A program made the translations under genes and the position numbers. A DNA stretch of 64,000 nt from an archaeon (lineage in GTDB: Archaea > Micrarchaeota > Micrarchaeia > Anstonellales > Bilamarchaeaceae), in assembly GCA_020053355.1 (NCBI GenBank), contig JAGVNI010000006.1, forward strand, positions 1-64,000. The letters are read 5' to 3'. The notes under the pieces are model-generated. The model was not told where the DNA came from, searched no databases, and saw only the letters and a list, made by a program, of their open reading frames with translations. This document shows, piece after piece, positions 1 to 64,000 of this stretch (its first letter is position 1; every line of letters begins with the position of its first letter).

Positions 1-77
1 AAAAGACGGGCTTATGGTTACAGGGATTTGGAGTATTTCAGGCTGAAAATCTTGCACAGTTGTGGGTGGAGGTCATC

Positions 78-386
78 CTAAAGTTGGAGAAGAGCCATTA
101 TTTCATAAAGGTCTTTCATTGAGGATATGGGACATAGGTTCGTCCCTTCCTGGTGCCTTGTCTTGATGCACGTGCCGCACGCGAGGATGGAGCCCCCGCC
201 AGCGAGGAATTTGCCCGCCTCTGCGATGCAGTTGAATTTTTCACTGCTGGCTTTCACATACTCGACGCCTTTTCCAATCAGGAAAACCTTCGTTTCGGTG
301 CCTTCCTTTCTGGAGAAATTTCCGAGCCGGAATGCGTTCCATACAGTTTCCGCGTCGTCTGTGGAAATCACGATGCCGAGTTTCAT
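78..386 (-). CDS. DsrE/DsrF-like family protein
   Basis: 102 aa; MKLGIVISTDDAETVWNAFRLGNFS... with CGTC motif, typical of DsrE-like small sulfur-relay proteins. Confidence 0.75.
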   Translation of the reverse strand: MKLGIVISTDDAETVWNAFRLGNFSRKEGTETKVFLIGKGVEYVKASSEKFNCIAEAGKFLAGGGSILACGTCIKTRHQEGTNLCPISSMKDLYEIMALLQL

Positions 387-515
387 TCTGCCACCCCTTT
401 ACCAGGCACCCTCAGCGGGTATATGACGCCTCGGTATATGATAGGGATAGGAAAGAATTTAGTAATCTTGCGGAGCGGCGAAACCAATTAATAATGTTTC
501 AGTAGATAGTCAATC

Positions 516-845
516 ATGAATGGCGGAAAGAGGGTAAGCACGCGCGCGAGGTACCACGAGGAGGCGCCCGACGTGAGCGCAACCGGCATAGGCAAGTGCT
601 ACCCCAGGTTCAGGATGTTCTTCTCCAGGAAAAACGAGGCGTTGGAGCTCATCCAGGACGATTACAGCATCAGGGTGCCCACCCAGGTCGAGGCCGAGCG
701 TTTCAGAAAGGACTTGACGGCTGCCGCGGCAGGAGACCGCAAGGTCGCAAGGTTCCTGGAGGAGTTCCCGGTTCTTGTTTTCAGGGATGCCGAGCCCAAA
801 GCGGAGGGACCTGCGGGGGGGCAGTTGCCACAGGGTTCCGGCTAA
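516..845 (+). CDS. hypothetical protein
   Basis: 109-aa ORF with charged composition; no recognised family. Confidence 0.4.
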   Translation: MNGGKRVSTRARYHEEAPDVSATGIGKCYPRFRMFFSRKNEALELIQDDYSIRVPTQVEAERFRKDLTAAAAGDRKVARFLEEFPVLVFRDAEPKAEGPAGGQLPQGSG

Positions 846-1210
846 TACATCAGGCAGGTGCAGTTTCCTGGAGGCTTCGGGGCGCTCTTGTTTGTGCAGT
901 ATGCGCCGCAGTACGACGCTGTGTTAAAACCCACGTTGTAATCAGAAACACAATCATACGCGGGCTTGAAACCGAGTGATGCAAGCAGGGGCGGCGCAAT
1001 GATATAGATGCTTATCGAGATTGCGGCGATTGCCAGAATTGATATTCCGGCCAGCCACAGAAGCGGCTTCTTCGAGGTTTTAGGCTTGCCGCTGTTGACG
1101 AAATGGTTCGCGATGAAAAGAAGCAGGCTGAGGATGATGCAAATCATTCCGAATGCGCCAAGGAATGTTTTCGTAGTAGTGCATAATTGACGAAGGGCTT
1201 CATCCGGCAT
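842..1210 (-). CDS. small membrane protein with Cys-rich tail
   Basis: 122 aa; two hydrophobic segments; shares blocks LCxTxKxFLG and IYxxxPLLxSL with the ORF at 48741-49157. Confidence 0.65.
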   Translation of the reverse strand: MPDEALRQLCTTTKTFLGAFGMICIILSLLLFIANHFVNSGKPKTSKKPLLWLAGISILAIAAISISIYIIAPPLLASLGFKPAYDCVSDYNVGFNTASYCGAYCTNKSAPKPPGNCTCLMY

Positions 1211-1302
1211 GTAAATCGCCTAGAGATTATTCACTGCGGGAGGATATAAAAAGTGGAGAAAAGGTTAGGGAAATACCTAAGAACCGGAAATTCTCAGGCA
1301 CC

Positions 1303-2316
1303 CTACTTTTTCAGCCTCAGCGCCTCTTCGACTGATTTTATGATGCCTGCTGAATCAATGCTATATTTCTTGTAGAGTTCCGCGCAGTTCCCAGACTCGC
1401 CGAAGGAATCCTTCACACCGACACGCACAAGCGGTACTGGATGGGATTCGCAAAGGACTTCTGCAATCGCGCCTCCAAGGCCGCCATTCACCTGGTGGTC
1501 CTCGGCCGAGACCAGGACGCCGCACTTCTTTGCATATTGGGCGATTGTGGCCTCGTCAATCGGCTTTATGGAATGCATATCTATTACTGCGGCATCGATG
1601 CCCTTCTTCTTCAATTCTTCTGCGGCCTTGAGGGCCTCGAAGACCTGCAGGCCGCACGCGAAAATGGCGACGTCCTTGCCATCCCGATAAACGTTCGCCT
1701 TTCCAATCTCGAACGGGGTTTGGGGGGTGGTGAAAACAGGCGTGTTCTCGCGGGAGGTGCGGATGTATGCCGGGGTTTTGAGTTTTGCCGCCGCAAGCGT
1801 GGCTTTTTTCGCCTGTTCCAAATCGCACGGCACAAGGACGGTCATGTTTGGAAGCGCGCGCATCATGGCGATATCTTCCAGAATCTGGTGCGACGCGCCG
1901 TCAGGGCCGACGGAAAGGCCTGCGTGTGAGGCGTGGATTTTGACGTCTGAATTGCTGTAGCAGACCGAGACGCGTATCTGGTCGAAATTCCTGCCCGGCG
2001 AGAACGCCGCGAATGCGGATATGTACGCTTGCTTGCCGCACGCCGCAATGCCGGCTGCGATGCCTGCGAGGTTCTGCTCGGCAACGCCCACCTGGACGAA
2101 ACGGTCCGGGTATTTTTCCGCGAACCAGTGGGTGCGCGTGCTTTCGGAGACGTCGGCTGTCAGCGCCCATACGTTTTGGTCTTTTTCGCCAAGCTCCAGG
2201 AGGGCTTTCCCAAAGCCGTCACGGCTCGCTTTTTTCGGCACTGTGGCGGCAAATATGTCTGGGACGAGATTCATAGCGGTTTTCTGTTCCGGGTTCCCGG
2301 TTTCGTTGTCAGCCAT
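1303..2316 (-). CDS. transketolase, C-terminal subunit
   Basis: 337 aa; VWALTADVSESTRTHWFAEKYPDRFVQVGVAEQNLAGIAAGIAACGK, typical split archaeal transketolase. Confidence 0.95.
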   Translation of the reverse strand: MADNETGNPEQKTAMNLVPDIFAATVPKKASRDGFGKALLELGEKDQNVWALTADVSESTRTHWFAEKYPDRFVQVGVAEQNLAGIAAGIAACGKQAYISAFAAFSPGRNFDQIRVSVCYSNSDVKIHASHAGLSVGPDGASHQILEDIAMMRALPNMTVLVPCDLEQAKKATLAAAKLKTPAYIRTSRENTPVFTTPQTPFEIGKANVYRDGKDVAIFACGLQVFEALKAAEELKKKGIDAAVIDMHSIKPIDEATIAQYAKKCGVLVSAEDHQVNGGLGGAIAEVLCESHPVPLVRVGVKDSFGESGNCAELYKKYSIDSAGIIKSVEEALRLKK

Positions 2317-3189
2317 TCATATCGCCTCCAGCTTCTTCATCTCTTCGGCCAGTTCCTTGAGGGCAAGGTCGCCTTCATCCTTGTTCGGGCTCTTCCCATG
2401 CCAGCCGAATTTCTTCTCCATGAACGAAACTCCCTTCCCGCTTATCGTGTTGGCGATAATGACGGATGGCTTGTCAGTGCATGACTGCGCCATCCCGAAT
2501 GCATGCAGGATTGCGTTAAGGTTGTTGCCGTCAATGACGATTACATTCCACCCGAAGGAGGAGAATTTGTCGGCGAGGGGCTCAAGCGGGAGGACTTCGT
2601 CGCTCGTGCCGTCAATCTGGATGTTGTTCCGGTCTATTATGGCCACGAGGTTGTCGAGTTTGTACTTGGATGCGAGGAGGAACGCTTCCCAGACCTGGCC
2701 TTCGTCCAGTTCACCATCACCTAGAAGCGCGTATACGCGCCAGTCTTTCTTTTCCCTTTTCCCTACGAGCGCCATCCCGACCGCCTGGGATATCCCCTGG
2801 CCGAGAGGGCCTGACGAGTTCTCTATGCCCGGGAGCGCGCCTTTGTGCGGATGCCCCTGCAAGGGTGAGCCGAGCTTCCTCAGGCTGATGAGCTGCGCTT
2901 TCGGGAAATAGCCGGCTTCGGCAAGCGTCGCGTAAAGAACCGGGCAGATGTGGCCGTTGGAAAGCACGACGCGGTCGCGCGCATCCCATGAAGGGTTGGT
3001 CGGGTCGTGACGGAGGGCACCGAAATAGAGGGCCGCAAATACGTCCGCCATGCCGAGAGAACCGGCGGGGTGGCCGCTTTTCGATTCCACCAGCATCCGG
3101 ATTATGTCCTGCCTAATCGAATTGGCGGCAATGGCGAGCCGCTTCATGTCCGTCTTGATTTCCGCAAGTCCAGGGTCAATGGGTTTCAT
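2317..3189 (-). CDS. transketolase, N-terminal (TPP-binding) subunit
   Basis: 290 aa; GHPAGSLGMADVFAALYF, LGDGELDEGQVWEAFLLASKYKLDNLVAIIDRNNIQIDG. Confidence 0.95.
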   Translation of the reverse strand: MKPIDPGLAEIKTDMKRLAIAANSIRQDIIRMLVESKSGHPAGSLGMADVFAALYFGALRHDPTNPSWDARDRVVLSNGHICPVLYATLAEAGYFPKAQLISLRKLGSPLQGHPHKGALPGIENSSGPLGQGISQAVGMALVGKREKKDWRVYALLGDGELDEGQVWEAFLLASKYKLDNLVAIIDRNNIQIDGTSDEVLPLEPLADKFSSFGWNVIVIDGNNLNAILHAFGMAQSCTDKPSVIIANTISGKGVSFMEKKFGWHGKSPNKDEGDLALKELAEEMKKLEAI

Positions 3190-3826
3190 GGGAACACCCC
3201 TTAAGCGCGCGCTCTTTCAGGCGTGCAATCGCGCCTTTGATGTCTTCTTGTGCGAATATGGCGCTCGCCGCTGCGAGCAGGTTGGCGCCGCTGGAATAAG
3301 CGTGCGACACGGTCTCGTTGTTCACGCCGCCGTCGACTTCAATGTCGAGTGCGGGGAAAAGTTCGCGGAGCTTCCTTACCTTGTGCTCCATCTCATAAAT
3401 GTATTTCTGCCCGGAGAATCCTGGCCGGACGGTCATGACGAGCACGCGCTCGGCCTTCGGGACGAATGGGAGCAGCTTCTCAAGCGGGGTCTCCGGGTTG
3501 ATAGCAAGCCCGAGGCGGCCCCCGACCTTCTTTACCGCCGCTTCCACCGCATCGAGTGTGGTTATGGTTTCGACATGGACAAGATGCATGTTCGGCCCGC
3601 GGATTTTTTCTATCCAGCGCTCGGGGTCTTTCACCATCCAATGGAATTCGTAGAGCGCTTCCGGGAGGTCGTGCAGGCCGTCGATGCCGATTGTCTTGTT
3701 CGGCACGAAAATCCCGTCCATGATATCTATCTGGATTTCACGAACGAGACCCCGGACCTGGCCGATGCGGCGAAGAAGGTCCTCCCGGCTCTTCACAAGG
3801 ATGGCTGGTATGACCTCTGGCTCCAT
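3176..3826 (-). CDS. rpe: ribulose-phosphate 3-epimerase family protein
   Basis: 216 aa; QIDIMDGIFVPNKTIG, VMTVRPGFSGQKYI, LDIEVDGGVNNETV. Confidence 0.9.
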   Translation of the reverse strand: MEPEVIPAILVKSREDLLRRIGQVRGLVREIQIDIMDGIFVPNKTIGIDGLHDLPEALYEFHWMVKDPERWIEKIRGPNMHLVHVETITTLDAVEAAVKKVGGRLGLAINPETPLEKLLPFVPKAERVLVMTVRPGFSGQKYIYEMEHKVRKLRELFPALDIEVDGGVNNETVSHAYSSGANLLAAASAIFAQEDIKGAIARLKERALKGCSHETH

Positions 3827-3996
3827 ACGTTTAACCCCGAATCGGCGTCTTATGGCTCCCGCATGCCCTATAATAGGATTGCCCCCCGCGAATATTTAAA
3901 GATACCGAAAATACGGCGGCAGGCGGCGCGGCGGGCGGCTGATAATATTGGTAATGTATTGGTGGAAAACCAATAATTAAAAACCCGGGCGGGCAA

Positions 3997-4227
3997 ATGC
4001 GCCTCATGAAACTGGACCTCAAGGACATCGTCCATGCCCAGGAGACTGCGCTAACGATACGCGGTTCGCGTAGGCGTACGACCGTCCCGGGCGAAATAGT
4101 GAAGTACCTCGGCCTTGAGGACGGGGAGAGGGTCCGGTGGGTGCTGCTCAAAGACGGCACGCTCCTAGTAGTCACCGGAGCCAGTAAGGGGCTCGCGAAA
4201 AAAATTCGGGAAGGGTTTGAAAAATGA
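3997..4227 (+). CDS. AbrB/SpoVT-like DNA-binding domain protein
   Basis: 76 aa; RGSRRRTTVPGEIVKYLGLEDGERVRWVLLKDGTLLV swapped-hairpin pattern; 4-nt overlap with next CDS. Confidence 0.75.
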   Translation: MRLMKLDLKDIVHAQETALTIRGSRRRTTVPGEIVKYLGLEDGERVRWVLLKDGTLLVVTGASKGLAKKIREGFEK

Positions 4228-5264
4228 ACAAATTGCTGCTTGCGGCTGCGGCCGTTGTCATATTGGCTCTTGCGGGATTGCTGCTCTTTGGCGGGGAACA
4301 CCCGCAAAGCGCGAATAAAACAGAGGTCAGGATAGGGTATTTCCCGAACATGCTGCATGCCCAGGCCCTGGTAGGGCGGGCGCAGGGGACATTTGAGACA
4401 GCGCTCGGCGAGGAAGCGGAAATCACGATGATTCCTTTCAATGCCGGGCCCTCAGTAATAGAGGCCATGTTCGCAGATGAAATCGACATTTCGTACATCG
4501 GGCCGAACCCGGCGATTAATGGGTATATCAAATCGAACGGCGAGGCGCTCAACATAATAGCCGGCGGGGCAAGTGGCGGCGCGGTGCTTGTAGTGCGCAA
4601 CGATTCCGGCATCGAAAAGCCTGCGGACTTCGCCGGAAGGCGCGTGGCAAGCCCGCAGCTGGGCAACACGCAGGACGTGGCATTGCGGGCCTGGCTTATG
4701 GAAAACAACCTGACGATAGGAGCCGGGGAAAACGACGTCGAAGTGATTCCCACAGCAAACCCCGACATACTCACGTTGTTCCAGAAAAAAGAGATTGACG
4801 GCGCATGGGTCCCGGAGCCCTGGGGGGCGCGCCTCGTGCAGGAAGGCGGTGGCAGGGTGTATCTGGATGAGCGGACCCTTTGGCCCGATGGGAAGTTCGT
4901 GACCTCGAACGTGATTGTCAGCAGGAAGTTCCTGGAGGCGCACCCGGATCTCGTGAAAAAGTTCCTGATTGCGCATGTCAACCTGACCATGTGGATAAAC
5001 CAGAACCCGCAGGAAGCCAAAACCATCATGAACGGGCAGATAAAGAACCTCACTTCGAAAGCCCTGCCGGAGGCAGTGCTTGACGAGGCGTTTGGCAGGT
5101 GCGAGATAACATACGACCCGGTGAGCACGTCGCTCGCGCGCTCGGCACAGAGCGCTTACGACCTCGGGTTCCTCGGCGACACGGAACCGGACCTCGCAGG
5201 GATATATAACCTTACTTCCATAAACGAGGTTCTGGGGGAAGGGAATCTTGGGGAAGTAAGATGA
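4224..5264 (+). CDS. ABC transporter substrate-binding protein (SsuA/TauA/nitrate family)
   Basis: 346 aa; N-terminal hydrophobic signal; VRIGYFPNMLHAQALVGRAQGTFE..., GPNPAINGYIKS. Confidence 0.9.
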   Translation: MNKLLLAAAAVVILALAGLLLFGGEHPQSANKTEVRIGYFPNMLHAQALVGRAQGTFETALGEEAEITMIPFNAGPSVIEAMFADEIDISYIGPNPAINGYIKSNGEALNIIAGGASGGAVLVVRNDSGIEKPADFAGRRVASPQLGNTQDVALRAWLMENNLTIGAGENDVEVIPTANPDILTLFQKKEIDGAWVPEPWGARLVQEGGGRVYLDERTLWPDGKFVTSNVIVSRKFLEAHPDLVKKFLIAHVNLTMWINQNPQEAKTIMNGQIKNLTSKALPEAVLDEAFGRCEITYDPVSTSLARSAQSAYDLGFLGDTEPDLAGIYNLTSINEVLGEGNLGEVR

Positions 5265-6094
5265 AGAAAGAGCGCAAGGATGGGAGCCGGCCGCAAGGAA
5301 TGATGGCTGAAATCGAGATACGGGACGTCTGGAAAGAGTTCGTGATGAAGGACGGGAAGCTGAGCGCCCTCGAAGGCATCAGCATCGGCGTCCAGAAAGG
5401 CGAGTTCCTTTGCATCGTCGGCCCAAGCGGCTGCGGAAAATCCACGCTGCTCAGCATAATAGCCGGACTGACCAGGCCGGAGAAAGGAAGCGTGCGGGTC
5501 GGCGGCCGTGAGGTAAGCGAACCGGGGCCGGACCGCGTAGTCATGTTCCAGGAATCCGCCCTGTTTCCCTGGCTGACCGCCATCCAGAACATCGAGTTCG
5601 GCCTCAAGATGAAGGGCGTGGAGGAGAAAGAGAGAAGGAGAGTGGCCCTGAAGTACCTGAATCTCGTGAACCTTGAGCGGTTCGAGAATTCATACATCCA
5701 TGAGCTTTCCGGCGGGATGAAGCAGAGGGTTGCCCTCGCAAGGGCGCTCGCGATGGAGCCGGAGGTCCTCCTTATGGACGAGCCGTTTGCGGCGCTCGAT
5801 GCGCAGAGCCGCGACCAGTTCCATATCGAATTGCAGCAGATTTGGATGAAGACCGGGCAGACGATAATATTCGTCACGCACAACGTGAGCGAGGCGGTGT
5901 GCCTTGGCGACCGGGTGGTGCTTTTCACGTACCGGCCGGGAAGGGTGAAGAAGGAGTTCCGGGTCGTTTACCCGCGCCCGCGGGAATCGCGCGGCGTGCC
6001 GAAACTGGCCGCCATCACTTCAAGGATACTGGGGGAACTTCGTGTCGAGTTCGAAAGATACATGGCAGAGGCATTGCATGATGGGAGAAACTAG
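5261..6094 (+). CDS. ABC transporter ATP-binding protein (SsuB/TauB family)
   Basis: Walker A GPSGCGKST, signature LSGGMKQRVALARAL, Walker B VLLMDEPFAALD. Confidence 0.95.
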   Translation: MKKERKDGSRPQGMMAEIEIRDVWKEFVMKDGKLSALEGISIGVQKGEFLCIVGPSGCGKSTLLSIIAGLTRPEKGSVRVGGREVSEPGPDRVVMFQESALFPWLTAIQNIEFGLKMKGVEEKERRRVALKYLNLVNLERFENSYIHELSGGMKQRVALARALAMEPEVLLMDEPFAALDAQSRDQFHIELQQIWMKTGQTIIFVTHNVSEAVCLGDRVVLFTYRPGRVKKEFRVVYPRPRESRGVPKLAAITSRILGELRVEFERYMAEALHDGRN

Positions 6095-6848
6095 CCTGAC
6101 GTTCATCATTTTCCTTCTTGCCTTCATCGTGCTATGGCACGTGGTGGCGCAGGCCGGAATCTGGCCCAGCTACATATTCCCGTCCCCCGTGGAAGTGCTC
6201 TCGGCCATGTTGCACGGGATAGACGATGAGAGCTTCCTCCATGGCACGATAGCGAGCCTGAAACGCATGGCCATCGGATTCGGGGTGGCGGTATTCATCG
6301 GGGTGGCACTCGGCGCAGCCATATCGCAGAGCAGGGTTCTTGAGCGCACGCTCGGCACGCTGATGCTCGGCGTGCAGACGCTCCCGAGCATCTGCTGGCT
6401 CCCCCTCGCCATCCTATGGTTCGGCCTGAATGACAAGGCCATCATCTTCGTTGTCGTCGCCGGCGCGGTCGGCTCCATCACCATGGCGATAAGCGCCGGG
6501 ATATCGAATGTCCCGCCCATTTACATCAACGCCGCAAGGACTATGGGCGCCAAAGGCTGGAGCCTGTTTTCCGAGGTCGTCTTCCCGGCCGCCCTGCCCA
6601 CCATGGTCTCGGGCATCCGGCAGGGATGGTCTTTCGCCTGGCGCTCGCTGATGGCCGGGGAGCTGCTGTATGTCAGCGCCGGCCTTGGGCAGCTCCTCCA
6701 GATGGGGCGCGAACTGAACGACATCAACCAGGTCGTGGCGGTCATGATTGTGATAATGAGCATCGGGTTCCTGATTGAGCGCCTCGTATTCACCACCATC
6801 GAGGAGGACGTGCGGAGGAAATGGGGCCTTGTGAAGCACAAGACGTGA
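6042..6848 (+). CDS. ABC transporter permease (SsuC/TauC family)
   Basis: 268 aa, multiple TM segments; AARTMGAKGWSLFSEVVFPAALPTMVSGIRQGWSFAWRSLMAGE (EAA loop). True start may be 6078 or 6081. Confidence 0.93.
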   Translation: MSSSKDTWQRHCMMGETSLTFIIFLLAFIVLWHVVAQAGIWPSYIFPSPVEVLSAMLHGIDDESFLHGTIASLKRMAIGFGVAVFIGVALGAAISQSRVLERTLGTLMLGVQTLPSICWLPLAILWFGLNDKAIIFVVVAGAVGSITMAISAGISNVPPIYINAARTMGAKGWSLFSEVVFPAALPTMVSGIRQGWSFAWRSLMAGELLYVSAGLGQLLQMGRELNDINQVVAVMIVIMSIGFLIERLVFTTIEEDVRRKWGLVKHKT

Positions 6849-6871
6849 AGGGGGGCAGCAAAGTTGTGCAA

Positions 6872-6977
6872 CGCGCGAAGCGCGCACGCAGGTTGCAGAA
6901 AGTGGAGGAATAAGTTTTTAATAACTTCCCCGCATAAATGATATAAACACACGAGCGGAGGCGCTGCGCGAAGCGCG
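6872..6977. repeat. duplicated GCGCGAAGCGCG hairpin element
   Basis: 12-mer GCGCGAAGCGCG at 6873-6884 and 6966-6977, each an inverted repeat around GAA. Confidence 0.6.
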
Positions 6978-7066
6978 TTGCGTCATGCTTGGAGAGGGAA
7001 AAAAACTGAAAAAATGGGAATATATTTAAAAATTTAATCGTAATAGAAAGGTAGCAAGGATGAAAA

Positions 7067-7498
7067 ATGAAATTGGACCACATACATATTACGGTAAACG
7101 CGAAGATCGATCCATCTTTTAAGGCGCTGCCGAAGGACGATGCGAAGCGTTTTGTGGACAGGCTGCTTAAGGAAATACACATGAAGCCCCTAGGCCCTAT
7201 AAACTGGGCCGACGCCGAGGACCTTGATTTCCCCGGGCAAAGCTTCGTGCAGATGATTACCACCAGCCACTGCTCGCTCCACTTTTTCAACCACAAGGAC
7301 GGCACGAACGAAATCTACTTCGACCTCTATTCGTGCAAGCCGTTCGACTCGGAGAAGGTTGTCGAGCTTCTGGATGAGAAGTTTTGCCTCAAAGAGTGGC
7401 ACGGCGTCCTGTACAACCGGGCAAGCGACGGCAAGCCACAGGTAAGGATGATCGGCACCGCGGCCAAGGAGTTCATGGTGGCGAAAGTCCGGAACTGA
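7067..7498 (+). CDS. S-adenosylmethionine decarboxylase (SpeD)-like protein
   Basis: 143 aa; MITTSHCSLHFFN...EIYFDLYSCKPFDSEKVVELLDEKF resembles SpeD ESHxxIHTWPE...DxFTCG...DPxKA. Confidence 0.6.
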   Translation: MKLDHIHITVNAKIDPSFKALPKDDAKRFVDRLLKEIHMKPLGPINWADAEDLDFPGQSFVQMITTSHCSLHFFNHKDGTNEIYFDLYSCKPFDSEKVVELLDEKFCLKEWHGVLYNRASDGKPQVRMIGTAAKEFMVAKVRN

Positions 7499-7584
7499 AT
7501 CGCCCGTTTATTGTTTTTTTTTCATTTCCCCCTTGCGCAAGCCAGGCGCAACGGTTTAAATCTGCGCGCAAGGAAAGGAAGGGC

Positions 7585-8040
7585 ATGAAGCTCCTTGTGG
7601 TTTCGTTGGGGATTTTGGCCCTGCTTGCCGGCTCTGTTTTCGCCGGATGCGCGGCAGAGGCGTACAGCAAGACCTGCAATTCGTGCCAGTTCGATGAAAA
7701 CGGCAAGGTCGACTCCTCCTGCAAGAGCGGCTACCAGTCATCCGGCACATCGTGCGTCAGCATGAGCTACCCGATAATGTCGGCGAAATATGCCGATGGG
7801 AAATGCCCGGCAGTCGATTCGTGCGCGGATGAGCTGCGTTCATGCACGGCCCAGTATTCCACCGGCAACGACTCGGAGGACTGCCGGGAAGGCTCCACCG
7901 CGATTTGCTATGCGGCGGCCGACCAATGCGTGAAAAGCGCGGCGGTGAAGTGCGGGGAGATAGAGAGCCCGTGCCCGGGTTCTTCGGCAGGGTTCATCCT
8001 GCTTTTTGCCGGCCTTGCGTTTGTGAAACTGAAGGGCTAG
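7585..8040 (+). CDS. secreted or anchored Cys-rich protein
   Basis: 151 aa from ATG 7585; signal-like N-terminus MKLLVVSLGILALLAGSVFAGC, about 13 Cys, hydrophobic C-terminus AGFILLFAGLAFVKLKG. Confidence 0.65.
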   Translation: MKLLVVSLGILALLAGSVFAGCAAEAYSKTCNSCQFDENGKVDSSCKSGYQSSGTSCVSMSYPIMSAKYADGKCPAVDSCADELRSCTAQYSTGNDSEDCREGSTAICYAAADQCVKSAAVKCGEIESPCPGSSAGFILLFAGLAFVKLKG

Positions 8041-9487
8041 GGCCCGCCGGTTCATAAGCTTCGAGAGAATCCAGCTCTAGCGGCAGGCAAGCCGAAAAGA
8101 ACCTCTTTTTCGTCTCCTCATCGCGGAAATTCAGGCACAGGAGGTCGGAATTCCGGTCGGCGACAAGCCTGCCGCCCCATTTTGCCTTGAACTTGAGCAC
8201 GCCATCGCTGGCAAACGGGCTGGAGTATCCGAAGTCGACGGCGGCCAGGCGGTTTTCGTACGCGTATTTTATCAGGTAATAAACGACTGCGGAGTTTGCG
8301 CCGGCCCGGGTATGGGCCGCTGAGCCTGCCGCGATGCCCATGGTCTTCCCAAGCAACGTGCCGCCCTGCACCATGGAAACCATGCCGGCCACCGGATTCC
8401 GCCCCTGCTTCACGAACAGTATGAAACCGGCGCTGAAAAAATCCGCAAGGGCATCGAAGCTTAGGTACAGGGAATGCTCGCGGTGCCGGGCGCCAAGCAT
8501 CGGCAGGTACATGGAATGGTAGAAAAGGAGGAAATCGAAGAAGTCCTCCGAGGTCGCAGACTCGAATCCGCTCGAGATTATCTTCTTGATGTCGCTCGAT
8601 GCGCTTTTTGGAAGCGATCCGACGAATTGGTCGAACGAAGCGCCCACCAGCAGGATGGTCCGGCATAATGCGGGCAGCACGGCGTCGAAATCCGAGTTTT
8701 TCACCGGCTGCACCAGCCAGGAGGCTTCCATGTCCGCCTGGAGTCGGCCGAACGGGAACTGGAGGGCATGCCGCCGGACATTGCTCCTGGACCGGCTGAA
8801 TATGACCCCGGAATAATAGCAGGCCATGCTCCTTGAGCCGTTGAACGAAATCCGGAGGGGCGCTCCGGCAAGCTTCCCTTCCATCAGGTATTTCCGCAGG
8901 TGTGTCGAGGAAAGCGCCCTGCTCGCCGCCCGGATGATGGCGGGGGAGCGGGCACGGATGGCGTCCACCGCCTTTTCAGGGATGCTCTTGGGCCGGACAA
9001 CTGGGCTGCAGCGGAGATGGGGCGCAATCGAATCATAGGATGCGATGCGGTAGAGCGAGCATGCGGCCGCATCCGCGTTGGCGAACGGGATTGGAGTGCA
9101 GACCAAAAGCCTGCCCCGGGCTTCCTCCCCCAGGTAATCCTGAAGGCAGAGAAGGAGGGGATTGAGGATGCCTGAATCCAAAGGGGAATCTTTCCCGGGC
9201 GCCTCTGCCGAGATATCGTAGATAAACGGCGCGCCTTGCGGAAGAGGGCGGGCAGTTCCCCGGAAATTACACGAGCCGCCGTAACCTACCCAGAAAAAAG
9301 CGATGGGGGTTTCCTGATAACGCAGGCAGACATGCCGATGCCCGGCCTTAAGCCGCATTTCGGTTTCGGCTGGCTGCCGGTTGGAAGGAATGCCGGATGC
9401 GCGCGGGGGCGCGTCTTCCAGGGAATATCCTGCAGACCCGCAACCATTGGAAAAGAATCGCCCGTAGACGAACCCTGAGCCGCCCAT
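7994..9487 (-). CDS. FemAB/GNAT-like acyltransferase-domain protein
   Basis: 497 aa; VAGMVSMVQGGTLLGKTMGIAAGSAAHTRAGANSAVVYYLIKYAYENRLAAVDFGYSSPFASDGVLKFKAKWGG. Confidence 0.65.
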   Translation of the reverse strand: MGGSGFVYGRFFSNGCGSAGYSLEDAPPRASGIPSNRQPAETEMRLKAGHRHVCLRYQETPIAFFWVGYGGSCNFRGTARPLPQGAPFIYDISAEAPGKDSPLDSGILNPLLLCLQDYLGEEARGRLLVCTPIPFANADAAACSLYRIASYDSIAPHLRCSPVVRPKSIPEKAVDAIRARSPAIIRAASRALSSTHLRKYLMEGKLAGAPLRISFNGSRSMACYYSGVIFSRSRSNVRRHALQFPFGRLQADMEASWLVQPVKNSDFDAVLPALCRTILLVGASFDQFVGSLPKSASSDIKKIISSGFESATSEDFFDFLLFYHSMYLPMLGARHREHSLYLSFDALADFFSAGFILFVKQGRNPVAGMVSMVQGGTLLGKTMGIAAGSAAHTRAGANSAVVYYLIKYAYENRLAAVDFGYSSPFASDGVLKFKAKWGGRLVADRNSDLLCLNFRDEETKKRFFSACLPLELDSLEAYEPAGPSPSVSQTQGRQKAG

Positions 9488-9496
9488 CCAAACACG

Positions 9497-10657
9497 CTAG
9501 GTGCCCTTGTAAATGTGCACTACCGCGGTGGCGCCGCTTCCGCCGACATTTTGGCTGAGGCCGATGTGCGCATCCTTGACCTGGCGCCCTTCGGCTTCTT
9601 TGCGCAGCTGCCATACGCATTCAACGGCCTGCTTGACGCCGGTGGCGCCGACAGGATGGCCGCACGCCTTGAGGCCCCCGGAGGTGTTCACCGGGAGCTC
9701 TGCGCCGAGGGCGGTCTTTCCTTCGAGGCTCGCCGGGCCGCCCATCCCTTTGGGGAAGAAGCCCAGGTCCTCTATGGCCATTATCTCCGCAATCGTGAAA
9801 CAGTCGTGGATTTCGGCGAAATCGATGTCCTTGGGTGTGAGCTTGGCCATGTCGAACGCCTTTTTGCCGGCCACCTGCGTCGCCTTGAGGCTTGTCAGGC
9901 TTTCCCTTGAATGGAGCGCGATGGCATCGCTGGCCTGTGCGCATGCGATGATTTCGACTGGCTTCTTCGTGAAGCTGTGCGCGAGCTCCAACGGTGCCAG
10001 CACCACTCCGGCTGCGCCGTCTGTTATTGGCGAGCAGTCGAACACCTTGAGGGGATCGGCGACCTTCTTGGATTTCATGACCGTCTCTATCGTTATCTCG
10101 CTCTGGAACTGCGCGTACTTGTTTTTCGCCCCGTGCCGGTGGTTCTTCACCGCCACCGATGCCATCATCTCTTCAGTGGTGCCATAATCCAGCATGTGCC
10201 TTTTCGCCATGAGGGCGTAAATCGCCGGGAAAGTCGCGCCGAGGAAAAGCTCCCACTCCTGGTCGCCCGCCCCGCCCAGGATGTCGCTTACTGTATTGAC
10301 TCCGAGGTCCGTCATCTTCTCAACGCCGCCTACGACGACGATGTCGTGGAGGCCGCTGGCGACAGCCATGAAACCCTGCCTAAGGGCAAGCCCGCCTGAG
10401 GCGCATGCGCCTTCGACGCGGGTTATCGGTATGGGTGTCAGGCCCATATAATCCGCAATAAGGCCCCCGATGTGCTCCTGGCCGATTAGGCGGCCGGATG
10501 CCATGGTCCCGATGAAACCCGCATCTATGCGGTCCCCTGAGATGCCGGCATCGCTGATGGCCTTGATTCCTGCCTCGACGACAAGGTCGCGGAAGCCCTG
10601 CTCCCAATGCTCCCCGAACGGGGTCATGCCTGCACCGATAATAGCGACACGTCTCAT
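9497..10657 (-). CDS. thiolase family protein (archaeal acetyl-CoA acetyltransferase)
   Basis: 386 aa; VEGACASGGLALRQGFMAVASG, NTSGGLKACGHPVGATGVKQ. Confidence 0.95.
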   Translation of the reverse strand: MRRVAIIGAGMTPFGEHWEQGFRDLVVEAGIKAISDAGISGDRIDAGFIGTMASGRLIGQEHIGGLIADYMGLTPIPITRVEGACASGGLALRQGFMAVASGLHDIVVVGGVEKMTDLGVNTVSDILGGAGDQEWELFLGATFPAIYALMAKRHMLDYGTTEEMMASVAVKNHRHGAKNKYAQFQSEITIETVMKSKKVADPLKVFDCSPITDGAAGVVLAPLELAHSFTKKPVEIIACAQASDAIALHSRESLTSLKATQVAGKKAFDMAKLTPKDIDFAEIHDCFTIAEIMAIEDLGFFPKGMGGPASLEGKTALGAELPVNTSGGLKACGHPVGATGVKQAVECVWQLRKEAEGRQVKDAHIGLSQNVGGSGATAVVHIYKGT

Positions 10658-10719
10658 AAGAATAACCAGGAATCCTATTGTCTAGAAATCATTAAAAGCG
10701 AAGCATCCATTGTACTGAT

Positions 10720-12120
10720 ATGGGAGCAAAGGTCCTCAATCCTTATTCTGAGGAGAAGCGCGAGGAGTGCGGCATTGTCGCCATTTATTCTAAAACGGGG
10801 GAGGACGTGGCGCCTTACATATACCGGGCGCTGGTTGCATTGCAGCACCGCGGCCAGGATGCGGCCGGGCTTGCGGTATTCGACGGAAAGTCGATTGAGG
10901 CAAGACGGGGAACCGGCTTGGTGTCCGCTGTTTTCGAGCCTGAGGACATCAAGGTGAAGGGCGATATCGGGATTGGCCACACGAGATACCCGACACATGG
11001 CGAATGCAGGCAGTGCGACGTCCAACCGATGGTCTTCGGAGACTTCGCCGCGGCGCATAACGGCCATTTGGCCAATTATGCGGCATTGAAGAAGGATTTG
11101 GAAGCTGATGGATATACGTTCATGAGTTCTGTGGATTCCGAAGCGATGGTGTTCATGCTCGATCGCGAGGATGGCCTCGAAAAGGCGGTGCTCGGGATGA
11201 TGCGCAAACTCGAAGGCTCGTATTCCGTCGCGTCGATTGCGAACGGGAGGCTCGCGGTTTTCAGGGACCCCTTCGCCATCCGGCCCCTTGTCTTCGGGGA
11301 GAATGATGATTTCATCTGCTTTGCATCGGAAACCGTCGCCCTCGACATAAACGGCATCCCTTACCGGGGGGACGTGCGTGGCGGGGAACTGGCATGGGTC
11401 GAAGGGGGCAGGATTGTCCGTAAAACGCTCGTCAAGGAAACGCCCAGGCACTGCATGTTCGAATACGTATATTTCTCAAGGCCGGACTCCGTCATAGACG
11501 GAAAAAGCGTTTACGGGGCGAGACGGCGTCTTGGGGAAACACTGGCTCGGGAAGCTCCGGCCAAGGCGGACGTCGTCGTGCCGGTTCCGGACACTTCCAG
11601 AACCGCGGCCGCGGGCTATGCAGCGGCGCTTTCGCTTCCGTGCGAGGAAGGGCTGATAAAGAACAGGTATATCGGCAGGACGTTCATCATGCCAGACCAG
11701 GGGATGAGGACGGATGCCGTGAAGCTGAAACTCAATCCGCTTCGCGAAATCGTGTCCGGCCGCTCCGTCGTCCTCGTGGATGACAGCATCGTGCGCGGCA
11801 CCACGCTGAAGGAGATTACCGCCCTTGTCCGGGGCGCCGGGGCCAAGTCGGTCCACCTGAGGATAACATGCCCGCCGCTGCGGGCTCCCTGCTATTATGG
11901 GGTGGACATGTCCACGTACGGGGAATTGATAGCAAATAAAAAATCAATCGAAGAGATACGGTCTTATCTTGGGGCGGATAGCCTCGCTTACATCTCGCTC
12001 GGGGGCCTTAAGGAGGCGCTCGGGCTTCCGCTCTGCACCGCCTGCCTCAACGGGGAATACCTCACGGATGCGGTAGGTATGATTGCCAAAAAGGCGAGAC
12101 TTAGGGAAATCCGGAAATGA
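10720..12120 (+). CDS. purF: amidophosphoribosyltransferase
   Basis: 466 aa; EECGIVAIYSK, IGHTRYPTHGECRQCDVQPM, VVLVDDSIVRGTT. Confidence 0.97.
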   Translation: MGAKVLNPYSEEKREECGIVAIYSKTGEDVAPYIYRALVALQHRGQDAAGLAVFDGKSIEARRGTGLVSAVFEPEDIKVKGDIGIGHTRYPTHGECRQCDVQPMVFGDFAAAHNGHLANYAALKKDLEADGYTFMSSVDSEAMVFMLDREDGLEKAVLGMMRKLEGSYSVASIANGRLAVFRDPFAIRPLVFGENDDFICFASETVALDINGIPYRGDVRGGELAWVEGGRIVRKTLVKETPRHCMFEYVYFSRPDSVIDGKSVYGARRRLGETLAREAPAKADVVVPVPDTSRTAAAGYAAALSLPCEEGLIKNRYIGRTFIMPDQGMRTDAVKLKLNPLREIVSGRSVVLVDDSIVRGTTLKEITALVRGAGAKSVHLRITCPPLRAPCYYGVDMSTYGELIANKKSIEEIRSYLGADSLAYISLGGLKEALGLPLCTACLNGEYLTDAVGMIAKKARLREIRK

Positions 12121-12146
12121 GAACGGAAACAGGATAACGTGGGAAC

Positions 12147-13730
12147 ATGGTCGTTGTTGAATTCGCATACGGGGAAATGAAGAAGCTGGTGAACCTCCCG
12201 AAGGAGAAGATGGTCGCGCTGCTCAGCGAGCTTGGCGCACCTTCTGAATACGAGCCGGAAGTCGACAAGATAATCACCGAGTTGACGCCTAACCGGCCGG
12301 ACTGGTATTCCATGGAAGGGCTCGCCCGCGCCCTGAAAGCGTACCTGGGCAAGGAACTCCCGGAGTACAAGGCCAAAAAATCGGATTACCGGGTTATCGT
12401 AGACCCCTCGGTCTCGGAAGTGAGGCCATACACCGTTTGCGCAGTGGTGAAGGGGCTGGAATTTTCAGACGAGAGGGTGCGCGACGCCGTGCTGCTGCAG
12501 GAGAAGCTGCTTGCCACGCTGGGACGCAGGGTGAAGAAGTTCGGCCTTGGCCTCTACCCGCTTCATGCAATCCGCTTCCCGGTCAGGTATACGACGATGA
12601 AGCCATCGGAGATAAGGTACGTGCCTCTTGGCCACGACAAAGAGATGGGCGCCGATGAAATTCTTGAAAACCATAAGAAAGGCCAGCAGTACGGGCACTT
12701 GCTGAAAGGCCACAAGAGATACCCGGTTTTCACCGATGCGGCGGGCAAGATTATGGCGCTCATCCCGATTGTGAATTCCGCAGAAACCGGAAAGGTCGAC
12801 GTGGATACGAAGGACATATTCATCGAGGTCTCGGGCATGGAGATGCAATCATGCAAGGCTGCCCTCAACATCCTGGTATGCACATTCGCGGACATGGGCG
12901 GCCAGGTTTACGAAGTGGAAATGGATTATGGAAAAGAGAGGTTCCGGTCGCCGGATCTGAGCCCAAAAAGCATGGCCCTGGACATAAAGAAGGTGAATGG
13001 GATATTAGGCCTTTCGCTCGGTGAAAAGGAGGTCGCCGGATACCTCGGAAGGATGGGATACGGATACAGTAGGGGGAAGGTATCCATAGCGCCTTACCGG
13101 GCCGATGTCCTCGGCATCGTCGACATTGTCGAGGATGTCGCCATCGCATACGGTTATAATAATTTCAAGCCGACGATTCCGGATTTCTTCTCCCCAGGCA
13201 AGACGATAACGGAGTATGACGAGGCCGACCGCATAATGCGGGGGATGGGATTCCTCGAGGCGAAGACATTCATCCTCACCAATAAGGAACGGCTGGAGCA
13301 GATCGGCGCGGAGAAAGGAGTCGTGGAGATATCCAATCCGGGCACGGCCGATTATACGGTCGTCCGCCCCACCCTGGTGCTGGACATGCTAGAGACATTC
13401 CAGATAAACAAGATGAAGGGGCTCCCGCAAAGGTTCTATGAGATAGGCATCGTCCGTGACGGGAAGAAAAGCTCGAAACGGCTCGTCTTTGGCATAATGG
13501 ACAAGAAAATCGAATTCGCGCATGCCAGGGGGGTCCTCCAGGCCCTCGCATTCGAGAAAGGGTTCGAATTCACGCTGGAAAAGAAGCCCCAGAAGGCCTT
13601 TGACCCGGAAGTTTCCTGCATGGTCGTATCTGGGGGCAAGGAGATAGGCGTTTTTGGGAAGATTAGTGGAAGCCTGCTCGATAAGCTCGGCCTGGGTTTC
13701 GAGGTATATATCTGCGAATTGGCCCTATAG
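12147..13730 (+). CDS. pheT: phenylalanyl-tRNA synthetase beta subunit
   Basis: 527 aa; ELTPNRPDWYSMEGLARAL, DIVEDVAIAYGYNNFKPTIP, archaeal-type PheT. Confidence 0.96.
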   Translation: MVVVEFAYGEMKKLVNLPKEKMVALLSELGAPSEYEPEVDKIITELTPNRPDWYSMEGLARALKAYLGKELPEYKAKKSDYRVIVDPSVSEVRPYTVCAVVKGLEFSDERVRDAVLLQEKLLATLGRRVKKFGLGLYPLHAIRFPVRYTTMKPSEIRYVPLGHDKEMGADEILENHKKGQQYGHLLKGHKRYPVFTDAAGKIMALIPIVNSAETGKVDVDTKDIFIEVSGMEMQSCKAALNILVCTFADMGGQVYEVEMDYGKERFRSPDLSPKSMALDIKKVNGILGLSLGEKEVAGYLGRMGYGYSRGKVSIAPYRADVLGIVDIVEDVAIAYGYNNFKPTIPDFFSPGKTITEYDEADRIMRGMGFLEAKTFILTNKERLEQIGAEKGVVEISNPGTADYTVVRPTLVLDMLETFQINKMKGLPQRFYEIGIVRDGKKSSKRLVFGIMDKKIEFAHARGVLQALAFEKGFEFTLEKKPQKAFDPEVSCMVVSGGKEIGVFGKISGSLLDKLGLGFEVYICELAL

Positions 13731-13782
13731 GGAGACCCCACACTTCCACTATTAGGCTACGGCTTCCAGTTTGGCCCAGGCA

Positions 13783-14025
13783 TCAGGATTCAAGCAGCTC
13801 GATGGACTCGATATTGGTTTTATAGACGATGACCGCCCTTCCGAAGCGCTTGAAGAATTTATCCATCATCCTTTCCATCCTGGTTTCCACAGCGAATGCG
13901 GATTTCGTCTTCCAAAGCTCTTTTTTCAGCGGAAGCCGGTTCAGGTGATAGTAGAAGAGGCGTTTTGTCCGGTTGAACGATTTCTTGTTCGTCGCTTTCA
14001 GGTCGTATATATACAAGACGAGCAT
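13783..14025 (-). CDS. small Cas2-like (ferredoxin-fold) protein, function unknown
   Basis: 80 aa MLVLYIYDLKATNKKSFNRTKRLFYYHLNRL...KSAFAVETRMERMMDKFFKRFGRAVIVYKTNIESIELL; apparent beta-alpha-beta-alpha-beta pattern; no CRISPR nearby. Confidence 0.5.
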   Translation of the reverse strand: MLVLYIYDLKATNKKSFNRTKRLFYYHLNRLPLKKELWKTKSAFAVETRMERMMDKFFKRFGRAVIVYKTNIESIELLES

Positions 14026-14120
14026 GTTTTCACCAGGGAAACCGAAGCGGATTAACGACGGTTATATAGATATTTCAACTTTTTTCTTGGCAAGGCGAAA
14101 GGTGTCCGTCTTCTGTATCT

Positions 14121-14138
14121 ATGTAACTATAGTTACAT
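14121..14138. promoter_or_regulatory. perfect 18-bp palindrome, candidate operator
   Basis: ATGTAACTATAGTTACAT reads identically on both strands; lies about 95 bp upstream of the - strand ORF starting at 14025. Confidence 0.55.
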
Positions 14139-14142
14139 AACT

Positions 14143-14169
14143 TAATAAACAAACAACAATCGTTTATTA
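14143..14169. terminator. inverted repeat, possible terminator or regulatory hairpin
   Basis: TAATAAAC (14143-14150) / GTTTATTA (14162-14169), AT-rich. Confidence 0.3.
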
Positions 14170-14282
14170 GTGGAACTATACCCCCGCCCCTCCCCCTCTT
14201 CAAAACCCATGTCAACGACGACAAGCCCATTCCTGCCGCAGGCTGCGCGCTCGATGAAAACGAAAAGAATTCGAGTTTTGGC

Positions 14283-15677
14283 TCACTTGGCCTTCTTCAG
14301 CTGCTCGCAGTACCTGGAATATATAATCAGCTTACCCATCGCCTTGACCGCGGCATTGGGTGAGTTGTAGCTGGGAACCCCCTTGCTTTCGAGAATCTTC
14401 CTGTACGCTTCGGTATATGTCCCGCCTATCGATATGGTCGCAATGGGCTTGGTCCTCTCATCCGAAGCCTTGGTCATGACGTGTATTATCCGCTCATCAA
14501 TCGGCGGCGTCTGAGTGAGGATGATAATCAGGAGGGCGTCTATGCCCGGGTCCGCCATCATTGCGTCAATCGCCTTGCCATACGCTTCCACGCCGGCATC
14601 AGCTACGAGGTCCAGCGGGTTCGCGACATTTCCATAGGAAGGCAGGATTTTCGCGATTATTTTCTTCGTCTCCTCGCTGAATTCCGCAAGCGCCAATCCT
14701 TCGCTTTCGATGCAATCGGCCGTCAGCACCCCGACGCCTCCGCCATTCGTTATCACGGCTATCCTGTTGCCCTTCGGCTTTGGCTGGTGGAAAATCTTGA
14801 CGAAATCGAAGACCTCGGTTATGCCCTCGGCTTCAGTGACTTTCGCCTGCTTGAACGCGGCTTGGTAAGCCAGGTAGCTGCCCGCGATGTTTCCCGTGTG
14901 CGAGCGCGCCGCCGCCTGGCCGCCAGCCCCCCGGCCGGCTTTCAGGGCGATTATCGGCTTGACCTTGTTCACCTTCTTCATCGCCTCAAGGAGCTTCCTG
15001 CCGTCTTTCGCGCCTTCGATGTAGAGTATGATGATGTCCGTTTCCTTGTCGTTCATCAGGTACTCGAGATAGTCCGCTTCGTCCAGGACCGTGCTGTTGC
15101 CGTATGATATGAATTTCGATACGCCGAGTCCGTAATATGCGGCAAGGTCGAGCACGGTAGAGCCCACCGCGCCGCTCTGCGTGATGAACGCTATCCCTCC
15201 CGCCCTCGGCCTCTCAAGCTTGTACATCGGCAGGAAAATGCTGTCCACTTTGGTGTATGGGTTGAACACGCCCAGGCAGTTCGGGCCGATAACCGGCATG
15301 CCGCTCGTCTCGGCGGTCTTCTTTATCCGCTCTGCCAGGTCGTACCTCTTGACCTCCTCGAAGCCTCCGCTGAGGATTATCACGCCCCCGGCATTCTTCT
15401 TCGCGCAGTCATCCACGATGTCCGGAACGGTTTCGGCGGGCGTGGCCACTATCACGCAATCGACCTTGCCTGGGATGCTGCTGACCGAGGGGTAGCATTT
15501 CAGGCCGGCGATTTCCTGATATTTCGGGTTCACCGGATAAACCTTGCCGGGAAACTTGCCGTCGATGAAATTCCGCAGCAGCACATTGCCTATCTTGTTC
15601 GCCGTCGCAGAGGCGCCGACTATGGCCACAGTGCGCGGGGAGAAAACCGACTTCAGGTTCTGGACTATTTTTTTCAT
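14283..15677 (-). CDS. acyl-CoA synthetase (ADP-forming), alpha subunit
   Basis: Start placed at MKKIVQNLKSVFSPRTVAIVGASATANKIGNVLLRNF; IGPNCLGVFNP, ITQSGAVG, RSHTGNIAGS. Confidence 0.95.
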   Translation of the reverse strand: MKKIVQNLKSVFSPRTVAIVGASATANKIGNVLLRNFIDGKFPGKVYPVNPKYQEIAGLKCYPSVSSIPGKVDCVIVATPAETVPDIVDDCAKKNAGGVIILSGGFEEVKRYDLAERIKKTAETSGMPVIGPNCLGVFNPYTKVDSIFLPMYKLERPRAGGIAFITQSGAVGSTVLDLAAYYGLGVSKFISYGNSTVLDEADYLEYLMNDKETDIIILYIEGAKDGRKLLEAMKKVNKVKPIIALKAGRGAGGQAAARSHTGNIAGSYLAYQAAFKQAKVTEAEGITEVFDFVKIFHQPKPKGNRIAVITNGGGVGVLTADCIESEGLALAEFSEETKKIIAKILPSYGNVANPLDLVADAGVEAYGKAIDAMMADPGIDALLIIILTQTPPIDERIIHVMTKASDERTKPIATISIGGTYTEAYRKILESKGVPSYNSPNAAVKAMGKLIIYSRYCEQLKKAK

Positions 15678-15681
15678 GGCA

Positions 15682-16326
15682 TTACCTGCTGAACCTTGCA
15701 TCCACAATGTCGCATCCGACCTCATCGAAGACGACCGGGTTGAGGTCCATCTCCAATATATCCTCTTCAAGCATGAACGCGCATGCGCGGAGGACAAGCG
15801 TTTCGAGGGATTTCTTGTTTATCGGCTTCTTTCCCCTTGCGCCTTCAAGAAGGGGGTGCACCTTCAATTCGGAGACCATCTCTTCGACATCCGCTGCCGT
15901 CAGGGGGCAAATCCTTGCGCTTATGTCCCTGAATATCTCGACGTAAATGCCGCCGAGGCCCAAGACAATCATGTGCCCGAACTGCGGGTCCTTCTTCCCG
16001 CCTATGATGAGCTCGACGCCCTTGCGGGCCATCTTCTGGATGAGAACTCCCTCGATCCGTTTCCCATTCGCGCTCTGGGTTATGTCCCGGAATGCCAGGC
16101 GGAGCACGTCCTCGCTTTTGATATTCACTTTCACGCCGCCGACATCGGTTTTGTGCTCGATATCCGGCGACACTATCTTCATGGCGACCGGATATCCTAT
16201 CGCTTTCGCCGCCTTGGCGGCCTCATCGCCGGTCTTGGCAAGCCGGTACGGGAGAAGCTTGAACCCGTGCTTCTCAAGAAGCGCGAAGTCGTCTACGAGT
16301 GTCATGGGCTTGGTAATCCAGTTCAT
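15682..16326 (-). CDS. acyl-CoA synthetase (ADP-forming), beta subunit (ATP-grasp)
   Basis: 214 aa; GYPVAMKIVSPDIEHKTDVGGVKVNIKS, ELIIGGKKDPQFGHMIVLGLGGIYVEIFRD. Confidence 0.95.
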   Translation of the reverse strand: MNWITKPMTLVDDFALLEKHGFKLLPYRLAKTGDEAAKAAKAIGYPVAMKIVSPDIEHKTDVGGVKVNIKSEDVLRLAFRDITQSANGKRIEGVLIQKMARKGVELIIGGKKDPQFGHMIVLGLGGIYVEIFRDISARICPLTAADVEEMVSELKVHPLLEGARGKKPINKKSLETLVLRACAFMLEEDILEMDLNPVVFDEVGCDIVDARFSR

Positions 16327-16331
16327 ATTTA

Positions 16332-17378
16332 TTAATTTGACCGCACTGCGCCAGGCGGCAGGCCGAAGTCGCGGGCGAATCCGTCCATCTCGTTATCCCG
16401 CTGCCTGGCCTTGTCCAAATCCTGCCTTTGGATTATCCCCAGAAACTCCGGGTCGGTCCGGACGACATCCTTTGCGTACACCCGGGCGCCGTGTATGTCC
16501 GAAACGCCTTCCTGCCCGCGCGGGTGCGCAAGCCTCTCTATGATGGCGGCCGCCTGTTTTGGCGAGGCCTCATAATGCCCTGTGATGAAACAACGCACTG
16601 AAACCGGGTCCAGCTCGGTGCCGGCGGCCACTATTGCGTATGCCAGGGCGCTGTCCTGGGAGGAGATGTACCCATTCGTGCGGTAGTGCCTCGGCATCAC
16701 CGCCGAAACGAAATCAGCCACCTTCGCAATCCTTGCATGGAGCGGCAAATCCATCCCCCTAATCAGTGACGGATAGCTCGGGACCCCGCTGTTCTCCCCG
16801 TTGAACATCACATGGTGCAGCCCGACCATATCCAGCATCGTCCGGATGTGCGGCCCGCCTCCGAAAAGCCTTACATATTTAGTCCCGATGGCGACATGCT
16901 CCTCGCGCATTATCCTCCTCTCGGCGCTGGTGAGGGGGGCGTCCCGGAATGCCGTGAACCAGCCGAAGTCCACACCAAGTTCCTTGACCAGAATCGCCGT
17001 GGGTATGAAGGTTTTTCCGACATCATGGATGAGGCCGCCGGCAAATGCGAGCTTGGGGTCATTGCATATCGCGTCGGTCATCCCCTCCGATGCGGCTTCC
17101 ACTGCCATCGTATACCCGAACCTGGCCACTTCTATGGAGTGGGCCTTGGTGTAGCTCCATTTCCTTTTGGACGCTTCCTCTATGTCCAGCCTCGCAATCG
17201 CAGAGCGCACAAGCGCGCCTATCCCTTGGCCGGCCTTCTCCCTCTCGTCGATGAATCCTTTTGATACAAACGCGCGGACCAGCCCTTCGAGGGCCGGCTC
17301 ATAGCATGCCGCGCTCCGGAAAGCTAGCGCCTGCAGCGGGCCGGCCTTCGCATGTTTCGTATAATCAACCGCTCTCAT
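16332..17378 (-). CDS. HD-domain (HD-GYP-like) phosphohydrolase
   Basis: Start placed at MRAVDYTKH; AFAGGLIHDVGKTFIP, MREEHVAIGTKYVRL, VGLHHVMFNGENSGVPSYPSL. Confidence 0.8.
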   Translation of the reverse strand: MRAVDYTKHAKAGPLQALAFRSAACYEPALEGLVRAFVSKGFIDEREKAGQGIGALVRSAIARLDIEEASKRKWSYTKAHSIEVARFGYTMAVEAASEGMTDAICNDPKLAFAGGLIHDVGKTFIPTAILVKELGVDFGWFTAFRDAPLTSAERRIMREEHVAIGTKYVRLFGGGPHIRTMLDMVGLHHVMFNGENSGVPSYPSLIRGMDLPLHARIAKVADFVSAVMPRHYRTNGYISSQDSALAYAIVAAGTELDPVSVRCFITGHYEASPKQAAAIIERLAHPRGQEGVSDIHGARVYAKDVVRTDPEFLGIIQRQDLDKARQRDNEMDGFARDFGLPPGAVRSN

Positions 17379-17461
17379 AGTGGCACCAGTTATGTCGCAA
17401 ACATGATTGTTTTTGTAGGACTGCATGCTAGTTTTTATATTACAATCTGGAAGACCATCGC

Positions 17462-17998
17462 ATGAAGATATACACGAAGTTCGGCGACCGGGGAAGCACA
17501 TCCCTTATCGGCGGCGCCGTGGTCCAGAAGAACGACCCGCGCGTGGAGGCTTACGGGGCTGTCGACGAACTGAACGCGGTCCTGGGCCTGGTCATCGCGT
17601 TCGCTGACACCCCATCCGAGCTTGAAGAGTCGTTGAAATCCATCCAGGGTGATTTGTTCGTGATAGGCGCGGAGCTTGCCACAAAGGGAAAAAAGGCGAA
17701 GGCAATCCCCCCGCAGAGGGTGGGCGAAATCGAGAAGGAAATAGACGGCATCTGGGCCGGCCTCCCCCCGCTCACGCATTTCATCATCCCGGGCGGCAGC
17801 AAGAGCGCGTCCCTGCTCCATATGGCGAGGACGGTCTGCAGGCGCGCCGAGCGGGCGGTCATCACCCTCTCGCAAAAAGAAACGGTCAATCCAGACACAA
17901 TCGTCTACATGAACCGCGTGGGCGATTTGCTCTTTGCGCAGGCCAGGTTCGTGAACTATCGGAAAAAAGTGCCCGAGACCGTCTGGAAAGGCCGCTGA
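17462..17998 (+). CDS. cob(I)yrinic acid a,c-diamide adenosyltransferase (PduO type)
   Basis: 178 aa; MKIYTKFGDRGSTSLIGG, VEAYGAVDELNAVLG, HFIIPGGSKSASLLHMARTVCRRAERAV. Confidence 0.95.
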   Translation: MKIYTKFGDRGSTSLIGGAVVQKNDPRVEAYGAVDELNAVLGLVIAFADTPSELEESLKSIQGDLFVIGAELATKGKKAKAIPPQRVGEIEKEIDGIWAGLPPLTHFIIPGGSKSASLLHMARTVCRRAERAVITLSQKETVNPDTIVYMNRVGDLLFAQARFVNYRKKVPETVWKGR

Positions 17999-18013
17999 TT
18001 GCGCCGATGCCTG

Positions 18014-19564
18014 CTATATTGCAGCAACTATCTCCGGGTCAAGGCCCTTGAACCGCCCGAGCCACTCCCTTCTCTCGCGCTTCAGCTCAACGGTCAGCCT
18101 GCGGTACTCGCTTTCGCCATAGAACGCTTTCGGGTCGAAGTGGTGCATGTCCACGTCCCCGGCTTCAGCCGCGACAAGGTAGCCCCAATCCAGGTCCTTC
18201 TTCCATTTTATCGAGCCCCTTGCCGCATCCGCAAGGAGCCTGGCCGAATCATACACGGTTATCTTGATCCCCTCGTCCGCGCCCGGGTGCGCCCCGAACC
18301 TGCCGGTGTCCAGCAGGAAGCATTCAATATGCGGGTTGGCCTTCAGTATTTCCAGGAAGCGGTTTCCCTCCTCTTCCAAGGGGCCTATTATGAACGGGTT
18401 CGTGCCGACAACCCGGAGCGGTTTCCCTGCCTGCGTAGGGTCGCCGGCTGACGATTCCACGGATTCGCCAAGCATGAAGAAAGCCGCGGCCTGGGCGGCC
18501 GTCAGCTTGGCAATCGGCGGCACAATCGTCTTCCGTCTTGTGATGAATACGATCATGTCGACGCGCTTCAGGTCTATCGAGCGGTCGGTGTAATCCAGCT
18601 CCTTCCTGATGACGACGCCGCGGCCATTGGTTGTGATGCCAGAATTGAAGAAGTCGACTTTCCTCCCCTTTCCTACAAAGACGTTTTCCAGTATGGCGTT
18701 TTCCGATGTTGCTCCCTTATACAAAAGAGGCTGGGACTCCGGCTCCAGGCCGTCGGTCTTGATGTAGAAATTGTCCTCGGTCCCAACAGCCGAGCCGTCC
18801 CGGTTAAGCAGGACGACGTCGTCCTGCCTTATGCGGACAAGCTCCCCTGCCCCTGAATCCAGCCAGTGGTGGTGGCAAGTCAGGGTCGTCTTTCCCGTGG
18901 CGCTCAGGCCAAAGAGCAGCATGCCCCTCTCCACGAGTTTCCCGCTTGCCGAATTCCGCACCCTGAGCACCTTCGAGCCGGCATGCAGCCCCAGCCCGCC
19001 TCGCTTTTTTTTGTGCGCATACATCATCATGCGCAATCCCGCCTTCTTCACTTCGCCGCAGTAATCCGAGCCCAGTATGATTGTCGTGAACGAGACCGGG
19101 TCGACCAGCACTTTCCTCTCCGGCCATTCGGGCACGTCGATGATTGTAAAATCGGCGGCCGCTTTCGGACGGCTTCCGGGCCTCTCCCCGCGCGGCTCGA
19201 AAAGCATCCTGCCCCACATGTACGCGAGCCTGGCGAATTTTTTCGTGACAAAAAGCCGGATTCTGGTCCGGTACCCCGTTTTCAGGCACATAATCCTGTC
19301 GATGGAGACGAGTTCCCCATCTTTTATGTATTGCGCGACCTTTGCGACCGTTTCCTCCTGCTCCCCGGTCGGCTCGAAAACGATTTCAGTGAATTTCGCG
19401 CTCCGTGAGCGGATGGCGGTCACGTAGTTCGCGCTGCCGTACTCAGTGGTCTGCTCGTCCGATTTACCCATCTCCCTGAGCTTCTCCATCGGCGGCGCGA
19501 AAATCACCCTGCCGGAACGGGCCGCTTTCGCCGCCTTCAGGAAGATTTCCGCCATGCAACGCAT
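18014..19564 (-). CDS. pckA: phosphoenolpyruvate carboxykinase (ATP-type)
   Basis: 516 aa; GMLLFGLSATGKTTLTCHHHWLD kinase-1a motif; TSENAILENVFV. Confidence 0.92.
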   Translation of the reverse strand: MRCMAEIFLKAAKAARSGRVIFAPPMEKLREMGKSDEQTTEYGSANYVTAIRSRSAKFTEIVFEPTGEQEETVAKVAQYIKDGELVSIDRIMCLKTGYRTRIRLFVTKKFARLAYMWGRMLFEPRGERPGSRPKAAADFTIIDVPEWPERKVLVDPVSFTTIILGSDYCGEVKKAGLRMMMYAHKKKRGGLGLHAGSKVLRVRNSASGKLVERGMLLFGLSATGKTTLTCHHHWLDSGAGELVRIRQDDVVLLNRDGSAVGTEDNFYIKTDGLEPESQPLLYKGATSENAILENVFVGKGRKVDFFNSGITTNGRGVVIRKELDYTDRSIDLKRVDMIVFITRRKTIVPPIAKLTAAQAAAFFMLGESVESSAGDPTQAGKPLRVVGTNPFIIGPLEEEGNRFLEILKANPHIECFLLDTGRFGAHPGADEGIKITVYDSARLLADAARGSIKWKKDLDWGYLVAAEAGDVDMHHFDPKAFYGESEYRRLTVELKRERREWLGRFKGLDPEIVAAI

Positions 19565-19608
19565 TCTTCCCTAACTTTTAATAAATCCGCGCGGCATATG
19601 TCCTTACT

Positions 19609-20238
19609 ATGAGGGGGATGCTTCGTAGGATAGGCTCGTTGAAAAGGGGGGCGGCTGGCTTCCGGATAGCGATGCGCATGGCCGAATTCAAGGCCAGGGG
19701 CATGCAGCAATCCGGTGAATTGTTCAAGGAACTCTGCTTCTGCCTGCTCACCGCGAACTACTCGGCAGAGGGCGGGATGAAAATGCAGGACGCGATAGGG
19801 GACGGGTTCCTGAATCTTTCCGAGCGCGCGCTTGCGTCGAAACTGAAAACGCTCGGATACCGGTTTCCGAATGCCCGGGCGAAATACATCTGCCAGGCGC
19901 GGAAGCACCGCAACCGGCTCAAATCCGTGCTTGCGGCATACCCGCCTGAGGCCGCGCGCGAATGGCTGGCCGACAACATCACCGGGCTCGGCTACAAGGA
20001 ATCCAGCCATTTCCTCCGCAATGTCGGGGTGGACCGCTTCGCAATCATAGACTTCCACATCATCGACCTGCTGGCACGCCACGGCGCAATACCGAAGCCG
20101 CGCTCGAAAACCCTTTCCCGGAAACGTTATCTTGAAATCGAGGGGAAGCTGGCCCCGCTCGCGGCGCGGGCGAAAATCAGCCAGGGCGAACTGGACATGT
20201 ATCTCTGGTACATGGAGACCGGGAAAATCCTCAAATAG
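19609..20238 (+). CDS. 8-oxoguanine DNA glycosylase/AP lyase, Ogg2-like (HhH-GPD)
   Basis: 209 aa; ELCFCLLTANYSAEGGMKMQDAI, DNITGLGYKESSHFLRNVGVDRFAIIDFHIID. Confidence 0.9.
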   Translation: MRGMLRRIGSLKRGAAGFRIAMRMAEFKARGMQQSGELFKELCFCLLTANYSAEGGMKMQDAIGDGFLNLSERALASKLKTLGYRFPNARAKYICQARKHRNRLKSVLAAYPPEAAREWLADNITGLGYKESSHFLRNVGVDRFAIIDFHIIDLLARHGAIPKPRSKTLSRKRYLEIEGKLAPLAARAKISQGELDMYLWYMETGKILK

Positions 20239-21411
20239 CTACTTCTGCGCAAGCATCAGGAGTCCTGCCAGCACTGCGACTCCTGCCGCCGCGCTGAACG
20301 CCACGGGCGTGCCGAAGGTTGCCCAGATTATCCCGAACAGGGCATTCGCCGGCAGGTATGCCGCGCCGACTGCGCTGCTGTACGCTCCTAGTGCGATGCC
20401 GCGCGTCTTGTCGCTGGTGATATCTGATATATAAGCCTTGTTCACCGATTCGTCCGCGGCGACGAACACGCCGTAAAGGGCGAAAAGCGCGACCACCTGC
20501 CACAGTTCCCCCGCCGCGATGAACCCGACGCAAATCAGCCCATACAGGACGAACGCTGCAGCTATTATCGGCTTCCTCCCAATCCGGTCCGACAACCCGC
20601 CAATAGGCATAGACGCCAGGAAATAAACGCCGTTGAATGCAAGATACGCAATCAGCGCGTCCTGCGCGCCGAGCCCGATTTCGCCCGCCCGGACAATCAG
20701 GAGGGCAAAGCTGAAATACGCAAGCGAGAAAAGGCAGGATATCTTGAGGAACGCCTTATACCTCGAATCAAGCATCCGGAGGGATTCCCAGAACCGCGGC
20801 TTCTTTTCCGCTGCCTTGGCAGCCCCTTTCGGCTCCTTCACGAAAAAGGCGATTGCCACGACAGCAAGGAACGCCGGCACCAGCGCAATCATGAAAATCA
20901 ACCGGAACGAGGGCTCGCTCTCACCGAAGAATGTGAAAACTGCGAATGCGACCACCGGCCCGACAAGCGCTCCAAGGGTGTCCATGGCCCTGTGCAATCC
21001 GAACGCCTTCCCCCGGTTTTTCTCCCCGGTCGATTGCGCGATAATCGCATCGCGCGGCGAAGTCCGGAGGCTCTTGCCTATCCGTTCAGCACCGCGTATC
21101 ACGAGGATGTGCTGCCAGGCGCTCGCGAAAACCAGCCCGACTTTAAGAACCGACGAAAGCCCGTACCCGGCAATCACGAAGTCCTTCCTTCTCCCCGAGC
21201 GGTCGGACCAGTATCCGAAAAAGATGTCGAGGAGGCTCGCTATGCTGTCCGCCACGCCCTCGATAAGCCCGATGACCTCCTTCCCCGCGCCAAGGATGCT
21301 GGTAAGGAAGAGGGGGATGATTGGAAAGACCATCTCGCTTGAGACATCGGTAAGGAAGCTGACTACCCCCAGGACGAAAACGTTCCGCGATATCCCTTCG
21401 AACAGTTTCAT
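20239..21411 (-). CDS. MFS transporter
   Basis: Start placed at MKLFEGISRNVFVLGVVSFLTDVSSEMVFPIIPLF; GYWSDRSGRRKDFVIAGYGLSSVLK, GGLSDRIGRKPII. Confidence 0.92.
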   Translation of the reverse strand: MKLFEGISRNVFVLGVVSFLTDVSSEMVFPIIPLFLTSILGAGKEVIGLIEGVADSIASLLDIFFGYWSDRSGRRKDFVIAGYGLSSVLKVGLVFASAWQHILVIRGAERIGKSLRTSPRDAIIAQSTGEKNRGKAFGLHRAMDTLGALVGPVVAFAVFTFFGESEPSFRLIFMIALVPAFLAVVAIAFFVKEPKGAAKAAEKKPRFWESLRMLDSRYKAFLKISCLFSLAYFSFALLIVRAGEIGLGAQDALIAYLAFNGVYFLASMPIGGLSDRIGRKPIIAAAFVLYGLICVGFIAAGELWQVVALFALYGVFVAADESVNKAYISDITSDKTRGIALGAYSSAVGAAYLPANALFGIIWATFGTPVAFSAAAGVAVLAGLLMLAQK

Positions 21412-21427
21412 GAAATCCGTCCCTTTT

Positions 21428-23239
21428 CTAGCGGAAGCCCCCCCCGCCAGATGACCCGCCGCTGAAGCCGCCGCCCCCGCCCGAGCTCCAGCCGCCTGAT
21501 GAATGCGACGAGAACCCGCCGGACCTGCTCTCGGGCCCGCTCCGGTTTCCGTATTTTTTAAGGTTATAGACCCCCCAGGCGGACGTGTAGTACCTGCGTG
21601 ATGCGATGCCAACCGAATCGAGGCTCTGCATCCTCTTCGTCGTGAAAGCATCGAGTTCGGACATATGCCTTTTCACTTTGTCCGCCATTCCCAGGGCGCT
21701 CGCATAAACCAATATCCCGCCCCATATGACGGCGGACGAAGGCGGGTACTCTTTCAGCCTGCTGGCCTTCACCGCGCGGGCGAACGCGTCCCACTTCTCA
21801 TATTCGTCGCGAAGGTCCTCATGCACGGTGACGCGCCGGTTGCGCAGCACCAGGTATGCTGCTGAAGGAAGGACCAGGATTACCGCCGCTGCTATCCCTG
21901 CCGCTTCAACCGTGTTCCCTTCAGCCAGGTACCCCGTGAGGAATTCTATCCCTATAAAAAGCATGATGCACGAACCAATGAAACCCATCATGAACATGCC
22001 GATTACGGCAGCGTTATTCGTGTCGGCGGTATCTTTGAGGTCTGCGACCTTTTTCTCAGAAAGGATATTCGCTACGGTCGCGGAAAACGATTCGATTGCC
22101 CCTCCTACGGCGCTCTCCTTCGCCCCTGCCTTGTCCTTGATTTTATCATACTCGGCGGCCATGGCGTCGAGGTCCGCTTCACGCTTCCCCTGCGGGAAAA
22201 GCATGTCGAACACGGCTTTCTCGTGGGGTTTCAAGTCCTCAGGCCTGTTTTTCAGAAGCAGGATTGTATGCTCGCGCTTCACCTCTGCGGCCGTCTCGCC
22301 TTTCTTCTCCAGCTCCACGATATCCACGCAGCCGCGGTTGATGAGCATGAGTATTGTCGCGGCAAGGATGTCTGCCAGCGGCATCTTGTTGCGCACAAGG
22401 ACGCTGACGAACGCAGGCTCCTCCTTATCCGGCGGGAGGATGTTCTCCGGGTATTTTGGCTTCCTCCTGTCTTTCACGAACATGAATGCGGCCAGTATGG
22501 CGCTTAAAACCGCGGCCGGAAGGCAGCAATAGATGCTCGAAGGCGTCTTTTCCGGTTCAATCAGCATTTTCGAGCCGTAAGCCTCCCGCTCATCATTGAG
22601 TATCGCAAGCGCGGAAGCGTTTACCGCATTCGCCGTGTGCAGGGCGCCCCGATCATATAGGTAGCACCCGCCGATGTAGTTGCCCGGGGGCACGTCATTC
22701 ATCCCTATCACGACGGAAAGGTCGTCGATTTGCGCAGTCCCCTCCTTGGAAGAATAGACCTCGAAATGCATGTCTTTCCCCCGCGCCGCCTCGGGGAGGC
22801 TCATGACTGACGCGAATTTCCCGGCAGGCACGCTCCATCCCGCCCCGTAATGCTCGAAGCACACCTTTGCGAAATCGTTGTACAGCTGCGCCCTGTCTTT
22901 CAGCGCATAGCCCAGTTCGACGTCGTTTTTTCCCCCATACGTCTTCTTCCAGACTATCTCCGCCTGGCCCTCGTCATTCAATTGCTTCGCAAACGGCACG
23001 CCCTCCCCGTTGACTTTCACAAAATGCACGACGATATTGTCCAGCGAGCCGAAATCCGCAATCCTTATCGTGCGGAAGCCTTCGTTGTACGCCTGCTCGA
23101 GGGTGAAATTGATGCTTTCGTTGACCTCGAGGCTGCCGTCGTCCTGCACGGCCGCATGCGTGAAATAAGAGTCAATCGAGAAAGAGGATGCGGCTGAGGC
23201 AATCAGGATTAGGAAAAGCGCTAGCGGGCTGAATCTCAT
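21428..23239 (-). CDS. DUF2207-like membrane protein
   Basis: N-terminal signal, DUF2207-type ectodomain, TM segments, C-terminal Gly/Ser tail SSGGGGGFSGGSSGGGGFR. Confidence 0.85.
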   Translation of the reverse strand: MRFSPLALFLILIASAASSFSIDSYFTHAAVQDDGSLEVNESINFTLEQAYNEGFRTIRIADFGSLDNIVVHFVKVNGEGVPFAKQLNDEGQAEIVWKKTYGGKNDVELGYALKDRAQLYNDFAKVCFEHYGAGWSVPAGKFASVMSLPEAARGKDMHFEVYSSKEGTAQIDDLSVVIGMNDVPPGNYIGGCYLYDRGALHTANAVNASALAILNDEREAYGSKMLIEPEKTPSSIYCCLPAAVLSAILAAFMFVKDRRKPKYPENILPPDKEEPAFVSVLVRNKMPLADILAATILMLINRGCVDIVELEKKGETAAEVKREHTILLLKNRPEDLKPHEKAVFDMLFPQGKREADLDAMAAEYDKIKDKAGAKESAVGGAIESFSATVANILSEKKVADLKDTADTNNAAVIGMFMMGFIGSCIMLFIGIEFLTGYLAEGNTVEAAGIAAAVILVLPSAAYLVLRNRRVTVHEDLRDEYEKWDAFARAVKASRLKEYPPSSAVIWGGILVYASALGMADKVKRHMSELDAFTTKRMQSLDSVGIASRRYYTSAWGVYNLKKYGNRSGPESRSGGFSSHSSGGWSSGGGGGFSGGSSGGGGFR

Positions 23240-23263
23240 GGGACGATATCTCACGAAACCGTT

Positions 23264-23701
23264 TTATTGGTTGGCCGCCGCACCGGTTCCGGCACCGCCG
23301 GCCCCCTCCATGCCGCGGAGCTTCTCGATTACCGGCAGGTCGGCTTTGGCCCAGTCGAACCCGCCCAAATCTTCAATCCCCACCCACCGGAAATCCTTGC
23401 AGTCGAGCGCTTTCGGCTTGCCCCCGCGCCAGTCGGCAAGGAACGTGCGCATCATTATCCGCGTCTCCCCGCTTTCGGCGCTGGTTTGGCAGAGTTCGGC
23501 CCCGACTTCGATGCCGACTCCGAGTTCCTCCATGATTTCCCGCATGAGGGCGCGCTCAGGCGTCTCGCCGGGCTCGATTTTCCCGCCCGGGAACTCCCAT
23601 TTCCCAGGCTCCCTCTTGCAGTCGTCTTTCCGCTGGGCAATCAGGATGGTGCCGCCCTTCCTTATCACCCCTGCCACGACCTGAAGCGTTTCCACATCCA
23701 T
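23264..23701 (-). CDS. NUDIX hydrolase (MutT-like)
   Basis: 145 aa; GGKIEPGETPERALMREIMEELG Nudix box. Confidence 0.95.
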   Translation of the reverse strand: MDVETLQVVAGVIRKGGTILIAQRKDDCKREPGKWEFPGGKIEPGETPERALMREIMEELGVGIEVGAELCQTSAESGETRIMMRTFLADWRGGKPKALDCKDFRWVGIEDLGGFDWAKADLPVIEKLRGMEGAGGAGTGAAANQ

Positions 23702-23749
23702 CCTTGGCCGGCATACTGTTTATATCCCGGATTGGTCCGGGCCCGTTTC

Positions 23750-23760
23750 GGGGGGGGGGG
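23750..23760. repeat. homopolymeric G11 tract
   Basis: 11 consecutive G between divergent CDS. Confidence 0.9.
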
Positions 23761-23812
23761 TTCCTTAGCTTAATAAATGTCATGAGCATTTGAATCTGCA
23801 AAGGTGAATCTG

Positions 23813-24151
23813 ATGGCATGCTTTTCCGCCCCTGCGGCATTAGGAGTCGTGACATTCGTTTTCAGGAAGAAGTTCCCGGAGAAATGGCACATCGGGTGGC
23901 TGAACACCATGATTTTCGGAGGTTCAGTTGCTCTTGGCGTGGAGCACGTGGCGCACGGTGAAATCGTGCCCTGGCCGCCATTCCTGACCGCGATGACAAA
24001 CCCTGCAGACACTGCGGCGATGTTCGGAGAAATCGCGGCCGTCGGGATACCGATGACAATGGCGCTAATCGCGGTTTGGGTCGTCATGGTCGTCGTTTAC
24101 GAAAAAGTCATCCTCGCCGATAGCGCGCCATCCGGGACGGCCGGTTCATAG
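23813..24151 (+). CDS. hypothetical membrane protein
   Basis: 3 hydrophobic segments; IFGGSVALGVEHVAHGEIVPW. Confidence 0.6.
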   Translation: MACFSAPAALGVVTFVFRKKFPEKWHIGWLNTMIFGGSVALGVEHVAHGEIVPWPPFLTAMTNPADTAAMFGEIAAVGIPMTMALIAVWVVMVVVYEKVILADSAPSGTAGS

Positions 24152-24161
24152 GTGATTATGC

Positions 24162-24473
24162 ATGTGGCTCGTCATTATCCTCATAGCTGCATTGGCTGCG
24201 ACTGTGGTTCATTTCGGTGCGAACCCCCTCAGGAAGCACCGCTTCGATTTCCTCGCCCTGATGCTCTGGGGTACGTTCATCATGGTCCTGGTTGACCATT
24301 CAATCGCATTCATGGAAGAAGGCGGGGAATTCATATCCCAATCGACAGACGGGTTGGTTGCCGACTCGGCGGTACTCGGCTTGTTCATGGCTGCGCCCAT
24401 TGTGGTAGCCTGGGTGGCCATGGTCTTTTTAGATAAAAATCATCTGGCGTCCCGCTCGGCGTCACCCACCTGA
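24162..24473 (+). CDS. hypothetical membrane protein, possible paralog of preceding CDS
   Basis: 103 aa; LWGTFIMVLVDHSIAFMEEGGEF parallels GGSVALGVEHVAHGEI. Confidence 0.6.
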   Translation: MWLVIILIAALAATVVHFGANPLRKHRFDFLALMLWGTFIMVLVDHSIAFMEEGGEFISQSTDGLVADSAVLGLFMAAPIVVAWVAMVFLDKNHLASRSASPT

Positions 24474-24492
24474 TTTTTTAGAATTCCGTATT

Positions 24493-24508
24493 GCCAGACC
24501 GCACGTTG
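24493..24508. repeat. partial copy of direct repeat flanking HTH and TIR cassettes
   Basis: GCCAGACCGCACGTTG; 14 bp (CAGACCGCACGTTG) identical to 25310-25323. Confidence 0.6.
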
Positions 24509-24594
24509 ATGGAATTTTGCGAGTGATTGCGCTCGTTTGATGGATTTTTAGGAGCGTTATGGATTTGATTCCGAGATGCGTAAACCACCGCAAG

Positions 24595-24644
24595 TTTTAT
24601 ATACCAATGTTAGTTATATATAACATGTTAGTTTAATCTAACAT
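24595..24644 (+). promoter_or_regulatory. TATA box and double operator upstream of membrane protein/HTH pair
   Basis: TTTTATATA 24595-24603; palindrome GTTATATATAAC 24613-24624; inverted repeat ATGTTAG-TTTAAT-CTAACAT 24625-24644. Confidence 0.7.
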
Positions 24645-24656
24645 ACTGGTGATGCG

Positions 24657-25076
24657 ATGGGCAAACGGTTGGATCTTTTCGTGCGGATTTTCGTTCTGGC
24701 TTTGCTGATGGCTGCGTTCTCATTGTTTTTTTCCATGCCTGGCGGCTCCTTGTGGCTGATCAGCTCCATTGCCATTGCCATGGCGGTGGCACTTGTCGCT
24801 ATCGTTGCCGCTTCTGAAAAAGTCACATCAATGAAAACAGGATTGCCGTTGGATGATGAACTCTCCAGGAAAGCTACTTGGAAAGCGGGATATTATGCGT
24901 TTGTCGCTGGATTATGGCTTGCCACAGGCATAATGTTCGCCAACCTGGCCATGATGGAGTTTTTTAAGCTTCCAAGCCTGGAGTTTCGGTATGCTTTTGA
25001 GGCGATGGTTATTGTGCCGGGGCTCACATTCGTCGTTCTCGCGATGTGGTTCAAGAAAAAAGGGAACATGGACTAG
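24657..25076 (+). CDS. DUF2178-like membrane protein
   Basis: 139 aa, 4 hydrophobic segments, directly followed by XRE regulator. Confidence 0.65.
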   Translation: MGKRLDLFVRIFVLALLMAAFSLFFSMPGGSLWLISSIAIAMAVALVAIVAASEKVTSMKTGLPLDDELSRKATWKAGYYAFVAGLWLATGIMFANLAMMEFFKLPSLEFRYAFEAMVIVPGLTFVVLAMWFKKKGNMD

Positions 25077-25280
25077 GTGTTCGGTTTGAGGACAAGAATC
25101 CGGGAGCTAAGGGAGAAATTCAGCCTCACCCAGGAAGGCCTCGCCAAAAAGGTCGGAGTGCGAAGGGAGACAATCGTCTTCATTGAAAAAGGCGATTACA
25201 ACTGCTCCGTCCTCCTCGCCCATGCTCTGGCAAAAGAGCTGAAAACAACCATCGACAAGCTGTTCATCTGGGAAGACTAA
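25077..25280 (+). CDS. XRE-family HTH transcriptional regulator
   Basis: 67 aa; [55 protein letters not shown] start abutting upstream stop. Confidence 0.92.
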
Positions 25281-25305
25281 CCCTCTCTCCTGGTTAATTG
25301 ATGAA

Positions 25306-25321
25306 ATGTCAGACCGCACGT
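25306..25321. repeat. 16-bp direct repeat, copy 1
   Basis: ATGTCAGACCGCACGT, identical to 26488-26503; flanks TIR gene. Confidence 0.85.
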
Positions 25322-25368
25322 TGGCGAGGATTAAGTATATAGTGAACTCACAGTAACGTATCTAGTAG

Positions 25369-26436
25369 CTATTCTACTGCATCTTTCTTAAGGATTTTTT
25401 GTACTTCTGCCACTATATTCCCTATATCCGTATCTGAGTCTATTCTTTTTGCATATCTATCTGCGAGCATCGGCATCTTTTCTTGAATTTCCTCACGGGA
25501 AATGCCACACCAAACAGGAAGGACTTTCTCCTTGCCTTCTAAGGCGTCCAATTCTTTCTGTGCCCATCCTTCCTTGTCGAGAAAATTTCGTGAAAGAAGC
25601 ACGACTCCGTATCTCGATGAAATCAGTCCTTTTTCAATGCTCCTTCTCAATCCTTTGCCCCACTCTAACTCAGTCTCATCATACCACACTCTAATGCCAA
25701 CTTTTTCTAGAGCGATGTAAAGTGGTTTGGCTATCTTTTCCTTATCCTCTGATACGTGGCAGATAAAAACATCATACTCTTTTTTTGGAAATGTTTGCGG
25801 TGATTTCTTCACGGGTGCTATTTCAGAACTCTCTTTTTGCTCTGATTCAATTATGTTCTCTACCACCTTAATTCCACGATGCGTTATGACTATCGCCCCC
25901 CCCAAAGCAAATGTTTCAATCAGATCCTCATTCTTGAGATATTCATATATTCTTTCAACATATTGTCTATCAAATCCGAGAGACCTTCCAATTTCCCACA
26001 TGTCGACGCTTGTTGATTCATTACCCTCGGTTTTCTCGTAGACTTTACGTAAAAAAAACTCTCTATCATTTTTAATCTGTCTAATGTCCATAACGATACG
26101 CTGGGTCGGTTCTTTACTATCTTCATAATTGATTATTTTTTTCCTTACTTCAGGATCGTACGGATACTTTTGATGTAGCCACTCTAAGTCATCTATAGAA
26201 CCAGTTTCTAATAGTCGTTCTTTAGCCTTATTATCATAGTGATTTCGCTCCAATATGCCCCGTAATATTGTCGGTGAAGCTAGTTTTTGCAACTTATCCC
26301 TAGCCTCAAAATCATACGGGTATTTTTTACATAACCATTCAAGGTCCTCTGCAGTTCCTATCTCAATTAGCTTTTTTCTGGCTTCATAATCATATGGATT
26401 TTTCTCAATTAGTTTTCTTAAATGACTTGTTCCCAC
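25369..26436 (-). CDS. TIR-domain protein with N-terminal 26-aa repeats and wHTH-like segment
   Basis: 355 aa; KKEYDVFICHVSEDKEKIAKPLYIALEKVGIRVWYDETELEWGKGLRRSIEKGLISSRYGVVLLSRNFL; visibly AT-rich against flanks. Confidence 0.9.
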   Translation of the reverse strand: MGTSHLRKLIEKNPYDYEARKKLIEIGTAEDLEWLCKKYPYDFEARDKLQKLASPTILRGILERNHYDNKAKERLLETGSIDDLEWLHQKYPYDPEVRKKIINYEDSKEPTQRIVMDIRQIKNDREFFLRKVYEKTEGNESTSVDMWEIGRSLGFDRQYVERIYEYLKNEDLIETFALGGAIVITHRGIKVVENIIESEQKESSEIAPVKKSPQTFPKKEYDVFICHVSEDKEKIAKPLYIALEKVGIRVWYDETELEWGKGLRRSIEKGLISSRYGVVLLSRNFLDKEGWAQKELDALEGKEKVLPVWCGISREEIQEKMPMLADRYAKRIDSDTDIGNIVAEVQKILKKDAVE

Positions 26437-26487
26437 GTGTCTCCCTCATTTTTTGATTCATAATCGCCTTACGTTCTCGAATAACAT

Positions 26488-26503
26488 ATGTCAGACCGCA
26501 CGT
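26488..26503. repeat. 16-bp direct repeat, copy 2
   Basis: ATGTCAGACCGCACGT, identical to 25306-25321. Confidence 0.85.
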
Positions 26504-26521
26504 CAATCGTCATCGCGCGCA

Positions 26522-26667
26522 GTGCTGCTCTCGCAGCACGCGTGACCAAAATGCTTGCGCATTTTGATCATGGGCCGTGGCCGGGATTGCTCCCTGGCTC
26601 CGAATACGTTGACACGCAACGGAGCGCGGGCTTAGGGCTTGGCTCAGTGATCACCTTGGTCATCACT
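26522..26667. other. cluster of three inverted repeats upstream of Na/Pi transporter
   Basis: GTGCTGC-TCTC-GCAGCAC 26522-26539; CAAAATGC-TTGC-GCATTTTG 26547-26566; AGTGATCACC-TT-GGTCATCACT 26646-26667 (1 mismatch). Confidence 0.6.
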
Positions 26668-26729
26668 CATAAAAACATCGCAGGTGAGATATTTAACCAG
26701 ATACGTCGTTCAATGCGGAGCTATTACCC

Positions 26730-28325
26730 ATGCTTGACTGGAGCTTGATACTCGCCGCGGCCTCAGGGCTCATACTGTTCCTCTACGGGATGGAGCAGTT
26801 CAGCCGTGAAATCCAGAAGGTCGCCGGCGAAAGCTTCCGCGCGTTCCTGAAAAAGGCGACAAAAAGCACCGCGCGCTCCGTCGTCCTGGGCGGCCTTGTG
26901 ACCGCGCTCGTGCAGTCCAGCACGGCCGTCACCGTCATAACCCTCGGCCTGGTGGATTCGGGCCTGATTTCCTTCATGCAGAGCCTGGGCGTCATCCTGG
27001 GGGCAGGCATCGGCACGACAATCACCGCGCAGCTGGTCGCGATAAAATTCACCGCCCTCGGGCCGGTGTTCATCCCCCTCGGCTTCCTGCTCGGAATATT
27101 CGGGGGGCGCTTCTCATTCCTCGGCAAGCCGCTTTTCTTCTTCGGGCTTGTGTTCTTCGGGATAGGGATGGTCTCGGACGCGGCCCTGCCGCTCCGGGAC
27201 GACCCGGCCGTGACGTCATATCTCGCCAACCTCGACAGCGTGCCCCTCGCCATCCTCATAGGATTCATCCTGACGAACCTTTTCCAGTCCAGCTCGGTCT
27301 TCACCGGCCTTGTCGTCGTCCTGGCGGGAAGCGGGGTGCTGACGGTCGAGCATGCAATCCCTCTGGTCCTCGGCTCCAACATCGGCACGATAACGCCGCT
27401 CATCGCGTCATTCAACATGGGCCTTTTCTCAAGGCGCACCGCCGCCGCCCAGCTGTTGTTCAACATCGGCGGGGTGCTAATCATCCTTCCGTTCCTCAAC
27501 CTGTTTTCCTCGGCGATTATCGACCTGGGCGGCACTTCCGCGCAGCAGGCTGCGAACGCCCATACCCTCTTCAATGTCATCACCACGGCGATATTCCTGC
27601 TTTTCCTGGGGCCGATTAGCAGGCTGATAGAGAACCTGATTCCGGGCAAGGAGGAGGAAATCCTGTTCCAGACCGTGGCGCTCGGAGATGCCCTTCCGGA
27701 AGATGACGCCCAGGCGTTCTCGGTTATAGAAACCGAACTGCGGAACCTCCTCGAAAAGACGGAAAATGTGCTAAACGAATCCGCGGCAATGCTGCCAACG
27801 CCCAGCAAGAGCGCGTTCGCGCGGCTCCTGAAAAGGGAGGAGCTGAACGATTATCTGGATGAGAAGATTGAGAGGGCGGTAATAGACATCTCGCAAAGGA
27901 AGCTTGGCCAGAAAGAGGCGTCGAGGGCGGTCCTGATTGTCCGGATATCAAACGCGCTCGAGCAGCTGGCCGACCTTGGGACATCCATAGGCTATATCGC
28001 GAATTCGATGGAAAACCGGAACCAGCGGATGTCGGACGAAGCGCTGGGTGAGCTCGAGGACATCCACATCCGCCTGGAGGAAGACATCCGCCTGCTGAGA
28101 AACAACTTCCCGAGGATTAGCGAGGCGGATATCGGCTCGATGCGCCAGAACGAGGTATTCATACGCGAGCGCATCAACCTGGCATACTCAAACCACCTGC
28201 GGCGCCTCTATCGGAGGAAGGTGTCTGTCAACAACGCCTTCGTGAAGGCGATGTCCCGAATGGAATCCGCCCACGCCAAGCTTCGCGAAGTGCGCAAGCT
28301 TTGCGAGATGTACGGGCGGCCCTGA
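26730..28325 (+). CDS. Na/Pi-cotransporter family protein with PhoU-like C-terminal domain
   Basis: 531 aa; LGGLVTALVQSSTAVTVITLGLV, NLFQSSSVFTGLVVVLAGSG (QSS motifs). Confidence 0.93.
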   Translation: MLDWSLILAAASGLILFLYGMEQFSREIQKVAGESFRAFLKKATKSTARSVVLGGLVTALVQSSTAVTVITLGLVDSGLISFMQSLGVILGAGIGTTITAQLVAIKFTALGPVFIPLGFLLGIFGGRFSFLGKPLFFFGLVFFGIGMVSDAALPLRDDPAVTSYLANLDSVPLAILIGFILTNLFQSSSVFTGLVVVLAGSGVLTVEHAIPLVLGSNIGTITPLIASFNMGLFSRRTAAAQLLFNIGGVLIILPFLNLFSSAIIDLGGTSAQQAANAHTLFNVITTAIFLLFLGPISRLIENLIPGKEEEILFQTVALGDALPEDDAQAFSVIETELRNLLEKTENVLNESAAMLPTPSKSAFARLLKREELNDYLDEKIERAVIDISQRKLGQKEASRAVLIVRISNALEQLADLGTSIGYIANSMENRNQRMSDEALGELEDIHIRLEEDIRLLRNNFPRISEADIGSMRQNEVFIRERINLAYSNHLRRLYRRKVSVNNAFVKAMSRMESAHAKLREVRKLCEMYGRP

Positions 28326-28387
28326 ACCCATCCACTGCCCGCAGTTCGTGATAGCCTTTTTATTGCCGCCATCAGATAGTCAAGCCG

Positions 28388-29893
28388 ATGCTCGAGAACA
28401 TCAACCGCTTATTCATCGGCTTATTGATGCTTGCGGCGCTGACAGGAATGGCCCTCAGCATGATGGCGTTATTCCTCCCCCAGGTACTTCCCCCGGAGAG
28501 CGAGCTTGACCTGGAGCACATGCAGAAGATGGGCGACTTCATCCTCGTCTCTTCCCAAGCCGTTTCAGCCGCTGCGACTCCGGCCGATTCTCCTTATCCG
28601 GTCAATATCACACTCCAAACTCCCCCCCTCGGCGAATCCGACCTCCTTTTTTTGGATACATATGCTGGAGGAAAGCGGCTCAGCTCCATCGATTGCTTCG
28701 AGGGCTTCGATTCCGAGGACGAATACCTCGGCATCAGTGAAATCACCTGCACCGCATACCTGCCATACGATTACGAGCCCGGGGCAAAATACAGCGTCGT
28801 CGCGGTTTTCACGCATGAGGGGGCGGAATACGCCGCCGGCCCTGCTGAAATCTCCGTCGACTGGCGTGATTACGAAGAGCAGTTCTTGGGCTTCTCGTGG
28901 TTCATGGGCCTCTCGGTGTTCCTGATATACCTGATTGTCCTTTTCCCGGTTGCGCTCCTGGTCATCGGGACGGCCATGAAAACGCCCCATAAGACGGCGG
29001 CGCCCGGCGAGTACTCGTGGAGGGCCATGCTCTCCCCGCTGGATTTCGGCAAGACCCTCCTCCAGAAGTTCCATGCCCTGCTCCTCTCTCCCTATTTTTG
29101 GGCCTTCGAAGCCGCGGGAATAGCAATAATCCTGCTTTACATGGCCCTCGCAGCCGAGATGTGGAAATCCCACACGGCATTCATCGCATTCATATTCTCC
29201 GGCCTGATGGCGCTTGTCGTGCCGCTCCTATGGTGCGCGGCCTGGTGGTACGCGGATTACCGGGAGCGCGAGCCGCTCCGGATAATAATAACCCTTTTCC
29301 TCTGGGGCATGCTCGCCGCCCTGATGGCAATCGGCCTGAACACCTTTGCGGATGCGGGGCTTGCATTATTCGGCCTCGGTTTCTTAGGCTCCTTCCTGGT
29401 CGCACCGGTCGTGGAGGAACTCTACAAGGGCTCCGGCCTTACCCTTCTGTCCGAGCACCATGAATACGATTCGGTCGAAGACGGCATCGTTTTCGGCTTC
29501 ACGATAGGGATGGGATTCTCGTTCATTGAAAACTGGATATACTTCATCGGCAACCCGATGGGCTCCGACATCATCAGCTGGTTCTTCCTGTTCCTGATGC
29601 GCTCGGTGTTCTTCTCCGCGAACCACGGGTTCTACACCGCCATCACAGGCGGCGTAATCGGCTATTTCATCGAGCGGAAGTTCAAGGCCCCCGGCCTTGC
29701 CCTCCTGATCGGCTTCCCCCTCGCAGCCATCTTCCATGCCCTCCACAATTCCGGCGAGATGCTGATTGCCCTTCTTGGAATAGGCGGGACTTTCATATAC
29801 TGCTGCTTCCTGATTCCGGTCTTCGACTACGGCGGCTTCGTCATCCTCATCCTGTTCTTCATACGCTCCGTGATTCGGCAGAAAGGCGCATGA
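28388..29893 (+). CDS. PrsW-family intramembrane metalloprotease
   Basis: 501 aa; VAPVVEELYKGSG, VEDGIVFGFTIGMGFSFIENWIYF, FHALHNSGE. Confidence 0.88.
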   Translation: MLENINRLFIGLLMLAALTGMALSMMALFLPQVLPPESELDLEHMQKMGDFILVSSQAVSAAATPADSPYPVNITLQTPPLGESDLLFLDTYAGGKRLSSIDCFEGFDSEDEYLGISEITCTAYLPYDYEPGAKYSVVAVFTHEGAEYAAGPAEISVDWRDYEEQFLGFSWFMGLSVFLIYLIVLFPVALLVIGTAMKTPHKTAAPGEYSWRAMLSPLDFGKTLLQKFHALLLSPYFWAFEAAGIAIILLYMALAAEMWKSHTAFIAFIFSGLMALVVPLLWCAAWWYADYREREPLRIIITLFLWGMLAALMAIGLNTFADAGLALFGLGFLGSFLVAPVVEELYKGSGLTLLSEHHEYDSVEDGIVFGFTIGMGFSFIENWIYFIGNPMGSDIISWFFLFLMRSVFFSANHGFYTAITGGVIGYFIERKFKAPGLALLIGFPLAAIFHALHNSGEMLIALLGIGGTFIYCCFLIPVFDYGGFVILILFFIRSVIRQKGA

Positions 29894-29954
29894 GAGGCCA
29901 AATTCGTGCATAATACCTACATTTGACCATTTTAAATAACCTTATAAACTTAGG

Positions 29955-31070
29955 TTGCGCAATCCTGATGTGCAATCATTAGAAGCCCGGGAAATCGTAT
30001 CTTCGCAAGGCGACCGGCACGAATTCAAGCAGAAGCGCCGGCAAATATTCAAATCAGCCCTTCTTGCCGCCGGCATCGCGGTTGTCGCTGTGTCGTTTTT
30101 ATGTGTTGAAAACCCCCGGCAAAACGTTGCCCACCAAATTACGGGAATAACGATTCCGGCGGAGGAAAAAGCCAACGCCCCCAGGCCAGGCCTGGCTGCC
30201 GGAAAGAACCGCCCACACAGGCGATTCGCCCCCCCGGAGAAATTCCCCCCGGATTCTTCCGAGTCCGTCAGTGCTTCGCCCGACCCGGAGGAATCTCAGC
30301 GAACGAGGCATCTTTCATGGACCTTCCAATACGCTGATCTGGACTGCCAGATGCTGCCTGCCACTCAAGCCCGCAGCTTGATTCCCGAAGGCATGCAGTC
30401 CGGCGAAATGGTGGGGCAGTTATTGCGTTTGCATGACGGCACGGGGTTTTCCAATGCCAGCCTGCCCGAGTCGTATTACCGCGTCTCCATCACCAACTTA
30501 AAGTATTTTTATGACAAAACCGATGTCTGGAACGTCCTGTCATTCGTGCGGCATCTCGACTCGTTGAACCTCGAAACTGGGTCAACGACCCTATTCGATG
30601 AGTATGCGAAAATATGGCTTGAAGGCGGGGCGGACGCCATGCTTCCGGACCCCAACTGCATGGAAAAAATTGCCATGGCGATTTCTCTTCTCCGCATGGC
30701 ACGCAACGACCTGTCCGAACTGCTTGGCAAAGACCCGTCTATGGCCCCCGAAGTGCTCGGCTCCCTTTCCGAGCCTGCCCGGCGAATCGTGCTATCCGGG
30801 GCTGTTGGGGTTGCGCTTGCCGACCCAGGGCGGCCGAATATCGAAGACCTGTTCGATTTCCTCACCACTGAGGATAAAATCGCGCTTATTAAAATGTACG
30901 ATTCTTCCCTTCCGGATTCCGAACGGCTTGGAGAAACCCTGGTCGGGTCATTGCTATCCCTTCCGGAGTCCAAGCTTTGGAATCTGCTCTCAGACCGTAT
31001 GGATAGGTTCAAGGTTTATTCATCCGAGCGCGAGCGCATAATGCGCGAATCAGACGCCGACGCTAAATAA
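29955..31070 (+). CDS. hypothetical protein with one N-terminal TM
   Basis: 371-aa ORF; TM-like SALLAAGIAVVAVSFLC; start codon uncertain. Confidence 0.6.
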   Translation: MRNPDVQSLEAREIVSSQGDRHEFKQKRRQIFKSALLAAGIAVVAVSFLCVENPRQNVAHQITGITIPAEEKANAPRPGLAAGKNRPHRRFAPPEKFPPDSSESVSASPDPEESQRTRHLSWTFQYADLDCQMLPATQARSLIPEGMQSGEMVGQLLRLHDGTGFSNASLPESYYRVSITNLKYFYDKTDVWNVLSFVRHLDSLNLETGSTTLFDEYAKIWLEGGADAMLPDPNCMEKIAMAISLLRMARNDLSELLGKDPSMAPEVLGSLSEPARRIVLSGAVGVALADPGRPNIEDLFDFLTTEDKIALIKMYDSSLPDSERLGETLVGSLLSLPESKLWNLLSDRMDRFKVYSSERERIMRESDADAK

Positions 31071-31132
31071 CCCCCCGCGACTGAACCCGTCCCGACGCTG
31101 GTTTTAATCTGTTCCATGCCAATTGGAATCCG

Positions 31133-33439
31133 ATGATAAAATCCGTCCGCCTGGTGTGCTGGCGCTCGCATAAGGACACGCTCCTCGAGTTCCGCCCAGG
31201 CACGAACCTCCTAGTCGGCATCATGGGCGCCGGCAAGTCCAGCGTGATGGAGGCCATCTCCTTCTCGCTTTTCGGCACATTCCCGGCTCTCGAGAGGCGG
31301 AAACTGAAGCTCGAGAACATAGTCCGGCTGAACGAGCCCCAGGCAAAGGTCGTCCTCGAGTTCGTCTGGGATGATGTGCCATACCGCATCGAGCGGATTA
31401 TCGACCGCTCGAAAAAGGGCGTCACCACCCACGCGGAGATGTACAAGGCGGGTTCGATGGTCGAGCACGGCCCCACAGGCGTTACTGCATATATCACGAA
31501 CCTCCTCGGCATTGATTACGACCTTTTCACGAGAGCCATCTACTCCGAGCAGAACAACCTGGACTATTTCCTGAACCTCGGGCCCATGAGGAGGAAGGAG
31601 GAGATGGACGTCCTTCTCGGCCTTGACCGGTTCGAGGCTGCGCGCGCGAACATCGTGACCGTGATTAACCGTGTCCGCTCGAAAAGGCAAATCCTGGAAG
31701 AGGGCTTCAGCAAGGATTTGCTGATGGCGGCCGAAGCGAAGGAGAAGAAGCTCTCGGAAGAGCACGCCGCTCTCGCCGAATCCGAACGGAAAGCCGCAGA
31801 GTCGCACTCATCATCTTCCCGGGAAGCCCAGGCGGTGTCATCCCGATTCGTTGAGATGCGCAAATCGAAGGAAGCCTATACGCGCCTGTCCCTAGACGAG
31901 GTGCGCATATGCGCGCAGCTGGAATCCCTGAAGAAGGAAATCGAGGGCAAGAGCGTGGACGAACCCGCGCTTGCAGCCTTGGAAGAGAAGCTGCGCTCGC
32001 TTAACGGTGCGCGGGCGGAGCTGGACGCAACCCGCAAGGCATTGGAATCCCGCCTCTCGTCATTGTCAAAGGAATCCGGTTCGGCTGAAGCCGGCCTGAA
32101 GGCGGCCGTCGATGCGAAAAACCGCCTGGATGCGGCATCGGCCGAGCTGTCGTCCGCCCTTGGCGGATTAGACCAGCAGGCACTCGCAAACCGGCAGAAG
32201 GAAGCCGAGGGGGCCCTGCTCGCAGCCGAATCGGAGCGGAAATCCCTTGAGCGCGAGGCCGCGGAGCTGGCCGAATCCGCCCTTCGCCTCCGCCCAGGCC
32301 TTTCCGAATGCCCCCTCTGCTCATCAAAGCTCACAGACGACGGGATAACTCACGTCAAAGCTGAAAAGGACAGGATGGTTGCGGAGAAAAAAGCCCGTGT
32401 TTCGGCGCTCGTGGCGCTCATATCGAAAAGCAGGAAAGAGAACGATGAACTGATGGCGAGACTCAGGCGCGCCGCCCTCCTTGGCGACAAGTGCGCAGGC
32501 CTGAAGAAGGATGCCGCAGGCGCTGAAACGCTCAAGGCGAAGAAGGCGGAGATAGGCGGAAAACTCGCCTTGGCCATGGATGAGCGCAAGCACCTTTCTG
32601 TAAACGCCGATTCCCTTGCCAAGGATGCCGAAGGGCTGAGGGCGCAAATAACCGAGAAGAAAAGCCTGCTCAGTAAGCGTGCGGATGCGGAATCGGCGGC
32701 AAAAAAACTCGGTGAGGTGCGCTTCGCCCTGGCCGGCCTTAAGTTCGATGAACGCACCTATGAGGAATTCAGGGCGCATGCCGAAAAAGCGCGGATTGAT
32801 GCCGAGCGCGCCCTTTCTGCCAAAAAATCCCTTGAAACCCAGGTGCGGATGACCGCAGACATGCTTGCACTGGTGCGCGGGGAGCACAACGCCCTGAAAA
32901 AGACCGCTGAAGATGTGCGCGGCCTGTTCGCGCTTGAAGAGCAGCTGGCGATATTCAAGAACGCCCTCCTCGAGACCCAGACATCGCTGCGCCTGAACCT
33001 CGCGGACGCAATAAATGCGGCCATGAACGAGGTCTGGCCGGTCTTCTACCCGTACCGGAATTACCGCGCCCTGCGTCTTGGCGTAAGCGAGAAGGACTAC
33101 GCCTTCGAAGTGGATGATGGGGGCGGGGAATGGAAGGGCCTGGAAACTGTCGCAAGCGGCGGAGAGCGGGCATGCGCGGCGCTTGCGTTACGTGTCGCCC
33201 TCGCGATGGTCCTCACACCCAGGCTCGGTTGGCTGATTCTGGATGAGCCGACGCACAACCTGGATACCGAAGCGGTGGAGATGCTCTCATCCGCCCTCGA
33301 ATTCAAGGTGCCGGAAGTCGTGAACCAGACGTTCGTGATAACGCATGACGAAGCGTTCATGGGCTCGGAATTCGCGTCCAGCTACAGGCTGTCCAGGGAT
33401 AAGGAGCATAACGGCGAGACGAAAGCAGAAGCGACATGA
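31133..33439 (+). CDS. rad50: DNA double-strand break repair ATPase Rad50
   Basis: 768 aa; GIMGAGKSSVMEAI Walker A, long coiled coil with CPLC zinc-hook-like motif, VASGGERACAALALRVAL, LGWLILDEPTHNLD. Confidence 0.9.
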   Translation: MIKSVRLVCWRSHKDTLLEFRPGTNLLVGIMGAGKSSVMEAISFSLFGTFPALERRKLKLENIVRLNEPQAKVVLEFVWDDVPYRIERIIDRSKKGVTTHAEMYKAGSMVEHGPTGVTAYITNLLGIDYDLFTRAIYSEQNNLDYFLNLGPMRRKEEMDVLLGLDRFEAARANIVTVINRVRSKRQILEEGFSKDLLMAAEAKEKKLSEEHAALAESERKAAESHSSSSREAQAVSSRFVEMRKSKEAYTRLSLDEVRICAQLESLKKEIEGKSVDEPALAALEEKLRSLNGARAELDATRKALESRLSSLSKESGSAEAGLKAAVDAKNRLDAASAELSSALGGLDQQALANRQKEAEGALLAAESERKSLEREAAELAESALRLRPGLSECPLCSSKLTDDGITHVKAEKDRMVAEKKARVSALVALISKSRKENDELMARLRRAALLGDKCAGLKKDAAGAETLKAKKAEIGGKLALAMDERKHLSVNADSLAKDAEGLRAQITEKKSLLSKRADAESAAKKLGEVRFALAGLKFDERTYEEFRAHAEKARIDAERALSAKKSLETQVRMTADMLALVRGEHNALKKTAEDVRGLFALEEQLAIFKNALLETQTSLRLNLADAINAAMNEVWPVFYPYRNYRALRLGVSEKDYAFEVDDGGGEWKGLETVASGGERACAALALRVALAMVLTPRLGWLILDEPTHNLDTEAVEMLSSALEFKVPEVVNQTFVITHDEAFMGSEFASSYRLSRDKEHNGETKAEAT

Positions 33440-33504
33440 GCAATGGCATCGTCCAAATCCCGCCCTGGCTCACGCTGGATTTGTTCCGCTTTTCCATAAA
33501 ATAA

Positions 33505-34383
33505 TCAGCTGTAGACGTCTTCCTCTATCCTGCCAACTATGTCCAGCTGGTCGGAAGCCTTCTTTCCGGTCCGGTCGGAATACCATTCCCTGCAGCCCTC
33601 TTCATTCTGTGCTGCGTAATAAGCGATTGAGCAGTAGACGTCCTCTTTCGTCGCAAGCCCTATCGCGAACAGGTACTGGAGGACGCTCTTGAATTCGTCT
33701 ATGACGAACGCCCTGCGCCTGGAAACGCGCAGTTTCCTCAGGTCGGTGAACAGCATGTCGTCGCGGCCGAGCAGGATGTTGTTCAGGGTGAACCTCCCTA
33801 TAATAAGGTTCGTGGCATGCAGCTCGGCTATTTTTTCGGTTATCATCTCGACGAGCCTGCTCTTGCCCGCCCTATCGAGCGTGTCGACGTCGGTGAAATG
33901 GACATTCGCCTTCGCTATCCTCTTGTCGAATGCCCATGACTCGTGCTCTACTTTGGATATGACGTAATCGTTGCCAAGGGCGGTCCTCATGAACCCGACG
34001 ATGTTCTCAACCGCACCCCTTATCTTGCCATAGGCGTTGTATAGCGCCATGGCGATTTCCTTCACGGTCTTCCTAAGGATGTACGTGCTGTCGTTGTGCT
34101 TGAAGCAGATGCTGTCAGCGCCGTCCCTTGCGGCGACGCGATAGAAGTTTTGGAGGTCGTCCTCGCCCTTGCGGAAATCTATCCTTTTCACGCGGATGCA
34201 TTCGGACTTGCTCTCCTTCCAGTCGTATTCCTGGCTGACCGTCTCGCCGGATTCCTGCTTCCGGGACGATACCGGGACTTCCTTGGTGAATTCGGGCAAC
34301 ATGTAATCATCGTGCTTTCCAGCGTCCAGGCTGAGCTGCCTGTCGCCTTCCTCCTGCACGAACGCAAATTCCGTTTTCTTCAT
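33505..34383 (-). CDS. RIO/Bud32-like degenerate kinase (putative pseudokinase)
   Basis: 292 aa; LHATNLIIGRFTLNNILLGRDDMLFTDLRKLRVSRRRAFVIDEFKSVLQYLF, positionally like LHxxxIxHGDLTxxNxxL...DFG. Confidence 0.5.
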   Translation of the reverse strand: MKKTEFAFVQEEGDRQLSLDAGKHDDYMLPEFTKEVPVSSRKQESGETVSQEYDWKESKSECIRVKRIDFRKGEDDLQNFYRVAARDGADSICFKHNDSTYILRKTVKEIAMALYNAYGKIRGAVENIVGFMRTALGNDYVISKVEHESWAFDKRIAKANVHFTDVDTLDRAGKSRLVEMITEKIAELHATNLIIGRFTLNNILLGRDDMLFTDLRKLRVSRRRAFVIDEFKSVLQYLFAIGLATKEDVYCSIAYYAAQNEEGCREWYSDRTGKKASDQLDIVGRIEEDVYS

Positions 34384-34485
34384 TGTGGAACCTCTGGACC
34401 TGGTTGCCTACGAATATATATTTTATGCCACCTTCAGTTTTTAAACCTGTGTCACATCTTTCGAGTTTCGTAAACATCCCCGCGA

Positions 34486-35229
34486 CTAATCCGTCTCGAT
34501 TCTCGGGGCGAGGAAATACACGACTTTGGCGCCCTCGATGTCGTATTCAAGCTTCAGCGGCCGGTCTGTCTCCAGGTTGATTGTGATGTTGGATTGGGCG
34601 CTCGTCGCCTTCACCATGTCCTCAAGGTACTGCAGCGGGAACGTCGCTTTGGCGCCGCTGACGACCGTCAGTTCGGGCAGCTCCGCGCTTCCCTTGTCGA
34701 ATTCGGCCTTGACATCGCCGTTCTCGCCCCGCACATCCACGACGAACTGCGTGTCGCTGAGCTGCAGGCGGACGTGCGAACTTATGAGTTTCGCGTCTTT
34801 AAGGGTCTCCTTGAATGCATCCGCCTTTATCCGGACGGTGTTCTGGAACTCGATTTTAGGCTCCCTCTGCACCCGGTCGCCGGTCTCGATAAGCGGGACC
34901 TTGAACGTCCTCTTGTGCTTGTCCCCGAAAAAGCGCACGACAAGGCGGCCTTCTTCTACAGAAAGCTCGGCCTTCTCGCCTTTTTTGCCTCGCGCCAGCA
35001 CGTTCGAGAGCTGGCCGATGTCCGTCCCGATTTTCATCTCTTCCGGGACGTTGTATTCGACGAATGCCTCTTTCGGCATGGTGAACGACACCATGGAAAT
35101 CTGCGACGGGTCCATGGCTTTAAGGTGCAGGCCGTCGGCCTTGACCTCGAACTGGCCTTCCTCGACCAGGCAGACGATTGAATCGATTGCCGCTTTCAGC
35201 GCTGGAGCTTCCTGTATGACTAGCCTCAT
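34486..35229 (-). CDS. pcn: DNA polymerase sliding clamp (PCNA)
   Basis: 247 aa; EGQFEVKADGLHLKAMDPSQISMVSFTMPKEAFVEY, LKLEYDIEGAKVVYFLAPRIETD. Confidence 0.96.
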   Translation of the reverse strand: MRLVIQEAPALKAAIDSIVCLVEEGQFEVKADGLHLKAMDPSQISMVSFTMPKEAFVEYNVPEEMKIGTDIGQLSNVLARGKKGEKAELSVEEGRLVVRFFGDKHKRTFKVPLIETGDRVQREPKIEFQNTVRIKADAFKETLKDAKLISSHVRLQLSDTQFVVDVRGENGDVKAEFDKGSAELPELTVVSGAKATFPLQYLEDMVKATSAQSNITINLETDRPLKLEYDIEGAKVVYFLAPRIETD

Positions 35230-35488
35230 GATAATAACCTCCCGAATCTGATTAGGGTAATAAGACTAATAAGGATTGCGCTACCCCACCTGGTTGTCCT
35301 TATACGGGGCGGCCTTAAACCATAAGCGGCAACTCGGTAGCTACTCTTGTCATCACGAATCAGTCTGGGACGGTCTCGTCATCGTTGCCATATGATACTC
35401 CCAGGCCTGGTTTTTAACCCATCTGTCTGGTTATGGTCGTAATCTCTTGCCGCGCATGTTTATAAACAATTCCCAACAAATTCCCACC

Positions 35489-37060
35489 ATGTGTCGCCCA
35501 CTGGCAGCCAAACCCAAGGATTACGGGCAGATCGCACAAGGGGCTTCCACGGCCATCCGGGCCAAGCTTGTGACACTTTCGATGGAAGAGGGCATCGTAG
35601 GCGGGGGGAAATCGCTTCTTGAGGGCGCAGCCCTTCTTGTGGCATTCGAGACGCGAAAGATTGGGCGCGGCGAAGAGCCCGAGGTTCATGAGGATGCGGT
35701 GCGGGTGCTCCGCACCCTGGAAGAATCGCCTCCTCTTGGGACATATCTCTCCCTCATCCGGGACGGCATTTGCCAGCCTGAATCCGTAAAAGACTTCGTA
35801 GCCCTCTGCTTCGAACTGTCAAGCCTGGCCAAAACCCATGTCGCGCTCAAAGCGGAATCGCTGAAGCTGCGCGTGCCTTCATTGCCAGCATCCTTCAGGG
35901 AGCACGTGGTGGATGCCTTGCTGTCCGATGCCTATGCCTCCCCCCAGGAGCGCTTCGAGGCCGCAGTCCTTTCAGCATACCTCTATGCGTTATCCCCTGG
36001 CGAAGCGGGGCAATACTCGGATATCCTGAAGATGAGCGGCGTATGCGACTTCTCCGGCCTGTTCGCAAAAGTCATCGACATCCCTTCCGAAACCGTAAGG
36101 GACCCCCGCGGGTTGATTGGAAAAATACGTTCATTCCTGAATCTGCAACTGGCAATCCTGGGCTTCGATTCGCATGAAGAGCCCGATAACCCCGGACCGG
36201 ACGACCCCGTCCCTCCAGCCGAAGAGGAGGAAGAGCCCGCGCCCATCACCAAGCCCAGCATCGTCCCCTGCGCCAAAGTGGACCTGTTCAGGCCGGTTCC
36301 GGAAGGCAGCGTCTCGGTGTTCCCTGCCCCGGAAGAACCCCCCGCCATTTCGTCCGAGGGCTCAAACATCGCATCATTCATCCAATCCGGCACCACCCCG
36401 GCATTTCCGGCAATATTCACAGACGACCAGATAATCAATGACGCCCTGCTCGCACTCGAAGGCCTGGAGTCGAAATCTCTTGAAGACCTGGATGTGCTCG
36501 AACCCGGCCTGTATCAATTGATAATCGCCCGGAACCTGCAGGCGAGGTTCGCATCAGCCTTGAATAATGATATGGGAGAGCCCGGAAGCATGGACCAGAC
36601 AAAGAGGCTAGATTGCGGCACAAAGCCGTCCAATCCGCCAATCCCGGCAAGCTCCAATGCGGAATCCCTCCGCCAAATGGACCTCCGCGGCAGGTCGATG
36701 GATGACGGGACCATGTGCCGGCTCATATGCCTCGAATGTTTCAAACTGGGGACGGCAAAACCCATTATCGGAGGCCAATACGCTCCCATCAGCGTCCTTC
36801 GGTCGAATCTCCAATGGAGGCTAAAAGGCGATTTGGAATTGAACAGGCAGTTCGCCAGGGTTTGGAAGGCCATGGACCGCGCAGGGGCAATCGCCCATAA
36901 AAGAGATGCGGCATCCTTGCAGCCAAATGCTGATTTCACCGACCCAATCGTGAAAGATGCAGTTGCCTGGGCCACCCGCCACCACCGCCAAATCAGGAAT
37001 CCCCCACAGACAGACCCAAGCGCCAATCATTCCAGTGGCGGGCATGACGAGCGCAAATAG
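35489..37060 (+). CDS. hypothetical protein, two-part architecture with acidic/Pro linker
   Basis: 523 aa from MCRPLAAKPK; linker NPGPDDPVPPAEEEEEPAPITKP. Confidence 0.6.
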   Translation: MCRPLAAKPKDYGQIAQGASTAIRAKLVTLSMEEGIVGGGKSLLEGAALLVAFETRKIGRGEEPEVHEDAVRVLRTLEESPPLGTYLSLIRDGICQPESVKDFVALCFELSSLAKTHVALKAESLKLRVPSLPASFREHVVDALLSDAYASPQERFEAAVLSAYLYALSPGEAGQYSDILKMSGVCDFSGLFAKVIDIPSETVRDPRGLIGKIRSFLNLQLAILGFDSHEEPDNPGPDDPVPPAEEEEEPAPITKPSIVPCAKVDLFRPVPEGSVSVFPAPEEPPAISSEGSNIASFIQSGTTPAFPAIFTDDQIINDALLALEGLESKSLEDLDVLEPGLYQLIIARNLQARFASALNNDMGEPGSMDQTKRLDCGTKPSNPPIPASSNAESLRQMDLRGRSMDDGTMCRLICLECFKLGTAKPIIGGQYAPISVLRSNLQWRLKGDLELNRQFARVWKAMDRAGAIAHKRDAASLQPNADFTDPIVKDAVAWATRHHRQIRNPPQTDPSANHSSGGHDERK

Positions 37061-37064
37061 CCCA

Positions 37065-38435
37065 TCATTCCCGGTTCGGATTCATCTCGCGCCTGTCAAA
37101 CTCGCCAGCACGCAAGACCGTGAACCTGCCGAAACGTGCCACTACGGGCAGCCCCTCTGTCCCGATTGGGTTTGCCCGCACGGTCATATCGCATGCCCCG
37201 CCGTACCAGGGATTCTCCTCCTTCATGCCTCCGTCGCATACGAGAAGGTATCCCCCCTCCCCCATGTCATCCCGGACCTCGAATCCGGCAGCCGCCACCC
37301 ACTGGCCGGTTCCGCCGGACATCCCGGTGAATACGATATCCGGCCGCTCGGAATGGAGCTTGAGGAGCCCGTCCCATTCCTCCTGGTATATTATAGGCGA
37401 GATATCCAGCCCGGAACGGACAAACCCGGCAAGGGTGAGGATGCCGACAAGGAGGCATGCCCCGATGAACGCGCGCTGGTCCGTCCTGAAGTATCCCAGT
37501 CCAATCCCAGTGAGGATGGCTACCGGCACATATGCGTCCCAGGCGAAACGCATCTGGAAATCGGGCCGTGTGATTAGGGGCTGCGAAAGAAGGACGCCCA
37601 TGAAAAGCCAAGGGAGGAAGAGCATCGCGTGCTTGCGCCCCAGCCTGGTCATGCCGAGCAGCGCCGGTAGCAGGAATAACGCATACTCCGTGAAGAAGAC
37701 CGGATTCAGCCCCACAGTTTCGCCCTGTCCTATTACGCCGATGCTCCCTTCCCCTATCATCCCCTTTGCAAGGACAATCACGATTCCCCCGGACATCAGC
37801 ACGGCGAGCATGGAAATGCAGAACCACGACTCGGCCGATATCCGCGACTTATCCAGCCATTCCAATGCCGGAACGAGCAGCAGGAAAGGGATAGCGGATA
37901 GGACCGTGAAGGCGCCCGATGAGAAATGGCTGCCCAGCATAAGGATGGCGAAGAGGGCTGAAGCCGCGGCGTCGGCGAAGGAGAATTTTTCCGACGCTTT
38001 CAGCATATAATACAGGAACCATGCCCCGAAAAAAAGCCCCACGGCGTTCTTCAGCAAATCTCCGGTCATCAGCATGTTTGTCGGAGAGAATGCTGCGAAG
38101 AAGGCGGCAAGCAATGCGGCATCCCGCCCCCCGCCAAGGCGTTCTGCCAGTTTGAATGCCGGGAAGGCTATCGCCGCCGAAGCGAGGGCAATCGCTATCT
38201 TGAAGCCCAGCATTATGCCGAATACGGCTGCGAACGTCCCCGCATAATAGAACGCCAGCGGGGGGTCGGAAACGTCCGGGTACCCCTGCGTCAGAACCTC
38301 CCGGATGTGCTCCACATAATACCCGGCGTCGTTGTTGTAGACGAGCGGCTCGCCAGCCAGGAAAAAGAGCTTGAGGGCTAATGATGCGAGGAAAATCAGC
38401 GCAAGGACGGCGGCATGCGCTCTGCGGCTCTCCAT
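37065..38435 (-). CDS. GT-C-like multi-TM glycosyltransferase family protein
   Basis: 456 aa; many TM; early luminal-loop acidic motif YNNDAGYYVEHIREVLTQGYPDVSDPPLAFY. Confidence 0.7.
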   Translation of the reverse strand: MESRRAHAAVLALIFLASLALKLFFLAGEPLVYNNDAGYYVEHIREVLTQGYPDVSDPPLAFYYAGTFAAVFGIMLGFKIAIALASAAIAFPAFKLAERLGGGRDAALLAAFFAAFSPTNMLMTGDLLKNAVGLFFGAWFLYYMLKASEKFSFADAAASALFAILMLGSHFSSGAFTVLSAIPFLLLVPALEWLDKSRISAESWFCISMLAVLMSGGIVIVLAKGMIGEGSIGVIGQGETVGLNPVFFTEYALFLLPALLGMTRLGRKHAMLFLPWLFMGVLLSQPLITRPDFQMRFAWDAYVPVAILTGIGLGYFRTDQRAFIGACLLVGILTLAGFVRSGLDISPIIYQEEWDGLLKLHSERPDIVFTGMSGGTGQWVAAAGFEVRDDMGEGGYLLVCDGGMKEENPWYGGACDMTVRANPIGTEGLPVVARFGRFTVLRAGEFDRREMNPNRE

Positions 38436-38493
38436 GCCCTATCCCTGTCTTTTTCCATATTTAACCATGACTGCCACCCTAAGGGGGGACAGC

Positions 38494-38832
38494 TTAGCGG
38501 TAGCTCGACTGGTCAGCCTTCGTCATCTTCGCCGGCGGCTGGGGCGCAGGCGGCCTTGCCACGACCTGTATCTTCGGCAGCTGCCTGCTCGAGAACGCAA
38601 GGAGCGCAATCGCTATCGCGCAAAGGCCGAGGCCCACGATGATTTCCCCGCTCCCCTTTATCCTGAGGAAGTCAGTTATGAACATGGCTGCGCCCAGCAG
38701 GATGAAAAGCAGCCCGAAAACCAGTATCAAGTCCCCGGTCATGGTAAGGGCGGCCGCCCTCATGAATGGCGGCATCTGCCGGGCCTGCATCTGCGGGGGC
38801 GCCATCGCTTCTTCCTCTTCATCCATAATCAT
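38494..38832 (-). CDS. hypothetical small membrane protein
   Basis: 112 aa; two TM; 4-nt overlap with the following ORF. Confidence 0.6.
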   Translation of the reverse strand: MIMDEEEEAMAPPQMQARQMPPFMRAAALTMTGDLILVFGLLFILLGAAMFITDFLRIKGSGEIIVGLGLCAIAIALLAFSSRQLPKIQVVARPPAPQPPAKMTKADQSSYR

Positions 38833-39839
38833 CCCTCAATCCGATTCTGCCTTACCTTGACCCCGGCATCTCGGAGCAGCCTCATCGGCGTCTCTCCCAT
38901 CGGGTAATCGACGTTGTAGACGACCTCCTTGATGCCGGCGTTTATTATCATCTTGGTGCAGAGCAGGCACGGGGAGAACGTGGTGTATATCGTCGAGTCC
39001 TTGATGCTTATCCCATGGTAGGACGCCTGGACGATGGCATTCTCCTCCCCGTGGCTGCAGAGGCATTCCTCAAGGTTCTTGCCTGACTCTGTGAAGCTGT
39101 TGCACCTGGGGCATCCGCCTTCGGCGCAGTTTCTCGTCCCGCGCGGCGTCCCGTTATAGCCGGTAGATATGATGCGCTTGTCTTTCACGATGACCGCGGC
39201 CACCTTGCGTTTCACGCAGTTGCTCCTGGATGCGACCACCTTCGCTATGCTCATGAAATAGTCGTCCCATGACGGCCTGGAAATCTTGAACTTGTCCGAT
39301 ACTGCGGCGAGATTCTTGTCGACCTCGTCATGGAGCTCGTTCAAATCCCCCCCGTTCACGATGCGCTTGTCGGCGAGGGCGAACGTCCCGAGAAGGTTCT
39401 GCTTCGTTTTTTCAGCGTTCTCCATCTCCAGTTTCTCGATTTCCAAAAAAGCCTCGAACGTGCGGGGGTCCTCCTCGCGGTCCCTCGAGCGGATGCGTTC
39501 AAAGCGCACTTCGGCCGGAGCGGTGACGTAGAACAGGAAGAACCGGCCGAGTTTCCGGAGTTCCTCCACCTCAGCCGGGTTCCGGATGGAGTCTATGACG
39601 TAGTTCTTGTCATTCTGGATTTTCTGGGCGAGTTTCGCACCGAGAATCCCGGGCCCAAAGCGCTCGCGGAGCTCGTTGCCCTTCCGGATCAGGTTCTCGC
39701 GCGTGACCGCCTTGCCCTCAGCCTTCACTTCCTCGCGTATTATGTCGGAGAGCGAGTAGAAATAGAACCCCTTCTTCATCAGGTAATCCGCTATCGTGCT
39801 CTTCCCCGCGCAGTTCTCTCCCGTCAGTCCTATAATCAT
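38829..39839 (-). CDS. P-loop kinase-like domain fused to dCMP/cytidine deaminase domain
   Basis: 336 aa; N-term GLTGENCAGKSTIADYL; C-term CSHGEENAIVQ ... TTFSPCLLCTKMIINAGIKEVVYN zinc motifs. Confidence 0.92.
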   Translation of the reverse strand: MIIGLTGENCAGKSTIADYLMKKGFYFYSLSDIIREEVKAEGKAVTRENLIRKGNELRERFGPGILGAKLAQKIQNDKNYVIDSIRNPAEVEELRKLGRFFLFYVTAPAEVRFERIRSRDREEDPRTFEAFLEIEKLEMENAEKTKQNLLGTFALADKRIVNGGDLNELHDEVDKNLAAVSDKFKISRPSWDDYFMSIAKVVASRSNCVKRKVAAVIVKDKRIISTGYNGTPRGTRNCAEGGCPRCNSFTESGKNLEECLCSHGEENAIVQASYHGISIKDSTIYTTFSPCLLCTKMIINAGIKEVVYNVDYPMGETPMRLLRDAGVKVRQNRIEG

Positions 39840-39968
39840 CCAACCACCAGAAATCGCAAGCAGTACTCTCCTTTCCGGATTAAATACGTTGTTGTTGCGG
39901 GAAAGGCATCAGGAAGGCGGATGGCGAATACCATCCCCTTTAAACATTTTTTACCATATACTTTTTAT

Positions 39969-40637
39969 ATGGCCGCCCAACCCCAGCCCCAAGCGCAAAC
40001 CTGGCATCAAACCATTACGAGAAGCATCCTAGTGGAGGTCGGGCACGGCCAGTTCCCCATATGGCGGACATTGCGGAAGCTTCCGCTCGTTGACCAGGCT
40101 TACATCGGGCTGGACATCGACGCAAAGAGCTGGCCGAACGAGAAATCGCCGTATTACGACCTTGAAAAGGGCAGGCGGAAAATACTCGACCGGGCGGCGC
40201 AGGGGCATGACTGCAGGTTCATGAGAATCGGCTTTGACGGCACCCTGCCGCTTCCGGGTTCTGCTGCATCGGAGGTCTATCTCTCCCTGGTCGCGAACGA
40301 CCCCAGGATACCAATGCATGTGGTCGAGCGCCTGCTCCACGAATCATGCCGCGTCCTGGCACCCGGAGGCCATCTGGTCATAGACAACGGCGCGGTAATG
40401 GCAATCGACTGCGGCGATATCATCGTGAGGGGCGAGCCGCCAAGAATCATATTTACGGCAAGCCCTGGCGGCCAACTCGGGGAGGAGGACTATACGAATC
40501 CCGTAACGCTCTTCCTCAACGAGGCGTTCGTTCCGATGGAGTTCGGCTTCTACAGCCAGTTCCTCCGGGGGCGGGGCCTTCCTGCGCATTATCCGGAGGA
40601 GCCGGGCGCCTTGTTCTCGATAATGATGAAGAAATGA
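39969..40637 (+). CDS. SAM-dependent methyltransferase-like protein
   Basis: 222 aa; VEVGHGQFPI, YIGLDID, HESCRVLAPGGHLVIDNG. Confidence 0.65.
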   Translation: MAAQPQPQAQTWHQTITRSILVEVGHGQFPIWRTLRKLPLVDQAYIGLDIDAKSWPNEKSPYYDLEKGRRKILDRAAQGHDCRFMRIGFDGTLPLPGSAASEVYLSLVANDPRIPMHVVERLLHESCRVLAPGGHLVIDNGAVMAIDCGDIIVRGEPPRIIFTASPGGQLGEEDYTNPVTLFLNEAFVPMEFGFYSQFLRGRGLPAHYPEEPGALFSIMMKK

Positions 40638-41175
40638 GCGTATGGCATGCCGCGGCCACCGCCCCGAAAAGGATTAACCTCAGGAATTCCGGCAAGATGG
40701 GAAGGAAACTGTCCTCCCACCTGGCAATGGCGCAAGACGGGCCGAACCATGACGAGAATCCGAATATGTGCCCGATGCCTAGCGAGTAGAACACGACGAG
40801 CGAGAGGTATTGCGAAAGCGGTGGTTTGAGCGACTTATTGATGATTAGCACCAGAAGCGACCATAACGAAATCCACAGCACGCTCGCGACAACGGGCCCG
40901 AGGAATCCGGTTTCGACGAAGATGAAGCGCGCAAGGGGATTCCCCTCGTTCGTAGGCGCATTGTATGTCCCCTTCGCCGTCACGGTGATGTCCAGCGTCC
41001 CGAACGCAATCCACAAAATTATCGGGATGGCGTATTGCGCGAGGCCGACCTTCTGCCCCTTGTAAATGAAAACCCAGAGCGCGATGCCGGATGCTATGGA
41101 AGCGACGGTGAGCAGCTGTATCGCGAGCGCGCCATCGCTCCCGAAAAACATCGAGAAATCGCTATAGCGGCACAT
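40516..41175 (-). CDS. hypothetical multi-TM protein
   Basis: 219 aa, about 5 TM; TYNAPTNEGNPLARFIFVETG; convergent overlap with previous CDS. Confidence 0.6.
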   Translation of the reverse strand: MCRYSDFSMFFGSDGALAIQLLTVASIASGIALWVFIYKGQKVGLAQYAIPIILWIAFGTLDITVTAKGTYNAPTNEGNPLARFIFVETGFLGPVVASVLWISLWSLLVLIINKSLKPPLSQYLSLVVFYSLGIGHIFGFSSWFGPSCAIARWEDSFLPILPEFLRLILFGAVAAACHTLISSSLSRTRRPAPPDNAQEGPAPGGTGCRSRTPSERTPR

Positions 41176-41176
41176 G

Positions 41177-42922
41177 TCAGAAATACTTCCGGAGCATCTT
41201 CCGTATCTCCTCGTAGACGGGCTTCTCGCTGCCTGAGAGCATCGACACCTGGCTGTCCCACTTGGCTATCTCGTCGGATGTCATATACGTATACAGGACG
41301 TCCCCTTCGTTGACGTTCTTGCCCATTATGATGCCGTCGCATGAAATGGCGAGCTGGTCCCCTTCGCCGGCCTCATCGACCTTCTCCTTCTCTTTCTGGA
41401 TTTCGCGTATCTCGCCGACAACCTGCCCCGCGCGGTCCATCAGCCTATACTCCTTCTTCACGCGCCCGCCAAGCACTTGCACCCCGAAGATAGCCGGTTT
41501 CGAGGCCCGGAACACGTAGCCTTCCAGCACCTTGAGCTTCCCGGGCCAGATGAACTTCTCAAGCGCCTGCCTCTTTATGCGCTCCTTCTCCTCCTTGACC
41601 CACTGCGAATACGCCTCCACCAGGCGGTAAATGACGTCGCTGTAAAGCACCGGGACTCCTGAATTCTTGCTCTCCTCCCACGCTTCGTCCAGGACCTTCA
41701 CATTGAACCCAAGGACCGCAGAAAGCACCGGGAACTCATCCCTGCCGACCGAAGCCGACAGCACGTCCTTGCGCGTGATGTTCCCGACAGCCGCATCCTT
41801 GACCGGTATCTCGGCGTCTTTCAGGAGGCTGAGGAGCGCCTCGACCGAACCGAGGCTGTCGGCGCGCAGGACGACCCCCGCTTCGTTGCTGTTCTGGAAA
41901 ATCACGCTTTTGAATTGCGCCTCTATGGCGCCTTTCTCGCTCTCGAAATCATGCACGACTTCGACCGGAGAGCCTGGGATGGCGCCGTCCAAATCCGGGG
42001 CATTGATTTTCACCCCCGCCGCCGCGGCAATCTCATCGAGCGCGGTGAACCTGTCCTTCCCGGAAAGGTTCGGCTCCAGGAGGCTCCGGATTTTCGTCCT
42101 CCTAACGCCATCCGAGCTCATGAACGCGATTTCATCGTTCTTCCTCATCACGCCGTCATAGATGATGACGTCTATCGTGGTGCCGAGCCCCTTCTCCTCG
42201 TTCACCTCGATGATGCTGCCCTTCCCGCGCCCGCCCTCGTCAATCTCAAGGCGGTCGCCGAGGAACCTCTGGCTGAGGCCGCCTATCAGGACGAGCAATT
42301 CGCTCAGGCCTTCCTTGGTCTTCGCGCTAATCGGCACCATGGCTATCTGCTTGCTGAAATCCTGGATGCGGTCGAACCGTTCGCTGTCGAAACCATGCTC
42401 TGAAATCTTGCCCATCAGGCCGTACATCTTCTCGTCGAACCTCTCCCGGATGTGCTCCGGCTGCAGGGCGAGGGATTCCATGAACGATGATGTCTTGTGG
42501 CTCTTCCAGCCCATAATCGTGTCAATCTTGTTCGCGGCAATCACGAACGGCGTCTTGTACTGCTTGAGTATCCTGATGCTTTCGATTGTCTGGGGCTGGA
42601 ACCCCTGGTTGATGTCGACTACGAGGATTGCCAAATCCGCGAGGCTGCCGCCCCGGTCGCGGAGGTTCGTGAACGCCTCATGGCCCGGCGTGTCTATGAA
42701 GAGGAGGCCGGGAATGGTCAGGCTGAATTTCATCTTATTCGCAAGGGAGCCTGCCACCGCGTCTATGTCCTTTTTGGCGACGTAGCTCGCCCCTATCATC
42801 TGCGTGATGCCGCCGGCCTCCTTCTTGGCCACCGCGGTACCGCGGATGGAGTCAAGGAGCGTCGTCTTTCCGTGGTCCACATGGCCGAGGATGCAAATTA
42901 TCGGTGAGCGTTTGAATGACAT
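41177..42922 (-). CDS. infB: translation initiation factor IF-2 (aIF5B)
   Basis: Start placed at [63 protein letters not shown]; no intein. Confidence 0.97.
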
Positions 42923-43084
42923 AGAACCTGCCTCTGGATTTATTTTAATGCCCACAATTCTAATAACCATTTGGGCGCGGCCGCCGTCAGGGTGCCTGAA
43001 GCGGGCTATCCTTTGCCGCTGCCAATTAACCCTCATTTTACATAAATACACACACATTTAAAAACACTATTATGCACAATACGT

Positions 43085-44704
43085 TTGGCGACTATTATGG
43101 CTCAAGACATCAGAACGCTCACTGGAGAGACCGCAGACGTTGCGGAGAAAAGGCGCGGCTTTCATCCGTTTGCCGCGATGGCAGAAAGCATCAGGAACGC
43201 CAGGGCACGGCGCTCGACTATCGAGCTTTTCGAGGCGGCGATGCGCTTTGGAGAGCGGGAAAACATCGACGAAGCCCTCGCTTCCTATATTGCACTCCCT
43301 CAAAAACCGAAGGAGCAATCGCTGCTCCACCTGCAGGAAGCCCTAAAAAGATGCTCGTCCCTCCCATTCGAGGACGCTGCCAAGACGCAGCGCGTCACAG
43401 TAATCGCGGAATTGTTCGCAGGCGCGGCCAGGATGCTGCCTGTGGATTCAGAAGGCGAACGCATCACCGCGCCTTATCGGGATGCAATCAAGGCATTTCG
43501 GGATATCGTCGAGCATGATGATTTGCGACTCAGCGGGAAAGAGGAGCATTCGGGGGCCATCCTCGCATGCGTGGCCGCCCTTTGGGAGCTTGAATACGGA
43601 AGCTTCAAATTCTGGGATGCGCGCGCGCATGATTCGGCAACCCAGGATTATACAATTACTAAGCTGCTTGAGATGCCGGGTTCGCCCGATACGGATGAGC
43701 ACGGCTGGTCCCTTCTCCGGAAGGATTTGGCAGAGCTTGGCATCGCGATAGCCGGAAACCCATCCCCGAAAACAGAGGCGTTCTTCAGGAGCATGCTATT
43801 TGACGGAGACAAGGACGTAGCCAAGGCCGCGCTAAAAGGCGCGCTTTACTTCGGCCGCATACCGGAGGAATTCTTCGACATCGCAGGCGATTTGACGAAA
43901 GTTTCGGGCCTGGAATCCGCGGCGCAGAATTTCATCGCAGCCGGCCATCTCAAGATGCTGCTTGAAGTGGAAGGCGAGAACAAGATGATGGCATTGCGGC
44001 AGCTCGCATCTATGTATTCCCGGGGCATGGGGCACCTCGCCCCGATGCTGAAGCAGACCGGCCGCGAAATCACGGAGTCCGCCCTAGCAGCGGATGATAA
44101 TCTGGAAAACCGGCGCAGACAGCTGGATGCGCTCGTGTACCTCGCATCTGCCGGGATAATGCCCTACGATGGCGAAACGCTCAAAAGGCTGCTAACGCCG
44201 CTTCTCGGTTCGCAGGGGGCGGCAGGCGCATTCTACAACCTGACCGGAATCATCCTGATGAAGTGCGAGGATGCAGGCCTCCACAAGGCCGTCACGCAGA
44301 TGGAATCCGACCGCGTGAACGCTTGCATTGCCAGTCTCGAATGCGCGGACGGGAAGCAATTCGAATCATCGATGGAGCTTGTCAGGCTGCTTGCGACCGG
44401 GCGGGATTACCTGCTGAAAAACGGGATTATCGCGCATGTCATGAGCGAGATGGTGGATGTCGTTTCCGAGCCAGCCGGTGCAAGCGAGGAGGAGCAGAAT
44501 GAGCAAAGGCGCAAGGCTGTAGGGGTGCTATCCGAGCTGGGAAAGCTCGGGATAAGCGTGACCCTGACGACCTCTTCTCCCGATGGAGTTTTCACCGAGG
44601 CGGAGACGCGCAAGGCGCACGAGCTCCAGGAACTATTCGATAAATTCTCGCCAAAAGCGCAAGGCGCGCCGGCAGGACCAACGGAAGGACCAACGGAAGG
44701 GTGA
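43085..44704 (+). CDS. hypothetical alpha-helical protein
   Basis: 539 aa, helical composition; C-terminus GPTEGPTEG from a 12-bp tandem repeat. Confidence 0.65.
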   Translation: MATIMAQDIRTLTGETADVAEKRRGFHPFAAMAESIRNARARRSTIELFEAAMRFGERENIDEALASYIALPQKPKEQSLLHLQEALKRCSSLPFEDAAKTQRVTVIAELFAGAARMLPVDSEGERITAPYRDAIKAFRDIVEHDDLRLSGKEEHSGAILACVAALWELEYGSFKFWDARAHDSATQDYTITKLLEMPGSPDTDEHGWSLLRKDLAELGIAIAGNPSPKTEAFFRSMLFDGDKDVAKAALKGALYFGRIPEEFFDIAGDLTKVSGLESAAQNFIAAGHLKMLLEVEGENKMMALRQLASMYSRGMGHLAPMLKQTGREITESALAADDNLENRRRQLDALVYLASAGIMPYDGETLKRLLTPLLGSQGAAGAFYNLTGIILMKCEDAGLHKAVTQMESDRVNACIASLECADGKQFESSMELVRLLATGRDYLLKNGIIAHVMSEMVDVVSEPAGASEEEQNEQRRKAVGVLSELGKLGISVTLTTSSPDGVFTEAETRKAHELQELFDKFSPKAQGAPAGPTEGPTEG

Positions 44705-44708
44705 TTCT

Positions 44709-44966
44709 ATGGAAGATTGCATCTCAACGATTCTGGAAAAGCTCTCAAGCAAGAGCGTTCTTGAGAGGAAGGCTGCGATAAGGGAGCTCAAGGCCCATAT
44801 CGGTCACGGGGACGGCTACATGGCCAGGCTCTCCCTGCATTATGTGGCCGAGCATGACCCCTCATATACGGTCCGCAACATCGCGAGGCAGGCTTTCTAT
44901 AAAATCCGGGAACCGCCGCCCTCGGCCGGGAACTGGGAACGGGCATATTTATTCCATAAGGAATAA
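44709..44966 (+). CDS. small HEAT-repeat-like protein
   Basis: 85 aa; SVLERKAAIRELKAHIGHGDGYMARLSLHYVAEHDPSYTVRNIARQAFYKI. Confidence 0.65.
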   Translation: MEDCISTILEKLSSKSVLERKAAIRELKAHIGHGDGYMARLSLHYVAEHDPSYTVRNIARQAFYKIREPPPSAGNWERAYLFHKE

Positions 44967-45021
44967 TCCTTTCAGAGCCTTTTAAATTCTTCAAGGCAAG
45001 AAGGTACATCGGTGCTTTCTT

Positions 45022-46182
45022 ATGTCTTCGAAGAACTACTGTTTTTCATCAGAATCGGTCACGGAAGGCCATCCCGATAAAATCTGCGACCAGGTGTCGG
45101 ATGCGGTGCTGGACGAGCTTCTCCGGCAGGATAGGAAATCCCGCGTCGCGGTCGAAACCGCCACGACGGCCGGCCTCGTCATCGTGATGGGGGAGATAAC
45201 CACCAATGGTTATGTTGAGTTCCAAAAAGTCGTTCGGGACGTGATTCGGGATATCGGCTACACGAAGCCGGAATACCTCTTCGATTACCGGACGTGCGGC
45301 GTCCTTGCCTCGATTCATGAGCAGTCCCCCGACATAGCCCAGGGCGTCGACAATTCCAAGGAGCACGAGCAGGGGGCCGGGGACCAGGGGATAATGTTCG
45401 GCTTTGCGACCAACGAGACGCCGGAACTGATGCCGCTTCCGATTACCCTTGCCCATAAGCTCTCGAAGCGGCTGGCCGATGTCCGCAAGGACGGCACGCT
45501 CCCGTACCTTCGGCCTGATGGCAAGACGCAGGTGACCCTTGAATACCAGGACCATAAGCCGAAAAGGGCGCATACAGTCGTGATTGCCGCGCAGCACGAC
45601 GAGAACGTATCGCTGGATAAGGTGAAGAAGGACATACTGGATGAAGTCGTGAAACCGGTCTGCGGGAATTTTTTCGACTCCGGCACAATCGTCCATGTAA
45701 ATGGCACGGGCAAATTCGTCCTCGGCGGCCCGGCAGCCGACACCGGCGTCACCGGCAGGAAGATAATCATTGACACGTACGGCGGGCGCGGCCACCATGG
45801 CGGCGGATGCTTCTCAGGGAAAGACCCCTCGAAGGTCGACCGCTCCGGGGCGTATATGGCCCGCTATGTCGCCAAGAATATCGTGGCTGCAGGACTTGCC
45901 GACCAATGCGAGGTGCAGATTTCATATGTCATCGGCGTCGCCAAGCCGCTTTCCATCTTCATAGAGACGCGAGGCACCGCGAAGGTGCCAATCGAGAAAA
46001 TCGAGAAACTCGTGGCGGACCACTTCTCATTCAAGCCGGTGGACATGATAAAGAGGCTCGACCTTCTCCGCCCGATTTACCGGAAGACCGCCTCCTATGG
46101 GCATTTCGGAAGGGAGGACCCGGATTTCACCTGGGAGAAGACAGACCTGGCAAAAAAACTGAGGTCTGAAGCCGGCCTGTGA
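45022..46182 (+). CDS. metK: S-adenosylmethionine synthetase, bacterial/eukaryotic type
   Basis: 386 aa; [64 protein letters not shown]. Confidence 0.97.
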
Positions 46183-46255
46183 ATCCGCAATGCCCGCGGA
46201 TGCCGGGGGAAAGCTACACTATTTATAAATTTTTATCACCCAGGCATGATGCAGA

Positions 46256-46777
46256 GTGACCAGGATGCAAGCACAAACCGCCCACGCTCTGCGCAAGCCG
46301 ATTACCACCCAGCCGCTGCGGCTTCGCTCCGTCCCGCTTGAGGACCGGGCGACATCGCAGAAGCTGCAGGGGAAATCCGTCTGCATCGTTATCGACGATG
46401 CTGATTATGCCGCCGGGATGAAGGAGCTCGTGCAGACCATGCTCGGCCCGATATCGGATTCCGCCAGCGTAAGCATAGTCAACTGGTCGACATTCCTCGC
46501 AATACTTCCCGAGATGCGGGCCGACCTTGTCGTGGCGCTAAGCCCGCGTGATTTGAAGATGCGGCTTCCAGACCTTGAGAGCGGCTTGCTGGGCTTCCGC
46601 AAGGCTAATGCCGGCGCGGTGGTGCTCATGAACAACCTCCACAGCCCCGCTGCATCAGCATCCGAGGGGCTTGGGCGCCTGCTGAAGGACTCCCTTCTCG
46701 ACCATGTCGAGCACGGATACACGTTCTTCCCGATTCTCGTGCACCAGGGCGCGCAGGCGCTGGAAGCCAAGGTATAA
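46256..46777 (+). CDS. hypothetical protein
   Basis: 173 aa; KSVCIVIDDADYAAGMKELVQTMLG..., possible receiver-like alpha/beta fold. Confidence 0.5.
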   Translation: MTRMQAQTAHALRKPITTQPLRLRSVPLEDRATSQKLQGKSVCIVIDDADYAAGMKELVQTMLGPISDSASVSIVNWSTFLAILPEMRADLVVALSPRDLKMRLPDLESGLLGFRKANAGAVVLMNNLHSPAASASEGLGRLLKDSLLDHVEHGYTFFPILVHQGAQALEAKV

Positions 46778-46831
46778 AAAAAGTTGTTGGTTTAGTCATC
46801 CCTGCGCAATACCGCATCCGCTCTGATTTTA

Positions 46832-46904
46832 GGGCCCATAGTCGATCGGTTAAGACGCCTGCTTGACATGCAGGAGATGCGCGGTTCGATTCCGCGTGGG
46901 CCCA
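46832..46904 (+). tRNA. tRNA-Val (GAC)
   Basis: Acceptor GGGCCCA/TGGGCCC, anticodon stem CCTGC-TTGACAT-GCAGG, T arm CGCGG-TTCGATT-CCGCG, discriminator A. Confidence 0.95.
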
Positions 46905-47045
46905 TTTTTGCATTTGCTCCCAGTTTCGGGTCTTGTGTTCTGCCTCAGGCAAAAATGGGAAGAAGTGAAATTTCAGCAGAAATTTCACGACAGCCCAATT
47001 TTTCCTTATGATTTCCGGTTTCGGGTCCATCCCGTCATTACCGAA

Positions 47046-48689
47046 TCAGTCGCCCTGATCCGCGCCGGCAGATTTCGAGGGCTTCTCGCGGTAGGATTTG
47101 GCCGCCTTCATGAACTCGACGAAAATCGGGGCGGGCTCTTCCAGCCTGCTCTTCAACTCGATGTGCGGCTGTGTTGCCACTCCGAAACTCTCCTTCCATT
47201 CGGCAATCTCGACCACTCCGGATTCATGGCGCCCGGAGATGATGAGCCCGCGGGCCTCCAGTTCCGGCACGAACGCCGGGTTCACTTCGTAGCGGTGCCT
47301 GTGCCGCTCGGAAATCTTTTCGGCCTTGTAAGCCTTGTGCGCGACGGTCTCTTTTTTGAGGATGCATTCATACGCGCCGAGCCTCATGGTGGCGCCCATC
47401 TTCGTGATTTTCTGCTGCTCCGGGAGCATGTCAATTACCGGGAAAGCGGTCTTCTTGTCGAACTCGGTCGAATTCGCGCCTTTCATCCCGCAGACGTTGC
47501 GGGCATACTCCACGACCATGAGCTGCACGCCCAGGCACAATCCCAGATACGGGATTTTGTTTTCCCGCGAATAACCTATAGCCTTAATCTTGCCCTCGAT
47601 GCCCCTATCGCCGAACCCGCCCGGCACCAGTATGCCATGATACGGGGAGAGGACCTCGGCGACATCATAGACCTTCTCCAAATCGCTCGCTTCAATCCAT
47701 GATATCTCAAGGCCGGCATTCACTGCGGCCGCGCTGTGCACGAGCGCCTCCTTCACGCTGACATACGCGTCCTTGACTGCCGTGTATTTCCCGACAATGG
47801 CGATTTTCAGGGGCGCGTCTTTCGGCGATATTATGCGGCCGACTTTGGTGTGCCATTCTTTCAAGTCAGCCTCCCTGTTCTCCGGAAGGCCGAGCCTCTT
47901 TGCGAGCTGTTTGTACATGCCCTGCTTTTCAAGGACCAGGGGCAATTCATAGACCGTATGCAGGAGCGGGTCGTCGAACACGGCCTCCTCCGGCACATTG
48001 CAGTACAGGCTCAGTTTCTTCCTCGAATCCTCGCTCAGCTTCTCATGCTCCCTCGCGATTATGATGTCCGGCTGGATGCCCAGGCTCTGGAGGAGCCTTG
48101 TCGCATGCTGGGTTGGCTTGGTCTTCTGCTCGCCAGGGCTCATGCTCGGCACATATGTGAGCTGCACGAACGCCATGTTGTTGTGCTCGAAATGCAGCTG
48201 CCTCATGGCCTCGATGAAATACCCGTTCTCGAGGTCGCCGACAGTCCCCCCGACCTCTATCATGACGACATCCGCGTTGTTGTCCCGCCCGACTTTCTGC
48301 ACCCAATCCTTGATTTCGCCGGTCAGGTGCGGCACGAACTGGACGTCGCGGCCGAGATACTCGCCCTTCCTCTCCTTCTCGATTATCTTGGAAAAAAGCT
48401 TGCCGCCAGTAATCGAGCACATTCCCGGAAGCGACTTGTTCAGGAAGCGCTCATAGGTGCCGAAATCCATGTCCACTTCGGTGCCGTCATCGAGCACGAA
48501 CACTTCGCCATGGCGGAACGGGTTCATGGTGCCGCAATCCACGTTCAGGTAGCCGTCGAACTTGATTGGCATCACACGGAATCCGCGCGCCTGCAGCAGC
48601 TTGGCAATAGAAGAAGAGACTATCCCCTTTCCCAGGCCCGACATGATGGACCCGGTAATCACGATGAACTTGGTCTTTTTCTCTGGCAT
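47046..48689 (-). CDS. pyrG: CTP synthase
   Basis: 547 aa; KFIVITGSIMSGLGKGIVSSSIAKLLQARGF, GGTVGDLE, YLGLCLGVQLMVVEYARNV. Confidence 0.98.
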   Translation of the reverse strand: MPEKKTKFIVITGSIMSGLGKGIVSSSIAKLLQARGFRVMPIKFDGYLNVDCGTMNPFRHGEVFVLDDGTEVDMDFGTYERFLNKSLPGMCSITGGKLFSKIIEKERKGEYLGRDVQFVPHLTGEIKDWVQKVGRDNNADVVMIEVGGTVGDLENGYFIEAMRQLHFEHNNMAFVQLTYVPSMSPGEQKTKPTQHATRLLQSLGIQPDIIIAREHEKLSEDSRKKLSLYCNVPEEAVFDDPLLHTVYELPLVLEKQGMYKQLAKRLGLPENREADLKEWHTKVGRIISPKDAPLKIAIVGKYTAVKDAYVSVKEALVHSAAAVNAGLEISWIEASDLEKVYDVAEVLSPYHGILVPGGFGDRGIEGKIKAIGYSRENKIPYLGLCLGVQLMVVEYARNVCGMKGANSTEFDKKTAFPVIDMLPEQQKITKMGATMRLGAYECILKKETVAHKAYKAEKISERHRHRYEVNPAFVPELEARGLIISGRHESGVVEIAEWKESFGVATQPHIELKSRLEEPAPIFVEFMKAAKSYREKPSKSAGADQGD

Positions 48690-48740
48690 AGGGAGGATGT
48701 GGCGGGCACATTTTTTAAATCTAACAAGGATTTCTTGGCA

Positions 48741-49157
48741 ATGGACTTAGTGAAATGGGCCATCATCCTCTCGGTGTTCTTCCTCATCGTGCCGGTAATC
48801 TGCATAGCCATCTATGTCATGACACCGCTCCTGCTTTCCCTGCTTATGGGGGCAAACGGGGAGGATGTTTGCAGCTATTCCGGCACCGGCGCCACAGGCG
48901 GCTCTTCAAACCTCCAGGCATCGCTCTCCAACCTGTGCAACACCGCCAAGTCGTTCCTGGGCATCACGGCGATGCTCATGATTGTCCTGGCCTCGCCCCT
49001 GCTGTTCCTCTCCAACGCGATTGTCAGCTTCGAGATATTCTCATCCAAATCGAAAGGGGACTCGAAGGTCATATGGCTCGCCATCTTATGGGCGCTTCCA
49101 GTTATCGGCGGCCTTACCTATCTATACAAGGGAAGGAAGAACTTCAAGCCGGCATGA
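48741..49157 (+). CDS. small membrane protein (Cys-loop family)
   Basis: 138 aa; VICIAIYVMTPLLLSLLMGANGEDVCSY...LSNLCNTAKSFLGITAMLMIVL. Confidence 0.7.
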   Translation: MDLVKWAIILSVFFLIVPVICIAIYVMTPLLLSLLMGANGEDVCSYSGTGATGGSSNLQASLSNLCNTAKSFLGITAMLMIVLASPLLFLSNAIVSFEIFSSKSKGDSKVIWLAILWALPVIGGLTYLYKGRKNFKPA

Positions 49158-49253
49158 TGCCAGAACCCCGGCCAGCACCAGTAGCGCCCAACAATTAGGC
49201 CTTTCCCTAACCAAATCCCCGCGGCTTTTATCTCCGGGCCGGGAAATCATAAT

Positions 49254-49571
49254 ATGAACGCCACCGATTTCGTCGCCCCCCTGGTGGTGCTTGCGCTGCT
49301 GTCATTTGGATGTTATGTCCTGTTTCCCGTCGCCATCATATCCTTCTCCGACCCCCAGCACGACGAAAACTTCTGCCCGGACATGCATCCTCCGGAATGC
49401 GTTTCTACTCCTGATGCATGCGTTGGTCGCACCGGCAGTTATATGTGCACTCAGGTGAAGCACCTTTTCTCAGGAGTCGCGGCTATATGCCTGTTTCTTG
49501 CAGCCATCCTGGCCGCCCACAACCTCATGTCTAAAGGAAAAGGCCTCAAATCCGGTTCAAGGCATCCTTGA
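49254..49571 (+). CDS. small membrane protein (possible member of same Cys-loop family)
   Basis: 105 aa; two TM flanking Cys-rich loop; MCTQVKHLFSGVAAICLFLAAIL. Confidence 0.6.
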   Translation: MNATDFVAPLVVLALLSFGCYVLFPVAIISFSDPQHDENFCPDMHPPECVSTPDACVGRTGSYMCTQVKHLFSGVAAICLFLAAILAAHNLMSKGKGLKSGSRHP

Positions 49572-50244
49572 TTTTCTCAATCGACATGTTCGTTGCAATC
49601 ATCGGGATGCGCTCGCGCTCGGAAATCTTGATTGCCAGGCGGTCCACCTTCGTCGGGTCGATGTTGTGGAGCACGATTGCCGAGGGCTTCGATGAGCTGA
49701 CGCGGACGACCACCAGCGGGCTTCTCCCGGTGCTGACTCCTGTGAAGATGAACACGCGCTCGTTCACATTGCCATACAGGTTCTGGAAATACGAGAACGG
49801 CATGTCGAGGATGACTTTTATGGAATCGATAAGCGTGTAGCCGTAGATTTTCTTCGAGTCCAGGAGGTCTGCATTCGTGATAATCCGCCCCTCAATCAAA
49901 TCCACGAAATCCTTCAGGGGAATCGAGCGGGCGAACTCGTGCACCTCAAAATACTCGCTGACAGGCTTCTCCTTCTCGCGGAACTTCTGGGCAATCGTCC
50001 CGCCCTTTGCTATGTCGATGTCAAAAAGCGCGTTCACGAACCTCTTGACTACGCCGGTTCCGGGCGACTTCCTCCGGTTGCCCTCGTAATCGCTTATGGT
50101 GGACACGGTGATGCCGAGATGCCGCGCCAGCTCGACTTGGGATATCCCGAAGATTTCGCGCCATTTGCGCATGGTCGCGCCTGGGTCTTCCGAGAGCGAT
50201 ATCTCGCCGGCGATCTCCATTTTGATTTTTTCCATTAGCAGCAC
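49546..50244 (-). CDS. archaeal HTH-type transcriptional regulator (XRE N-terminal)
   Basis: WREIFGISQVELARHLGITVSTISDYEGNRRKSPGTGVVKRFVNAL plus conserved C-terminal domain. Confidence 0.9.
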   Translation of the reverse strand: MLLMEKIKMEIAGEISLSEDPGATMRKWREIFGISQVELARHLGITVSTISDYEGNRRKSPGTGVVKRFVNALFDIDIAKGGTIAQKFREKEKPVSEYFEVHEFARSIPLKDFVDLIEGRIITNADLLDSKKIYGYTLIDSIKVILDMPFSYFQNLYGNVNERVFIFTGVSTGRSPLVVVRVSSSKPSAIVLHNIDPTKVDRLAIKISERERIPMIATNMSIEKIKDALNRI

Positions 50245-50302
50245 CTGAAAAATGGAGAGAATTGAACGGAGTTCAATGACATCTCCATTTTGATTTTTTC
50301 CA
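50213..50302. repeat. 22-bp direct repeat and nested inverted repeat at 5' end of HTH gene
   Basis: ATCTCCATTTTGATTTTTTCCA at 50213-50234 and 50281-50302; nested ATTGAAC-gga-GTTCAAT 50261-50277 inside AAAATGGAGA/TCTCCATTTT 50249-50291. Confidence 0.85.
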
Positions 50303-50456
50303 AAACATCACCCGCTGTCTCATTCCCGCAGGCTGGGTATCCCTCCCAAACTTTATATTGATTTCGTCAAACGTCAATCCCTACTTCGGCAGTTATACCC
50401 CCTCTGCGAACCTGTTTTAGTCCCTTTTTTAAATTCCATCTTGCCAAGTGAAACCC

Positions 50457-50936
50457 ATGGCAATCAACCTTCTCGGCGACTTCTTCAGCTTCATCAACAT
50501 CCCCATGTTCGATACGATGACCGTCGTTCTCATCATCTCCTACATCATCTGGGAAGCCCCGCGCACGGTAAGGCTCCTCTCCGATGAGTACACGAAAGGC
50601 CTGTATCCTGACAACGGCCGCGTCATAGACGTAACGCTGTTCGTCATAGGGCTGGCATCGGTCGTATTCTTCATGCTGGACAACAACGCCGAGCGCGTCG
50701 TGACGTTCCTGAAGACGCCTGGCGTCACCGCCTTTTTCCTGGTCCTGATTCTCGCAATCCCGCTGATAGTGGCACTCGGCTTCTTCAAGAGGATGTTTGC
50801 CCGCTTCGACGAGCACAACTCTGTCACTGTCTTCCTGGCGCACACGTTCCTGGACCTGATGCACACGCTTTTCCACATCGCGCTTACTGTGCTCTTTTTG
50901 CCGATAGTGGGATTCCTTGCAATGGGCCCCAAGTGA
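50457..50936 (+). CDS. hypothetical multi-TM protein
   Basis: 159 aa from MAINLLGDFFSF; about 4 TM. Confidence 0.65.
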   Translation: MAINLLGDFFSFINIPMFDTMTVVLIISYIIWEAPRTVRLLSDEYTKGLYPDNGRVIDVTLFVIGLASVVFFMLDNNAERVVTFLKTPGVTAFFLVLILAIPLIVALGFFKRMFARFDEHNSVTVFLAHTFLDLMHTLFHIALTVLFLPIVGFLAMGPK

Positions 50937-51020
50937 CCGTATGCCGATACGCCGATGCGCACCGGCCTAATCTCCTTTTTTTATAAATATTGCTCTCCAT
51001 ATCGAAAACCGGTGAAAGTT

Positions 51021-51269
51021 ATGCCTCCAAAGAAGAAAACGAAAAGCGTACAGACGAAAGTTCCGAAGGGATGCACATGCGGCAGCAGCTGCCATGAAGA
51101 CGACGCGCACCTGCCAGGGCTCCTGCTTGCGGCAATCGGGCTGCTTGCTCTCCCGATAAATTTCGGGCTGATTCCGGGCATGGAATGGGCGCTTGCATGG
51201 CCGCTCCTGATAGTCTTCATCGGCCTGGTGATTGTGCTCAGGGTCAACATCTGCAGGACCCAGGACTGA
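51021..51269 (+). CDS. hypothetical small membrane protein
   Basis: 82 aa; MPPKKKTKSVQTKVPKGCTCGSSCHEDD then two TM. Confidence 0.65.
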   Translation: MPPKKKTKSVQTKVPKGCTCGSSCHEDDAHLPGLLLAAIGLLALPINFGLIPGMEWALAWPLLIVFIGLVIVLRVNICRTQD

Positions 51270-51306
51270 TTTTTTTTAAAACAAGGTTGCCGGAACCAAC
51301 CGGCAA

Positions 51307-52083
51307 TCACAATCCTTTCTTTTCCATATACGCAACCGCATTCTTGAACGGTTTCAGGCCGAGGGGCTCTCTTACGGTCCCCTTCACCCAGTACGGGCAA
51401 TTCTCGACGATATTGAAAGCTTCCGGGTGCGGCATCATCCCGAATATCCGCCCTGTCTTGTCGCATATGCCAGCCACATTCTCGACCGAGCCGTTCGGGT
51501 TGTACGGGAACCCGGCCAGCTTGCCAGCCTCATCAACATACTGGAACACTATCTGGTTCCCCTGCTTCAATTCGTCCATCACGCGCCCGTCTTTCGGGAT
51601 GAACTTCCCTTCCCCGTGCCGGACGGGGACGAGGATGTAGTCGATTCCCTTCGTGAATACGCACGGCGAATTGGGGTTTCCCTTGAGTATGACCCACCGA
51701 TCCTCGTAATGGCCGGAGTCGTTCGTGGTGAGGCTGACGCGCTGATGGAAATCCGGCTCCGGAAGGAGGCCCATCTTCACCATCACCTGGAAGCCGTTGC
51801 AAATGCCGAGGATGAGCTTGTCGGCCTTGGTGAAATCAGCGAGCCCATCACGCAGGCGGAATTTCATCTTGTTCCCGAAGACTTTCCCCGAGCCCAAATC
51901 ATCCCCGAAAGAGAATCCGCCCGGAATCATGAGCATGTTGTAGTTTTCGAGGACCAACGGGTTGTCCAGCACCGCATTCAGGTGGAGGATGTCGGCCTTG
52001 CCGCCGCTTTTTTCTATGGCGTATTTGCTTTCGTTCTCGCAGTTGATGCCATAGCCGTAAAGCACGAGGGCCTTGAGTGCCAT
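51307..52083 (-). CDS. purQ: phosphoribosylformylglycinamidine synthase, glutaminase subunit
   Basis: Start placed at MALKALVLYGYGINCE; MIPGGFSFGDDLGSG, ILGICNGFQVMVKMGLLP, GMMPHPEAF. Confidence 0.95.
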   Translation of the reverse strand: MALKALVLYGYGINCENESKYAIEKSGGKADILHLNAVLDNPLVLENYNMLMIPGGFSFGDDLGSGKVFGNKMKFRLRDGLADFTKADKLILGICNGFQVMVKMGLLPEPDFHQRVSLTTNDSGHYEDRWVILKGNPNSPCVFTKGIDYILVPVRHGEGKFIPKDGRVMDELKQGNQIVFQYVDEAGKLAGFPYNPNGSVENVAGICDKTGRIFGMMPHPEAFNIVENCPYWVKGTVREPLGLKPFKNAVAYMEKKGL

Positions 52084-52131
52084 GACCCACTTGTGGAGGC
52101 AAAATAAGTTAAATGTATCCGGAGAAGTGCC

Positions 52132-52329
52132 ATGCGTAATCCTATGGATGCGCAAAAAGACAAGAGGAAACTTCCGAACCTTCGCCGCGTCATAGACCAG
52201 GCGCCGCCGATTGAAAAAGCGACGCTGCGCGCCCTGGCGAGGCAGCTTAAGGTGGAGCAGCTGCTCCCCATCGACGCGACGCTTGGAAGGCTTATGGGCG
52301 GCAAAAAAACCGGCGAAAACCGGGGCTGA
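52132..52329 (+). CDS. hypothetical small basic protein
   Basis: 65 aa; DKRKLPNLRRVIDQAPPIEKATLRALARQLKVEQLLPIDATLGRL. Confidence 0.4.
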   Translation: MRNPMDAQKDKRKLPNLRRVIDQAPPIEKATLRALARQLKVEQLLPIDATLGRLMGGKKTGENRG

Positions 52330-52704
52330 CTACACCTTCTTGAGCCCCTTGATTTTCGCGTACCTGGTGGGCGATTTCATATAAATCAGGGCGTCATTCG
52401 CTATGCACACGCCCGCGGTCAGCAGGCTGTCAGTGATTTGCACGCTTTCGCCGTGCTCCCGTAATTCGTTCATGAGCTTGGTTGTCACCTGGGCGGCTTT
52501 CTTGTCAAATGGAAGGATTGTCACATTCGCTGCGAATGCACCGACGGCGTCCTGCCGGCTCACCGTCTCGTAGAGGTGCATGAGCGTCATGCTAGTGATG
52601 CATATGTCCTCCCTGTCCGCGTAATACATGAGCTTCTCGATTGTTCCAGGGTCCCCCCTAAGGAAGTCCAGCGCGGCCTCGAAGTCCAGACATATTTTTT
52701 CCAT
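52330..52704 (-). CDS. vapC: PIN-domain toxin (VapC-like)
   Basis: 124 aa; ICLDFEAALDFLRGDPGTIEKL..., ITSMTLMHLYETV, ITDSLLTAGVCIANDALIYM. Confidence 0.85.
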   Translation of the reverse strand: MEKICLDFEAALDFLRGDPGTIEKLMYYADREDICITSMTLMHLYETVSRQDAVGAFAANVTILPFDKKAAQVTTKLMNELREHGESVQITDSLLTAGVCIANDALIYMKSPTRYAKIKGLKKV

Positions 52705-52708
52705 TCAA

Positions 52709-52927
52709 TCACCTGGTCAAAACCGCGTCGCGCTTGATTCTCTCTGCTGCGCGCGCATCGATGTCGATATCCCTGATGCTGCCGGCAAGGCGGATGATGT
52801 TCCCCGCCCCCTCCTTCTTCTCCTTGAGGAGATACCTGAAGACCTCGCTGAAACTCATGCCCTTGGCCTTCTTCAGCTTATACAAATCCGAGTAGACATC
52901 ATCCATTATCGTTATGACTTTCACCAT
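52709..52927 (-). CDS. vapB: VapB/DUF217-like antitoxin
   Basis: Start placed at MVKVITIMDDVYSDLYKLKKAKGMSFSEVFRYLLKEK; immediately upstream of PIN gene. Confidence 0.85.
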   Translation of the reverse strand: MVKVITIMDDVYSDLYKLKKAKGMSFSEVFRYLLKEKKEGAGNIIRLAGSIRDIDIDARAAERIKRDAVLTR

Positions 52928-53192
52928 ACCCCTACACACCTGTCCACATAAATTACGTCCATCGCGACACCGTCCAACTACAATCGTCCGGAAGATGCTA
53001 AATACATGCATTAAATACATTTAAACTTTTCCCTCGAATTTCGTAACTTTGTTTTACTCCATGCACGATAGTGGTCTATTTTCTCCGGCGTGAAAACGAA
53101 TCTATATAAAGCGCCGAACGCTCCTTCTATTACTCTCATCAGAGAGAAAAACAATAGATTAGGTAAGGCGACCAAAAAAATAAGGTGAAAAC

Positions 53193-54275
53193 ATGGAAGA
53201 CTTGGTAAGATCTGTGGTAGGGGAAAACGCTCCGCAGGCTGAAAAACAGTCCTCGGACGCTTTGAGCTCGGAGAGCATCAAAATCGTCACCGTCGGTGTC
53301 GGTGGCGCCGGAAACAACACGATTAACCGCCTGATAAAGAGCGGCGTGAAGGGAACGGAACTTGTCGCAATCAACACGGACAAGCAGCACCTCAACATCG
53401 TCCATGAGAGGGCGAAGAAAGTGCTTATAGGCAAGTCCGTCACAAAAGGCCTCGGTGCCGGCGGATACCCGGACATCGGCGCAAAATCGTGCGAAGTGGA
53501 CAGGCCGCTCGTCGAGAGGGAACTCGAGAACGCGCACCTCGTCTTCGTTTGCGCAGGCATGGGCGGCGGAACCGGCGGCGGCGCAGCCCCGATTGTAGCC
53601 CAGATTGCGAAAGAGCAGGGCGCTATCGTCGTGGCCATGGTCACGTACCCATTCGCCTTGGAAAGGGCGAGGAAGAAGAGGGCCGACGAGGGCATCAAGC
53701 TCCTCAAGAAGCACTGCGACTCGGTCATCATCCTGGACAACAACAGGCTTGTCCAATTGGTCCCGAACCTGCCGATGGCAGAAGCGTTCGCGGTTGCAGA
53801 TGAAATCCTCTCGAGGGCAATCAGCGGCCTGGTCTGGACAATCACCCAGCCGTCCCTGATTAACATCGACTTTGCCGATGTCCGCGCAATCATGGAAGGC
53901 GGAGGCGTCGGGTTTATCGCGGTCGGCGAAGGCAAGGGCAACGACAAGGTGAAGGCTGCGGCAGATGGCGTTATAAAGAACAGGCTTCTGGACGTGGACT
54001 TCGAAGGCGCAAAGGGCGCGCTCATCCACATCACGGGCGGCTCGGACCTAACACTCGGCGACGCAATCAAGGCAGGCGAAACAGTCACTGAGAAAATGGA
54101 TGCCGAAGCCAACGTCAAGTGGGGTGCCAGGATAATGCAGAACTACGAGGGCAAGCTCGAAATCGTCGCCATAGTCACGGGTGTGAAAGGCGCATCGATT
54201 GCCGGCAGCTCTGTCTCCGAAGAGGAAGTCTCCTCGGTATCTGCATACGGCTCTGACCTTGAAGTCCTTGGTTAA
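53193..54275 (+). CDS. ftsZ: cell division protein FtsZ
   Basis: 360 aa; VGVGGAGNNTINRL, CAGMGGGTGGGAAPIVAQIAKE. Confidence 0.98.
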   Translation: MEDLVRSVVGENAPQAEKQSSDALSSESIKIVTVGVGGAGNNTINRLIKSGVKGTELVAINTDKQHLNIVHERAKKVLIGKSVTKGLGAGGYPDIGAKSCEVDRPLVERELENAHLVFVCAGMGGGTGGGAAPIVAQIAKEQGAIVVAMVTYPFALERARKKRADEGIKLLKKHCDSVIILDNNRLVQLVPNLPMAEAFAVADEILSRAISGLVWTITQPSLINIDFADVRAIMEGGGVGFIAVGEGKGNDKVKAAADGVIKNRLLDVDFEGAKGALIHITGGSDLTLGDAIKAGETVTEKMDAEANVKWGARIMQNYEGKLEIVAIVTGVKGASIAGSSVSEEEVSSVSAYGSDLEVLG

Positions 54276-54400
54276 GGGCATAATCAATTTTTTCTTTTTC
54301 TTTATTTTCATCTTTTTCTCCTGAACATCCTGATGCTCCCGCTTTTCTAAAAAAACGCCAAGCGACATTTAATAAATTGTGTTATACCGAATATATTTTC

Positions 54401-54808
54401 ATGTACTCAGGTGGGGCCAGGTTCCAGGAGTTCTCCGGGGTAGCCACATTCAGGGAATCCACTTACCGCGTCAGCGTCATTGCCAAGGGGGACCTTTGGA
54501 AAAGCGAAGTGGTAAAGGCAATCAACAGGGCGGGCGGACACAATGTCAGCGTCGATGAAGGCAAGCCCGTAACAGATCCCCACGCCTATGCCAATACGTT
54601 CGCGGCATCCCGCATATCCTACGAGGTCACATTCACCCCGGACAATGCCCTGACGGAAGGCGGGGTGCGCAAGCCTTCGGTGACCAAGCTCCTGCGGTGC
54701 GACTATTCAATCATCAACGACGGCGAGCTCCAGAAGTCCTATGGCAAGTTCAAGCAGGCCGTCGCTTCGGGCTCGCGCACTGGCGCAATCGCGCGCACGA
54801 AGCCCTAA
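54401..54808 (+). CDS. hypothetical protein
   Basis: 135 aa from MYSGGARFQEFSG; no recognised family. Confidence 0.55.
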   Translation: MYSGGARFQEFSGVATFRESTYRVSVIAKGDLWKSEVVKAINRAGGHNVSVDEGKPVTDPHAYANTFAASRISYEVTFTPDNALTEGGVRKPSVTKLLRCDYSIINDGELQKSYGKFKQAVASGSRTGAIARTKP

Positions 54809-54890
54809 TTCGGCAAGAAATACGGCTACTATCTTTGCTTGCCAGAAACTAGGTATTCCGATTTTAATCCATCGCAGCGAATTGGTTTTC

Positions 54891-55598
54891 ATGAAGTTCA
54901 AAATCATCCCGAACCCGAAAAAACCCTGGGCCAAGGAACTCGCCGCGGAACTGAAGGCGTTCCTTTTTCCAACCCATTCGTTCGTGAAAAAGGGTGCGGA
55001 CGCGACCATATGCATCGGAGGGGACGGTACCATCCTCTACGCCCACTACAAGGGCAAGCTCGAAGGGCCGGTTCTCGGAATCGGCGGAGACAAGAGCTAC
55101 ATCTGCCAGCTAAGGAAAGACAACTGGAAGGAAGGCATCCAGGGCGTCATCGGCAACCCGAAACGCGAGAGCATCTCCACGCTAGTCTGCTCGCTAGGCG
55201 CACGCTATTATGCTGCATTGAACGATGCCGTCATCCATGCAACGCATTACCGCGTCGCCGAGATGGACGTCACCATAGACGGAAAAACCACCTCTTTCGA
55301 AGGCGACGGCATGATTATTTCGACGGCGCTCGGTTCGGCCGCATACGCATTTTCTGCAGGTGGTGCGAAACTCGCCCCAACAGAAAGCAAATTAAGCCTT
55401 GTGCCCATATGTCCATACAAGCGCGCATTCTCCCCAAAGGTCCTCCCTGAGGACAGCAACGTTGAGGTAACAGTCGGAAACGACTGTGCATTCATAGTGG
55501 ACGGCATCTTCGTCCGCCGCCTCCGGAAAGGGGAGACGGTCGCGATACATAAAGGCCCCGGCATCCCGTTCTTCGGGGGCGTCGGGAGATACTATTGA
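54891..55598 (+). CDS. nadK: NAD(+) kinase
   Basis: 235 aa; ADATICIGGDGTILYAHY, SFEGDGMIISTALGSAAYAFSAGG. Confidence 0.92.
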   Translation: MKFKIIPNPKKPWAKELAAELKAFLFPTHSFVKKGADATICIGGDGTILYAHYKGKLEGPVLGIGGDKSYICQLRKDNWKEGIQGVIGNPKRESISTLVCSLGARYYAALNDAVIHATHYRVAEMDVTIDGKTTSFEGDGMIISTALGSAAYAFSAGGAKLAPTESKLSLVPICPYKRAFSPKVLPEDSNVEVTVGNDCAFIVDGIFVRRLRKGETVAIHKGPGIPFFGGVGRYY

Positions 55599-55615
55599 CA
55601 TAAGGAGGGAAAACA

Positions 55616-55951
55616 ATGATTGGCAAAGATGAGATACTCCGGAGAGGCTACGTGGACGTCAAGGTCTACGTGACAGGCCTGCGCCAGAGCCACCGGCTCG
55701 AAGTCGTGAAGGAGAAGACGAGCGTGGGCATGGTCCCGTTCCTCGTCTGCAAGCACTATATCCCGACCGCGGAACTCGTGCGCCTTGCCGAGCAGCTGCA
55801 ACTGCCCGTCAAGCACAAGGAGGTCGTGGTCTTCCCGAGGGGCAAGATGGCAAGCCATTTCGCGGACAAGACCGAGAAGACGACCAAGGGCGTCCATGCC
55901 ATCGTCGAAGCGGAGACCGTGGAAGCCGAAGTAGAGGAAGAAGAGTCCTGA
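55616..55951 (+). CDS. hypothetical protein
   Basis: 111 aa with acidic tail EAETVEAEVEEEES. Confidence 0.65.
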   Translation: MIGKDEILRRGYVDVKVYVTGLRQSHRLEVVKEKTSVGMVPFLVCKHYIPTAELVRLAEQLQLPVKHKEVVVFPRGKMASHFADKTEKTTKGVHAIVEAETVEAEVEEEES

Positions 55952-55955
55952 TTTT

Positions 55956-56684
55956 TCAGACGACAAACAGCGACGCCAGTCCGAATGCCGCCGCAGCACC
56001 TGCCGCGAAAGCGATCGCCCCGGCGCGCTCATAGCCCTTCTTCAGCGCATCCGGAAGCAGTTCGACAAGGACGACATATGCCATCGCGCCGGCGGAGAAT
56101 GCCAGCGAAAGCGGCACGAATCCGGTAAACGAGCTTAGGAACATGTACCCGATTATCGCAGCCGCTGCCTCGACGACTCCGGAGAGGATGCCGTAGAATA
56201 CCGCCATCCTTTTTCCGAGCCCGTAGCAGGCGAGCGGCGCGGCTATCAGGGTGCCTTCAGGGACATCCTGGATTGCCATGGTCGTCGTCACGAACCATCC
56301 GAGGGGATTCGAGGCTGCGAATGCGGCGGCTATCGCGAAGCCCTCCGGGATGTTGTGGATGGCTATCGCCCCGCCAATCATCAATGCCTTCTTTTTCGAA
56401 TGCTTGATTTCTTCCCTGGTTATGTGCATGTGTATGTGCGGGAGGGCTTTCTCCACGAACATCAGGCAAATCAACCCGAGCGCGAGGCCGCCAACCACGG
56501 CGACGTCCCCGGATGCCTGGTGCGCCTGCGCCAGCATCTCCACAGCTGAATACGCCATCACGCCAGCGGCGAAAGCGAGCATCATGCTGTTCTTCCGCTC
56601 ATCCATGCATCCGTAGAATAGCACGATGGCCGCCCCTGCCGATGTCGCGAGGAGGACCGTTAGCGCGCCGAGAAAAATCTCCAT
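55956..56684 (-). CDS. ZIP-family metal transporter
   Basis: 242 aa; IAIHNIPEGFAIAAAF, MAIQDVPEGTLIAAPL. Confidence 0.95.
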   Translation of the reverse strand: MEIFLGALTVLLATSAGAAIVLFYGCMDERKNSMMLAFAAGVMAYSAVEMLAQAHQASGDVAVVGGLALGLICLMFVEKALPHIHMHITREEIKHSKKKALMIGGAIAIHNIPEGFAIAAAFAASNPLGWFVTTTMAIQDVPEGTLIAAPLACYGLGKRMAVFYGILSGVVEAAAAIIGYMFLSSFTGFVPLSLAFSAGAMAYVVLVELLPDALKKGYERAGAIAFAAGAAAAFGLASLFVV

Positions 56685-56693
56685 AAACCTGTC

Positions 56694-57587
56694 TCAACCC
56701 TTCTTCCCAAGCTCTTCATTAAGGAGCCTGACAAGTTCCGCGCCAATCTTGTCCTGGGCCTCCTTTGTGCTGGCTCCGATATGCGGCGTAAGATATACGT
56801 TCTCCAGCTCCAGAAGCTTCCCGTTGTACGGCTCGGACCGGTAAACGTCGAGCGCTGCCCCTGCCACCTTGCCGCTTTTCACAGCGTCATAGAGCGCGTC
56901 CTCGTCGATGATTTCCCCCCGCGATGTGTTTATGATGATTACGCCATTTTTCATCTTCGCGATGTTTGCCGCGCTTACGAGGTTTATCGTCTGGGGGGTG
57001 GCGGGAACATGGATGGAAACCACGTCTGCCATGCCAAGGAACGAATCCAAATCATCCACGAATTTGACGATGCCATCCTCCTGCCTCGGCGGGGGGTTGA
57101 ATGAGATGACCTTCATGCCGAGAGCATCGGCCTTCTTCCCAAGAAGCGCCCCGATGCGCCCGTAACCGATTATGCCGAGCGTCTTTCCCTCGATTTCATT
57201 GCCTGTCAGCGTTTTCTTTTCCCATTTCCCGCCTTTCATCTGGTGGTGGGCCTTCTGGATGTTCCGGAACGCCCCCAGGATTAGGCCGAGCGCAAGCTCC
57301 GCAACCGCGTTCGATGAGGCTCCCGGCGTGTTGATGACCTTTATGCCCTTCGCCTTGCATGCCGCCTGGTCCACATTGTCGAGCCCAACCCCGGCCCTGG
57401 CGACGACCTTCAGTCCCGGCGCATCGGCTATCAGTTCTTTAGTGACTTTCGTGGCGCTCCTCACTATGAGCGCATCAGCATCCTGCAGAGCTGCCTTCAC
57501 GTCCTGGGGCTTGTACACGACCTGGCCGAGCGCACCTATGCCTTTCACGACCTCCTCTTCCATCTGGTCTGCAATGACGATTCGCAT
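56694..57587 (-). CDS. serA: D-3-phosphoglycerate dehydrogenase
   Basis: 297 aa; VVARAGVGLDNVDQAACKAKGIKVINTPGASSNAVAELALGLIL, GIIGYGRIG. Confidence 0.95.
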   Translation of the reverse strand: MRIVIADQMEEEVVKGIGALGQVVYKPQDVKAALQDADALIVRSATKVTKELIADAPGLKVVARAGVGLDNVDQAACKAKGIKVINTPGASSNAVAELALGLILGAFRNIQKAHHQMKGGKWEKKTLTGNEIEGKTLGIIGYGRIGALLGKKADALGMKVISFNPPPRQEDGIVKFVDDLDSFLGMADVVSIHVPATPQTINLVSAANIAKMKNGVIIINTSRGEIIDEDALYDAVKSGKVAGAALDVYRSEPYNGKLLELENVYLTPHIGASTKEAQDKIGAELVRLLNEELGKKG

Positions 57588-57780
57588 GCCCTTCCATCGA
57601 CGACAAACTATTAATCGCTTGCGTCCATATCCTATTCGTGAAAATCTGTTCGTTCTTAACAGTGTAACAGAAATTTCGTGTTATTTAGCACTAAGTATAT
57701 AAATAAAGAGATTACTTTTACACAAATAATCGCGAAACATATATATAACTGTTCAGCCATATATCATACTGGGTGGGGGG

Positions 57781-58083
57781 ATGGTTATGTTTGAATCACA
57801 TGAGAAGCAATCGAAAACCAAAAAAAAGGTGATGGGGCTGACGTCTGCCTTGGAGATGGCATACGTTGACCCGACGCGGTATTCAGTCGTCGTCGACGCC
57901 GCGTCGCAGCTCTGCAGCCTTCTCAAGGATGAGGACGTATCCCTCACAATGGGCGAGAAGGTCAGGGTTGTCAAATCCGTTGCCAAGGCCAAAGTCAGGG
58001 CCTTCATGGGGGGCACGGCCGACGACTATAGAACATTCAAGACGCTGGATGCAATCAGCACAGATCTGGTCCAGCTATTATAA
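57781..58083 (+). CDS. hypothetical protein
   Basis: 100 aa; helical; TATA-like AT-rich stretch just upstream; followed within 15 bp by ACT-domain gene. Confidence 0.65.
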   Translation: MVMFESHEKQSKTKKKVMGLTSALEMAYVDPTRYSVVVDAASQLCSLLKDEDVSLTMGEKVRVVKSVAKAKVRAFMGGTADDYRTFKTLDAISTDLVQLL

Positions 58084-58096
58084 TCCGGTGGTGGAT

Positions 58097-58507
58097 ATGA
58101 AGTCAGTTACCATAGTGTCAGAGGACAGGGTAGGCCTTTTGGCCGATATATCCTACATACTCGGCAAGTCCAACGTCAATATAGACGGGTTGTCCGTGGA
58201 TGTCCTAGGAGGGAAGGCAGTGATAGCTCTGGAGGTCAAGGACCCCAGGAAGGCGCAGGACATACTGTCAAGGAACGGTTTTTCCACAGCGCATCCTGAA
58301 GCCATAGTCATCAAGGTCTCGAACGATTCGATGGAGAAGATAACCGAGATGCTCGAGACCGAGAAGATAAGCGTGACGGAGCTGTCCATGCTGTCATCGG
58401 ACAGGGTGGACGGGATATTCGCGCTGAATGTCGACAAGCCGCGCAAGGCGCACAAGATGCTTACGCCCTTCATTCTCGGGCGCTCGCCTGGCCACGACCT
58501 CTATTGA
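58097..58507 (+). CDS. ACT-domain protein
   Basis: 136 aa; MKSVTIVSEDRVGLLADISYILGKSNVNIDGLSVDVLGGKAVIALEVKDPRKAQDIL. Confidence 0.9.
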   Translation: MKSVTIVSEDRVGLLADISYILGKSNVNIDGLSVDVLGGKAVIALEVKDPRKAQDILSRNGFSTAHPEAIVIKVSNDSMEKITEMLETEKISVTELSMLSSDRVDGIFALNVDKPRKAHKMLTPFILGRSPGHDLY

Positions 58508-58546
58508 TTTTTTCCTGATTCTTCAGGTTTCACTTCTTTCGGTTTT

Positions 58547-58846
58547 TCATTTCCCTTCAGGCTTAGCTCCAGCTACCGCCCCCGGAGCCAAAATATCGTA
58601 TGCCCTGGTCAGGATGTCTGATACTGGCGTGGAAATCCCATCCCCCAGCATATCCAGACGTTCGAATGAGCCTCGGGATTCCTTGTATCCCTCAGTCGCC
58701 GTTTCCGTGGAAATCCCGAAAAAACGTAGATGATTCCGGGCATCATCCGCCGGCTTCCTTTTCCTCGGCGAGAACGGCCTTCCTGCCTTCAGCGCATCGC
58801 GGATTTCAGTCCGCCTCCTCTCGTCGAACAGCGTCCGGAGCATCAT
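58547..58846 (-). CDS. array member 6: LFDExRR-motif protein
   Basis: N-terminus MMLRTLFDERRRTEIRDALKAGRPFSPRKRKP; 4-nt overlap with upstream gene. Confidence 0.7.
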   Translation of the reverse strand: MMLRTLFDERRRTEIRDALKAGRPFSPRKRKPADDARNHLRFFGISTETATEGYKESRGSFERLDMLGDGISTPVSDILTRAYDILAPGAVAGAKPEGK

Positions 58847-59208
58847 CCCCTGCCACCCCGGTTGTTCCTTGGAATGAATAAATCGTCGCCAACACCGGCA
58901 ATCCCAGGAGGCTTGGAAGATATCGCGATATCGTCATATGAAACCGGGCGGCCTTTCGGGTAATCACCATACAGGAATTTCACCAAATCCTCGAATGTCG
59001 CAGATTCTACCGGCTTTCCCATCGCTTTTTGGAACGCCTCCTTGCCGTCTTCGCCTATTGTTGAAATCAAGCCCTGGATCGGATTCCCAGGCGCAGAGGG
59101 CTCCAGGGACGGGACCCTGCGCCTGAATGCGATCGGATTCCCGGACCTGATGGCGTGGCGTATATCGTCCCGCCTCTTCTCATCGAAAAGCGCGCGCAGG
59201 ATGCCCAT
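58843..59208 (-). CDS. array member 5: LFDExRR-motif protein
   Basis: MGILRALFDEKRRDDIRHAIRSGNPIAFRRRVP; start placed at 59208. Confidence 0.8.
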   Translation of the reverse strand: MGILRALFDEKRRDDIRHAIRSGNPIAFRRRVPSLEPSAPGNPIQGLISTIGEDGKEAFQKAMGKPVESATFEDLVKFLYGDYPKGRPVSYDDIAISSKPPGIAGVGDDLFIPRNNRGGRG

Positions 59209-59209
59209 A

Positions 59210-59569
59210 CTAATCACTCCCTTCCCTGCCTTCAACACTAATCGTGCAGATATTCCCGGTAGATATTTTCGATGGCGTAATCGTGATTTTCTTGCCGTCC
59301 GGCAGAGTGATTCTGCTCTCCTTTTCCATGGGGTATCCTCCGCGCACGACGCTTTCCCCTCCCTGTGTGATGTCGATGATGGCGCACCCGTCCGGCCGAA
59401 TCCCATCGAACCTGAAATTCAATCCGCCTGAGTGCATCGGGCCGTTGTTCTCCCCCATAATCATCTCTGCCCGGGGATTCTTTCTCCTGAATGGGAGCGG
59501 CTCGCCCTTCTCTATTGCATGGCGTAAATCCCGCCTCCTTCCCTCATCAAAAAGCGTCTGTAGTGCCAA
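59210..59569 (-). CDS. array member 4: LFDExRR-motif protein, beta-rich C-terminus
   Basis: MALQTLFDEGRRRDLRHAIEKGEPLPFRRKNP. Confidence 0.8.
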   Translation of the reverse strand: MALQTLFDEGRRRDLRHAIEKGEPLPFRRKNPRAEMIMGENNGPMHSGGLNFRFDGIRPDGCAIIDITQGGESVVRGGYPMEKESRITLPDGKKITITPSKISTGNICTISVEGREGSD

Positions 59570-59570
59570 A

Positions 59571-59984
59571 TCAATCCCTCGATTCCTGCCTGACCGTGAC
59601 GGTCACGACATCCTGCCCCGACACGTCGCGGGCCTCTTTCGCTTCCAAAGTGAAATATGCGGGGCTGGTCGCATCCGGATTGAAGTCTTTCATTTCTTTT
59701 CGCCCGATTTTCACATGCACCTTTCTCGCCTTGCCATCATTCCCGTTCCCCTTTTCGACCATGACAATCGCGTTTTTTCCATCTACGCCAATATACCTGA
59801 AACCGAACCCCCCGATTTTAACCTGCAGCCCAAGCGTAAGTTGGTCGCGCCTGAGCGCCCGGCGTTCATCCATCGAATCAGGGGCCGGCTTCCTGTGCTT
59901 AATTAGCGCGATGACATCCCCTTTTTTGAGGGCTTCCCGTACCCTATCCCTCCTGTTTTTATCGAAAAGCGCTTGGACTGCCAT
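59571..59984 (-). CDS. array member 3: LFDExRR-motif protein, beta-rich C-terminus
   Basis: MAVQALFDKNRRDRVREALKKGDVIALIKHRKP. Confidence 0.8.
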   Translation of the reverse strand: MAVQALFDKNRRDRVREALKKGDVIALIKHRKPAPDSMDERRALRRDQLTLGLQVKIGGFGFRYIGVDGKNAIVMVEKGNGNDGKARKVHVKIGRKEMKDFNPDATSPAYFTLEAKEARDVSGQDVVTVTVRQESRD

Positions 59985-60398
59985 TTAATCGCTCTCCGCG
60001 TACATCGATTCCACCACGATGGCGGCCTGCATCTGGGATTTTTCGCAAACCTGCGGCGCAATCCTCACCCTCGTCCCGTCCGCCGGATAATCGATTACCG
60101 TTTCCCTGCCAATCGGCAGCGTTTTCGTCTCTGTCAGGCCATCCCCGCACTTGATGCCCATTGCAATGTTGTTTCCTGCCACAGGCCCGTTGTATATGAA
60201 ATAAAATCCGCCTATCTTGTAGCTTTCACCGATGGAAAGCCTGCCATCGTATGCGCCCTTGGCGGCTTGGGAAGAACTCAACTCCGGTTCCGTGCTGTCT
60301 ATTTTCGGCTCCCTGCTCCGGAAAACGATGGGCTTGCCGCTATGAACGGCTCCCCGGATTTCCTGCCTCCTTGTCTCATCGAACAGTGCGCGAATCAT
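59985..60398 (-). CDS. array member 2: LFDExRR-motif protein, beta-rich C-terminus
   Basis: MIRALFDETRRQEIRGAVHSGKPIVFRSREP. Confidence 0.8.
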   Translation of the reverse strand: MIRALFDETRRQEIRGAVHSGKPIVFRSREPKIDSTEPELSSSQAAKGAYDGRLSIGESYKIGGFYFIYNGPVAGNNIAMGIKCGDGLTETKTLPIGRETVIDYPADGTRVRIAPQVCEKSQMQAAIVVESMYAESD

Positions 60399-60862
60399 GG
60401 GCCCACCTTGCCTTTGGTTCCGAGCGTTGCGCGAATGGCGTCTTCTGCTTGCACCCGTTCTAGAAGTTGAAATATTAGCGCATATAGCTCTAATTGGGCG
60501 AGCATCATCTCCTCAGCCGGGGTGTATGTTACACTGATGCCATGCTTCGCATCAAAGAATTTATACCCGACAGCGACTTCCAGATGCTCGATTTCTTCGC
60601 TTCCATGCTCTGCGGCAATCTCTCCCATTTTTTTCTCGTTATATTCCGTTGCACGGTCAAGCCGGTCCTTTGTTGCATCCCCCGATTCACGGATGCTTCG
60701 TATGAACGCGCGAATCTCGCAAGCGGCAGCGTTTTCGTTCCGGGCAGGTTCTGACAACCCCGGATTTTTCATGCGCTGGAATGGCAGGGGCTCGCCCTTC
60801 TCTAACGCCTTCTGGATATCGGTTCTCCTGCCTTTGTCGAATAGTGTCTTGAGTGTCATCAC
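60395..60862 (-). CDS. array member 1: LFDExRR-motif protein, helical C-terminus
   Basis: MTLKTLFDKGRRTDIQKALEKGEPLPFQRMKNP; GTG 60862 or ATG 60859 start. Confidence 0.8.
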   Translation of the reverse strand: MMTLKTLFDKGRRTDIQKALEKGEPLPFQRMKNPGLSEPARNENAAACEIRAFIRSIRESGDATKDRLDRATEYNEKKMGEIAAEHGSEEIEHLEVAVGYKFFDAKHGISVTYTPAEEMMLAQLELYALIFQLLERVQAEDAIRATLGTKGKVGP

Positions 60863-60896
60863 TGGCCTCTGGTGGATAATCTGTGCACCAAAGGCC

Positions 60897-60904
60897 TTTT
60901 AAAA
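60897..60904 (-). promoter_or_regulatory. candidate TATA box for six-gene array
   Basis: TTTTAAAA about 35-42 bp upstream of the first array gene's start codon. Confidence 0.5.
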
Positions 60905-60956
60905 CCTATTTTTACGCCATTTACCACACTAAAACAATAAAACAAGGCTAAGCGGC

Positions 60957-62057
60957 TTAAGTGGTGATTCTGTCCACCATCTTCTTCTTTTCGGCGTCCT
61001 TGACTTCCATGGCGATGCGCCTGCCGAAGGAAACGCTTTCGCGGAAAAGGTAGCCTGAATACGGCGTGAAGCGGGTTCCTGGGGAGCCGGGCATCCTAAG
61101 CGAGATGTCGAAGCACGTGAACTTCTCCCCGTTATCCTCGATGAACGCGCCCTGGAGGGCGAATGGGCCGATGATGCCGTCCTTGTACTCCTTTTGCACT
61201 GCGCGGACGAACTTCTCGCCGATTTCAAAGCACTGGTCAAGGAGCGATTCGCGCATTGTGCAGGCGATATGCCCGACTTCTATGGTCGAAGGCTGCTGCA
61301 TCTTCAGGAGTTCCAGTTGCACATCCGCAGGCATCCGGAGATAGCCGTCGATATTCGTCTGCCTCCTCGTATCGAGCCCCAGAAGCTCCAGTTCCTCATG
61401 GACAGGAGAATAGAAAAAGTTCAGGTTGAAGTGCGAGCCCACGATATATTCCTCGACTGTGGCTTTCGAGAGCTGCTCCTCAGTAGTCTTTCCGCTTTTC
61501 ACAAGGGCTTCCGAGCGCTCTTTGTATTCCTCATAGCTCCGTGCCAGGAAGAACGCCCGTTCATACGTCCTTTTCGCCTCGCTCACTTTCACGATGCAGA
61601 GCCTGTCGATGTCTTTCGGGGACTTGAACTTCTTAGGTGTGCGCATCCCGGCCTTCTCCATAAGGTAATACTGGTTCTTCGGCGCATCGCGCTCCTCGGC
61701 TCGGAGCAGGTACTTGTTCCCAAAGACCGGAATCGTGAACTGCTTCTCGATTGCCTCGTAGCCCACATACACGGCGAACGAGCGGTTCGGGACGAAGATG
61801 GCGTTGCGCTTGTTGAGGAAATCGATGTTCTGAGGCAGGACCATCTCGCTGAACTTGTTGACAAGAAGAAGCTCGTCCACCACGCCGATTTCTTTGGTTA
61901 CGCCTCCGGTCTCCCGTTTCCGGGTCTTGTACGGCCCCAGATACGTCTTCTCCCTGCCCCTCTGCGCAACTACAAGAGTATTGAAGCCCTCCTGCTTCGC
62001 GCCTTCGCTGACATCCAAAGCCGAGTGGCTACCTAATGTAGAAATAGTGTGCTTCAT
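60957..62057 (-). CDS. purP: PurP (formate-dependent FAICAR synthetase)
   Basis: 366 aa; STLGSHSALDVSEGAKQEGFNTLVVAQRGREKTY, GSHFNLNFFYSPVHEELELLGLDTRRQTNIDGYLRMP. Confidence 0.95.
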   Translation of the reverse strand: MKHTISTLGSHSALDVSEGAKQEGFNTLVVAQRGREKTYLGPYKTRKRETGGVTKEIGVVDELLLVNKFSEMVLPQNIDFLNKRNAIFVPNRSFAVYVGYEAIEKQFTIPVFGNKYLLRAEERDAPKNQYYLMEKAGMRTPKKFKSPKDIDRLCIVKVSEAKRTYERAFFLARSYEEYKERSEALVKSGKTTEEQLSKATVEEYIVGSHFNLNFFYSPVHEELELLGLDTRRQTNIDGYLRMPADVQLELLKMQQPSTIEVGHIACTMRESLLDQCFEIGEKFVRAVQKEYKDGIIGPFALQGAFIEDNGEKFTCFDISLRMPGSPGTRFTPYSGYLFRESVSFGRRIAMEVKDAEKKKMVDRITT

Positions 62058-62079
62058 GACGCCATTTTGACCATGAAGG

Positions 62080-64000
62080 TTAATATTCCCGTTTCTTCGG
62101 CTTCCAATCCGGGTCGCAGTCGTACGGGGTGGAAAGGAGGCTATCGAGCTGTTTCACAGTCACCCTGTAGTCCTCCCTGTATTCATCAATATAAGTGTTG
62201 CTGAAAAAATCGCTCTGGCCTGCAGCCTGCCTCCAGCCGCCCATCCATGGCGAACCATCCGCCCATTCCGAGAGGCCTTTTTCATAAGCGGTTCTGGCCT
62301 TGCAGTCATTGTCTTTGGTGATGACTCCTCGTTCGACCCACAGGAGGTTCGTCGGGTTGGCCGAGGCGCTTTTCATCCATACCTGCCAGCTGATTCTGGA
62401 AACGAACGGCGCTTCCCATCCGCTGTCCAATCCCCTTGCCGCAAGCTCCTTCCTCACCGCTCCGATGACCTGCGGGAAAGTGCCAATCAAGGTATATCGC
62501 AGCATGTTATACGCCATGTACGCCCTGCACACCTCCGCCCCGTTCCCGCGCATTCTCATATCCAATCCATTAGGCAGGTTGCGGACCAGCTGGTAGCGTT
62601 CGTTATATCCCATCCGGGCGAACTGTTCCCTTGCCTTCGGATTGGTTTTTTCGGTGAGCAGGAGCGGTATCAGCATATATGGGACCATCTTCACGGAATT
62701 GAAAAACATGTCCTCGCCCATTCCCCCCAAAGCGAGCATGTGAGTTCCGCCGGATTGCCAGCTCAGGTTTCGGGCGCGGAGCGCTTCGGCCCACTCGAAA
62801 TGCTTTTTCCAGAATTCCGCTCCCCGCCTTTCGTCAAGGTACCAGAGCGATAACGCCATCCTGCCGCCCTCTTCCGCGGTTTTCCTCCTCTCATCCGCCG
62901 AATCGGCCGCATGAGGCTTTCCGAGCTCCCTCAGCTTCAGCGCTAGATAGCCGTTCATTTCGGCAATCATGCCGTAAAGCTCGGCGCGGCCGTAATCAGT
63001 CAACTCTTTCCTGCCTGTCAATTTCGATAAGTCATCCACCGCTTCCGCGACAAGCTGGACATTCTCCAATTCCTTGCTTTCGGGTTTTCCCCCCGCATCC
63101 CGGGTTTCCTCTACCTCAACCGGAATATCCTCTGCCTGCTTTTGCTCCGCCTTCTCCCTGGACCCGCAGTCAAGGATTGCCTTATCATCCGCATAGGCCC
63201 AGGAATACCCATCCCAATTGTATCCCCTGGAAGCGAAACGAAGCCCCCTGGCGGCTTTCTGGCTGATTATCCCAGAAACATTCCTGGTGCCGTATACTTC
63301 CTGCATGATGCGGTCCTCTGGATTCCAGTATTCGCCCGAAGCCTGCTGGGTCTGGATGCGCGGCAGGGCGGCTTGCGCCTTTAAGGGCATATGCGGTGGA
63401 AAACCCAGCCCTAAGATGACCAAGCTTAATGCAACCGAATCAGCAATCATCTTGACGCTCAGGTCCACCTCCGACATGTCTATCGGGGTGTTCCGGTATC
63501 TGCCGATTCCCCTTATCCAGAACGGAAACATCATTCCCGGAAACCTGTCTTTGCACAGCGGATAATCAAACCCGCCCCCGTGAACCAAGTATCTTGCGAT
63601 GAGGCTCTCCGCGGAGAACGCCTTGCCTCCCGGACATCTCTCCATGCCGGTGACCAGGTCCCTCATGGCAAAGCGGTTGAAAATGACCGGGGCGAGGTGT
63701 GTCGAATATGAGACGAGCATCACATCCTTCTCCCCTGCGTCATAGGCCAATGCCGCCACGAGCTGAGAGAGCGCCTCGCAGTTGCCGCCTCCTGCAAACA
63801 GGGCATCGGAGAGCGTGCGCTTGCTGAGCCGGTATCGCATCCTGCCTAGCGCTTCCGGAACTGCTCTGGGAAGGCTTGACCCCCCGTCAATCCCGTTGCG
63901 GAGGGAATCAAGGAGGGCATCATAACTGGCCATCGCCTTTTCCGCATCAAATGTGCGGCCATGCTCTTCTGCATCGATGCGGTTCGCGTTTATCAGGAAT
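62080..64000 (-). CDS. large hypothetical protein with transglutaminase/Cys-protease-like N-terminal motif; 5' end likely beyond window
   Basis: At least 617 aa; GGGNCEALSQLVAALAYDAGEKDVMLVSYSTHLAPVIF; frame stays open from the listed ATG (63933) to the window edge (FLINANRIDAEEHGRTFDAEKAM...). Confidence 0.65.
   Translation of the reverse strand, partial: FLINANRIDAEEHGRTFDAEKAMASYDALLDSLRNGIDGGSSLPRAVPEALGRMRYRLSKRTLSDALFAGGGNCEALSQLVAALAYDAGEKDVMLVSYSTHLAPVIFNRFAMRDLVTGMERCPGGKAFSAESLIARYLVHGGGFDYPLCKDRFPGMMFPFWIRGIGRYRNTPIDMSEVDLSVKMIADSVALSLVILGLGFPPHMPLKAQAALPRIQTQQASGEYWNPEDRIMQEVYGTRNVSGIISQKAARGLRFASRGYNWDGYSWAYADDKAILDCGSREKAEQKQAEDIPVEVEETRDAGGKPESKELENVQLVAEAVDDLSKLTGRKELTDYGRAELYGMIAEMNGYLALKLRELGKPHAADSADERRKTAEEGGRMALSLWYLDERRGAEFWKKHFEWAEALRARNLSWQSGGTHMLALGGMGEDMFFNSVKMVPYMLIPLLLTEKTNPKAREQFARMGYNERYQLVRNLPNGLDMRMRGNGAEVCRAYMAYNMLRYTLIGTFPQVIGAVRKELAARGLDSGWEAPFVSRISWQVWMKSASANPTNLLWVERGVITKDNDCKARTAYEKGLSEWADGSPWMGGWRQAAGQSDFFSNTYIDEYREDYRVTVKQLDSLLSTPYDCDPDWKPKKREY

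Follow-up and report, generated by a model that had tools for sequence, protein, structure and literature searches.

The window, that is, the whole stretch of 64,000 nucleotides of DNA analysed (contig C18 of a small-genome archaeon of the DPANN group), carried on the minus strand, between positions 58547 and 60859, six contiguous genes, each opening with a module of about 32 amino acids (the tag; Table 1). All six minus-strand open reading frames of the original prediction were found as claimed, and its description of the junctions was borne out when each junction was read: ATGA overlaps of 4 nt joined genes 1 and 2 and genes 5 and 6, with a 0-bp gap between genes 2 and 3 and 1-bp gaps between genes 3 and 4 and genes 4 and 5. 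Gene 1 had a GTG at 60862 and an ATG at 60859, and the N-terminus MTLKTLFD previously quoted for it arises from the ATG alone. The upstream neighbour adjoined the tagged array in the congener (G015) too, and served as a synteny anchor. The data were MAGs with open reading frames called mechanically, and structure models covered two of the six window proteins (genes 1 and 3), with low confidence.

Table 1. Coordinates of the tagged genes and of the features upstream of them in the window.
Feature	Coordinates	Strand	Protein	Tag	Remarks
Gene 1	60395..60859	-	154 aa	60761-60859	Tag E 1.7e-18 against the profile of its own set
Gene 2	59985..60398	-	137 aa	60306-60398	Beta-rich body, kin to genes 3 and 4
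Gene 3	59571..59984	-	137 aa	59886-59984	
Gene 4	59210..59569	-	119 aa	59474-59569	TTG start
Gene 5	58843..59208	-	121 aa	59110-59208	
Gene 6	58547..58846	-	99 aa	58751-58846	
TTTTAAAA, TATA-like, putative promoter element	60897..60904	-			38-45 nt upstream of the first ATG; seen in sequence
DUF1246/DUF1297 gene, upstream neighbour	60957..62057	-			Not part of the system

Over the first 33 amino acids all 15 gene pairs exceeded shuffled sequences (z 7.6-15), whereas over the bodies (residue 35 on) z was about 0 except for the pairs 2-3 (7.7), 2-4 (3.2), 3-4 (3.3) and, marginally, 1-5 (1.9). The boundary between a constant and a variable part is therefore real, and the shared N-terminus with divergent C-termini was upheld; full-length homology of all six was not seen. 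The three body pairs above shuffles make genes 2 to 4 a related trio of weak kinship, which, together with the low-confidence model of gene 3, agrees with the earlier view of these bodies as related and beta-rich. In that model the tag formed a helix, followed by a low-confidence linker and a 7-strand body (residues 54-134). Of the three genes claimed to be helical (1, 5 and 6), gene 1 was modelled, and its body was predicted, at low confidence, to be helical in a poor model (AF2, pLDDT 59).

Gene 3 had a homolog in the congener in synteny (33% identity, E 2e-10), the body of gene 5 was homologous to the congener gene L056:6892-7239 (46%, E 5e-15), and the body of gene 6 bore a weak likeness to the last gene of the congener array (L056:6600). 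The body of gene 4 was distantly similar to those of genes 2 and 3 and to the first gene of the congener array (E 1e-5). Searches of the window genes against Pfam, NCBIfam and PADLOC gave no accepted family, gene 3 had a single weak and unnamed PHROGs match (phrog_19224, E 0.004), and fold searches with the low-confidence models of genes 1 and 3 matched nothing.

A short terminal peptide on diverse cargo recalls the cargo-loading peptides of encapsulins, and the body of gene 1 weakly matched EncFtn-like (encapsulin-ferritin) models (E 0.04-0.09). That match found no support in PDB sequences, none of the other bodies is an enzyme of a kind known to be loaded into encapsulins, and the shell family PF04454 had no match in the 90%-complete genome, control genomes being positive; the tag is tied instead to MoxR and vWA genes, as described below. 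With no shell gene, the encapsulin reading was rejected as scarcely credible, and the encapsulation role first suggested for the tag was not borne out.

Eight columns were invariant across the six window tags (L6, F7, D8, R11, R12, A18, G22 and P33). The module consensus was M..x.LFDxxR[RK]xx[IVL]Rx[AG][ILV]xxG, to which the window array adds xPx.F[RK]RxxP; across all 33 tags one R was invariant, and L-F-D, I/V/L, A/G and G were nearly so. None of the profile libraries (Pfam, NCBIfam, PADLOC, PHROGs) names the tag, and the earlier statement that it belongs to no recognised family therefore holds as far as tested. At positions with the same amino acid, the codon was identical in 47% of cases in the window tags (36% expected by random choice) and in 44% in the tags of contig C15 of the same genome (35% expected). 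Synonymous codons were thus near random, which argues that the tag has been kept by protein-level selection and not by recent copying; judged by codon choice, the tags of the window and of C15 are old and maintained as protein. An artefact of local duplication was rejected because the bodies are unrelated and the codons near-saturated.

The profile of the six tags retrieved further tagged genes on four more contigs of this genome (C15, C3, C2 and C13) and on C17 and C25 of G015. With the profile of 33 tags, about 22 tagged genes were found in the window genome (23 matches) and 11 in G015, and none of the phylum's remaining 301 genomes gave a match at E <= 1e-4; of the 303 genomes, the two with strong tag matches are also the two in which the close MoxR-vWA core is encoded. 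In the window genome the tag sat on unrelated bodies across five contigs. The array on C17 of G015 was syntenic with the window array, with matching flanking genes on both sides and homologous bodies in similar order, one or two of them replaced. In both species this array was unlinked to the MoxR-vWA core.

The largest tag cluster of the window genome, on C15 (L052:6314-16445), surrounded that core: tagged genes lay in one minus-strand run with a MoxR-type AAA+ ATPase (533 aa) and a vWA protein of 673 aa. They flanked the vWA gene on both sides and directly followed the MoxR gene on C15 and in the congener, where C25 repeated the layout with a core 77% (vWA) and 76% (MoxR) identical and with a different tagged set. 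Among the five C15 tagged genes scanned outside a hypervariable family, three passed the Pfam ankyrin cut-off, one fell just below it and one had no match. The C13 tagged gene was also ankyrin, and other ankyrin calls on C15, C3 and C2 were made by eye from sequence. One C15 tagged gene was almost tag only (74 aa).

The hypervariable family comprised three tagged paralogs on C15, 65-70% identical overall (L052:6314-7084, 7081-7860 and 13182-13964), in which 22% of the columns were invariant over the last ~60 amino acids vs 77% over the preceding 100. These tails resembled the variable region of a retroelement target, yet the genome had no reverse transcriptase. A comparison by hhalign gave no support for homology between the paralogs and retroelement targets from other phyla, and this idea was rejected.

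The vWA protein carried a MIDAS-type DxSGSM motif, and over 17 DPANN vWA proteins (A9 set) its metal site was invariant (D463, S465, M468, T541 and D565). The same 17 kept a zinc-peptidase-like HExxH...GCP...NAxxD pattern, with one variant in which HG replaced HE (L117). The Walker motif of MoxR was GSRGSGKT. No match to the vWA family was found in Pfam or among PDB sequences. Six-frame tag searches of the genome found no tag in the MoxR or vWA proteins, and a homotypic adaptor is therefore excluded at this sensitivity.

The conserved HExxH...NAxxD pattern of the vWA family, together with a basic and proline-containing linker modelled at low confidence right behind the tag helix, would suit a tag that signals processing or destruction of its protein, in which MoxR would drive the HExxH site to cleave or unfold clients at the tag or linker and thereby free or remove the body. 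This reading was considered unlikely; the vWA protein matches no known peptidase family, L117 has HG where the others have HE, and no cleavage motif is defined.

The only other MoxR relative of the window genome lay on C13 with its own vWA and no tag set, and its locus and those of G009 and G017 had one or zero intervening genes and likewise no tag set. The C13 operon (L097:9240-13915), like L095:3114-7706, had the order MoxR, a 355-aa gene and vWA without a tag set, an arrangement shared with the congener G009. Relatives in other genera had a simpler triad. In another Micrarchaeota genus (G035) the order was MoxR, a 1241-aa ankyrin-repeat protein (L093:4604-8329) and vWA, and this protein starts with MPLIDPKARQEILEAF, which is tag-like by eye and not significant. 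In G045 the gene after vWA (L086:1969-2976) was built of a repeated unit of ~57 aa, NLKQTxLWDxVKxQWN...

A scan of GTDB with five vWA sequences gave 20 loci, all from DPANN lineages (Micrarchaeota, Nano-, Woese- or Pacearchaeota) or unnamed archaea. Nearly all of those with enough flank had the order MoxR, tagged genes, vWA, tagged genes, with an N-terminus specific to the locus: MKIPDNIFGKDREAELKKYLEES in L104 (2 genes), IIGDK..S..DP.LA...N in L109 (7 genes) and NVLGQRTRK.NID..LA..N in L114 (6 genes). Over the first 28 amino acids, tag identity averaged 0.67 within loci vs 0.27 between them, and the body was less conserved than the tag in every locus compared. Shared N-terminal sequence around MoxR-vWA recurred in the more distant L138, L139, L140 and L141, for whose choice the vWA profile was the sole criterion; by eye, L138 and L139 had ankyrin-like bodies. 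In L140 (G097:C26), several consecutive genes near MoxR-vWA shared a motif, DPI[LV]x[KR]Yxx[ED]G[IL][LF]GxxPGxVK, that lay inward of the N-terminus and not at it.

Two loci of one MAG, L104 and L107, had MoxR proteins 83% identical, vWA proteins 83% identical and a best body pair 63% identical; their tags were 39% identical between the loci and 93% and 100% within them. As related MoxR-vWA-retroelement loci with different tags in a single MAG, they form a natural specificity pair.

The 5' ends of the L104 tagged genes were 97% identical in DNA, as would be expected if the tag had arisen simply from duplicated genes and conversion of their 5' ends and had no docking role. The tags of the window and C15, however, retain L-F-D..R..I..A...G although near-saturated at synonymous sites, and unrelated bodies on five contigs keep them. 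This reading is already disfavoured and appears very improbable.

Whether tags are related across loci depended on the group compared. In single-sequence profile searches of this tag against those of other loci, shuffles did as well. In profile-profile comparisons, the Micrarchaeota tag scored 18.1 against the ankyrin-linked tag of L138 and L140 (a different family in the class; LIDxxKKxxVLxRIR) and 16.6 against the tag group of L103-L108, and in neither case did any of 300 column shuffles reach the score. Against the group of L102, L109, L112 and L114 (A13), 69 of 300 shuffles reached the score, which was thus indistinguishable from chance. A common origin is suggested by these profiles for part of the tags, in two of the three tag groups and not for all; overall, homology between tags from different phyla could not be demonstrated.

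Five loci (L102, L104, L105, L107 and L108) had a reverse transcriptase and, close to it, a template repeat that matched the 3' ends of tagged genes; in each pair all mismatches, 8/8 to 22/22, lay at adenines of the template. In L103, 13 of the 14 mismatches of the template and variable pair did so, and the L104 reverse transcriptase matched RVT_1 (2e-20). Adenine-specific mismatches and a nearby reverse transcriptase identify the tagged genes of those six loci as retroelement targets, several of them encoding hypermutated proteins of sensor-like type. The window genome had no RVT_1 match and C15 no visible adenine-biased repeat pair, so that a diversity-generating retroelement was rejected for this genome.

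Most DPANN archaea depend on hosts, and ankyrin repeats are frequent among effectors. Combined with the retroelement diversification of binders in relatives, this would agree with a role of the tag in export: ankyrin proteins and further effectors would leave the cell for a host or a rival, and the MoxR-vWA pair would serve the exporter. Inspection of the operons that were read, which was no systematic search, showed no secretion gene, and MoxR-vWA pairs of known function work intracellularly (e.g., NorQD; PMC13036017). Export was therefore held to be improbable.

The reading preferred here, at slightly better than an even chance, is that the module is an address marking the clients of one MoxR AAA+-vWA machine, encoded on C15. 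In the NorQ-NorD pair, a finger of the vWA protein reaches into the pore of MoxR, and the substrate has been suggested to be held at the metal site of the vWA protein (PMC13036017); this precedent, the conserved vWA motifs and the helix and linker modelled for gene 3 led to the tag being read as a motor address. The tag would consist of a short helical address and a basic, proline-containing linker, and would be recognised by the vWA protein or the MoxR ring, after which the motor would move the attached body into place, remodel it or switch it on. The bodies so handled would be, at C15, ankyrin repeats or members of the family with hypervariable tails and, in the window array, small domains of beta-rich or helical type. 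Parallel systems would also be kept apart by the tag, which would for that reason be uniform within a system and divergent between systems. Counting against this reading are the unlinked position of the window array in both species, the MoxR-vWA loci that have no tag set, the absence of the tag from MoxR and vWA and the limited homology among the tags of different phyla. From the genomic context we infer physical docking of the tag, its binding by one of these subunits and motor action on the client, as well as use of the C15 core by the window array as an unlinked client set. The original idea of a docking tag on modular clients thus gained support from context, in that tagged genes surround MoxR-vWA and tags vary between loci and are uniform within them.

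No description of a tag/MoxR-vWA system was found in the open-licence literature, and the address reading was compared with several known systems. In the MoxR-vWA conflict systems of Kaur et al. (2020), a core protein and the effectors both bear small effector-associated domains (PMC7159879). The present loci resemble their ternary systems in the MoxR and vWA core, which shared one operon on C15 and on C25 of the congener and was absent from the window array itself, and in a small, non-enzymatic module carried by many variable partners, both in the operon and at other sites of the genome; copies were more alike within a locus, and some partners were retroelement-diversified. They differ in that the module is an N-terminal peptide of ~32 aa of which no copy is fused to a core component, in that the clients are ankyrin, hypervariable-tailed or without a match and have no recognised enzymatic or signalling domains, and in that the vWA core family has no Pfam match. 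Pfam and PADLOC scans of MoxR, vWA and several tagged genes showed no third core component (VMAP, iSTAND or FtsH). Given this result and the absence of the module from the core, membership of the ternary systems fails for the features examined, though the logic is alike.

With the NorQ/NorD chaperones (PMC13036017, PMC9976466) the core shares a MoxR AAA+ protein and a vWA partner, metal site and Walker motif being present, but NorQD serves one enzyme, whereas one core is linked here to many tag-sharing clients. As in reports on DPANN diversity-generating retroelements (PMC4372165, PMC8144416, PMC10907252), related loci had a reverse transcriptase, a template repeat and variable regions in tagged genes. 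One of these papers reported no recognisable domain in the targets of archaeal clade 5 (PMC8144416), and another no genes of conflict systems with clade 5F (PMC10907252); unlike in those reports, the targets found here sit inside MoxR-vWA operons and have shared N-termini, and their reverse transcriptases may or may not belong to clade 5F.

Taken more broadly, these loci may form a DPANN family with one address for each core, a possibility that was put at somewhat below an even chance. A MoxR motor and a vWA, zinc-peptidase-like subunit would serve changeable sensor or effector bodies, the N-terminal address would be re-coded upon duplication of the core, and the bodies would be hypermutated by retroelements in many lineages. 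The window array would be an unlinked satellite in which new small domains take the place of ankyrin or lectin-like bodies.

The address reading would offer a possible role for the N-termini of archaeal retroelement targets, in which earlier surveys had recognised no domain, and would connect DPANN retroelements with MoxR-vWA machines, a previous paper having seen no association with genes of conflict systems. How AAA+/vWA motors choose their clients would thereby become testable, and the L104 and L107 tag pairs, encoded in one genome, would provide a ready-made test of specificity.
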